Origin: Deltaproteobacteria bacterium
GTDB lineage: Bacteria > Desulfobacterota > Desulfobaccia > Desulfobaccales > 0-14-0-80-60-11
Assembly (NCBI GenBank): GCA_030018495.1
Contig: JASEFS010000017.1
Location: 1 to 38,391 of the forward strand
Length of the DNA: 38,391 nt
Direction of reading: 5' to 3'
In this document: piece by piece, positions 1 to 38,391 of the stretch
How positions within the stretch are numbered: position 1 is the first letter of the stretch
Layout of the letters: every line of letters begins with the position of its first letter
Program-made: the position numbers and the translations under genes
The notes under the pieces: generated by a model
Told to the model about the DNA's origin: nothing
Database searches by the model: none
What the model saw: only the letters and a program-made list of their open reading frames with translations

Positions 1-180
1 GATTACCGCGTCGACAACTTCTTTGTCCATCTGCTCCGGCCGGGCCGGCCCGGCCATGAAGTGGCAGTGCTTGCACGACTGGTTGCAGCGCCAGCCAAGA
101 TTCACCTGCAGAATTTTTACCTCGACGGCCCGGAGCTCTTCATAGCCCAGGGTTTCGAGTTTCTTGGCAAAGGGAAGCAT
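1..180 (-). CDS. arsS: ArsS-like arsenosugar radical SAM protein, N-terminal fragment
   Basis: The window edge cuts this gene, leaving the first 60 codons. The fragment starts MLPFAKKLE and holds CNQSCKHC at residues 32-39, a CX3CX2C cluster that binds the radical-SAM [4Fe-4S]. The spacing and the following HFMAGPARPEQM stretch resemble ArsS, the enzyme proposed to attach the adenosyl-derived group in arsenosugar synthesis. It lies 11 bp downstream of a carboxymuconolactone-decarboxylase-fold protein on the same strand, which is the usual ArsS neighbour, so the two are probably cotranscribed. The C-terminal DUF3641 domain that would confirm the family lies outside the window, so the assignment rests on the N-terminus and the neighbour. 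Confidence 0.75.
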   Translation of the reverse strand, partial: MLPFAKKLETLGYEELRAVEVKILQVNLGWRCNQSCKHCHFMAGPARPEQMDKEVVDAVI

Positions 181-191
181 CACCGCTTGCC

Positions 192-524
192 TTATATGCT
201 GACCTTGTCAGCCACATTGTGCATCTGGATGCCGTGGACCAGGGCGGCGCCGCCTTTGATGGCCGCGGCCACGTGCACCGCCTCGGTCATCTCCTCCAGG
301 TTGGAGCCGCTTTCCAGGCAGGCGCGGGTGTAGGCGTCGATGCAGTAGGGGCACTGCACTGCATGGGCCACGGCCAGTGCCATCAGGGCCTTTTCCCGCA
401 CGCTCAAGGCGCCTTCGGCCATAACGCTCTGGTAGTAGTTCATAAAAATATCGTAGAGTTCAGGGCGATACTTGCCGATTTCCGGAAACCGCTCCAGGTC
501 CTGGTCTTCGTAGTAGGTGGTCAT
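192..524 (-). CDS. AhpD/CMD-fold protein of arsenosugar type
   Basis: A 110-residue protein of the carboxymuconolactone decarboxylase/AhpD fold. The motif QCPYCIDAYTRACLE at about residues 57-71 has the CX2C redox pair followed by acidic and basic residues, as in AhpD-like peroxidase proteins. The N-terminus (MTTYYEDQDLERFPEIGKY) and the end resemble the subfamily found next to arsS, annotated as arsenosugar-biosynthesis-associated peroxidase-like. Its chemical role there is not established. The ATG at 524 follows an AAGGAGG-type site at about 531-540. A heptamer repeat tract lies 23 bp upstream of the start. Confidence 0.8.
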   Translation of the reverse strand: MTTYYEDQDLERFPEIGKYRPELYDIFMNYYQSVMAEGALSVREKALMALAVAHAVQCPYCIDAYTRACLESGSNLEEMTEAVHVAAAIKGGAALVHGIQMHNVADKVSI

Positions 525-547
525 GGCAAAGGGGCCTCCTTAAGAAA

Positions 548-575
548 GGGGTCAGGGGTCAGGGGCCAGGGGTCA
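548..575. repeat. Heptamer tandem repeat (GGGGTCA x4)
   Basis: Four contiguous 7-bp units: GGGGTCA, GGGGTCA, GGGGCCA, GGGGTCA. The tract sits 23 bp upstream of the start of the minus-strand CMD gene. It is one of at least eleven 7-bp-period tracts in the window. Confidence 0.9.
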
Positions 576-721
576 GGCAGAGGCCATCTTAGGGTCATTA
601 ATGCCTTTAACCGAACTCCCTTCTGTTGAACCCTTTGGAGAAATCTTTACTTAATGGAAATAAGTACGATGGCGCCCAAAAACAAGAGACCAGGGCAAGG
701 GCAGGAAAAGTAAATCTAGCC

Positions 722-756
722 TGACCCTTGAACCCTGGTCCCTAATCCCCGGCCCC
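722..756. repeat. Degenerate heptamer repeat (TGACCCT-type x5)
   Basis: Five degenerate 7-bp units (TGACCCT, TGAACCC, TGGTCCC, TAATCCC, CGGCCCC). They are the reverse-complement relatives of the GGGGTCA tract at 548-575, and lie 6 bp beyond the stop codon of the GAF gene. Together the two tracts frame the 238-bp gap between the minus-strand genes. The rest of that gap shows no gene. Confidence 0.75.
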
Positions 757-762
757 TGCTTT

Positions 763-1833
763 TTAGATTCCTCGGGTAAAGCCGGTGAAACGGTAGAGAT
801 CGCCCATGAGTTCCTCGTATTCGCCCTTGAGTTTTTGGTACAGGCGGGCATTCTCCATGGCCAAGGCGGCCTGTTCCGCCAAAGACGACATGAAGGTGAT
901 TTCGTCGTCGGAAAAATCCCGCCGCTCCTTGGTGTAAAGGCGCATGACGCCGATCACTTTGCCTTTAAGCGCGATGGGCACGGACAGGATGGACTTGATG
1001 CCCTCTTCTTCCATCTCTTTGGGGTAAACCGCGGTGGGGTCCTGGGCCACATCGTAGACGGACACGGCCTTGCCCGTCATGACTTCGGTGATGGACCGGT
1101 CCGCGCCCACCGGCCCTTTGGTGATATACCGGTCAGAAAGACCGTAGGAAGCAACCAGCTCCATTTGCTGCCGCTTCTCGTCCAGGAGGCGCACCGCCGC
1201 GGCCTTGATGTCCAGCGCGGTGGTGGCGGTTTTCACCAGCAACTGCAGCACTTTCTTGACATCCAGGGCGGAGTTGACGGCCTTGGACACCTCCAGCAGG
1301 CCTTTGAGAAAGTTAAGCTCACGGATGCGGGCCTCGTACATCTGGGCGTTGGCGATCGCTTGGGCCCCCATTTCCGCCACCGCGCAGGCGAAATCGACCT
1401 CATCCATGGTGAATTCCCGGGGCTCTGAGGTCAGCAGGCGCATCACCCCGATTACCTGCCCCTTGGACAACATGGGGATGGCCACCAGGGTGGCGATGCC
1501 CTCCTCCTTGGCCTGTTGAGGATATTGAATGCGAGGGTCGCTGGTGGCGTCGTAGATAGCCACGGGCCGGCCGGCCAGGGCCTCGGAAATGCTCCGGTCC
1601 ATATCCACCGGGCCTTTGTTCAGGTATTTTTCGCTCAAACCCACTGCGGCCACCAGTTCCAGGGTCTTGGTCTTGGGGTTGACCAGGCGGATGGTGGCGC
1701 CTTTGAGGCTCATGACTTCGGTGATTTGCCGCACGATAGTATCCAGGATTTCCGTCACGGCCAGCGTCGACCCCAGGGCCTTGCTGATCTCCTGAAAGCT
1801 GCGGAGATACATGCGCTCCTTAAAGGACATCAT
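763..1833 (-). CDS. Tandem GAF-domain sensor protein
   Basis: A protein of 356 residues built from two GAF domains (about 20-165 and 195-340) joined by a helical linker. The two halves are internally similar: GLSEKYLNKGPVDMDRSI in the first matches GLSDRYITKGPVGADRSI in the second, and both end in a VIGVMRL strand. GAF domains bind small ligands or chromophores. No kinase, cyclase or HTH output domain is present, so the protein must pass its signal to a partner, which is not visible here. The longest frame opens with TTG at 1839, but a GGAGG at 1841-1845 lies 7 nt before the ATG at 1833, so that start is preferred. Function is otherwise unknown. Confidence 0.85.
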   Translation of the reverse strand: MMSFKERMYLRSFQEISKALGSTLAVTEILDTIVRQITEVMSLKGATIRLVNPKTKTLELVAAVGLSEKYLNKGPVDMDRSISEALAGRPVAIYDATSDPRIQYPQQAKEEGIATLVAIPMLSKGQVIGVMRLLTSEPREFTMDEVDFACAVAEMGAQAIANAQMYEARIRELNFLKGLLEVSKAVNSALDVKKVLQLLVKTATTALDIKAAAVRLLDEKRQQMELVASYGLSDRYITKGPVGADRSITEVMTGKAVSVYDVAQDPTAVYPKEMEEEGIKSILSVPIALKGKVIGVMRLYTKERRDFSDDEITFMSSLAEQAALAMENARLYQKLKGEYEELMGDLYRFTGFTRGI

Positions 1834-2050
1834 ATGCAACCCTCCTTATCCCTTGTGTAAGAGAATATATCGCGTCTGCAATCATTTTCATAGGGCCAGC
1901 TTACACTTTCTTTGCATTGCTGCTTATTCCGGCGAGTATTTTCGAGGTTTCTTTTTCCAAGTTTTTCAAAGGGTTCAAGCTGCTTAAATTTACTTTCCCG
2001 TGGTCTTGCCCGCCACGCTTGCAGATTTTTGTGGTATAAAAGCCCTGAAG

Positions 2051-3532
2051 ATGGAATTCAAACCTTTATATTTCGGCGACCGGCTGCATATTATCAATCC
2101 GCACGGAGTCATCGGCGTGGTGACCCTGTGGTCAAGGCCTGAGTTTGTCATCGAACGCTTCCGGGAGGCGGGGGTTGACTTGGACCCGAATACCAGCCCC
2201 ATTGCGGTGTTCGGCACCCTCTATGGCAACGGCTTAAGGGAGATGCTCAGGAATCTGCTCTATAACCCCCAAATTCAGGTCCTGCTGATCTGCGGGCATG
2301 ACCGGTCGGGTTCCGCTTTCGAACTCCAAAGTTTTTTTCAGGGCAATTTAGAACCCGCGGAGTGCACCCTGTCATGCTACAAGCCTCCCGAAGGAATCGA
2401 GCGGGTAGGGATTCTGCGCCTTGCTGACACCCAGCGGCTCATTGATGACCTGGTCAAGCCGGACAAGTTCAAGTTTTATCCTGAGTTACCCCGCATCGTG
2501 TCCCTGCCCGATCCCCAAAAAGATGGCGCAGCGGCAGGCATCAGGGAATTTTTTGCGGGCTTTGTCCACCAACCGCGCCTGGTCGGTGAAGAAGACCGCC
2601 GCGCTATTCCTTTGCCGGAAGTCGAAGTACAGTATTTCCCAAGCAACCCGCTGGGCCATCAGATTGTGGCTGAAAGGCCGCTGGATGCCTGGGTGGAGCT
2701 GCTTTTCCGGCTCACCCGCTTCGGCAGGCCGGTGGCCTTGGCAAAAGGCGAGAGAATTGAACTGCAAAATGTCAAGGTGGTGGTGGAGAAACCGGAGCGG
2801 GAGTCCCTTCAGCGGATCGCCTGGTTGAACCTGGACCAGAAAAAGCTGCTGGACTATTTCAAAAATTTTCTCAAAGGCGAGCTGCGTGCGGATGAAACCT
2901 ATAATTACGGCCATCGCTTAAGAAGGTATTTCGACCTGGACGCGGTGGAGGTCCTGGCCGCCCGGCTGCAAAACGACCCCGAAGACCGCAAGGCCTATTT
3001 CACCCTGTGGGACAACCGCCGGGACCTCACGGCCAGGGAAAGCCGGCCCTGCTTCGTGTCGGTGTTTTTTCGCAAGTTGGCGGATAAGTTGGCATTGACG
3101 GCTACCTTCCGCACTCATAATGCCATGGACGCCTGGCTGATGAACCTTTACGGCCTGATGGCGCTGCAAGGGGAGGTGGCGAAGCGGGCGGGCATGGCGC
3201 CCGGCCCCATTACGGTATTCAGCCACTCCATCAGCGTCGACCCGCGGGAATTGGATCGGGCGTTGGCGGTGGTGGCAAAGCGCAAGTGGAAAATGCACCT
3301 GGACCCGCAGGGCTACTTCCGGGTGACCTTGGACGGAGACGAAATTTTGGCGGAGCACCGCTTCGGGGACGTGACCTTGAAGGAGTACCGGGGGCGGACC
3401 GCAGTGGCCGTGCAGCACCAGATCGCCCGGGACCTGGCTATCTCGGACATTAACCACGGCATGTATCTGGGGAGGCAGCTGGCGAAAGCGGAAGCGGCGT
3501 TGAAAGAGGGGAAGGAATTTGTGCAGGATTGA
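2051..3532 (+). CDS. MtrA-like / thymidylate-synthase-like / DUF4346 protein
   Basis: A 493-residue protein with three visible parts. Residues about 1-150 resemble the A subunit of tetrahydromethanopterin S-methyltransferase (GTLYGNGL, LLICGHDRSGS). Residues about 205-395 resemble the archaeal-type thymidylate synthase fold: RPLDAWVELLFRLTRFGR, then RPCFVSVFF with candidate nucleophile Cys334, then FRTHNAMDAWLMNLYGL where classical enzymes have the FRSHD signature. The C-terminus (about 405-493; LAEHRFGD, HGMYLGRQLAKAEAALKEG) matches the DUF4346 module known from cyanobacterial and archaeal relatives. It may make dTMP from an unusual C1 carrier or only share the fold. The ATG at 2051 is preferred over the GTG at 2000 because similarity begins there, although no clear ribosome site precedes it. 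Confidence 0.75.
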   Translation: MEFKPLYFGDRLHIINPHGVIGVVTLWSRPEFVIERFREAGVDLDPNTSPIAVFGTLYGNGLREMLRNLLYNPQIQVLLICGHDRSGSAFELQSFFQGNLEPAECTLSCYKPPEGIERVGILRLADTQRLIDDLVKPDKFKFYPELPRIVSLPDPQKDGAAAGIREFFAGFVHQPRLVGEEDRRAIPLPEVEVQYFPSNPLGHQIVAERPLDAWVELLFRLTRFGRPVALAKGERIELQNVKVVVEKPERESLQRIAWLNLDQKKLLDYFKNFLKGELRADETYNYGHRLRRYFDLDAVEVLAARLQNDPEDRKAYFTLWDNRRDLTARESRPCFVSVFFRKLADKLALTATFRTHNAMDAWLMNLYGLMALQGEVAKRAGMAPGPITVFSHSISVDPRELDRALAVVAKRKWKMHLDPQGYFRVTLDGDEILAEHRFGDVTLKEYRGRTAVAVQHQIARDLAISDINHGMYLGRQLAKAEAALKEGKEFVQD

Positions 3533-3560
3533 TTAATGCCGGGCATCCTGCCCGTGCCGG

Positions 3561-3581
3561 GGCGGGGCTGGAAGCCCCGCC
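3561..3581. repeat. GC-rich palindrome downstream of the TS-like gene
   Basis: A perfect 8-bp stem GGCGGGGC / GCCCCGCC closes on a TGGAA loop 29 bp after the stop codon. A smaller GGGC-ATCCT-GCCC hairpin lies just before it. There is no U-run, so it is a REP-like palindrome or a Rho-type 3' end rather than a classical terminator. Confidence 0.7.
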
Positions 3582-3642
3582 TATCGATGGTCCAAGCTGG
3601 CGACGCCATTTTCGTTATCTTCTTTAGCCGGTCAGGTCTGAT

Positions 3643-4422
3643 TTGAATATCACTGATAGAAAAAAAGACAGTAATCTGCCAAGCGATCTTTTCCTTATCG
3701 GCACGGTGCACGGCGACCCGCGGGGTTATGAGCGGGCTGTGAGGCTTTTGGAATACCTGCGCCCTGACATTGTCACCGTGGAGATCAGCCCCTTTTCGGT
3801 GCGCTACCGCGCCGCGCACCAGGACCGCTGGCGGCGGCTCTTTGCCGCGGCTCTGGCCGCACTGCCGCCGGAAGCCGGGGAGCATCCTGCCATCCGGCAG
3901 GTGGCGGCCCGCATCGACATGCCCTTTGAATGGCTGGCGGCCTATGCCTATGGCCGTGAATATGGCGCGCGCTGGCAGGCCATAGACCTGAGCGGCCCGG
4001 CCCGGGAGCACTTGCCCCGGTATGCCGGCGAACTGCTTAATCCGGAAAATCTCCGGCAATTGCTGGAATCGGACGGGCGCCCTCTGGAGGAGCAGGCCGC
4101 GGCGGCCTATCGTCGGGCGCGGCTAAGCGACAGGCAACCATTGTGGCGGGTGCCTGGAAGAGATAACGGCATGACGCGGCTTAGGGAGCGCACCATGGCG
4201 GCCCGCCTGCGCAAGCTGGCCCGCCGGGGCCGGCGCGTGGCCCACCTGGGGGGCTGGGAGCATGTGGCCTCCTGGGCGGACGGGGGCGGTTTGTATGAAT
4301 TGCTCCGGGATCTACAGCCGCAACGCTTGTTTTTGGATGAGGCCGACAAGGAGCCCGGCCTGACGGGAATCTGGCCAACTGCTGCAATCGCCGCCGGGGG
4401 CGGCGGCGCTACACGCTCCTAA
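3643..4422 (+). CDS. TraB/PrgY-like (ChaN/Ere-fold) protein
   Basis: A 259-residue protein whose N-terminus reads FLIGTVHGDPRGYER, then LRPDIVTVEISPFSVRYR. This is the GT.H...(S/D) and E pattern of the TraB/PrgY/GumN and ChaN-like families, putative metal-dependent hydrolases of unknown substrate. A second conserved block, VAHLGGWEHV (about 209-218), carries the family's C-terminal His. There is no membrane segment, unlike long PrgY proteins. The only in-frame start after the upstream stop (TAG at 3625) is TTG at 3643, with a weak AGG before it. The last 18 residues (AAIAAGGGGATRS) are low-complexity and GC-rich and may come from an invading palindrome. No function is assigned. Confidence 0.6.
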   Translation: MNITDRKKDSNLPSDLFLIGTVHGDPRGYERAVRLLEYLRPDIVTVEISPFSVRYRAAHQDRWRRLFAAALAALPPEAGEHPAIRQVAARIDMPFEWLAAYAYGREYGARWQAIDLSGPAREHLPRYAGELLNPENLRQLLESDGRPLEEQAAAAYRRARLSDRQPLWRVPGRDNGMTRLRERTMAARLRKLARRGRRVAHLGGWEHVASWADGGGLYELLRDLQPQRLFLDEADKEPGLTGIWPTAAIAAGGGGATRS

Positions 4423-4466
4423 TAGTAACGAAAGGCGGACACGGAGGCCCACCCCAGCGCTTGGTT

Positions 4467-4496
4467 GCTTAAAGCTTAAAGCTTACAGCTTAAAGC
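4467..4496. repeat. Heptamer tandem repeat (GCTTAAA x4)
   Basis: Units GCTTAAA, GCTTAAA, GCTTACA, GCTTAAA plus GC, ending 18 bp before the start codon of the hydrolase at 4515. It therefore lies in the leader of that gene. The segment just before it (4440-4455, CACGGAGGCCCACCCC) recurs at about 25395. Confidence 0.9.
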
Positions 4497-4514
4497 CTAT
4501 ACCTGGAGCCCGGT

Positions 4515-5183
4515 ATGGAAAGCCGCACGATTTTTCTTCCTTTCGGTCCGGACCGGCAGATTCGGGCAGTTCTCGGGCTGCCCGAAAGCCCCACCATGGA
4601 TGCGGTCCTGATCCTGGGCCACGGGGCCAACAACACCCTGGATCATCCGGTTATAGCCGGGGTCAGTGGGCGCCTGGTCCGTGAGGGCGTGGTGACGGTG
4701 CGCTTCAACTTTCCTTATGCCGAAGAGGGGCGCAAGAGGCCCGACCCGGACAACGTCCTGGAAAACGTCCTGGCTCTGGTCATGGAGCATGTGGCCGGAC
4801 ACGAGGATTTTCGCGGGCTGCAGATCTTTGCGGGGGGCAAGTCCATGGGCGCCCGGATTGCGGCGCAGTTGGTAGCCAAAGGCACCGGAGCGAGCGGCTT
4901 GGTTTTTTTAGGATATCCGCTGCATCCCCCCGGCAAACCCGAAACTTTGAGGGACAAACCTCTTTACGATCTACCATGTCCGGCCTTGTTTATCGAAGGG
5001 AGCCGGGACCCCTTCTGCCGATTTGACCGGCTGGGGGAAGTATTGGCGAACATGCAGGTCAGGACTGATGTCCACGTCCTGCCAGGCCTGGGGCACTCCT
5101 TCGAGGCGGGCAGAGGAACCGTGACTTCGGAAACGCTGGACGAAGTCAGCCGGGTCATCGTGGCCTGGATGGAAAGTTTGTAA
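4515..5183 (+). CDS. KANL3/Tex30-like alpha/beta hydrolase
   Basis: A 222-residue cytosolic alpha/beta hydrolase. The oxyanion region ILGHGANNTLDHP is followed by the nucleophile elbow GKSMGAR (Ser about 113), the acid in IEGSRDPF (about 165-172) and the catalytic His in GLGHSFE (about 196). The GHGANN signature and compact size fit the KANL3/Tex30-like dienelactone-hydrolase group, whose bacterial members have no known substrate. The ATG at 4515 is preceded by a GGAGCCCGGT leader that is only a fair ribosome site. Heptamer repeats bracket the gene, 18 bp before the start and 2 bp after the stop. Confidence 0.8.
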   Translation: MESRTIFLPFGPDRQIRAVLGLPESPTMDAVLILGHGANNTLDHPVIAGVSGRLVREGVVTVRFNFPYAEEGRKRPDPDNVLENVLALVMEHVAGHEDFRGLQIFAGGKSMGARIAAQLVAKGTGASGLVFLGYPLHPPGKPETLRDKPLYDLPCPALFIEGSRDPFCRFDRLGEVLANMQVRTDVHVLPGLGHSFEAGRGTVTSETLDEVSRVIVAWMESL

Positions 5184-5185
5184 GT

Positions 5186-5227
5186 AGCTGTCAGCTTCCA
5201 GCCAGCGGCTATCAGCCATCAGCTTTT
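5186..5227. repeat. Degenerate heptamer repeat (AGCTRTC-type x6)
   Basis: Six imperfect 7-bp units: AGCTGTC, AGCTTCC, AGCCAGC, GGCTATC, AGCCATC, AGCTTTT. They begin 2 bp after the stop codon of the upstream hydrolase. The core AGCY at each unit start is constant in five of six units. Confidence 0.7.
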
Positions 5228-5374
5228 TGAGAAAGTAAACATGCTGAAACGGCTCCGTCTTGCCATATTAAAGATAAAAGAATAAAAGTTAATAATCGGA
5301 ACCAAAGGATTAAGAACTTAAGGCTGCAGATTATCAGCGCAAATACACAGTGTGCAGGGCACGCCCTTATTCCA

Positions 5375-5400
5375 AAAGCTGAAAGCTGACGGCTGAAAGC
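5375..5400. repeat. Heptamer repeat (AAAGCTG x3.7) abutting a start codon
   Basis: Units AAAGCTG, AAAGCTG, ACGGCTG and a partial AAAGC, ending 5 bp before the ATG of the NtrC-type regulator. The tract occupies the place of the ribosome-binding site, and no GGAG-like motif is seen between it and the ATG. The rest of the 222-bp gap (5184-5405) is AT-rich in its middle and shows no gene. Confidence 0.85.
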
Positions 5401-5405
5401 AAAAT

Positions 5406-6767
5406 ATGAGCATAATTCTTATCGTTGACGACGATACCCCTACCCGGGAGGCAATTGAGGCCGGGTTAAAGAAGACGGGGCATACCCTCATTTTGGCCGG
5501 CACCGGCAGCGAGGCCCTGGAGAAGGTGCGCAAACACCCGGTGGACCTGGCCATTATTGATTTGAAGCTGCCGGACATTTCGGGCACCGAACTGTTCGGC
5601 GCACTGCGGCTGCTGCGGCCGGAGGCGATAGCGGTGATGATTTCGGGCCACGCCACGGTGGACGAAGCCGTGAGCGCCCTGAAGCGCGGCATCTATGATT
5701 TCATCACCAAAGACTTCCGCATGCACGAATTGCGCAAGGTGGTGAACAAGGCCCTGGAAACCCAGCAGATTTTGGTGGAGAATCAGCGCCTGCGCCATGA
5801 GCTGGCGGAGCGGGCCCCCACCGGACGTCTCATCGGCAAAAGCCCGGCGCTGCTCAAACTGATTCAGATGGTGCAGCAGGTCGCCCCTATGAAGAGTACC
5901 ATACTCCTGAGCGGGGAAAGCGGGGTGGGCAAGGAATTGGTGGCCGAAGCCATCCACCTGGAGAGCCCCCGCAAAGACAAACCCCTGGTCAAGCTGAATT
6001 GCGGCGCTTTGCCCGAGGGTCTCATCGAGTCCGAGCTTTTCGGCCACGAAAAAGGGGCCTTCACCGGGGCCATTGCCCAGCGCAAAGGCCGTTTTGAATT
6101 AGCGGACACCGGCACGATTTTTTTGGATGAGATCAGCGAAATGCCTGTCTCCACCCAGGTGAAGCTGCTGCGCGTCCTGCAGGAGGGGGAGTTCGAGAGG
6201 GTAGGGGGGACCCAGACCTTGAAGGTGGACGTGCGGGTTATTGCGGCCAGCAATATCGATCTGGAACAGGCCGTGGCCGCCAAGCGCTTCCGCAAGGATT
6301 TGTATTACCGCCTCAACGTCATTTGCCTGGACATCCCGCCGCTTAGGGAGCGGCGGGAGGACATCCCCATGCTGGCGCTCCACTTCCTGGACAAATTCTG
6401 CCGGGAAAACAACCGCCCCTTAAACGGCTTCAGCCCCGCGGCCATGACCGCGTTGAAGAATTATGACTGGCCGGGAAACGTGCGGGAACTGCAAAACGTG
6501 GTGGAGCGGGCCGTGGCCCTGAGCCAGAGCCACATGGTGGAGCTGGCCGACCTGCCGGACGAAATCCGCCAGCATTCCCCCGCGGACGATGTCATCGCCA
6601 TTCCGGTGGGCACCTCCATGGAGGAGATCGAACGGACGGCCATCATCCAGACCCTGCGCAAAACCGGCGGCGATAAGGAGCTCACGGCCCGCCTGCTGGG
6701 CATCGGCTTGGCCACCCTGTACCGCCGCTTAAAGGATATAGAGGCCAAGGAGACGGAAACCGGATAA
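5406..6767 (+). CDS. NtrC-family sigma-54-dependent response regulator
   Basis: A 453-residue protein in the order receiver, AAA+, Fis-type HTH. The receiver (1-120) has the acidic triad DDD 8-10, phosphoacceptor Asp52 (IIDLKLPD), Ser80 and Lys102 (ITKDF where ITKPF is usual). The AAA+ core has Walker A GESGVGKE (170-177), the sigma-54 contact loop GAFTGA (218-223) and Walker B TIFLDEI (237-243). The HTH lies at about 410-447 (ELTARLLGIGLATLYRRL). All catalytic motifs are intact, so it should drive open-complex formation at sigma-54 promoters after phosphorylation. No partner histidine kinase is nearby. Heptamer repeats end 5 bp before the ATG and restart 4 bp after the stop. Confidence 0.95.
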   Translation: MSIILIVDDDTPTREAIEAGLKKTGHTLILAGTGSEALEKVRKHPVDLAIIDLKLPDISGTELFGALRLLRPEAIAVMISGHATVDEAVSALKRGIYDFITKDFRMHELRKVVNKALETQQILVENQRLRHELAERAPTGRLIGKSPALLKLIQMVQQVAPMKSTILLSGESGVGKELVAEAIHLESPRKDKPLVKLNCGALPEGLIESELFGHEKGAFTGAIAQRKGRFELADTGTIFLDEISEMPVSTQVKLLRVLQEGEFERVGGTQTLKVDVRVIAASNIDLEQAVAAKRFRKDLYYRLNVICLDIPPLRERREDIPMLALHFLDKFCRENNRPLNGFSPAAMTALKNYDWPGNVRELQNVVERAVALSQSHMVELADLPDEIRQHSPADDVIAIPVGTSMEEIERTAIIQTLRKTGGDKELTARLLGIGLATLYRRLKDIEAKETETG

Positions 6768-6771
6768 AGAC

Positions 6772-6801
6772 GGTTTTCAGTTTTCAGTTTTCGGTTTTCG
6801 G
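6772..6801. repeat. Heptamer tandem repeat (GTTTTCA/GTTTTCG x4)
   Basis: The tract starts 4 bp after the stop of the NtrC-type gene and reads GTTTTCA, GTTTTCA, GTTTTCG, GTTTTCG. The same unit family recurs at 34834-34868 and, as its complement AAAACCG, inside the coding sequence at 25475-25509. Confidence 0.9.
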
Positions 6802-6862
6802 TAAAAAGGTAAAAGCGTCGTTACATGAACTTCGAAAGCATCTTCTACAGAAAAGGCATGGC

Positions 6863-7741
6863 ATGTCCTACCTCACGTTCTTGGATCTGAAATACCGGCC
6901 GGTCAAGGAAGCGGAAGCGGTCATTCTGCCCGTACCGTATGAAGCCACTACCACCTACGGCTGCGGCGCCCGGGAAGCGCCGGACGCGGTGCTGGCCGCG
7001 TCCCGCCAGCTGGAGGAATGGGACGAGGAACTGAACCTGGACGTGAGCGCCAAGGTGCGGATCGCCACCGCGCCCCCCGTCACTCCCGAAGCCGCCGGCC
7101 CCCAGGCCATGCTGGACAAACTCAGGAAAACCGTGCAGCCCTGGATTGCGGAAGGCAAGCTCATTTTGGCCATCGGCGGCGAGCACACCGTGACCCTGGC
7201 CCTGGTGCAGGCGGCCCAGACCAAATATCCCGACCTGCACATCGTGGCCCTGGACGCGCACGCCGACTTCCGGGAGCGCTATGAGGGAAGCCCCTTGTCC
7301 CATGCCTGCACCTTGCGCCGGCTTTATGAGCTGGGGCGGCCCATGACGCTTCTGGGGGTGCGCAGCTTTTCAGAGGAGGAGCACAACTTCCTGTTTGTGG
7401 CCCCGCGTTTTACCATGTTTCAGGCCCGCACCCTGAACTCGCCGGAAGGCTGGGCCGCGGCCCTGGCCCACCTGGAAAAGATCAGCGGCCCGGTTTACCT
7501 GAGCATCGACGCGGATGTCCTGGACCCCGGCGTCATGCCCGGGGTGGGCACGCCGGAGCCAGGCGGCCTGAGCTATTACCAAGTGCTGGATATTATCCGG
7601 ACCCTATCGCAGCGGGGGCCGGTTATCGGAGTGGACCTGGTGGAATTGGCGCCCATTCCCGGGCACCGGGTGAGCGAATTTACCGCGGCCAGGATTATTT
7701 ATAAGACGCTGGGATATATTTACCGATTCGGGGGCAAGTGA
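6863..7741 (+). CDS. speB: Agmatinase-family ureohydrolase
   Basis: A 292-residue enzyme of the arginase/agmatinase family, expected to hydrolyse agmatine to putrescine and urea. All binuclear Mn ligands are visible: His108 in GGEHT, Asp131/His133/Asp135 in DAHADF, and Asp216/Asp218 in SIDADVLDP. Length is normal. The start at 6863 has AAAAGG about 7 nt upstream; an ATG five bases earlier is out of frame. Its polyamine-pathway partner speD is 12 kb away on the other strand, so no operon is implied. Other ureohydrolases (guanidinobutyrase, formimidoylglutamase) cannot be fully excluded from motifs alone. Confidence 0.9.
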   Translation: MSYLTFLDLKYRPVKEAEAVILPVPYEATTTYGCGAREAPDAVLAASRQLEEWDEELNLDVSAKVRIATAPPVTPEAAGPQAMLDKLRKTVQPWIAEGKLILAIGGEHTVTLALVQAAQTKYPDLHIVALDAHADFRERYEGSPLSHACTLRRLYELGRPMTLLGVRSFSEEEHNFLFVAPRFTMFQARTLNSPEGWAAALAHLEKISGPVYLSIDADVLDPGVMPGVGTPEPGGLSYYQVLDIIRTLSQRGPVIGVDLVELAPIPGHRVSEFTAARIIYKTLGYIYRFGGK

Positions 7742-7854
7742 TTTATAAGGATCTTAAATCCTGCTTCCCAAACTCCTGCTTTGTGAGAGAATTACTATAA
7801 TTTTAATAGGTTGTTATTATAATCATTCAAATCAGAGCTTGTGCCCTGAATTTG

Positions 7855-7880
7855 CGTTCCCAAGCAGGAGCTTGGGAACG
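7855..7880. repeat. Perfect palindrome CGTTCCCAAGC
   Basis: An 11-bp perfect inverted repeat, CGTTCCCAAGC / GCTTGGGAACG, around an AGGA loop. It lies between the convergent speB and DUF429 genes in a 211-bp gap with no other gene. It looks like a dispersed REP-type palindrome and could also stop transcription from either side. Confidence 0.8.
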
Positions 7881-7924
7881 AGAAAATAAATGGAATGCAG
7901 CGCGCCGTCCCCGGCGGCGAAAAA

Positions 7925-7949
7925 TAGCGCAGCCTAAAGGCTGCGGCTA
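7925..7949. repeat. Palindrome GCAGCC-TAAA-GGCTGC
   Basis: A short REP-like palindrome with stem GCAGCC / GGCTGC and TAAA loop inside TAGCGC...GCGGCTA. It ends 3 bp from the stop codon of the minus-strand DUF429 gene, so it probably forms the 3' end of that transcript. Confidence 0.7.
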
Positions 7950-7952
7950 TAT

Positions 7953-8690
7953 TTAGTCTTCCATTCGAAAATACACCATCTCCATGGGCAGGCCGAGCGC
8001 GTCTTTTTCAGGAATATCGGGGATGCTATCAAGCGGCCGGCTTTGCCCCAGAAGCGCGGTCACTGCGGCGGCCAAAGCGTCAACAATATCGTCTCTGCCC
8101 ACGTCCTTTCGCTTAAACTTGGCACATGCCGCCTCCACCACCTCTTCGGTGGGGGGATAAATCCTTTTTAAGAGTCGGACTCTTGTTTCGAACCCCTTTG
8201 TCCGCTTTTTCCTGTGAACCAGGGGCTTGCCGCCGTTAAAAGCCCAAAAGCAAATTTCCGGGTGAACCTCCCGGATTTTTCGCCGGGCTTCCTCGGCCTT
8301 CAAAAGAAGCTGATCCACCTGGCGAATCTTGGGGATAATGGCGAAAGTCTGGCGGGAAAGGCCCTTGCCGCAAAGTTTCTTCTGGAAATCGTTCACTGTC
8401 CGATAATCAGGATTACTGGCCTGAAAATAAACCGTGGGGCGGCGCGGCGCCGGGAAAACCGAACTGCCGTGAGGCCGGAGTAATGACCTGGCTTCTTTGT
8501 CGCAGCGGCGCTCTCTGCTACCGTCTTCCAAGAGGCCGATGGGGATGTCCGCCAGAATTTGTGCCGAATCGGAGAGCGCCTGCCAGAGTTCGCCAAAAGT
8601 ACGGAAGATTTCTGTTTCATAACCCTGGTCCAGGTTGAGAATAACCGCCACCCACCCCGCCCGGCAGCCGTCAACTCCCACGACGTACAT
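7953..8690 (-). CDS. DUF429 family protein (predicted RNase H-like)
   Basis: A 245-residue protein starting MYVVGVDGCRAGWVAV, the hallmark N-terminus of DUF429, a family predicted to have an RNase H-like nuclease fold. Other conserved pieces are ILADIPIGL (second acidic strand, about 47-55), CDKEAR, HPEICFWAFNG (about 142-152) and RDDIVDALAAAVTA (about 199-212) with the final acidic pair. The acidic residues in these blocks could form a metal site. The substrate is unknown. No partner gene is linked: the nearest neighbours are convergent speB and a cation transporter 110 bp upstream. Confidence 0.85.
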   Translation of the reverse strand: MYVVGVDGCRAGWVAVILNLDQGYETEIFRTFGELWQALSDSAQILADIPIGLLEDGSRERRCDKEARSLLRPHGSSVFPAPRRPTVYFQASNPDYRTVNDFQKKLCGKGLSRQTFAIIPKIRQVDQLLLKAEEARRKIREVHPEICFWAFNGGKPLVHRKKRTKGFETRVRLLKRIYPPTEEVVEAACAKFKRKDVGRDDIVDALAAAVTALLGQSRPLDSIPDIPEKDALGLPMEMVYFRMED

Positions 8691-8800
8691 CAGCTTGGCA
8701 TCCTTTGCCGCAAGACCTTAATTATTTTGGAATTAATTGAAAAGCATAGGGAGGTGCGCGAACCGTCCCCCTTAGTCACGCCTCCGAAATGGGGGGACTG

Positions 8801-9439
8801 TTAATCCTCAGTGGCGGACGGGCAGGAACAACAGGTGCAAAGCTTCTCCTCTTTCAGGGCCTCGCAGCCCTCCCGGACCAGGAGGACCACGATGAGGAGA
8901 CCGATGACCGGGTCAGCCTGCCATACGCCGTAGAGGTAATTCAATCCCAAGCCGACGAGAAGCGCTAATGACAGCAAGGCGCAGGCCAGGGTCTGCTTGG
9001 AGTCGGCCATGAGGCTGGCGCTCCCCAACGACCTGCCGAGGGAATATTTGTAATAAAACAGAGCCGGCATGAGGATGAGGGAGACCGTGGCGATGACGAT
9101 GCCCAGGAGGCTGGGGGAAGGGGCTTCCTGAAACCAGAGCTTTTCCACGGATTCATAGAGCACGTACGCAGCCAGGATGAAAAAAGTATAGCCCACCAGT
9201 TTGACGGCCTTCTTTTCCAGGCGCTCCTCTTCTTCGGAAGTGCGGCCGGGGTGGGGCCGGAAGCGCCAGATCATGACGCCGCCGGACAGCGATTCCACGA
9301 AGCTGTCCAGGCCGAAGCCCACCAGGGCGATGCTGCCGGCCAGGTAGCCTGCGCAGATGGCGACCACCCCCTCCAGAATGTTATAGCCCACGGTGAGGTA
9401 GGCCAGCAGCAAGGCCCGTTTTTGGAGGTTTGCTTTCAT
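8801..9439 (-). CDS. CDF-type cation efflux membrane protein
   Basis: A 212-residue membrane protein of the cation diffusion facilitator type. The transmembrane signature has GFGLDSFVES in TM2 (Asp at about 45) and a second acidic site, SLMADSKQTL, in TM5. These are the positions that coordinate Zn/Fe/Co in this family. About five to six hydrophobic segments are visible. The C-terminal cytosolic metal domain is missing; the protein instead ends soon after TM6 with a short Cys-rich tail, CTCCSC, which may bind metal. It is therefore a compact variant compared with the usual ~300 residues. Substrate is unknown. Confidence 0.8.
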   Translation of the reverse strand: MKANLQKRALLLAYLTVGYNILEGVVAICAGYLAGSIALVGFGLDSFVESLSGGVMIWRFRPHPGRTSEEEERLEKKAVKLVGYTFFILAAYVLYESVEKLWFQEAPSPSLLGIVIATVSLILMPALFYYKYSLGRSLGSASLMADSKQTLACALLSLALLVGLGLNYLYGVWQADPVIGLLIVVLLVREGCEALKEEKLCTCCSCPSATED

Positions 9440-9503
9440 TGTCTTATTGTAACTATTCGGGGGCAGGAAGGGGAGAGGGGATTGGACAGATGGTTAAAGG
9501 ATT

Positions 9504-9576
9504 ACCACAAAGACACAAAGACACAAAAGCACCAAGTTGCACAAAATTTTCCTTGGTGTCTTGGTGTCTTTGTGGT
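9504..9576. repeat. Long inverted repeat (ACCACAAAGACAC type), copy 1
   Basis: An imperfect hairpin whose left arm begins ACCACAAAGACACAAAG and whose right arm ends CTTGGTGTCTTTGTGGT. The arms are made of repeated ACACAAAG-like octamers and flank a short AT-rich loop. The right arm directly abuts the stop codon of the minus-strand hydrolase at 9577, so it would form the 3' end of that mRNA. A second copy is at 16398-16455. Confidence 0.85.
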
Positions 9577-10356
9577 TTACTTTTTATCCGTTCCGTACCT
9601 CCTTACAAAACGCTCAATAAAACCTTTCAGGCGGGCGAAATACTGCGGGCCGCCCACGTTGTAGGTATCGTTGTGGTGCGCGCCGGGGATGACGTAAAGC
9701 TCTTTGGGCTCCGGCGCGGCTTCAAAGACCCGGCGGCCCATGTCCACGGGGATGACTTCGTCCCGGGCACCGTGGATCACCATGACCGGCACCGTGACCT
9801 GGCCGATTTTCCCTATGTTGTCATAGGGCACTTTGGGCCGCCAGTCGAACAGGAAGGGGGCGTAAAGTTTGGCCATATCCTGGGAGTTGGTGAAGGGCGC
9901 CTCCAAAATCAGGGCGCCGCATGGGTGTTTGACCGCCAGGTCCGTGGCCAGAGCCGTGCCCAGAGAGCGCCCGAAGAGGATGACTTCTTCAGCCGGGACA
10001 TTCCTTGCTTCCGTGACATAGCGGTACGCGGCCAGAGCGTCCTTAAAGGTTCCTTCCCGGCTGATGCGGCCCTGGGATTTGCCGTACTCCCGGTAGTCGA
10101 AGATGAACACCTGGACGCCGGTGAGATCGTGGAGGAGCTTGATATTTTCCAAACGGTGGCTGATATTGCCGGCGTTGCCGTGGAACCACAGAAAAGTAGG
10201 GGCGCCCGCCTGGGGCACCCACCAGCCGTGAAGCCGGACGCCGTCTTCCGCAGGGAAAACGACTTCTTCATACTCCAAACCATAATCCGCGGGCGTGCCG
10301 ATGAGGTAGGGATCAGGGAAAAAGACGATGCCCTTTTCGGAAAACTCCCAAACCAT
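9577..10356 (-). CDS. BEM46/ABHD13-like alpha/beta hydrolase
   Basis: A 259-residue serine hydrolase. Motifs in order: FLWFHGNAGNISHR (oxyanion, about 55-68), FDYREYGKSQG, the nucleophile elbow FGRSLGTA (Ser about 129), the acid in VIHGARDEVIP (about 199) and the His in IPGAHHNDTY (about 227). The HGNAGN and RSLG signatures place it with the BEM46/ABHD12/13 group, peptidases or lipases of unknown bacterial substrate. There is no signal peptide. The ATG at 10356 has AAGAGG 5 nt upstream. The stop codon abuts a long inverted repeat. Confidence 0.85.
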   Translation of the reverse strand: MVWEFSEKGIVFFPDPYLIGTPADYGLEYEEVVFPAEDGVRLHGWWVPQAGAPTFLWFHGNAGNISHRLENIKLLHDLTGVQVFIFDYREYGKSQGRISREGTFKDALAAYRYVTEARNVPAEEVILFGRSLGTALATDLAVKHPCGALILEAPFTNSQDMAKLYAPFLFDWRPKVPYDNIGKIGQVTVPVMVIHGARDEVIPVDMGRRVFEAAPEPKELYVIPGAHHNDTYNVGGPQYFARLKGFIERFVRRYGTDKK

Positions 10357-10422
10357 GGATGCCTCTTACGACTCCGAAAGCACCATTTTCTTCAATTGAG
10401 ATGAACAGAAAACTTTGCCCGG

Positions 10423-10441
10423 GCGAGACGCCTGTGCCACC
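10423..10441. repeat. Fragment of the 51-bp palindromic element
   Basis: The 19 bp GCGAGACGCCTGTGCCACC match the reverse complement of the first half-hairpin of the element found complete at 35134 and 35976. The sequence lies in the 142-bp gap between the hydrolase and the TauE gene and is a truncated remnant. Confidence 0.65.
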
Positions 10442-10498
10442 AGGTCTCGTTTATTTACAAAATTTTTAAGGCGGCAAGCTTTAGCCTGGAGAAGTAAT

Positions 10499-11443
10499 CT
10501 AGCGCAAAAAATATCCGATGATGTAGCGCAGTGCCAGGGCGGAGATGACCAACCCCAGGCCGATGCGGATAACCCGGCCGGAGAAGAATCTTTGCAGCCG
10601 CGCTCCGAGGTACATGCCCATGAAGCCCCCGATGCCGAAGAGCGCGCCCAGGGCCCAGTCCGGCGGAAAACCCCGCAGGTAGTAGATGCCCACCCCGGCC
10701 ACGGAGGTGACCAGGGTGCCGAACAGGGCTGCGCCCGCGATGGTAAAGACAGGGAGTCCGAAGATAGCGGCCAGGAACGGGGCGATGATGGACCCGCCGC
10801 CGATGCCGTAGGCCCCGCCGATAAGGCCCACCACTAGGGCCAGGATAAACAGGGCCGGGACGTTAAAGGTGAAGGTCTCGCCCAAAAATTCATAAGATAT
10901 CCTGGTCAGGCTCCAGGATGTGGTACGCACCCGGGCGGCCGGCGGCAAACCCTTGCCGGTGGTGTAGCCGGCTTCATCCAGCACTTTTCTCAGGCGGTTC
11001 TGCACCTGGGATTCGAACTCCTGGATTTTAGCCTTTTTGCGCCGGGCCCAAGCGGTCTGGTCATAGAGCAGGCGCCCGCCGATATAAATCAGGACCAGGC
11101 CCACAAAAAGTTTGAAATTGGCCTGATAGCGCAGGACGCCTTCCCGGAGCAGGGCTCCGAAATAAAGGCCGGGCAGGGTTCCCAGGATGGTGACATAGGT
11201 CAGGGGCCAATTCATGCGGCCTTCCCGGATATAGCGATAGACGCCGCTGGGAATGGCTATGATATTGAACACCAGGTTGGTGGGGCTCAGGTTGACTGCG
11301 GTGAAGTTAAGGACGCTCAGTTGGAACGGCAGGAGCAGAAAGGCCCCGGAAATGCCGCCCATGGAGGTGAAGGTGGAGACCACCAGGGCTACCAGCACCG
11401 GGAGGAGGGGGTTGACTTCGACGCCGGAGACCGGGAAGTACAA
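10499..11443 (-). CDS. TauE/SafE-family sulfite/anion permease
   Basis: A 314-residue membrane protein of the TauE/SafE (DUF81) family, which moves sulfonates, sulfite or related anions. Two hydrophobic repeats each carry the family's glycine-rich motif: STFTSMGGISGAFLLLP near residue 24 and GLIGGAYGIGGGSIIAPFL near 206. They are separated by a charged soluble linker (about 133-190). About eight membrane segments are visible. The frame opens at TTG 11443 with AAAGG 9 nt upstream, the best available start. It is divergent from the M32 peptidase. In a sulfur-metabolizing lineage sulfite or thiosulfate is a reasonable substrate, but nothing in the sequence decides it. Confidence 0.85.
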   Translation of the reverse strand: MYFPVSGVEVNPLLPVLVALVVSTFTSMGGISGAFLLLPFQLSVLNFTAVNLSPTNLVFNIIAIPSGVYRYIREGRMNWPLTYVTILGTLPGLYFGALLREGVLRYQANFKLFVGLVLIYIGGRLLYDQTAWARRKKAKIQEFESQVQNRLRKVLDEAGYTTGKGLPPAARVRTTSWSLTRISYEFLGETFTFNVPALFILALVVGLIGGAYGIGGGSIIAPFLAAIFGLPVFTIAGAALFGTLVTSVAGVGIYYLRGFPPDWALGALFGIGGFMGMYLGARLQRFFSGRVIRIGLGLVISALALRYIIGYFLR

Positions 11444-11493
11444 GAATCAAAACCTTTTGTGAATTTTTTCCCAAGTATAAGAATTTAATTTTA

Positions 11494-11511
11494 AAAAATC
11501 AATTGATTTTT
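11494..11511. promoter_or_regulatory. 18-bp perfect AT palindrome, candidate operator
   Basis: The sequence AAAAATCAATTGATTTTT is identical to its own reverse complement. It lies 51 bp upstream of the TauE start in the 233-bp AT-rich divergent region between that permease and the M32 peptidase gene (11444-11676). A dimeric regulator site or a bidirectional stop is possible. No gene is seen in the gap. Confidence 0.45.
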
Positions 11512-11676
11512 AATCATTGCACTAAACTTTATGATTCAGAGCCGTGCAGGACCTTGGGAACCTGGAAGAAAATTATTGGCAGGCAAATGGCAATATTTTT
11601 TGATTAAAAATTTGTCCTGAAATTTATAAGAAATATATATTGGGACTAAGATGGGATAAAAAGGAAAACCTGAGTT

Positions 11677-13167
11677 ATGAATGAAGCATATCAGTGGCTG
11701 GCGGCCCACAGCCGGGAAACGGCTTACCTGCGCTCCATCAAAAAGCTCATCGCCTGGGACCAGCGCACTTTTATTCCGGAAAAGGGCCACGCCCACCGGG
11801 CCGCGCAACTGGCGGTCCTGGCCAAGCTCATTCACGAGCGGGACACCGACCCCCGGGTGGGTGAATACTTGAGCAAGGTGGAGGGCACGGAACTCACCCG
11901 GGAACCGGAAAGCACGGAGGCCGTCAACATCCGGGAATGGCGCCGGGCCTTTGACCTGAACACCAAAATCCCCCAGGAATTGGCGGTGGCCCTGACCAAG
12001 GCCTCAGCCGAAGGCCAGACCGTATGGGAAAAAGTCAGGCCTGCCAATGACTGGCAGACTTTTCAGCCCTATCTGGAGCGTATCGTCACCCTGAAAAAAG
12101 AACAGGCTGCGGCCCTGGGATACGACGCGGAGCCGTACGACCCTCTGCTCGACCTCTACGAAGTAGGGGAAACCGCGGCCGGAGTGGCGGCCGTTTTTGC
12201 GCCGCTCCGGGAGGCGACCATCCGGCTTTTGGAAGAAATTCCGGATGAATTCCGCCGTCCTGACACCGGCATAATCACGCGGCATTTTCCGCGGGACCTT
12301 CAGGAGAAGTTCTCCCGGGCGGCGGCGGCCCGCATCGGCTACGACTTCGCCGCAGGGCGCCTGGATGTCACGGCCCATCCTTTCAGCACCGGCGTGGGGC
12401 CGGGCGACGCCCGCATCACCACCCGCTATGACGAGCACTTTTTCCCTATGGCCTTTTTCGGGACGCTGCATGAAGCCGGGCACGCCATGTACAACCTGGG
12501 CCTGCCGGAAGAGCATTGGGGCACGCCCCGGGGCGAACCCGTGTCTCTGGCCATTCACGAGTCCCAGTCACGAATGTGGGAAAACCTGGTGGGCCGGACC
12601 CTGGCCTTCTGGCAGTATTTTTATCCTGCGGCCCAGGAGATGTTTCCGGCCCTGGAGGGCGTGAGCCTGGAGGCTTTTTACCGGGCAATCAACCGGGTTG
12701 AGCCAAGCCTCATCAGGGTGGAGGCCGATGAAGTCACCTACAACCTGCATATCATTTTCCGCTTTGAACTGGAGCGGGCCTTGATAAAAGGCGACCTTGA
12801 GGTCTCGGACCTGCCGGAAGCCTGGAACGACAAGGTCAGGGAATTTCTCGGGCTCACGCCGCCGGACTACGCGGACGGCGTCATGCAGGATGTGCACTGG
12901 TCCGGCGGCCACATCGGCTATTTCCCCACTTATACCCTGGGAAACCTCTATGCCGCGCAGTTTTTCGCCAAGGCCCGGGAGGACCTGGGAGGTTTGGAGG
13001 AGATGTTTGCCCGGGGCGAGTTTGCGCCGCTGCTGGCCTGGCTCCGGGAAAACATCCACGCCCAGGGCAGCCGCTACCGGCCCCGGGACCTGGTGCGGGT
13101 GGTAACGGGCAAGGAGTTGGAAGCGCGTTATTTGCTGGACTATCTTAAAGGGAAATTTGTTGGCTGA
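11677..13167 (+). CDS. M32-family metallocarboxypeptidase (Taq type)
   Basis: A 496-residue cytosolic zinc carboxypeptidase. The zinc-binding HEAGH is at 265-269 (two His and the catalytic Glu), and HESQSR at 294-299 supplies the third ligand Glu295. Length and the nearly all-helical composition fit the M32 family, which trims C-terminal residues except proline. Family blocks DVRITTRYDE-like (here ARITTRYDEHFF) and YNLHIIFRFELE are also present. The ATG at 11677 is the first in the frame. Transcription is divergent from the TauE permease. The likely role is peptide recycling. Confidence 0.93.
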   Translation: MNEAYQWLAAHSRETAYLRSIKKLIAWDQRTFIPEKGHAHRAAQLAVLAKLIHERDTDPRVGEYLSKVEGTELTREPESTEAVNIREWRRAFDLNTKIPQELAVALTKASAEGQTVWEKVRPANDWQTFQPYLERIVTLKKEQAAALGYDAEPYDPLLDLYEVGETAAGVAAVFAPLREATIRLLEEIPDEFRRPDTGIITRHFPRDLQEKFSRAAAARIGYDFAAGRLDVTAHPFSTGVGPGDARITTRYDEHFFPMAFFGTLHEAGHAMYNLGLPEEHWGTPRGEPVSLAIHESQSRMWENLVGRTLAFWQYFYPAAQEMFPALEGVSLEAFYRAINRVEPSLIRVEADEVTYNLHIIFRFELERALIKGDLEVSDLPEAWNDKVREFLGLTPPDYADGVMQDVHWSGGHIGYFPTYTLGNLYAAQFFAKAREDLGGLEEMFARGEFAPLLAWLRENIHAQGSRYRPRDLVRVVTGKELEARYLLDYLKGKFVG

Positions 13168-13223
13168 GAGCAAGAAAGCACCCCGCAAGCCGGCTGTGTA
13201 AAAAACCCAAGGAGATAACCTCT

Positions 13224-13667
13224 ATGACCAAAAGAATTATGCTGGCACTGATGATTGTGGCCTTGACAGTCCTGCCGTTGGCGGCCAAGCAAAAACCTCT
13301 GCCTCCGGTGGGCGAGATCACTTTCGAGGCCAGTTCCCTGGGCGTGGGCGCCACCTTCACCTGGGGCCGGGGATGGCTCAACTTTAAGGGCAAGTCCTAC
13401 CCGATCAAGATCGAAGGACTGGGCATCGTCGGCTTGGGCTTCACCAAGGTCAACGCCATCGGCAAGGTTTACAACCTCCAAAACCCCATGGACATCACCG
13501 GCACCTATGCCCAGGCCGGGGCCGGCATCGCGGTGGTGGGCGGGGTGAAAGGCCTGCTGGCCAAAAATGAGCGGGGCGTGGTCATCGACCTGACGGCCAA
13601 GCAAAAGGGGGTGAGCTTCAACCTGGGGGGCGGCGGCTTTACCATCACCATGACCACTACGCCCTGA
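13224..13667 (+). CDS. Small exported beta-rich protein, unknown function
   Basis: A 147-residue protein with a clear signal peptide (MTKRIMLALMIVALTVLPLAA, cleavage near AAK) followed by a glycine-rich, strand-alternating mature part. Recognizable blocks are ITFEASSLGVGATFTWGRG, YPIKIEGLGI, NAIGKVYNLQNPMDITGTY and GVVIDLTAKQKGVSFNLGG. The pattern recalls small conserved exported proteins from other proteobacteria, but I cannot name the family with certainty. A good AAGGAG lies about 9 nt before the ATG. It follows the M32 gene by 56 bp on the same strand, so cotranscription is possible. Confidence 0.75.
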   Translation: MTKRIMLALMIVALTVLPLAAKQKPLPPVGEITFEASSLGVGATFTWGRGWLNFKGKSYPIKIEGLGIVGLGFTKVNAIGKVYNLQNPMDITGTYAQAGAGIAVVGGVKGLLAKNERGVVIDLTAKQKGVSFNLGGGGFTITMTTTP

Positions 13668-13876
13668 GAAGCCAGAGTCTCTGGGCCGGTCCACCGGCTC
13701 CGGCCGGGACTTTCCCGAATTGCCCCTGCCGGTCAGGCGAACGCCTGCGCCCGGTTTGAAGACGGTGGCTGTCAGAGTGCTTTTTACAGGCGCCTGTTTT
13801 TCGGGGATAATAATTAAATCCGCCGATCAGTCGTTCATGAGTCCTTTGGCTCTCTCAGGACCATGAAAAAAGGCTG

Positions 13877-13903
13877 GTGGCACAGGTGTCCCTCTTGTGC
13901 CAT
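13877..13903. repeat. Variant of the GTGGCACAGG palindrome
   Basis: GTGGCACA and TTGTGCCAT arms surround a GGTGTCCCTC centre. It is a diverged single-hairpin relative of the element at 35134 and 35976, lying in the 368-bp gap 13668-14035. Confidence 0.55.
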
Positions 13904-13915
13904 CTAAATGCCCCA

Positions 13916-13942
13916 GGCGGGATGCGCTTTCGCTTTCCCGCC
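13916..13942. terminator. GC hairpin in the 13.7-14.0 kb gap
   Basis: Stem GGCGGGA / TCCCGCC, with an inner GCG-CTTT-CGC stem, 249 bp after the exported-protein gene. A short T-rich stretch (GGGTTTTGG) follows after 8 bp. It could end the M32/exported-protein transcript. No gene is seen elsewhere in 13668-14035. Confidence 0.4.
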
Positions 13943-14035
13943 CTTCAGGGTTTTGGATTTAAGGCGATCTTTGAGGCTGCCTGAGGATGTGTCAAAGCAG
14001 CTCCGGAAAATAACTTAGACGAGGTTCAGGAGGTC

Positions 14036-15301
14036 ATGACGTTTGACGAGCGCCTGGAGCGCATTATGGCTCTGGCCGATGTTTTACCGCGGTATAGAGA
14101 AAAGCTGATGACCCTGGCCGCCAAGAGCCTGCAGTTTGCGGTGAAGGACACGGCCTATGAAGTGGACATCACCATAGACCGCTTAAGGCTCTTTCAGGAA
14201 ACCAGGGCATTTTTGCAGGACCGGCGTCCGCTGGGAGGCCCGGGCTCCAAAGTGGCTCTGATGCTGTCCTATAACGGCAGCGCCTGGCTGAGCACCGTCA
14301 TCGCCTCCGTTTATTTGGTGGGCAACCGGGTCTTGGCCAAGTTCGCGTCCCGGGGCTATGAGCTCATGGACCTGACCGCGGCCATGTATGAGCCGATATT
14401 CGGCCCGGACATCAGTTTTGTCAAAATGGACGGCAGGAGCTTCATGCAGGCCGCGCTGCATGATCCCGAAGTGTCCTCGGTAATCGTCTTCGGGTTCGAC
14501 GAAAATGTGCTGCCTTATGAGGAGGCCTTCCGCCGGAGCGGCAAGAAGATGGTCTTTGAAGGGCCGGGAGTGGACCCCTTTATTGTGCTCCCGGATGCCG
14601 ACTTCAAGGTGGCCCTGGATGACCTGATGACCGCCAAGTTTTCCTACTCCGGCCAGACGTGCAGCGCGCCCAAGCGCATCTTCATCCACCGGGACATCTA
14701 CGAGGATTTCCTGGAAGAGCTGGTGGCGCGGGTCAGAAAGCTGAAGGTGGGCGATCCCCTGGACGCGGATACCGACGTCTCGCCCGTGGCCAGCAGTCTG
14801 GCGGTCAGCCGCATCCGGGAGCAATTGGCCGACGGCTTGGCGAGAGGCGCGAAAATCCTGGCCGGCGGCCGGATTGACGGCAATCTCGTTTATCCCACAG
14901 TGGTGCGGGACGCCACGGATGACATGGAGGGCATGCGGGAGGAAATGTTCGGGCCGGTGGTTTTTGCCGGGGCTTTTGACACCGCCCAGGAGGTTTTGGC
15001 CAGAGCGAGGAACCACAAATACGGCCTGCGGGCCGCGGTGTTCGGCGGCCCGGAAGCCCGGCGCCTGGCCGAGGCCCTGAAAGGCGAGGACTATTGCCAC
15101 CCGGTGCCGGACTACACCTTCGGCAAATTCGGCACCGTGGCCCTCAATATGCCGCGTTCGGAGACCTGGAAAGGCTCCCTGGTCACGGAGGCGGTGGGCG
15201 GCTACGGCTATTCCGGCTGGATCTGGGAGACCGCGGACGGCAAGTTCCTTCTCAAACAGGGCCCCAAGCTTATGAGTGTGGAAACTTCTGTTCCGGCCTG
15301 A
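14036..15301 (+). CDS. Aldehyde dehydrogenase family protein, short N-terminus
   Basis: A 421-residue NAD(P)-dependent aldehyde dehydrogenase. The active-site Cys209 lies in YSGQTCSAPKRI and the general base Glu175 in FEGPGVDP. The later EEMFGPV block (about 302-308) is also present. The first ~60-80 residues of a usual ALDH are absent: the frame begins in the helix LERIMALADVLPRYREKL. The PWNFP motif is replaced by SYNGSAW, which keeps the catalytic Asn (Asn80). AGGAGG stands only 2 nt before the ATG, so translation may use another start, but none with better spacing is seen. The substrate is unknown; it stands alone with no linked alcohol dehydrogenase. Confidence 0.88.
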   Translation: MTFDERLERIMALADVLPRYREKLMTLAAKSLQFAVKDTAYEVDITIDRLRLFQETRAFLQDRRPLGGPGSKVALMLSYNGSAWLSTVIASVYLVGNRVLAKFASRGYELMDLTAAMYEPIFGPDISFVKMDGRSFMQAALHDPEVSSVIVFGFDENVLPYEEAFRRSGKKMVFEGPGVDPFIVLPDADFKVALDDLMTAKFSYSGQTCSAPKRIFIHRDIYEDFLEELVARVRKLKVGDPLDADTDVSPVASSLAVSRIREQLADGLARGAKILAGGRIDGNLVYPTVVRDATDDMEGMREEMFGPVVFAGAFDTAQEVLARARNHKYGLRAAVFGGPEARRLAEALKGEDYCHPVPDYTFGKFGTVALNMPRSETWKGSLVTEAVGGYGYSGWIWETADGKFLLKQGPKLMSVETSVPA

Positions 15302-15335
15302 TGACAGGTTGCCCCAAAGAGGCATTATCTTAGTT

Positions 15336-15388
15336 TAGGGGCTTGATTTGTCACGGCCTTTAAAGGCGCAATGAATTGCGCCGCTACA
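15336..15388 (-). repeat. REP of the RAYT family, degenerate inverted copy D
   Basis: A 53-bp degenerate copy, in opposite orientation, of the double-hairpin element flanking the transposase at 23.4 kb. The GGCGCAAT / ATTGCGCC stem is well kept, while the TAGGGGCTTGAT half has drifted. It lies between the aldehyde dehydrogenase and PhaR-like genes, 8 kb from the transposase. Confidence 0.75.
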
Positions 15389-15461
15389 AATTGCTCAAAT
15401 TTGGCCCGGCTTAAACTCAATTCGACATAAAAGCTTTGCCGGCAAGAGCCTGGCAAAGACC

Positions 15462-15863
15462 CTAGCCGGTTTCCGGGGAGCCGCCTTTGTCGGCCCCGGC
15501 AAAATTGACGCCCTCGGTGAGCCAGCGGGTGAAAAGCTCATCCACTGAAGCCTTGTGGGCCAGATAATTTTTGAAAGTAAGCTCCAGGTATTTATCTAAA
15601 AAATCCCTGAAAGTCTCCCCGTAGCGGATGATCAAGTAGAGCAGGGCAGAGGGCGGGGATGCGGCTTTGGCTTTAGCTTCCTCCAGAATGATCTGAAGGA
15701 GAACGGGCACCGTAACGTTTTCTCCGGTATCCGCGTCCTTCACCTCCACCAGGCGGCCCAGCCGGATCATTTCCGCCACCTGGCTCAACGTCACAAACCT
15801 GCCGTGATCGGCGTCATAAAGACGGCGGTTGCGGTATTTTTTGAGATTAACGGTATCGGTCAC
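15462..15863 (-). CDS. phaR: PhaR-type polyhydroxyalkanoate regulator
   Basis: A 133-residue protein with the PHA-accumulation-regulator DNA-binding domain at its N-terminus (about 5-65): VNLKKYRNRRLYDADHGRFV, then TLSQVAEMIRLGRLVEVKDA. This domain is typical of PhaR/PhbF, a repressor that binds both DNA and polyhydroxyalkanoate granules. The rest is helical and shorter than in many homologues. No pha synthase or phasin gene is in the window, so the regulon is not visible. The start is GTG at 15863; no good ribosome site precedes it and the frame stays open further upstream, so the true N-terminus is uncertain. Confidence 0.85.
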   Translation of the reverse strand: MTDTVNLKKYRNRRLYDADHGRFVTLSQVAEMIRLGRLVEVKDADTGENVTVPVLLQIILEEAKAKAASPPSALLYLIIRYGETFRDFLDKYLELTFKNYLAHKASVDELFTRWLTEGVNFAGADKGGSPETG

Positions 15864-15911
15864 GTGATAGTCCCACGCCGGAATCGAACGGCAACATTTC
15901 GCCCATCCCGG

Positions 15912-15938
15912 CCGGTCCGGTTTTTATTCCGGAACCGG
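15912..15938. terminator. Hairpin CCGGTCCGG in the 15.9-16.2 kb gap
   Basis: The arms CCGGTCCGG and CCGGAACCGG pair with one bulged A around a T-rich loop. The hairpin lies just upstream of the PhaR-like gene and about 310 bp before the micro-ORF at 16250. The rest of the 386-bp gap 15864-16249 is AT-rich in patches and shows no gene. Confidence 0.35.
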
Positions 15939-16249
15939 AAGGTTTATTTTAAGCTCACAGTAGCAAAAATCCCCGCCCTTGACAAAATACTTGAACAGCC
16001 GCGGGATGTGCTGCATTTTCCTGCGAAAAATAAGGCTGTGGCAAACACCAGGGAAGATTTTTATCTACCGGCCGAGGGTCGGAGCCGAAGCTTTCTTCGG
16101 GGTTTTTCCCCCTTTCTCGTAACATTCTGCTGCGGGCGTAGTCAAAATGACCATAGGGAAATGATCATCCTTCTTATGGCGTTTCCCCCCTGCCGTGCAC
16201 AAAATAATAACAGGCTCTCTTAGGGCTCCAGATCTAGGATGGAGGGCAC

Positions 16250-16360
16250 ATGAATTTTTTCCAGGTTTCTTTCAACCTGCGCCTCATGGTCCTGATAGTG
16301 GTGATCTGCGCCATAATGTATCTTTCCAGAAGAGAGTTGCTTCAGATTCTCGGCATCTAG
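16250..16360 (+). CDS. 36-residue single-pass membrane micro-protein
   Basis: A short frame encoding 36 residues: MNFFQVSFNLRL, then a strongly hydrophobic segment MVLIVVICAIMYL, then SRRELLQILGI and a TAG stop. GGAGGG stands 3-4 nt before the ATG, close but convincing. The design, one membrane helix with positively charged residues right after it, fits a small regulatory or assembly membrane protein. No family is recognized. Downstream is the convergent mutM gene; upstream is a long gap from which a promoter could act. It could still be chance coding. Confidence 0.5.
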   Translation: MNFFQVSFNLRLMVLIVVICAIMYLSRRELLQILGI

Positions 16361-16397
16361 CCCCGACCGCTTAAAAAATCCAAATTTATAAAACTAA

Positions 16398-16455
16398 TAC
16401 GCAAAGGCACAAAGTTAAATTCGTGAAACTTAATGTCTTGGTGTCTTTGTGGTAA
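16398..16455. repeat. Long inverted repeat (ACCACAAAGACAC type), copy 2
   Basis: A diverged copy of the element at 9504-9576. The right arm GTCTTGGTGTCTTTGTGGT is nearly identical, and the left arm ACGCAAAGGCACAAAG pairs with mismatches. The element overlaps the 3' end of mutM and contains its stop codon (16430-16432). Confidence 0.8.
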
Positions 16456-17299
16456 TATTTTGGCGGCCACGACGCTTGAGCTTCTGGCAGGCCGGGCAGA
16501 AAAAGGTGCTGCGCCCCGCCTGGACCAGGCGCCGGATGGGGGTTCCGCAAACCCGGCAGGGCTCCCCGGCCCGTCCGTAAACCATCAGCTCGAACTGGAA
16601 CAGGCCGGTTTCTCCCTGGCTGTTCAGATAGTCGTTCACGGTGGTGCCGCCCCGACGGATGGCTTTGGCCAGGATGCGCCGGGTTTCTTTGAGGACCCGC
16701 TCCCAATCCTTAAGGGAGAGGCGGCCGGCCGGCGTTTCCGGGTGCAGTCCCGCGGCAAACAGGATTTCGCAGGCATAGATGTTGCCAAGCCCGGCAAGAA
16801 TGCGGCCGTCCAGCAGGAAGTTTTTCAGGGGCCGGAGGCGGCCTCTGGCCTCTCCCGCCAGCCAGGCTGCGGTTACAGCCCGGGAAAAGGGGTCCCGTCC
16901 TACTTGTGCCAGAGGGGCTATGGGCACGCCGGGTTCAAACAGCAATACCCGGCCGAAACGGCGCACGTCCTGAAAGACCAGTTCCAGGCCGTTATCCAGA
17001 GAGACCCTCAAGTGCACATGGGGGAGAGTGGCCAGAGCGCCGGGTTCACCCACCATCAGTCTGCCGGTCATGCCCAGATGCACCAGCAGGGTGGACCCGT
17101 CTTCCAGGATAAACAGAAGATACTTTCCCTTCCTTTTGACTGCTGTGAGCCGGTTTCCCGCCAACCGGGATTGCAGGAAGGAGAGGGGGGACTGCTGCCG
17201 GAGAGGCTTGTCGCTGGCGCTTACCTTCAGGAACCGCCGTCCCACCAGGCGGGCGGCCAAACCCCGGCGAATAACCTCCACCTCCGGCAATTCAGGCAT
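16430..17299 (-). CDS. mutM: Formamidopyrimidine-DNA glycosylase
   Basis: A bifunctional base-excision glycosylase that removes 8-oxoguanine and formamidopyrimidines. The mature N-terminus PELPEVEVIRRGL places the catalytic Pro directly after Met and Glu next to it; this fixes the start at 17299, not the upstream TTG at 17320. AGGGA precedes the ATG by about 8 nt. Other family features are KRKGKYLLF (Lys about 60), the H2TH region GLGNIYACEILF and the C-terminal zinc finger CRVCG...CPACQ. The last eight residues (ITTKTPRH) lie beyond the finger and are encoded by an inverted-repeat element. No linked repair gene is seen. Confidence 0.95.
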   Translation of the reverse strand: MPELPEVEVIRRGLAARLVGRRFLKVSASDKPLRQQSPLSFLQSRLAGNRLTAVKRKGKYLLFILEDGSTLLVHLGMTGRLMVGEPGALATLPHVHLRVSLDNGLELVFQDVRRFGRVLLFEPGVPIAPLAQVGRDPFSRAVTAAWLAGEARGRLRPLKNFLLDGRILAGLGNIYACEILFAAGLHPETPAGRLSLKDWERVLKETRRILAKAIRRGGTTVNDYLNSQGETGLFQFELMVYGRAGEPCRVCGTPIRRLVQAGRSTFFCPACQKLKRRGRQNITTKTPRH

Positions 17300-17497
17300 A
17301 AGACTTTCCCTGTGGAACAAGCAAGGGGACCGAGTCGTTGAAGAAAATCAGTAAATTCCTCGATATATACCATGAGGAGGGGAAAAGTTCAAAATTCGCG
17401 AAACAGTTCGGCTTCCAGGCGTTGGGTCTTTGAGCTTCTGTTTTCATCATTTTCCTAAATCCAGTGTGCGGGTTCCCAGACCCAGGGGAAAGAATGC

Positions 17498-18430
17498 ATG
17501 AGACCATCGACCACCCAACCACCGGGGATTATGCCGCTGAAGTTATGGCTTCCGCCTTTTACCGGTCTGGTCTTGCTGTGTGTCATTTTGCTCCGGGCCC
17601 CTGCCGGCCTGTTGGCCGATCATGGTGGGAAGGCGCGGGCCCAAGTGGTCTTGACCCTGGACACCGACGGCAATGAGCGCGGCTTGCCCGAAGGTTTGCA
17701 TGGCTGGGTCAGCGTGCAGTCGGCCGGCGGCGGGGCGGCCGCCACCCTGTTTTCTGCGGGCGCGGGGCCTTTCGCCCTTACTTTGCCCGCAAGTTATTCC
17801 GGTGCCGGACAAATAACCGTGCGTCTTGCCGGAGCCGCACCCGCAGGCCGGCCTATTGCTATCCGGCCTGCTCCGGAAAAGGTCGAGCCCGCGGCTTCCA
17901 AGTCGGAGGCCGGCTTATCTCAACGCCCGCTTGGCTCCCGCGTCCGGGATAAGTTGCGCAGCCTCCGGGCCCGTCTGCGACCCTGGGTCTGGGCTTTTAT
18001 TGCCGCCGGCAAGGTGACGGCTCTAATCTTGCTGGCCGCGGGGATGGCCGCGGCCGGTTTCCTGGCGGCCCGACGATATGACCGGGGCTTTCGGCAGTCT
18101 GGTACTGGAAGCCTTTCCCCTCCTGACATGGAAAGCCAGGAGAAACTTCTGCTTTTGGCACAGGTGGAGAGTGTGCAAAAGGAGAAGGCGATTCTCGCCG
18201 CAAAACTGGGTGAGTTAGAGGCCAAGCTGAAGCAGGCGGCCGCAGAGAGGGACGACTTGGCGGCCAGGCTGGAGGATAATTTTCAAAGAGCCCGGGAGAA
18301 AGCCGGCATCATCGCTGACCTGGAAGAGAAGCTTCAGGATGCGAAACATGAAGCCGACGCGGTGCAGCAGGAGTACTTAGCCCTTTATGGCCGGAACCCT
18401 GAAAGCAAAGACGTCCTCAAGAAAGGATAA
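17498..18430 (+). CDS. Membrane protein with coiled-coil tail, unknown function
   Basis: A 310-residue protein not recognized as a known family. An N-terminal signal or anchor segment (about 15-40) is followed by a beta-rich, Ala/Gly-rich extracytoplasmic part (about 45-125) and a basic linker. A second membrane helix follows (about 172-193, VTALILLAAGMAAAGFLAA), then RRYDR and a long heptad-rich coiled coil (about 215-292, with many Lys/Glu pairs). The topology suggests a periplasmic sensor or scaffold joined to a cytoplasmic coiled coil. The ATG at 17498 has a GGGGAAAG-like site about 6 nt before it; a second ATG at 17531 is possible. It converges on the zinc-ribbon/TPR operon. Confidence 0.6.
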   Translation: MRPSTTQPPGIMPLKLWLPPFTGLVLLCVILLRAPAGLLADHGGKARAQVVLTLDTDGNERGLPEGLHGWVSVQSAGGGAAATLFSAGAGPFALTLPASYSGAGQITVRLAGAAPAGRPIAIRPAPEKVEPAASKSEAGLSQRPLGSRVRDKLRSLRARLRPWVWAFIAAGKVTALILLAAGMAAAGFLAARRYDRGFRQSGTGSLSPPDMESQEKLLLLAQVESVQKEKAILAAKLGELEAKLKQAAAERDDLAARLEDNFQRAREKAGIIADLEEKLQDAKHEADAVQQEYLALYGRNPESKDVLKKG

Positions 18431-18446
18431 ACACAGGGGGCAGGAG

Positions 18447-18662
18447 TTAAAAAAGCATGTCGATAAAATGCTCATGGTAATCCTTGAGTTCCCGGTGGCA
18501 TTCGCCGCAATAGAAGCGCACCTCGCCTTCGATTTCCGATTCATCGCTCACCGCCGAGAAGCTGCCGTCCTCGTTTTGCACATAAAAGGTGGTAATGGTC
18601 ACTCCTTCCGCCACTTCATAGAAATCACTGTCATTGCCGCAATGCGGGCAGGATATTCTCAT
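18447..18662 (-). CDS. Small zinc-ribbon protein
   Basis: A 71-residue protein with two CX2C knuckles, CPHCG (Cys5, Cys8) and CGEC (Cys52, Cys55), separated by an acidic beta-hairpin region. This is a typical minimal zinc ribbon. Its ATG overlaps the TGA of the upstream TPR lipoprotein (ATGA, 18659-18662), so the two are translationally coupled. The function is unknown; protein-protein or nucleic-acid binding are both possible. Confidence 0.75.
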   Translation of the reverse strand: MRISCPHCGNDSDFYEVAEGVTITTFYVQNEDGSFSAVSDESEIEGEVRFYCGECHRELKDYHEHFIDMLF

Positions 18663-19273
18663 TTAACCTGTTCCTGCCGTAATGTAGCCTGGAGGCCCTG
18701 TCGATACAGGGGATTGCCGGGTTCCAGTTTGCGGGCCAGGTCCAGTTCGGTTTGGGCCAGCTTGGCCTGAGCCTGAGCCTTTTTCTGCATCCCTTTACCT
18801 AAGTAATACTGTTCCTGTTGGGCGAAGAGGCGGGCCAGGTAGAAATGGGTGCGCGCGTCCCGCGGGTTCAACTCATTGGAAGCCTGGAGCTCCTGCCGGG
18901 CCCGTTTGTATTGTTTCTGATGGTAGTGGATAATCCCCAGGTTGCGCAACAGACCGGCGCGGCTGATGCGGTTGTCGTTCTGGAGTGCCTTAAGCAGGAG
19001 CAACTCCAGGCGGGCCATGGTTTCTTCGTTGTTATAATTCGAGCTTCCCTCAACAAGCATCCGCTCGCTGAGCTCAAAAGCTTCCTCAGGAGAGAGCCCT
19101 CTTCCCTGCAAGGCCTGCTCCAGGCGGGCATGATCAGAAGTTCCAGCAGTCGCGAGCGGGGGAGGCGGCGGTGCTGCTACTTGAGGCGGCGGAACCGATT
19201 GCCGGGTGCACCCCGCGGATGCCAGAAGACACAACGCGGCCAGCCAGACGAAAGTCCTAAGTTCTCTCAACAA
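18659..19273 (-). CDS. TPR-containing lipoprotein
   Basis: An exported lipoprotein of about 204 residues. A hydrophobic signal ends in the lipobox LLASAGC, followed by a Pro-rich linker (VPPPQVAAPPPPPL) and TPR-like helices (about 95-190, e.g. AGLLRNLGIIHYHQKQYKRA and ARTHFYLARLF). TPR lipoproteins of this size act in outer-membrane or envelope assembly in many relatives, but no specific role is assigned. The longest frame starts at TTG 19291. AGGAGAGG lies 7 nt before a TTG at 19273, which is the preferred start. The gene is translationally coupled to the zinc-ribbon gene downstream. Confidence 0.7.
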   Translation of the reverse strand: MLRELRTFVWLAALCLLASAGCTRQSVPPPQVAAPPPPPLATAGTSDHARLEQALQGRGLSPEEAFELSERMLVEGSSNYNNEETMARLELLLLKALQNDNRISRAGLLRNLGIIHYHQKQYKRARQELQASNELNPRDARTHFYLARLFAQQEQYYLGKGMQKKAQAQAKLAQTELDLARKLEPGNPLYRQGLQATLRQEQVK

Positions 19274-19362
19274 GGGCAAACCTCTCCTCAAGCAAATTTA
19301 CGGAACTTATTATGCCATCCTGGACAAAGCGTCAACCTTTTTTAGACGCCGGCCGGAGGGCA

Positions 19363-19776
19363 TTAAACCGCGATTTGCTCCGCGATGAGTTCTTCCCGGG
19401 GATATTTGAAACCCTTGCGCACCACTTGACTACTGACGCGCTCGGGCTTCAATCGCTTAAGTATGTGGTCAGCCAGAAGATCGGCCTGTCGGTGGTCGCC
19501 GCAAGTGAAGATGTCCAGCACCAGATAACCGAATTCTGGCCAGGTGTGGAGGGAAATATGCGATTGGGCCAATAGTGTGAAACCGGTAACGCCATGCGGC
19601 TCAAATTGATGAAAGCGGGATCCCAGGTTGGTGAGCCCCGCTACCTTAACTGCATTCCTCACAAGATTGTGTAAAAACTTCCGGGAATTGATTTTGTCCT
19701 GATCGCAGCCGTAAAGCTCCATCATCAGATGGTATCCGTCAGGCCGCGGATTCTGGACCAGGAACTCCCTTTTCAT
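19363..19776 (-). CDS. speD: S-adenosylmethionine decarboxylase proenzyme
   Basis: A 137-residue class-1B AdoMet decarboxylase, which makes the aminopropyl donor for spermidine. The self-processing site QSHISLHTWPE has Ser72 as the precursor of the pyruvoyl group. HFxxFxPxGVT-like (here FHQFEPHGVTGFTLLA) and FTCGDH (catalytic Cys about 92) are also intact. The ATG at 19776 follows GGGAGGG by 8 nt. No spermidine synthase lies beside it. A promoter-like pair and a leader of about 90 nt precede it. The leader also contains a 4-codon ATG...TGA micro-frame (MKGR). Confidence 0.93.
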   Translation of the reverse strand: MKREFLVQNPRPDGYHLMMELYGCDQDKINSRKFLHNLVRNAVKVAGLTNLGSRFHQFEPHGVTGFTLLAQSHISLHTWPEFGYLVLDIFTCGDHRQADLLADHILKRLKPERVSSQVVRKGFKYPREELIAEQIAV

Positions 19777-19867
19777 GGGCCGAACCCTCCCTTCACAAAT
19801 TTTGGCAGGGAATCACCTCCCTTTCATGCCACCCCCTTGTTAGTTAAACGGGTTTGCAAACTCTAAG

Positions 19868-19896
19868 TATCTATACAAAATCCTAACCTTCGTCAA
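19868..19896 (-). promoter_or_regulatory. Candidate sigma-70 promoter of speD
   Basis: On the minus strand TTGACG (19891-19896) and TAGATA (19868-19873) are 17 bp apart, close to the sigma-70 consensus. The predicted transcript would start about 85 nt before the speD ATG. Confidence 0.45.
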
Positions 19897-20006
19897 GAGA
19901 AATCGTACCGAAAAGGGAAACCTCTTCCCGGATGCCGCGCAGGCAGGACAGGGGCTCCTTCTGAACCAGGCGGCACCTTGAATTGCCGCGTGACGCGGTC
20001 ATAATT

Positions 20007-20855
20007 TCATCGCAAAAGGCCCCGCTCAATGAGCAGGGGGCGCGGGTCCACCAGGTGGCGGGCAAACCAGGACTCGTAATCTTTGGCTTCCAAAGCCAGG
20101 GCCAGGATCTCGGAAAAATGGAAAATCGGCAGCTTTTGTTCCAGGGTGCAGCGAATTTCCAGGTTGAGTTGACACATGGCGCACACCGTCACTAAACATT
20201 CCGCCCCGGCTGTCACCGCGCTCTGGATGATTTCATTGACCATCTGCGTGACCAGCCCGGGCCGCACCGCGGAGAGAAAACTGCCGCAGCAGCGGTTGGT
20301 GAGCGCTTTGACCACAGGCACGGCCCCCAACGCGGCCAGCACGTTTTCCACCTCTCCCTGATAGTATCTTTCCCGGCGCAGGGCCGGCGGGCGAAACAGG
20401 GTGCAGCCGTAATAGGGCATGACTTTCAAGCCTTCGAGGCCGTCCCGCTTCCAGGTTTGCGGGCCGAGTTTCACCACTGCCTCCAGGAAGTGAATTATTT
20501 CCAAATCGGGGGAAATCGGGCGTTTCCAACGGCGCTCCTGGGCCCGGCGCATGAGCTTGTCCTGCCTCAGGATTTGGTGCGTTTCCCTGAGATGGTGCAA
20601 GCAGCGGGGGCACATCACCAGGAGGGGCCGGTCAGGTTCCGCCAGGGAGAGGTTCCGGGCCGAGAGATTAAAGCCCAGTTCCGGGTCTATGGCAAAGGCC
20701 GAAGACGAGCCGCAGCAATTCCAGTCTTCCAGTTCCTTCAGATTAAGACCCAGGCTCCGGCAGGCGTGCAGCAGGGATTGATTGCTTTCCCAGGAGGTGG
20801 TGACCACGGAGCAGCCCGGGAAATAGGAAAATTCGAGGCTGTCTTTGTCTCTCAC
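20007..20855 (-). CDS. HdrB-like heterodisulfide reductase subunit
   Basis: A protein of about 282 residues with two CCG domains. Each has the cysteine set that holds a non-cubane [4Fe-4S] cluster in HdrB: FPGCSVV, NCCGSSSAF and MCPRC in the first, then YYGCTLF, NRCCGSF and VCAMC in the second. HdrB-type proteins reduce disulfides or act as electron-accepting modules in membrane or cytosolic complexes. The longest frame opens with TTG at 20873, but GTG at 20855 overlaps the stop of the upstream HdrC gene in a GTGA arrangement and is preferred. No HdrA flavoprotein is in the window, so its electron donor is unknown. Confidence 0.85.
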   Translation of the reverse strand: MRDKDSLEFSYFPGCSVVTTSWESNQSLLHACRSLGLNLKELEDWNCCGSSSAFAIDPELGFNLSARNLSLAEPDRPLLVMCPRCLHHLRETHQILRQDKLMRRAQERRWKRPISPDLEIIHFLEAVVKLGPQTWKRDGLEGLKVMPYYGCTLFRPPALRRERYYQGEVENVLAALGAVPVVKALTNRCCGSFLSAVRPGLVTQMVNEIIQSAVTAGAECLVTVCAMCQLNLEIRCTLEQKLPIFHFSEILALALEAKDYESWFARHLVDPRPLLIERGLLR

Positions 20856-21499
20856 GGCTTCACCACCCGCCAATAAGGCAGGAACAGGCGGTGGATTTCC
20901 TTAAGCGCCCTGATGCGGGAAGGCCGCAAATCCAATTTGCGCTTGCTCAACATCTTCAAGCCGACATCCACATCCTTGAACCATTCGCCCGTGAGCAGTT
21001 TGAGCCGGAGCATAATTCCCAGTTTGTGGGTGCGGCCGTGGCGTTCGATGGAACGCACCACCTCCAGGTGGAATTTCAGGATGTCCGGGGTGGGCACCGG
21101 CACCCTTTCCTCCAAAGCCATGTGGCACAAGGTGTTCATCATGGCGGCGATGTCGATGGCCATGGGGCACTGGCTGGCGCAGGTGTGGCAGTTCACGCAT
21201 ATCCAGATGGTGCGGGTCGACAAAGCCTCCTCCCTGAGGCCGTAATGCACCATGCGCATCACCGCGTAAGGCGGGACGTCCATGGCCGTGACAAAGGGGC
21301 AGCCGTTGCCGCAGGAGCGGCAGAAATAGCAACGTCTCAGGCCCGCGTGGCTGCGGCGCTCCACTTCCTCGGCAAAATCACGATCCAGAGCGTCCACTTC
21401 AATAATTTTAGGGCCGAAGAGGGAGTCGGTCCCGATTTGCCAGATCTGCTCCAGCGGGTCTTTTTTATCGGTAATAATCAACTTCGCCTCATTGAGCAT
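20852..21499 (-). CDS. HdrC-like ferredoxin subunit
   Basis: A 215-residue iron-sulfur protein with two 4Fe-4S motifs, CYFCRSCGNGCP and CVNCHTCASQCP, in the HdrC arrangement (CX2CX2CX3C twice, about residues 57-68 and 101-112). The rest is helical. It overlaps the downstream HdrB gene by 4 bp, so the two form one translational unit and probably one HdrCB module passing electrons to the HdrB cluster. A TATAAT box lies upstream (21526-21531), but no strong ribosome site is seen before the ATG. Confidence 0.88.
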   Translation of the reverse strand: MLNEAKLIITDKKDPLEQIWQIGTDSLFGPKIIEVDALDRDFAEEVERRSHAGLRRCYFCRSCGNGCPFVTAMDVPPYAVMRMVHYGLREEALSTRTIWICVNCHTCASQCPMAIDIAAMMNTLCHMALEERVPVPTPDILKFHLEVVRSIERHGRTHKLGIMLRLKLLTGEWFKDVDVGLKMLSKRKLDLRPSRIRALKEIHRLFLPYWRVVKP

Positions 21500-21525
21500 G
21501 ACAAAAATTAAATTCCCGGATATGA

Positions 21526-21531
21526 ATTATA
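21526..21531 (-). promoter_or_regulatory. TATAAT -10 box upstream of hdrCB
   Basis: A perfect TATAAT on the minus strand, 26 bp upstream of the HdrC ATG. The matching -35 region is weak, so the promoter call is tentative. Confidence 0.35.
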
Positions 21532-21652
21532 GGAATAAAGAAATTTCCGGGATACCACACCTCTGCTTACAAGCAGGCAGGCAGCATGGCGGGTCGGGCC
21601 TTGAATCAGCGTTGAAACCATTATAGCCAGATTGCGGGAAAGGTTCATGTCT

Positions 21653-22138
21653 ATGTTGAAAAGAAAACAATTTTTTTTCGTCCCCGCGGCGGCTATGGTC
21701 GCATTGATTATTTTGGGGCCCGGAACAGGGCGGGCGGAGGATGATAAAAGTTTCACCGGCGAAGTGGTGCAACTGGCGGAGCAAGCCATTGCACCCGGAG
21801 AGGCCGAATTGACGGTATCTATAGAAGTGCCCGCGGGTTATGAGATAATGCGCGATGTCCCGTCGCTGGTAACCGTGACTCCGGCAGATAAGAGCGTCAT
21901 CGGCCTGGGTGAGGGCGCGGATGCCGCCTGCAAGCAGCCCCAGTTTCCGCTGCGCCTGCCGGTCAAGGCGCAAGCCGGCGCCACCAGAGTCCGGGTGGAC
22001 CTTTTGCTGTATTATTGTAAACAAGGGGCCGGGGGTCTGTGCATCACCAAGCAGGCGCGGCATGTCCTGCCGGTGAAGGTTGATGAGGCCGCGAAAAATA
22101 AGCAGCTTCAGGTCTCCTTCAAACTGCCGGCGATTTAG
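21653..22138 (+). CDS. Exported DsbD-alpha/NHLRC2-C-terminal-like protein
   Basis: An exported protein of about 161 residues. A signal peptide (MLKRKQFFFVPAAAMVALII) leads into a single beta-sandwich-like domain with IEVPAGYEIMRDVPSLVTV, FPLRLPVKAQAGATRVRVDLL and YYCKQGAGGLC. This resembles the domain at the C-terminus of NHL-repeat thioredoxins and the N-terminus of DsbD. Two cysteines in YYC...GLC may form a redox pair. The frame opens with TTG at 21632; GGGAAAGG lies 9 nt before the ATG at 21653, which is preferred. It is divergent from hdrCB and may be a redox partner, but this is a guess. Confidence 0.6.
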   Translation: MLKRKQFFFVPAAAMVALIILGPGTGRAEDDKSFTGEVVQLAEQAIAPGEAELTVSIEVPAGYEIMRDVPSLVTVTPADKSVIGLGEGADAACKQPQFPLRLPVKAQAGATRVRVDLLLYYCKQGAGGLCITKQARHVLPVKVDEAAKNKQLQVSFKLPAI

Positions 22139-22223
22139 GGAAGCTCCCTATTGAGGTTTGTCTCCGGGAAGGGTCAGCTTGACAGTGGAGTTTGGGGGGG
22201 AAATAATCAAGGAACGGAAATTT

Positions 22224-22248
22224 GGTGGCGGGCAGTGCCCGCTCTACA
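22224..22248. repeat. Palindrome GCGGGCA-G-TGCCCGC
   Basis: A 7-bp perfect stem within GGTGGCGGGCAGTGCCCGCT, a REP-type palindrome located 86 bp after the exported-protein gene and 5 bp before a heptamer tract. Confidence 0.65.
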
Positions 22249-22252
22249 TTTA

Positions 22253-22282
22253 CTGACCACTGGCCACTGACCACTGGCCACT
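22253..22282. repeat. Heptamer tandem repeat (CTGACCA/CTGGCCA x4)
   Basis: Units CTGACCA, CTGGCCA, CTGACCA, CTGGCCA alternate strictly and end 26 bp before the hemB start. The same unit family overlaps the carB stop at 31436-31470. Confidence 0.9.
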
Positions 22283-22308
22283 TTTAAAAGAAGAAAGGCG
22301 GTACCGGC

Positions 22309-23283
22309 ATGGAACTGGTGTTTCGGCCCCGGCGGCTGAGAAGACGGGAAGCGATCAGGAAGATGGTGCGGGAGACGGTGCTGCGGCCCGAGGACTTCAT
22401 TTATCCCATGTTCGCCGCGCCGGGCCAGAAGGTAAAGCAGGAAATCGAGGCCATGCCCGGCATCTCCCGGCTGTCGCCGGACCTTTTGGTGGAAGAGGCC
22501 AAGGCCGCGTATGACCTGGGAGTGCCTGCGGTGCTGCTTTTCGGCCTGCCCTTAAAAAAGGATGAGACCGGCAGCGACGCGGCCAACCCCAGGGGCACGG
22601 TGCAGCAGGCGGTCAGAGCCTTGAAAAAAGCGCTGCCGGACCTGGTGGTGATCACCGACGTCTGCCTGTGCGCCTATACCAGCCACGGGCACTGCGGCAT
22701 CGTGCATCGGGGCGAGATCGACAATGACGCGACGCTGGAGGTTTTGAGCGAAGTGGCCCTGTCCCACGCCGAAGCCGGTGCGGATATGGTGGCCCCTTCG
22801 GACATGATGGACGGCCGGGTGGGGGCCATCCGGGAGGCCCTGGACGAGCGGGGTTTCGAAATGGTGGCGATTCTGTCCTATGCGGTCAAGTACGCCTCCA
22901 GCTTTTACGGCCCCTTCCGGGAGGCCGCGGAGAGCGCGCCCCAATTCGGCGACCGCCGGGGCTATCAGATGGACCCGGCCAACAGCCGGGAGGCCATCCT
23001 GGAGGCGTCCCTGGACGTGGAAGAGGGCGCGGATATCATCATGGTGAAGCCCGCCATGCCTTACCTCGATATCATTTCTCAACTTGCAGGCGAGTTCGAC
23101 CAGCCCATCGCGGCCTACCAGGTGAGCGGCGAGTATGCCATGATCAAGGCCGCCGCCCAAAAAGGCTGGCTGGACGAACAGGCCGTGATGCTGGAGTCCC
23201 TGACTTCAATCAAGCGGGCCGGCGCGGATGTGATCTTGACCTATTTTGCCAAGGACGCGGCGGCGTTGGCGGCTAAATCTTGA
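22309..23283 (+). CDS. hemB: Delta-aminolevulinic acid dehydratase (porphobilinogen synthase)
   Basis: A 324-residue enzyme that condenses two 5-aminolevulinate molecules to porphobilinogen. The active-site zinc ligands are visible in [14 protein letters not shown] (Cys119, Cys121, Cys129), so it is the zinc-dependent type. The two Schiff-base lysines are Lys194 (SYAVKYAS) and Lys247 (MVKPAMPY). The N-terminus RPRRLRR and the length are standard. AAGAAAGGCGG precedes the ATG. It opens a block with ahbD and an AhbA/B-type gene, the later siroheme-route enzymes, with a RAYT transposase inserted between. Confidence 0.96.
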
Positions 23284-23301
23284 GCGCCTCATGACTAACT
23301 C

Positions 23302-23355
23302 GCAGGGGCGCAATTCATTGCGCCCTTTAAGGGCTCGATAAATCGAGCCCCTACA
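23302..23355 (+). repeat. REP double hairpin, copy A (upstream of RAYT)
   Basis: A 54-bp element with hairpin 1 GGGCGCAAT-TC-ATTGCGCCC and hairpin 2 GGGCTCGAT-AA-ATCGAGCCC, bounded by AGGGG and CCCCTA. It begins 18 bp after the hemB stop and ends just before the transposase leader. Confidence 0.9.
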
Positions 23356-23375
23356 AATGGAGCCCCTACAAATGG
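23346..23375 (+). repeat. 15-bp tandem duplication of the REP end
   Basis: AGCCCCTACAAATGG occurs twice in direct succession (23346-23360 and 23361-23375). The duplicated GGAG motifs supply the only ribosome-site-like sequences before the transposase start. Confidence 0.9.
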
Positions 23376-23383
23376 AGTTGTCG

Positions 23384-23986
23384 ATGAGAGAAGGAAATTT
23401 TTTTCAGCCTCGCAAACCATTACGCCTATCCGGTTTTGATTACGGGCAAACAGGGGCATATTTTATCACTATCTGCACGGCTGATAGGGAAAATCTTTTC
23501 GGTCATATTATTGATGGGCAGATGCAGGAAAACAAAATAGGCAAAACTGTTCATGTTTTATGGCATGATTTGAATAATAGATTCAATTCGATAGAAACAG
23601 ATGCCTTTGTAGTAATGCCGAATCATGTGCACGGCATCATTATTGTAGGGGCGCAATTCATTGCGCCCTCTAAGGGCTTGATGAATCAAGCCCCTACATT
23701 GGGTGACATTGTTCGCACTTTTAAAGCTGTCTCCAGCAGGGAGATTCGGACAAGTCTTCTTTCTCGCTTTGCCTGGCAGCGGAATTATTATGAGCATGTC
23801 ATACGGGACGATAAATCGTTAAACCGGATTAGAGAGTATATCGTTACCAACCCCTTGAGATGGGAACTTGATCGGGAAAACCCCTCCGCCCAAGGGAATG
23901 ATGATTTTGATATCTGGTTGGATGGTTTTAAGAAGAAAAGAAACCTCCAATCTGGCATAACAAAGGCTAACAAAATCAGACCTTGA
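23384..23986 (+). CDS. RAYT-type REP-associated tyrosine transposase
   Basis: A 200-residue Y1/HUH nuclease of the REP-associated tyrosine transposase family. The N-terminus FDYGQTGAYFITICTADR is typical. The metal-binding HUH motif is in VMPNHVHGIII, and the catalytic Tyr is in WQRNYYEHVIRD. The family's C-terminal YIVTNPLRWELDREN is present. An ATG at 23384 with TGGAG 6 nt upstream is preferred over starts inside the REP at 23357 and 23372. Residues from VGAQFIAPSKG through MNQAPT are encoded by an in-frame copy of the element's own REP, in a surface loop. The gene is flanked by two more copies. It lies between hemB and ahbD, and is less GC-rich than its neighbours, consistent with transfer. 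Confidence 0.92.
   Translation: MREGNFFQPRKPLRLSGFDYGQTGAYFITICTADRENLFGHIIDGQMQENKIGKTVHVLWHDLNNRFNSIETDAFVVMPNHVHGIIIVGAQFIAPSKGLMNQAPTLGDIVRTFKAVSSREIRTSLLSRFAWQRNYYEHVIRDDKSLNRIREYIVTNPLRWELDRENPSAQGNDDFDIWLDGFKKKRNLQSGITKANKIRP
23645..23698 (+). repeat. REP double hairpin, copy B, in frame inside RAYT
   Basis: A 54-bp copy (18 codons) of the element at 24101. Hairpin 2 reads GGGCTTGAT-GA-ATCAAGCCC: relative to copies A and C, a C-to-T change in one arm is matched by G-to-A in the other. Length and phase keep the transposase frame open. Confidence 0.92.
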
Positions 23987-24100
23987 TGCTGGTGTTCCTG
24001 ACCAGCGTCAGCGCGACGACGCGGATTTAATTTTGGCCTGACCTATTCGCCAGGGAGGCGGCGTCAGCAATTAAATCTTAAGAACCTTCATAATTACTGC

Positions 24101-24153
24101 GTAGGGGCGCAATTCATTGCGCCCTTTAAGGGCTCGATGAATCGAGCCCCTAC
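24101..24153 (+). repeat. REP double hairpin, copy C (downstream of RAYT)
   Basis: A 53-bp copy with both hairpins perfect and GTAGGGG / CCCCTAC ends. It closes 21 bp before the preferred ahbD start, so it lies in the ahbD leader. The 114-bp stretch before it (23987-24100) has no gene. Confidence 0.92.
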
Positions 24154-24174
24154 GCGGTGTTAAGGCTTGCTAAA

Positions 24175-25245
24175 ATGCATTATTCTGGAGGTAAAAAGGA
24201 TCAAATCCCCCCCTTGCGCCTGTTGGCCTGGGAGACCACCCGGCGCTGCAATCTGGACTGCCGGCATTGCCGGGCCGCGGCCAGTCTGGGGCCGTATCCG
24301 GGGGAACTGACCACCGACGAAGGCATCAAGCTCCTAAATGACGTGGCCTCTATGGGCCAGGCGGTGATTATTCTGACCGGCGGCGAGCCCTTGCTGCGGG
24401 AGGATATTTTTGAGCTGGCCGCCCACGGCCACCGCGTCGGCCACCGCATGGTCATGGCGGTGAACGGCACCCTGGTGACGCCGGAGATCGCCCGCCGCCT
24501 GAAAGAGGTTGGCATCCAGCGGGTGAGCATTTCCATCGACGGGGCCACCGCGGCCAGCCATGACGACTTGCGGGGCGTGCCCGGCGCCTATGAGGGGGCG
24601 CTCCGGGGTATCGCGGCGTTTAAGGAAGCGGGCTTGCCCTTTCAAATCAACACCACCATAACCAAAAACAATTTATCCGAACTGCCGGCCGTCTACGAAT
24701 TGGCCATAAGCCTGGGGGCCGCGGCCCACCACGTCTTTGTGCTGGTGCCCACGGGCCGGGGCGCGGAGATCGCGGACCAGTTGGTGTCGCCGGAAGAATA
24801 CGAAGAGACGCTCAGGTGGATGCTGGCGAGGCAGAAAGAGGGGCGGCTGCACCTCAAGCCCACCTGCGCGCCGCAATATTACCGCCTGTGGCGGGAGGAC
24901 GCGCACGCGCGCGGAGAAAAAATCACCCCGCAAACTCACGGCATGGAAGCCATGACCAAAGGGTGCCTGGGCGGCCAGGGCTTCGCGTTTGTCTCCTATA
25001 AGGGCGACGTGCAGCCTTGCGGCTACCTGGAGCAGACCGCGGGAAACATCCGGGAGCAGCCCTTCCCGGAAATCTGGGCCAGTTCTGAGCTGTTTAAGCA
25101 GTTGCGCGCGGTGGACGATTACCATGGCAAGTGTCACGCCTGCCAGTACCGCAAGGTGTGCGGCGGCTGCCGGGCCCGGGCCTTTGCCATGACCGGAGAC
25201 GCGCTGGGCGAAGACCCTATCTGCCCGTATGAGCCGATGGGGTGA
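24175..25245 (+). CDS. ahbD: Radical SAM heme b synthase AhbD
   Basis: A protein of 356 residues that in the siroheme route removes two propionate carboxyls from Fe-coproporphyrin III to give heme b. The radical-SAM cluster is CNLDCRHC (Cys25, Cys29, Cys32). The C-terminal auxiliary-cluster (SPASM-like) region has GCLGG, QPCGYLEQTAGNIREQPF and CHACQYRKVCGGCRARAF. These features and the LLAWETTRRCN opening match AhbD rather than AhbC. The longest frame starts at GTG 24157, directly behind the REP. ATG at 24175, with AAGG 9 nt upstream, is preferred. A heptamer repeat follows the stop with no gap. Confidence 0.9.
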   Translation: MHYSGGKKDQIPPLRLLAWETTRRCNLDCRHCRAAASLGPYPGELTTDEGIKLLNDVASMGQAVIILTGGEPLLREDIFELAAHGHRVGHRMVMAVNGTLVTPEIARRLKEVGIQRVSISIDGATAASHDDLRGVPGAYEGALRGIAAFKEAGLPFQINTTITKNNLSELPAVYELAISLGAAAHHVFVLVPTGRGAEIADQLVSPEEYEETLRWMLARQKEGRLHLKPTCAPQYYRLWREDAHARGEKITPQTHGMEAMTKGCLGGQGFAFVSYKGDVQPCGYLEQTAGNIREQPFPEIWASSELFKQLRAVDDYHGKCHACQYRKVCGGCRARAFAMTGDALGEDPICPYEPMG

Positions 25246-25280
25246 GTTCAAGGTTTAATGTTCAAGGTTCAAAGTTGGAT
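25246..25280. repeat. Heptamer tandem repeat (GTTCAAG x5)
   Basis: Units GTTCAAG, GTTTAAT, GTTCAAG, GTTCAAA, GTTGGAT start at the base after the ahbD stop codon. They occupy the beginning of the 212-bp ahbD-ahbB gap. The rest of that gap is GC-rich, with a CACGGAGGCCCACCCC segment also seen at 4440-4455. Confidence 0.85.
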
Positions 25281-25457
25281 GATGATATGCTGAGACAGTG
25301 CGTTATGCCTGCCGGGCGCACAGAAATGATTGCCGCAGGTTTAAGCCCGCGGCGGCTGAGGTTTGCGGCGGCAGGAAAGCGGGGCTGCGGGCACGGAGGC
25401 CCACCCCCCCTGGGTTAAATAATAATTAATCAATAATGAAAAGCGGCAAAGATCGGC

Positions 25458-25955
25458 ATGGACTCTTCCAAAACAAAACCGAAAACCGGAAACCGAAAAC
25501 CGAAAACCGCTTTAGACCGTCTGGACCGGGCCATTCTGAACGAAATCCAATCGCATTTCCCCATTGAATCCCGGCCATATGAAGAAGTGGGAAGAAGGGT
25601 GGGGGCCTCGGAGGCAGAAGTGATCCGGCGGGTTCAGACCATGTATGAGACGGGTGTCATCCGCCGCATCGGCGCCAACTTCACTTCCCGCAAACTGGGC
25701 TATGCCAGCACCCTGTGCGCCGCGGAGGTGGCGCCGGAAAAATTGCAGCTTTTCGTCGAGGTGGTCAACCGCTATCCCGGCGTCACCCACAATTACCTCA
25801 GGCGGCACCGCTACAACGTCTGGTTCACCCTCATCGCCGAGTCAGAGGAACGCGTCAGGGAAATTCTGACGGAGATTTCCCAGGCTACCGGCATAGAGGT
25901 ATTGAGCCTGCCGGCTCAGGAGATTTTTAAGATCAAGGTGGATTTCCCGGTTTAG
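25458..25955 (+). CDS. Siroheme decarboxylase subunit, AhbA/AhbB type
   Basis: A 165-residue Lrp/AsnC-like protein of the siroheme decarboxylase family, which converts siroheme to 12,18-didecarboxysiroheme as an AhbA/AhbB pair. Visible are the HTH-like segment (about 37-66, PYEEVGRRVGASEAEVIRRV), GVIRRIGANFTSRKLGYAST and the hallmark GVTHNYLRRHRYNVWFTL (about 113-130), with His and Arg for substrate binding. AhbB is slightly favoured, but motifs alone do not separate AhbA from AhbB. The partner subunit and AhbC are not in the window. About residues 6-18 (TKPKTGNRKPKT) are encoded by a heptamer repeat, and a classical ribosome site is missing. A strong terminator follows 20 bp after the stop. 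Confidence 0.88.
   Translation: MDSSKTKPKTGNRKPKTALDRLDRAILNEIQSHFPIESRPYEEVGRRVGASEAEVIRRVQTMYETGVIRRIGANFTSRKLGYASTLCAAEVAPEKLQLFVEVVNRYPGVTHNYLRRHRYNVWFTLIAESEERVREILTEISQATGIEVLSLPAQEIFKIKVDFPV
25475..25509. repeat. Heptamer tandem repeat (AAAACCG x5) inside coding sequence
   Basis: Units AAAACCG, AAAACCG, GAAACCG, AAAACCG, AAAACCG lie at codons 6-18 of the siroheme decarboxylase gene. The complement of the unit is a rotation of GTTTTCG, the family at 6772 and 34834. Confidence 0.92.
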
Positions 25956-25974
25956 GGAAGGGGGGCACAAAGAA

Positions 25975-26003
25975 GGCGGGACATTTAAAGTCCCGCCTTT
26001 TTT
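25975..26003 (+). terminator. Strong intrinsic terminator of the heme block
   Basis: A perfect 8-bp stem GGCGGGAC / GTCCCGCC with ATTTAAA loop and a T6 tail, 19 bp after the siroheme decarboxylase stop. This is the clearest Rho-independent terminator in the window. Confidence 0.92.
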
Positions 26004-26110
26004 AGTGGCGGAAAGCCGGCAAAAAACCGCAGTCGCTCGTCCTTCGGTTCTCTTAAAACATGAAAAGATTTGTGACACAGGCGACCGCCTGAGAAATTTT
26101 TCAGTACAGA

Positions 26111-26590
26111 TTATGATTCCTCAGACTTTTTGCGGGCCTCTTCCGGGAGCGGAATGCACAACACCGGGCAGGGCAGGAGACGCACGACCTTCTCGGCCGT
26201 GGAGCCGAAGAACACCTCTTCAATGCCGCCGCGGCCCGCTTTGCCGTAACCTCCGATGACCACCAGATCGACGGCCAGCTCCCTGGCGAGCACAGAGATT
26301 TCCTGAAACGGCACTCCGACGGTTACTAGGTTTTCCACGGCCATGCCGGCGGAATTCCAGCGCTCCAAAAATTCCGTCAACTCCGCCTCAGCCCTGAGCC
26401 TGAGCTTGGGAACCAGGGTGTCGCGGTCCACCTTGAGAAAGTCGGCCAGATTATTGACCATCGAGTCGCTGATGACATGTACCAGGATGATCTTGGCCTG
26501 AAAAGTCCGGGCCAGGTTCAGGGCCGCCTGAAAGGCGGCCCCGGAGCAATCAGAAAAATCGGTGGCAACCAGGATGGATTGCAGGTTCAT
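26111..26590 (-). CDS. Universal stress protein (UspA family)
   Basis: A 159-residue UspA-domain protein. The N-terminus ILVATDFSDCSGAAFQAAL and the ATP-binding signature GGYGKAGRGGIEEVFFGSTAEKV (the GX2GX9G(S/T) pattern, about 114-136) are intact, so it probably binds ATP. A single domain of normal length. It is monocistronic, with 87 bp separating it from the thioredoxin-like gene. The role in stress is known only at family level. Confidence 0.92.
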   Translation of the reverse strand: MNLQSILVATDFSDCSGAAFQAALNLARTFQAKIILVHVISDSMVNNLADFLKVDRDTLVPKLRLRAEAELTEFLERWNSAGMAVENLVTVGVPFQEISVLARELAVDLVVIGGYGKAGRGGIEEVFFGSTAEKVVRLLPCPVLCIPLPEEARKKSEES

Positions 26591-26677
26591 GAAGACGCAC
26601 TCCTTAAGGCTCGGCCGTTAACAGCCTGAAAGCAGCGGAAGGCACGATTTGGGAACGCGTGCTCAGTGCCTGCAGAT

Positions 26678-27235
26678 TTAGAGCTTCAGCGCCTGCTTGA
26701 TTTCCTTTAACGCACCGTCACCGCTTTCAAAAGCGCCGATATGCACCCAATGGACCTTGCCGTTCTTGTCCACCACCAGGGAAACGGGAGTGCCGGGCAG
26801 ATTCAGGGAATTAAAAAGCTGCCCCTGCTCGTCCGGGATAAGCGGGAAGGGAACTTTCTGGATGACTTTCCAGGCTTTTAACTTCATCTCGTTATCCTGG
26901 GTTCCTACCGCCAAAATCTTGATTTTGTCTTTCAGCTTTGGATCCTGATTAACGAGATTGTACAGATTGTTGAGGTGAGGGGCCTGATGGATGCAATGAG
27001 GGCAAAGGGTATTAAACACATCCACCAGCACATAATCCGCCTTGATGTCCTTCAAGGTAAAAGGGGCGGCCTTGGCCAGACCCAGATATTTCGCACCTTC
27101 CTCATCGAGGGGCGCGTTGAACTTCAAATTGCCTACATTATCGCCGACCTTGGGCTGGGCCAGGGCCGCGCCGGCCAGCAGCAGCATTAGGCTGAAAAAA
27201 CATGAAATAATTACAAGGACTTTTGTTTTAGCCAT
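26678..27235 (-). CDS. Exported thioredoxin-fold (TlpA-like) protein
   Basis: A 185-residue exported redox protein. A signal peptide (AKTKVLVIISCFFSLMLLLAG) precedes a thioredoxin-like domain with the active site FNTLCPHCIHQAP (CPHC). The cis-Pro loop is LPGTPVSLVV. The CPHC pair and the NKDNEM-type insertion (here GTQDNEMKLKAW) fit TlpA/ResA-like reductants or peroxiredoxin-like proteins. ATG at 27235 with GAGGTCATT upstream is preferred over the TTG at 27271. A Fur-box-like site lies 41-59 bp upstream of the start. Confidence 0.85.
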   Translation of the reverse strand: MAKTKVLVIISCFFSLMLLLAGAALAQPKVGDNVGNLKFNAPLDEEGAKYLGLAKAAPFTLKDIKADYVLVDVFNTLCPHCIHQAPHLNNLYNLVNQDPKLKDKIKILAVGTQDNEMKLKAWKVIQKVPFPLIPDEQGQLFNSLNLPGTPVSLVVDKNGKVHWVHIGAFESGDGALKEIKQALKL

Positions 27236-27275
27236 AATGACCTCTTTTTTCCATGGAATTTGGCAGAGCATGCTT

Positions 27276-27294
27276 AGTAATGATAATCAATGGC
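27276..27294. promoter_or_regulatory. Fur-box-like site upstream of the TlpA-like gene
   Basis: AGTAATGATAATCAATGGC matches the 19-bp Fur consensus GATAATGATAATCATTATC at 14 positions, including 12 consecutive ones (TAATGATAATCA). It is placed 41-59 bp upstream of the gene start, within plausible promoter range. Confidence 0.45.
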
Positions 27295-27343
27295 GGGTTA
27301 ATGTCAAAGGAATTCAGCAGAAAAAGACAGTAAAGATAAAAGT

Positions 27344-28291
27344 TTAGGGTTTATGTTTATGCCGCCGCCTGTCTGGAGGGTTGAGGAAGCCTGCTAACTT
27401 TTCCACTGTTTCTGAGGGTTTTTCCTCCGGCGGGATATGGCCGCATTGTTTCAATGATACCAATTGCGAACCGGGAATGGCGTGATGCAGCCTTAAGCCG
27501 TAGGCCAGAGGGATTACTTCATCCTCATAGCCCCAAACCAGGAACACCGGCACGGTGATTTCCGCCAGATTCCGGAGGATTTCATAAATATTGTCGGGAA
27601 CAATTTGCTCTGCAGTCTTTCTTGCAGCGTAAGCGGAACCGGGAAGACTGTTATAAAAGGCATAGGTGCTTACCAAGTCTTTGGTGATTTTTTCATCATT
27701 ATAAAATGATTTTTTTAATATTCGGTTTACCGCCAATCTGGTGGGAATAATAGCGGTGAAGAAATTATTAAAAATCGGTATTCTCAAGATTTTTAAGAAT
27801 TTCGGCATACTTTCGGGGAAGCCGGCGCTGTTCAGAAGAACGAGTGCTTTGATGCGAGCAGTGACTTTGAAATAGGTGAAAAGAGCTACTGCGCCCCCCA
27901 GAGAGTGGCCGATAAGGGTGATGTTTTTCAGATTCTTGTGCAAGATGAATGACTTGACGATCTCGGCCTGATCATCCACGCTGTAGTGGCCGTCCCGGGG
28001 CCGGTCGGACAAGCCGAAGCCCTTCAGGTCGATCAAGAAGATCCGGTGGTCTTTTTGGAAAGAGGGGTAAACGTGCCGCCAAAGGTAGGAAGCGCCGCCG
28101 AAGCCGTGCAGGAAGATGATGGGGTCCCCCTGTCCGAGTTCGTAATAAGTGATACGGGTGTCCCGATGGTAAAAATCATGGCGAAAAGAGGGGAGAAATT
28201 CCGGCTGAGGATATTGGAGCCGAGTGACGCAGCAGAATATAAGAAAGAAAAAGGGAAGGAGAAGAAGGAGGCGGTGAGGCTTCGGGGCCAT
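27344..28291 (-). CDS. Membrane-anchored alpha/beta hydrolase
   Basis: A 315-residue lipase/esterase-like hydrolase with an N-terminal membrane segment (LLLLLPFFFLIFCCVTRL, possible lipobox with FCC). Motifs in order: IIFLHGFGGASYLWR (oxyanion), DLKGFGLSDRP, nucleophile GHSLGGA (Ser about 129), the acid in WGYEDEVIP (about 260) and the His in KQCGHIPPEEKP (about 288). It is less GC-rich than its neighbours. It starts 24 bp downstream of the MrfA-MrfB stop on the same strand, so the two may be cotranscribed. Its substrate is unknown. Confidence 0.85.
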   Translation of the reverse strand: MAPKPHRLLLLLPFFFLIFCCVTRLQYPQPEFLPSFRHDFYHRDTRITYYELGQGDPIIFLHGFGGASYLWRHVYPSFQKDHRIFLIDLKGFGLSDRPRDGHYSVDDQAEIVKSFILHKNLKNITLIGHSLGGAVALFTYFKVTARIKALVLLNSAGFPESMPKFLKILRIPIFNNFFTAIIPTRLAVNRILKKSFYNDEKITKDLVSTYAFYNSLPGSAYAARKTAEQIVPDNIYEILRNLAEITVPVFLVWGYEDEVIPLAYGLRLHHAIPGSQLVSLKQCGHIPPEEKPSETVEKLAGFLNPPDRRRHKHKP

Positions 28292-28315
28292 AAATGGTTT
28301 TGCCTGGCAGGCCGC

Positions 28316-31219
28316 TCAGTCATCCGGGAAGAATCTCTTTTCATGCCATTCCACCGGCACCCGCACCAGGGGGCCCTGCCGGTGCTGGTAGATGAGATAG
28401 CCCTGCTCCGCGCCGAACTCGAACAGGCGACGGGTCAGGATAGTGTCCTGGCGACAGTAAGACTCCAACTCAGCCCAGCGGCCGGTCCGGTAGTATTCCA
28501 GGGCCAGGAGGCCGTTGCCCGTCTTGCTTTCCCCCAGGGTCTTTTCCGTGAGGTGGCCCAGCGACAGACGGAACCCCAGGAGATTGTGCAGTTCCTCCAG
28601 AATATCCAGGGTGGGAAGCGCGGCCAGAGATATAGGCGCATAAGGCTGCAGCACCCGGTAGTCAAAGCGTTTAATATTGAAGCCCACCACCAGGTCCAAT
28701 TCCTGTAAATACCGGCACAGCCGGTCCAGGTGATCCTCCCGGAACACCGTCACCCGCTCCGGGCAGGTTTCGACAAGCACTGCCAAAGAAATCCGCATAT
28801 TATGGCACTGGTGCCAGCCGCCTACTTCCTCGGCGGAGTAGCAGGTTTCCAGGTCCAGAAAACCCAGGCGCCGGGCTGAAATCCAGGGAAGACAGGCGGC
28901 GGAGCTTGGCGGTGGAGAGGTGAGGGGAGAAGATTCAGAAATTTCCAGGGATTCAGGTTCTGCCGGGACGGTCTCGGTCCCCAGGAGCAGGTTGGCCACC
29001 TGCCAGGCCGCGTTTTTATCCAGGGGCTTGTTGCCCGAGCCGCATTTGGGCGAATGGATGCAGGACGGGCAGCCGTCTTCGCAAGGGCAGTCGGCGATGA
29101 GCTCCAAGGTGCGCTTCAGAAGGTCTTCCAGGATGTCGAAGGCCCGGGCCGCCAGCCCCACCCCGCCGGGGTAGCCGTCATAGATAAAGACCGCGGCGCG
29201 GCCCACCTGAGGGTGCGCGGGGTGGGCGATGCCGCCGATGTCATGGCGGTCGGCCAGCGCGAAAAGGGGAAACATGCTGATGAGCGCGTGCTCCAGGGCA
29301 TGGATGCCGCCCATGAAGTGGAGGCCGGCCTGATAGACGGCGTTTTTCACCGCATCGGGGATCTCCAGCCACATACCCACGGTTTCAAAAATCTGGGGGG
29401 GCAGTTCCAGGGACACCACGCCCAGCAATTCCTGGCCCGGCAGGCGGCGCTTTTCGTAGGACAGGATGTGTTCGGTGACCTTGAGGCGGCCGGTGTGCGC
29501 GGTGAATTGGGCCACCTGGCGGCTGTTAAGCACCTCCAAAATCTCGGTGTCCTTGTCCGTTTGGATGCGGGTGAAGTAGTTGGGCTCCACGGGTTTGACC
29601 CAGATGTTGCGCCGTTCCAGATCAAGGCGCTCCACCGCGTAGGTGTCGGCCTTGTGGAGATAGACCGCGCCCGGATGGCATTCCCGCAAGGCCCGATGCC
29701 CGTCCACGTGGCCCAGGGGACGCTTTTTGCCTGCCTGAAAGATGGCGAAGCTTTCCCCCATGCCCCGGATGTTCACCTCTTTTTGGGGGAAGCGGGAGCG
29801 GGCCAGATAGGTATGGCCGGCGACGCTTTGGAGCAGTTTGCCCTGGCGGGTCAGTTCGGTGAGCTGGGGTTCGTGCAGCTTCAGGTCGAAAAAGGCCTCC
29901 CGCTCCAGGTCCAAAGGCAGTTCCTGGGCGGCGCAGGGCAGATGCGCGGTGACGATGAAGGGGTTGTCCGGGTCCACCACCGCGGTCTCCAGGCCCCGTT
30001 CGAAAAACTGGCCGGGATGTTTCATAAAATATTGGTCCAGAGCATCGGGCTGGGCCACCAGGACAATGAGGCAGTCCCGGCCCTGGCGCCCCACCCGGCC
30101 GATGCGCTGGAGCGCGGTGACCATGGTGCCGGGATAGCCCACCAGAAGGCACACATCCAGCCCCCCGATATCTATGCCCATTTCCAGGGCGCTGGTGGAG
30201 ATGACCCCCCGCATTCTGCCGGACGCAAGCCTGGCTTCGATCTCCCGGCGCTCTTCGGGCAGGAAGCCCGCCCGGTATGAGCTGATGTAGCGGCGCAATT
30301 CGGGGACCAGGCGCTGGGACCACAAGTGAATGAGTTCGGTGAGCTTGCGCCCCTGGGTGAAACAGATGGTGGCGAGATTCCGGCGGATAGCCTGGGCGAA
30401 AATCTGGGACGCGGTAACCGCGGCCCCGGAGGGTGGATTTAAAAAGAGGTAGTGCCGTCCGGAACGAGGAGCGCCGCTTTCCGTAGGAATTTCTACCTCC
30501 AGGCCGGTGAGCTGGCGGATGAAGTCCCGAGGCGAAGCAATAGTGGCGGAAGACATCAAAAACTGGGGCGACGCGCCGTAATGTGCGCAGATGCGCTTAA
30601 GACGCCTGAGCACCTGGGCCATGTGGCTACCCAGGATGCCCCGGTAGGTGTGCACTTCGTCAATCACCACGAAGCGCAGGCGGCTGAAAAATTCTGACCA
30701 GGAGTCGTGGTACGGCAAGAAGCCCAGGTGCAGCATATCCGGGTTGCTGATGAGGACGTGGGGCGGTTTGGCTTTCAGGGCCTGGCGCTGGGCCGGGGGC
30801 GTGTCGCCGTCGTAGATGGCCGCGCTCAAGAAAGGAGAGGGCAGGGCCGCGTCCAGCTCCTTGAGCGCCTTAAGCTGGTCCTGCTCCAGAGCTTTTAGGG
30901 GAAAGAGATACAGGGCATGGTCCTGCCGGTGCTTAAGGAGGTGCGCCAGGACCGGCAGGTTGTAAATGAGCGTCTTGCCGCTCGCGGTGGGCGTGGCCAC
31001 CAGCACGTGTTTGCCGGCCCGGATGGCCGCGACGGCCTGGCCTTGATGGCTGTACAGCCGCTCTATGCCCAAGCGCTTAAGGGCTGCCGTCAAGGCCTCC
31101 GGGAGACCGGCGTCATCCGCATAATACTCTGCCTCTTTGGCCTCCTCATAATGATAATAGGAGACGATATCCTGGTAGTCGGAAGACTGCCTGAGAGCTT
31201 GAACAAATTCTTGCAACAT
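28316..31219 (-). CDS. Fused MrfA-type helicase and MrfB-type exonuclease
   Basis: A 967-residue protein joining two activities. The N-terminal part is a superfamily-2 helicase of the YprA/MrfA type: ATPTASGKT (Walker A, 75-83), DEVH (187-190), SSATI (223-227) and GRVGRQGRD in the second RecA domain. It is followed by the DUF1998-type cysteine cluster CPCEDGCPSCIHSPKCGSGN (about 690-710). The C-terminal ~170 residues form a DEDD/RNase-H-like exonuclease: FLDLETC (DxE), VVGFNIKRFDYRVL and SYCRQDTILTRRLFEF. In Bacillus subtilis these are separate MrfA and MrfB proteins that repair mitomycin C lesions, which suggests crosslink repair here. The assignment is by motif only. Confidence 0.88.
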   Translation of the reverse strand: MLQEFVQALRQSSDYQDIVSYYHYEEAKEAEYYADDAGLPEALTAALKRLGIERLYSHQGQAVAAIRAGKHVLVATPTASGKTLIYNLPVLAHLLKHRQDHALYLFPLKALEQDQLKALKELDAALPSPFLSAAIYDGDTPPAQRQALKAKPPHVLISNPDMLHLGFLPYHDSWSEFFSRLRFVVIDEVHTYRGILGSHMAQVLRRLKRICAHYGASPQFLMSSATIASPRDFIRQLTGLEVEIPTESGAPRSGRHYLFLNPPSGAAVTASQIFAQAIRRNLATICFTQGRKLTELIHLWSQRLVPELRRYISSYRAGFLPEERREIEARLASGRMRGVISTSALEMGIDIGGLDVCLLVGYPGTMVTALQRIGRVGRQGRDCLIVLVAQPDALDQYFMKHPGQFFERGLETAVVDPDNPFIVTAHLPCAAQELPLDLEREAFFDLKLHEPQLTELTRQGKLLQSVAGHTYLARSRFPQKEVNIRGMGESFAIFQAGKKRPLGHVDGHRALRECHPGAVYLHKADTYAVERLDLERRNIWVKPVEPNYFTRIQTDKDTEILEVLNSRQVAQFTAHTGRLKVTEHILSYEKRRLPGQELLGVVSLELPPQIFETVGMWLEIPDAVKNAVYQAGLHFMGGIHALEHALISMFPLFALADRHDIGGIAHPAHPQVGRAAVFIYDGYPGGVGLAARAFDILEDLLKRTLELIADCPCEDGCPSCIHSPKCGSGNKPLDKNAAWQVANLLLGTETVPAEPESLEISESSPLTSPPPSSAACLPWISARRLGFLDLETCYSAEEVGGWHQCHNMRISLAVLVETCPERVTVFREDHLDRLCRYLQELDLVVGFNIKRFDYRVLQPYAPISLAALPTLDILEELHNLLGFRLSLGHLTEKTLGESKTGNGLLALEYYRTGRWAELESYCRQDTILTRRLFEFGAEQGYLIYQHRQGPLVRVPVEWHEKRFFPDD

Positions 31220-31451
31220 TGCAATAATTCTCAGTTATCGGTTCAGCGCTGAAGAAAACAGGTCTGTAAAAATTATCCGGAGAATTTAAAGGGCTGACTT
31301 TAACTGCGATCCTCCCGGCTATTCCGGGGCCTCCTCACCCTGCCCTCTCCCCCAAAATGGGGGAGAAGGAAAAGGTCAAGGAAGTCAATAATGATATAGA
31401 TCACCAGTGAACCATGAAAATTGCCAACGACAAGCGGTCACTAACCACTGA

Positions 31452-34730
<3,279 letters not shown>

Positions 34731-34766
34731 GGCAACACAGGCTTTCCAGCCTGTGTCTGCACAGGC
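34731..34766 (-). repeat. Remnant of the 51-bp palindromic element at the carB start
   Basis: The segment reads ACACAGGCTTTCCAGCCTGTGT followed by CTGCACAGGC, matching the reverse complement of the element at 35134 with a few changes. It directly precedes the carB ATG (34728-34730), replacing the expected leader. Confidence 0.8.
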
Positions 34767-35133
34767 ATATTTTCTCTAGGCCGGCAACCGTGTTTTTATA
34801 TCATAAATATAGGGCCTTGCGGCCCTTAATACCGTTTTCGTTTTTCAGTTTTCAGTTTTCGGTTTTTCAATCAAAAGATTTAAAATTATCATTAAGTTAT
34901 TGGAGTAGAAACCGAATCGGCAGAACTTATGCCCTGTAGTTATGGTTGTTGGGGTGCAAAGGGGCGCGGCCCCTTTCCCTTCCCAAGCCCCCAACCTCAA
35001 TCCTTTAAGGGGGTAGCGCGGGCTTCCAGCCCGTGTCTTTGTAGCCGCAGGCTTCAGCCTGAGCCTGTAATTTTGACGCCGAGGGGACCAACCTCTCCCC
35101 AGCAGGTAAGCGGATGATATGCGAACAGGCCAA
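34767..35133. repeat. Palindrome-rich intergenic block
   Basis: The 604-bp gap 34731-35334 between carB and the pRiA4b gene holds no credible gene, only repeats. This part contains AGGGCC-TTGC-GGCCCT (about 34811), the heptamer tract at 34834, AAAGGGGC-GC-GGCCCCTTT (about 34958) and CGCGGGCTTCCAGCCCGTG (about 35017). It also holds GTAGCCGCAGGCTTCAGCCT at 35041, whose near-copy GTAGCCGCTGGCTTCAGCCT is at 35228. Confidence 0.8.
34834..34868. repeat. Heptamer tandem repeat (GTTTTCG/GTTTTCA x5)
   Basis: Units GTTTTCG, TTTTTCA, GTTTTCA, GTTTTCG, GTTTTTC. Same family as 6772-6801. It is about 105 bp upstream of carB, the only tract of the set not within 30 bp of a coding end. Confidence 0.85.
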
Positions 35134-35215
35134 GTGGCACAGGCGTCTCGCCTGTGCAGGCACAGGCTGGAAAGCCTGTGCCACCTCCTTAATGGTGCGC
35201 AGGGCGCACCCTACA
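35134..35215 (+). repeat. 51-bp palindromic element, copy 1, with appended hairpin
   Basis: The first 51 bp (35134-35184) form two hairpins: GGCACAGGCG-TCT-CGCCTGTGC and GGCACAGGCT-GGAA-AGCCTGTGCC. They are identical base for base to 35976-36026. A third hairpin GGTGCGC-AGG-GCGCACC and CCTACA follow. Confidence 0.93.
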
Positions 35216-35334
35216 TAACTGCTGCATGTAGCCGCTGGCTTCAGCCTGCGCCTTTGGGGGTGAGTGACCGAACCCTTTCCCAAGCAAGGCGGCAGGCAGG
35301 GAAGAAAAGGTGCACAGGCTCTCCCCCACGAACA

Positions 35335-35922
35335 TCATTTTATTTTCTTTAACAACTTGTTTATTTCATCCAAGTCAAATTCATCCGGGTCAAAATGCCC
35401 TCCTACCCATTCCATCATATTTTCATGCTCAGGATGCTCGGGGTTCTGCATGATTTCCAGAAATTTATAATATCCCCAAATGCCGCCGATATCCTCCGGG
35501 GGACAGGCCTTGGCTCCCTTGAGGCATACCGGGTGCCGCGTCTCATCCGTCATGGGAAGAATCTTTTCCACCAGGATTTCGTGCTCCCAACCGTCACCGA
35601 AATCATACTCGTAGAGAAATTTCATCTTTTCCCGGCCCGCTACCTCTTGGAGTTTGAATTTTTTTTCGTTCTTCTTGTCGTACGGGCTGAATTCCGGGTC
35701 GATGTCCGGGTCGGGCTCCTCATAGTGGGTCTCCCCGATTTTAAAGGAATGGAGGTGTGTGTCTGTCCAACCCATGGCTATCTGGAGGATTTTATGGAGT
35801 TTTGCCAGGGTGATGTCCCCGGGAACTTCAAGCCTTCTCCAGATGGGCGGTCTGCTGCCCTTCAAAGTGACTTTCAGGCGATACACCATGCCAGGTTCAG
35901 AAGATTCTTCTTTCATGGCCAT
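35335..35922 (-). CDS. Plasmid pRiA4b ORF-3 family protein
   Basis: A 195-residue protein of the pRiA4b ORF-3 (PF07929-type) family: YRLKVTLKGSRPPIWRRLEVP (about 14-34), LAKLHKILQIAMGWTDTHLHSF, then FLYEYDFGDGWEHEI and CLKGAKACPPEDIGGIWGY. The family is widespread on plasmids and in accessory regions; its biochemical role is not established. The C-terminus is acidic. The gene lies between two identical 51-bp palindromic elements in the carA-carB insertion, consistent with recent movement. The start is ATG 35922 or 35916; no ribosome site is evident. Confidence 0.9.
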   Translation of the reverse strand: MAMKEESSEPGMVYRLKVTLKGSRPPIWRRLEVPGDITLAKLHKILQIAMGWTDTHLHSFKIGETHYEEPDPDIDPEFSPYDKKNEKKFKLQEVAGREKMKFLYEYDFGDGWEHEILVEKILPMTDETRHPVCLKGAKACPPEDIGGIWGYYKFLEIMQNPEHPEHENMMEWVGGHFDPDEFDLDEINKLLKKIK

Positions 35923-35975
35923 TTATTTAAGAAGATAAATTTATCAGGAATTGTCCAAGACTCAGAAAACCCCAG

Positions 35976-36055
35976 GTGGCACAGGCGTCTCGCCTGTGCA
36001 GGCACAGGCTGGAAAGCCTGTGCCACCGTGTTGATGGTGCACGGTGCACCCTACA
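35976..36055 (+). repeat. 51-bp palindromic element, copy 2, with appended hairpin
   Basis: A complete copy whose first 51 bp equal those at 35134. The appended hairpin reads GGTGCA-CGG-TGCACC instead of GGTGCGC-AGG-GCGCACC, so pairing is kept although the sequence has changed. CCTACA ends it 6 bp from the stop codon of the next minus-strand gene. Confidence 0.93.
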
Positions 36056-36060
36056 CCGTT

Positions 36061-37335
36061 TCAGCCGGAATAGCCCACCTGATACACCACCCCCGCCTTG
36101 TCATCGGAAATATACATCACTCCGTCGGGCTTGATCAAGATATCCGCGGGCCGGCCCAGGGCGCCTGCTTTGGTCAGCCAGCCGGTGATGAAGTCCTCTT
36201 CTCCCAAATATTTGCCCTGGGAGTCCAGCTTGTAGCGCACCACTTTGTAGCCTGTCGGGATGGTGCGGTTCCAGGAGCCGTGGTAGGCCACCAGCAAATT
36301 GTAGTGGTAATCTTTCGGCCACTCAGAGGCGGCCGGGAAGAAGGCCAGGCCCAGGGGCGCGGAGTGGGCCGGGATGTCGATGTAGGAGGGCACGGTTCCT
36401 TTGCAGAAGTCTTTTCGCCTGCCCGCGAAGTCGAATTGCCCGTCATGCACCTGCTTGCCGTAGCACCAGGGCCAGCCGTAGTGCTTGCCTTCCTCGACGA
36501 TGTTGATTTCGTCCGGAGGGAGGTCGTCCCCCAAAAAATCCCGGCCCATTTCCGTCACCCAGACTTGGCCGGTCACGGGGTGGCGCGTCATAAACACGGC
36601 ATTTCTGAGACCGGGGGCGAAGACTTTCGGATTTTTGCCGTCATCGTCGGCTACCAAAATCGTGCCATGGCGCTGGTCCTTCTCCACGCAGGTGTCGCAG
36701 GAGGAGCCCATGGAGATGAGCAGGCGATAGGAAGGCACAGATTGGAAACCGGTGCCACCGGGTCCGGGCAAAAACAGCAGGGTCCGGGTCCAGTGCCGGC
36801 CGCCGGCCGGGAGGTCCAGGATCTTGCGCTTGTTGGCAGCCTTCAGGGTTTGGTAATCATAGTCGTATATGGCCAGTTGCTGAACTTCGGCGATGTAAAG
36901 CTTTTTGGGGTTTTGGGGATGGAAGGCAAAGCCGTGGGGCCGGTTCAGGCCGCTCACTACGGTGGAAATCCTGTCGGCCTTGCCGTCCCGGTTCTTGTCC
37001 GGCAGGGCCACGATGCGGCCCTGAGAGGGGATGCTGGCCAGGAGGGTGCCTTCCGGGTCCAGGGCCAGGACCCGGGGACTGTCCAGATTGTCGGCAAAGA
37101 TGGAAACGGTGAAGCTGGAGGGCAAGGTCAAGGGAAAGCCTGTAAGGTTGCCTCCCTGGGGCGGTTCCGCTGCCCGCTTTTCTATGATTTGAGTAATATC
37201 CCGGGGCGGGGGCCAAAACGCCGGACCGGCCCCGCGAAAATGCCGCCAGTAAAAGGCTCCGGCCCATGCCAGGGCCGCTGCCAAAAGGACGAGGCCGGCG
37301 ATCAGAAGGGGCCTTCCTATCGGATTCTGTTTCAT
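36061..37335 (-). CDS. Sorbosone dehydrogenase-like (PQQ-type beta-propeller) protein
   Basis: A 424-residue membrane-anchored beta-propeller of the PQQ-dependent sorbosone/glucose dehydrogenase-like family. After an N-terminal anchor (PLLIAGLVLLAAALAWAGAF) come propeller blades with NRDGKADRI, GLNRPHGFAFHP, GGRHWTRTLLFLP, ISMGSSCDTCVE, GLRNAVFM, VTEMGRD and LLVAYHGSWNRTIP. A peptide GGTGFQSVPS sits between HWTRTLLFLPGP and YRLLISMGSS. It is encoded by a palindromic element and has no counterpart in typical homologues as I know them. The ATG at 37335 overlaps the HEPN stop (ATGA), so it is coupled to the upstream MNT/HEPN/carA transcript. The substrate and cofactor are not proven. Confidence 0.85.
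   Translation of the reverse strand: MKQNPIGRPLLIAGLVLLAAALAWAGAFYWRHFRGAGPAFWPPPRDITQIIEKRAAEPPQGGNLTGFPLTLPSSFTVSIFADNLDSPRVLALDPEGTLLASIPSQGRIVALPDKNRDGKADRISTVVSGLNRPHGFAFHPQNPKKLYIAEVQQLAIYDYDYQTLKAANKRKILDLPAGGRHWTRTLLFLPGPGGTGFQSVPSYRLLISMGSSCDTCVEKDQRHGTILVADDDGKNPKVFAPGLRNAVFMTRHPVTGQVWVTEMGRDFLGDDLPPDEINIVEEGKHYGWPWCYGKQVHDGQFDFAGRRKDFCKGTVPSYIDIPAHSAPLGLAFFPAASEWPKDYHYNLLVAYHGSWNRTIPTGYKVVRYKLDSQGKYLGEEDFITGWLTKAGALGRPADILIKPDGVMYISDDKAGVVYQVGYSG
36734..36759. repeat. Half-copy of the palindromic element inside coding sequence
   Basis: The 26 bp begin GGCACAGATTGGAAACC and end GGTGCCACC. They match the second hairpin of the element at 35134 (GGCACAGGCTGGAAAGCC / TGTGCCACC) with few changes and one base missing. 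It is in frame with the sorbosone-dehydrogenase-like gene. Confidence 0.7.
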
Positions 37336-37568
37336 GGTCCTGCTTCGCCTAGCTGCTTCTCTACCCAACCGCGCAACTCCTGCACCAGCCGCCTGGCCCG
37401 CACCTTCAAGTGGGCCAGCAGGGCTTTCAGAAGCTTTTCCGCCGCTTGCTGACAATGAAACCCGATGGCCGCGTCACTCACCCGGGGCGAGGCGATGACT
37501 TCGTCGATTAGGGCTTCGTCTTCGGCTGCCTTGCGGAGATAAAGCAAAGCAAGCTCACTCTGCTTCAT
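37332..37568 (-). CDS. Short HEPN-domain protein
   Basis: A 78-residue HEPN-type helical protein with the conserved FHCQQAAEKLLKALL segment (about 45-59). It is much shorter than the usual 110-130 residues. After HLKV, where homologues go on with an HDL loop and a final helix, it ends soon with RARRLVQELRGWVEKQLGEAGP. The RX4-6H ribonuclease motif of HEPN toxins is not seen. It overlaps the MNT gene by 14 bp upstream and the dehydrogenase start by 4 bp downstream, so it is part of one operon. It may be a truncated, inactive toxin, or a non-toxic HEPN subunit. Confidence 0.75.
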   Translation of the reverse strand: MKQSELALLYLRKAAEDEALIDEVIASPRVSDAAIGFHCQQAAEKLLKALLAHLKVRARRLVQELRGWVEKQLGEAGP

Positions 37569-37872
37569 AGAGCACCCGCCCCTCCTTGGCCGCTTCGTAG
37601 AGAATATTGCCGGGGGTGTCAGACCATTCCCGGAAGGCTTGCTCGCTTACAACTAAGACATCCGCCGGGATTCGCAAAGGGCTTAAAACCCGCCGAAGGC
37701 GCACCATCTCCCGACGCCGGTCCCGGGTCTCCGGCTGGACGACCAGAAAATCCAGGTCGCTGTCTTCGTGGGGCTGACCCCGCCCGTAAGAGCCGAAAAG
37801 GATGATGCGAGTGGGCTCGCCGGCCTCTTGGAGGAGCTTCACGGCTTGGCTAATGGTGGTTTCAGAGATCAT
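37555..37872 (-). CDS. MNT-family nucleotidyltransferase (antitoxin-like)
   Basis: A 105-residue minimal nucleotidyltransferase. The active-site set is complete: FGSYGRG (about 26-32), SDLDFLVV with the two acidic residues (about 38-45), and a third Asp in PADVLVVS (about 69-76). MNT proteins paired with HEPN form toxin-antitoxin modules in which MntA can AMPylate HepT. The gene starts 4 bp after the carA stop without a ribosome site, so it is probably read by reinitiation from carA, and it overlaps the HEPN gene by 14 bp. Confidence 0.88.
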   Translation of the reverse strand: MISETTISQAVKLLQEAGEPTRIILFGSYGRGQPHEDSDLDFLVVQPETRDRRREMVRLRRVLSPLRIPADVLVVSEQAFREWSDTPGNILYEAAKEGRVLYEAE

Positions 37873-37876
37873 GTTT

Positions 37877-38391
37877 CTATTTGGATAAATAAATTAAGCT
37901 CAAAAATTGATCAAACAAATAGTTGGCGTCGTGGGGGCCGGGGGAAGCCTCGGGGTGGTACTGGACGGAAAAAGCTGCGAGCTTGGGATGGCGCAGCCCC
38001 TCTAAGGTATTGTCGTTTAAATTGAAATGGGTAAGCTCTACCTCAGGGTCGGGAATGGAATCAATGTCCACCGCGAAGCCGTGGTTCTGGGAGGTGATCT
38101 CCACTCTGCCGGTGACGGTGTTCTTGACGGGCTGGTTGGCCCCCCGATGGCCGAACTTGAGCTTGAAGGTCCTGCCCCCCAGGGCGAGCCCCATCAATTG
38201 GTGCCCCAGGCAGATGCCGAACATGGGCTTTTGGCCCAGGCACTTGCGCACATTGTCGATGGCATAGGTCACCGCCGCGGGGTCGCCGGGGCCGTTGCTG
38301 AGGACGATGCCGTCCGGGTTGAGCTTTAAGACATCTTCGGCCGGGGTGGCGGCCGGAACCACCAGAACCTCCAGGCCCCGGGCATTGAGGG
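37877..38391 (-). CDS. carA: Carbamoyl-phosphate synthase small subunit, 5'-truncated by window
   Basis: The window edge cuts the N-terminal part of this glutamine amidotransferase subunit; about 171 C-terminal residues remain. The class-I GATase site is intact: the nucleophile Cys in [13 protein letters not shown], and the His and Glu in [26 protein letters not shown] and VQYHPEA match CarA. It delivers glutamine-derived ammonia to CarB. Downstream, the MNT/HEPN/dehydrogenase genes follow without a gap, and carB comes only after 3.1 kb. Confidence 0.95.

Follow-up and report, generated by a model that had tools for sequence, protein, structure and literature searches.

A RAYT gene in the window (the whole 38,391-nucleotide stretch of DNA analyzed here) carries a REP double hairpin in frame between its HUH motif and its catalytic tyrosine, and a comparison of about 100 relatives suggests, as far as sequence can tell, that this hairpin is maintained for its DNA or RNA form, not for the encoded peptide. 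What the linkers are shown to retain is the GTAG and CTAC feet and a paired stem, not the peptide. On balance we lean slightly toward a reading in which RAYTs of TnpAREP subclass 2.4 house the genome's REP in a permissive linker between the HUH strand and a helix, where the substrate of the nuclease is kept as a nucleotide structure. The encoded nuclease would recognize GTAG-footed hairpins and cleave them at CT, and the linker copy, we infer, is one of its true substrates. The enzyme's own REP traffic would place or rewrite REPs in the linker; an intragenic REP would be hard to lose, with only in-frame loss tolerated, and would always travel with the enzyme; and the linker peptide would be a by-product. 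The relevant features, all on the forward strand, are as follows.

22309–23283, forward strand: hemB, 5' of the RAYT gene
23302–23354, forward strand: REP copy A, a double hairpin in the 5' flank of the RAYT gene, its 5' foot decayed to GCAG instead of GTAG
23355–23369, forward strand: additional REP 3' half-foot AAATGGAGCCCCTAC, directly after copy A and overlapping candidate start codons
23357–23986, forward strand: RAYT/TnpAREP (Y1 HUH nuclease) open reading frame, 209 codons, open throughout, assigned from fold and profile matches
23621–23632, forward strand: HUH motif NHVH, with N79, H80, and H82 invariant in the protein alignment
23645–23698, forward strand: REP copy B, in frame, 18 codons encoding VGAQFIAPSKGLMNQAPT, the 53-nt repeat plus one base
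23774–23806, forward strand: WQRNYYEHVIR, spaced as the W94/Q95/E100/H101/R104 GTAG-recognition set of E. coli TnpAREP
23837–23839, forward strand: catalytic Tyr codon in the Y motif YIVTNP, Y151 being invariant in the protein alignment
23962–24100, forward strand: second, decayed copy of the 3' end of hemB (the first being 23161–23301)
24101–24153, forward strand: REP copy C, in the 3' flank of the RAYT gene, with GTAG and CTAC feet intact
24157–25245, forward strand: radical-SAM gene, 3' of the RAYT gene

A single double hairpin of ~53 nt is present in three in-register copies (23302–23354, 23645–23697, and 24101–24153, with start spacings of 343 and 456), which confirms the statement of the initial annotation that three copies of one double hairpin flank and interrupt the gene. 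Copy B has intact GTAG and CTAC feet and lies between NHVH and the catalytic Tyr codon with the RAYT frame staying open; its description as an insert of exactly 18 codons in the HUH-to-Tyr loop also holds. Within the structure model, copy B corresponds to residues 87–104, exactly between the beta-strand that includes the HUH motif (residues 80–87) and a helix (residues 105–123), and the REP-coded linker is modeled poorly (pLDDT ~56 for residues 91–100). A comparison of the window with Rfam gave no match. Another, degenerate copy of the same double hairpin is located on the reverse strand of the window at 15336–15389.

Several lines of sequence analysis support the identification of the gene as a RAYT. 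The protein matches Pfam Y1_Tnp with 25.3 bits, above the gathering cut-off of 23, and NCBIfam NF047646 REP_Tyr_transpos with 68.1 bits (E 7e-19), under the curated cut-off of 80, as a relative of that family below equivalog assignment. A structure model built from 40 family members has a mean pLDDT of 84.8, and its closest solved folds are IS200/IS605 transposases (TnpA) and E. coli TnpAREP (4er8). NHVH and WQ are invariant across the protein alignment, from which relatives bearing stop codons were left out, and the Y motif is YIVTNP in the window RAYT and YIxNNP in most relatives. All five residues by which E. coli TnpAREP contacts the GTAG guide (W94, Q95, E100, H101, and R104; Quentin et al., 2018; PMC6006769) are present with equal spacing, which would be consistent with binding of the protein to its own gene or mRNA. 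The start codon may be the ATG at 23357, 23372, or 23384.

In-frame REPs inside tnpAREP genes, generally between HuH and Y, have been described as unique to subclass 2.4 (the group 4 RAYTs of Bertels) and can be double-foot (Quentin et al., 2018; PMC6006769). Further described features of this subclass are NH[IFV]H, WQ, and YIxNNP motifs, a β3–αC insertion variable in length and sequence, and flanking REPs with GT[AG]G feet (PMC6006769). The window RAYT shares the NH[IFV]H and WQ motifs, the β3–αC insertion, and double-foot REPs both flanking and in frame, but has YIVTNP where the subclass has YIxNNP; judged by the described features, it is a member of subclass 2.4. An intragenic REP between HuH and Y is thus already known for this subclass, and the window RAYT adds a case. 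A literature search, which left most subscription papers outside its reach, found no later paper on REPs within RAYT genes than that of Quentin et al. (2018). New here are the frequencies of elements in linkers and flanks, the constraint at the nucleotide level, a palindrome that, in the layout searched, was found in Thermus only in RAYT linkers, and the usual presence of copies of the linker REP in its own genome. The 2018 study judged the insertion peripheral and perhaps of little effect (PMC6006769), whereas we measure a nucleotide constraint on it.

Other systems resemble this arrangement in part. TnpAREP enzymes recognize single-stranded REPs by their GTAG foot, with cleavage at CT (PMC8266576). 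In fold and in the spacing of the five GTAG-contact residues, the window RAYT resembles E. coli TnpAREP (subclass 2.2, PDB 4ER8), which has no linker REP, and E. coli REPs require a bulge for activity in Corneloup-type assays (PMC8266576), whereas the linker stems considered here are regular. The GTAG REPs reported by Di Nocera et al. (2013; PMC3733652) likewise lie in frame in coding sequences, though these are dispersed over many genes and the REPs described here occupy a single fixed site in the gene of the REP nuclease. Rickettsia palindromic elements are also palindromic mobile repeats found in frame in genes (review, PMC10969869), but they are ~150 bp long, lie in unrelated metabolic genes, and have no cognate nuclease gene.

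The genome to which the window belongs contains ~35 copies of the window's double hairpin, which rules out a chance origin of copy B. Across 27 aligned genomic copies, 95.1% of pair cells are paired and both-side changes occur in 21 cells at three pairs (shuffle mean 7.2), bearing out the proposal that structure is kept while sequence changes. The compensating C-to-T and G-to-A differences that had been singled out in copy B are real and fall at paired positions, but they are not special to it: the pair at which B differs from A and C, one of these three, is U-A in 22 of the 27 genomic copies and C-G in 5, with B having the majority form and A and C the minority form. This pair is a genome-wide REP variant and no mark of the internal copy. 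Judged by eye, copy B appears to be the sole REP copy of its genome deep within a real gene. Other REPs of the genome were considered as genic insertions and rejected, by eye and without gene prediction, as the long frames look spurious or the REP precedes an evident start (for example, that of a superoxide-dismutase-like protein and that of a gyrB-like protein). Elsewhere in this genome (L119, 1528–1581 and 2389–2442), a small secreted-protein-like open reading frame is bracketed by a pair of identical REP double hairpins that point the same way, lie 861 bp from each other, and share sequence past the REP.

Relatives were drawn from 80 loci on genome contigs plus 30 loci of the same phylum, giving 98 distinct linkers. 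Their ranking followed resemblance to the whole window protein, with one of the six scan peptides taken from the linker, so the sample leans toward linker-bearing relatives; several of the genomes are incomplete assemblies. Within this sample, 92 of the 98 linkers have a GTAG-type or CTAC-type foot and six have none. Related RAYTs with a REP-type hairpin at the same linker position are thus found, as the initial annotation had envisaged. The position of the linker is fixed across the family, its length ranges from 12 to 117 codons, and the sequence of the resident palindrome varies between relatives. Four linkers (L040, L056, L062, and L181) contain short in-frame tandem duplications (GAHADALS, NCAPT, ALEQRC, and TMRTMP).

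Whether the linker REP is the genome's own REP has a mixed answer: copies usually exist elsewhere in the genome, but not always. At 32 of 84 loci, the linker matches its own flanks within 1.5 kb with a score of 40 or more. An adjacent control segment does so at only 3 of the 84, all of which have either another RAYT-like copy or long internal repeats. The match to the own flank ranks in the top 5 of 84 at 41 of the 84 loci. A palindrome shared by five linkers has 2, 7, 9, 4, and 2 copies in the five genomes that own it (linker copy counted) and none in 11 of 14 non-self genomes. A second palindrome has 6, 1, and 45 copies in its own three genomes and also 4 to 22 in four others, and the linker REP and the commonest genomic REP may therefore differ. 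HdN1 has few copies of its own linker REP, related REPs being present by the dozen in two Gallionellaceae genomes. No other good copy of the linker REP was found in the Thermus scotoductus, Aquaspirillum serpens, and Fischerella genomes, so the linker REP is not always a current genomic REP. The same peptide without a genomic REP, which the initial annotation had taken as a sign of convergence, is indeed encountered in Thermus, Aquaspirillum, Fischerella, and L065, but convergence is not thereby shown because it is the nucleotides, not the peptide, that are conserved there.

Paired change inside the gene is best illustrated, from the sequences and short of proof, by the Thermus linkers. A single 29-nt layout was searched and occurs without mismatch in 3 of 27 Thermus genomes, each time in the RAYT linker. 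The outer eight and two inner pairs of these stems are constant, whereas the inner pairs numbered 9, 10, and 11 vary from genome to genome, with pairing intact throughout. The RAYTs of these genomes group in a single clade (support 100/93), two of them have an hsdS-RAYT-hsdR setting, and the cassettes may have moved by transfer. In one of the genomes, a double-foot hairpin of another kind lies close to the RAYT gene on its 5' side. A hairpin in a Thermus genome (G165) was dropped as a linker copy, as it lies ~90 nt upstream of a RAYT remnant. RAYTs lie in or beside type I restriction-modification genes at roughly a dozen of the 110 loci, in several phyla, as hsdS-RAYT-hsdR (L073, L178, and L181), as hsdM-RAYT-hsdS (L179), or in further arrangements in or beside such genes (L013, L019, L031, L085, L101, and others). 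HsdR matches over RAYT positions at several loci were discounted, being in a different frame.

Four alternatives to the substrate reading bear on these data. That the linker peptide VGA...APT is itself required, through convergence or selection, seems to us very improbable: VGA and APT recur in many linkers, but 59 of 63 VGA occurrences use GTAGGGGC and 55 of 59 APT occurrences use GCCCCTAC, far from the 4.9% and 5.8% that the genes' own codon usage predicts. Moreover, 25 of 250 matched linker pairs read the same palindromes in different frames, giving RG...APT or other peptides (L020 and L023 share 30 identical nt, translated DGRGTACRAPT in one and VGARHAVPL in the other). The inner stems of simple 28/29-nt elements, sought with a pattern that fixed the feet and left the inner pairs free, are paired at 125 of 125 positions, and 14 different arms are found among 29 linkers. 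Quasi-palindrome correction, an established mutational process in which replication slippage in a hairpin copies one arm onto the other, can keep stems perfect without selection and would yield the fully paired Thermus stems, in which three of the five inner pairs vary between genomes. Alone, however, it would not hold the outer eight nt (GTAGGGGC / GCCCCTAC) fixed while inner pairs drift, and it leaves the fixed position of the linker unexplained; we regard it as quite unlikely to be the explanation. We give a similarly low standing to autoregulation, in which the hairpin that the REP forms in the mRNA would limit RAYT expression, through slower translation or through binding by the RAYT. It accords with a nucleotide-level constraint in both frames and with the finding that 77 of the 98 linkers (and 5 of the 98 adjacent control segments) fold better than 95% of their synonymous recodings, with about one-fifth of linkers doing no better than a recoding; such a surplus of folding is nonetheless expected of any REP regardless of role, and the conservation of the feet indicates sequence recognition besides folding. 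A freshly inserted REP would look alike, and these constraint figures therefore show what is carried and not, by themselves, selection. Autoregulation and the substrate reading are compatible.

The main rival is a neutral one, which we consider possible if doubtful: REPs land everywhere, those within genes survive only in a permissive surface linker, and the linker is refilled from nearby REPs. This is essentially the reading of Quentin et al. (2018; PMC6006769), under which the linker is peripheral, and it fits with low confidence for the linker in the structure model and with the report of in-frame REPs across a wide range of other genes (Di Nocera et al., 2013; PMC3733652). It also fits with the different linker REPs of RAYTs whose cores are 70% identical, with an instance in which cores are 90% identical and the same linker palindrome is inverted, as by replacement or inversion (L064 from 5205 and L072 from 5253), and with feet in the C-terminal tails of 20 of the 98 RAYTs. 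Against it stands the frequency of elements in the linker. A full double-foot element is present in the linker at 52 of 77 loci. Outside the RAYT gene there are 33 such elements in 598 kb, and the deep interior of other open reading frames has 9 in 349 kb, counts from which a density ~300-fold over other deep coding DNA is computed. Among 52 loci with full 1-kb flanks, an intact element is found in the linker at 34 and in either non-coding flank at 19, with 18 having it nowhere but in the linker. Such an excess over the flanks would not follow simply from random landing in a tolerant loop, although part of it may be explained by protection of an intragenic copy from simple deletion. Palindromes are perfect, too, even in genomes in which no donor was found.

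Should the internal REP prove a true substrate maintained at the nucleotide level, as the substrate reading holds, subclass 2.4 would combine the enzyme and its cognate hairpin within one gene, and cognate pairs could be read from sequence by the hundred for in vitro tests. This would touch on the questions of how RAYTs and REPs remain matched and how REPs spread, and it turns the 2018 remark on the probably small importance of the insertion (Quentin et al., 2018; PMC6006769) into a testable claim. An extension that we put forward tentatively, as rather unlikely, is that in subclass 2.4 the in-gene REP is a constitutive seed, with nuclease and substrate in one gene and the flanking REPs secondary, such that horizontal transfer of the gene alone could found a population of REPs in a genome that had none. 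This is hinted at by the 18 of 34 linker-bearing loci with full flanks that have no intact element within 1 kb or in the gene tail, and by the scarcity of the HdN1 linker REP next to the dozens of related REPs in the two Gallionellaceae genomes.

The window locus itself may retain traces of its origin. The segment 23161–23354, comprising the hemB 3' end and a REP, is repeated at 23962–24153, where the hemB part is decayed and the REP is nearly identical. The RAYT gene takes its final ~8 codons and its stop from the decayed hemB duplicate. At four related loci (L161, L164, L169, and L172), hemB is followed by the radical-SAM gene with 78–228 nt to the motif of the latter and no RAYT gene between them. 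Downstream of hemB at six other loci (L158, L159, L160, L163, L165, and L171), there is a different palindromic repeat, GGTGGCACAGG...CCTGTGC, which is common after hemB among relatives of the window's family and order.
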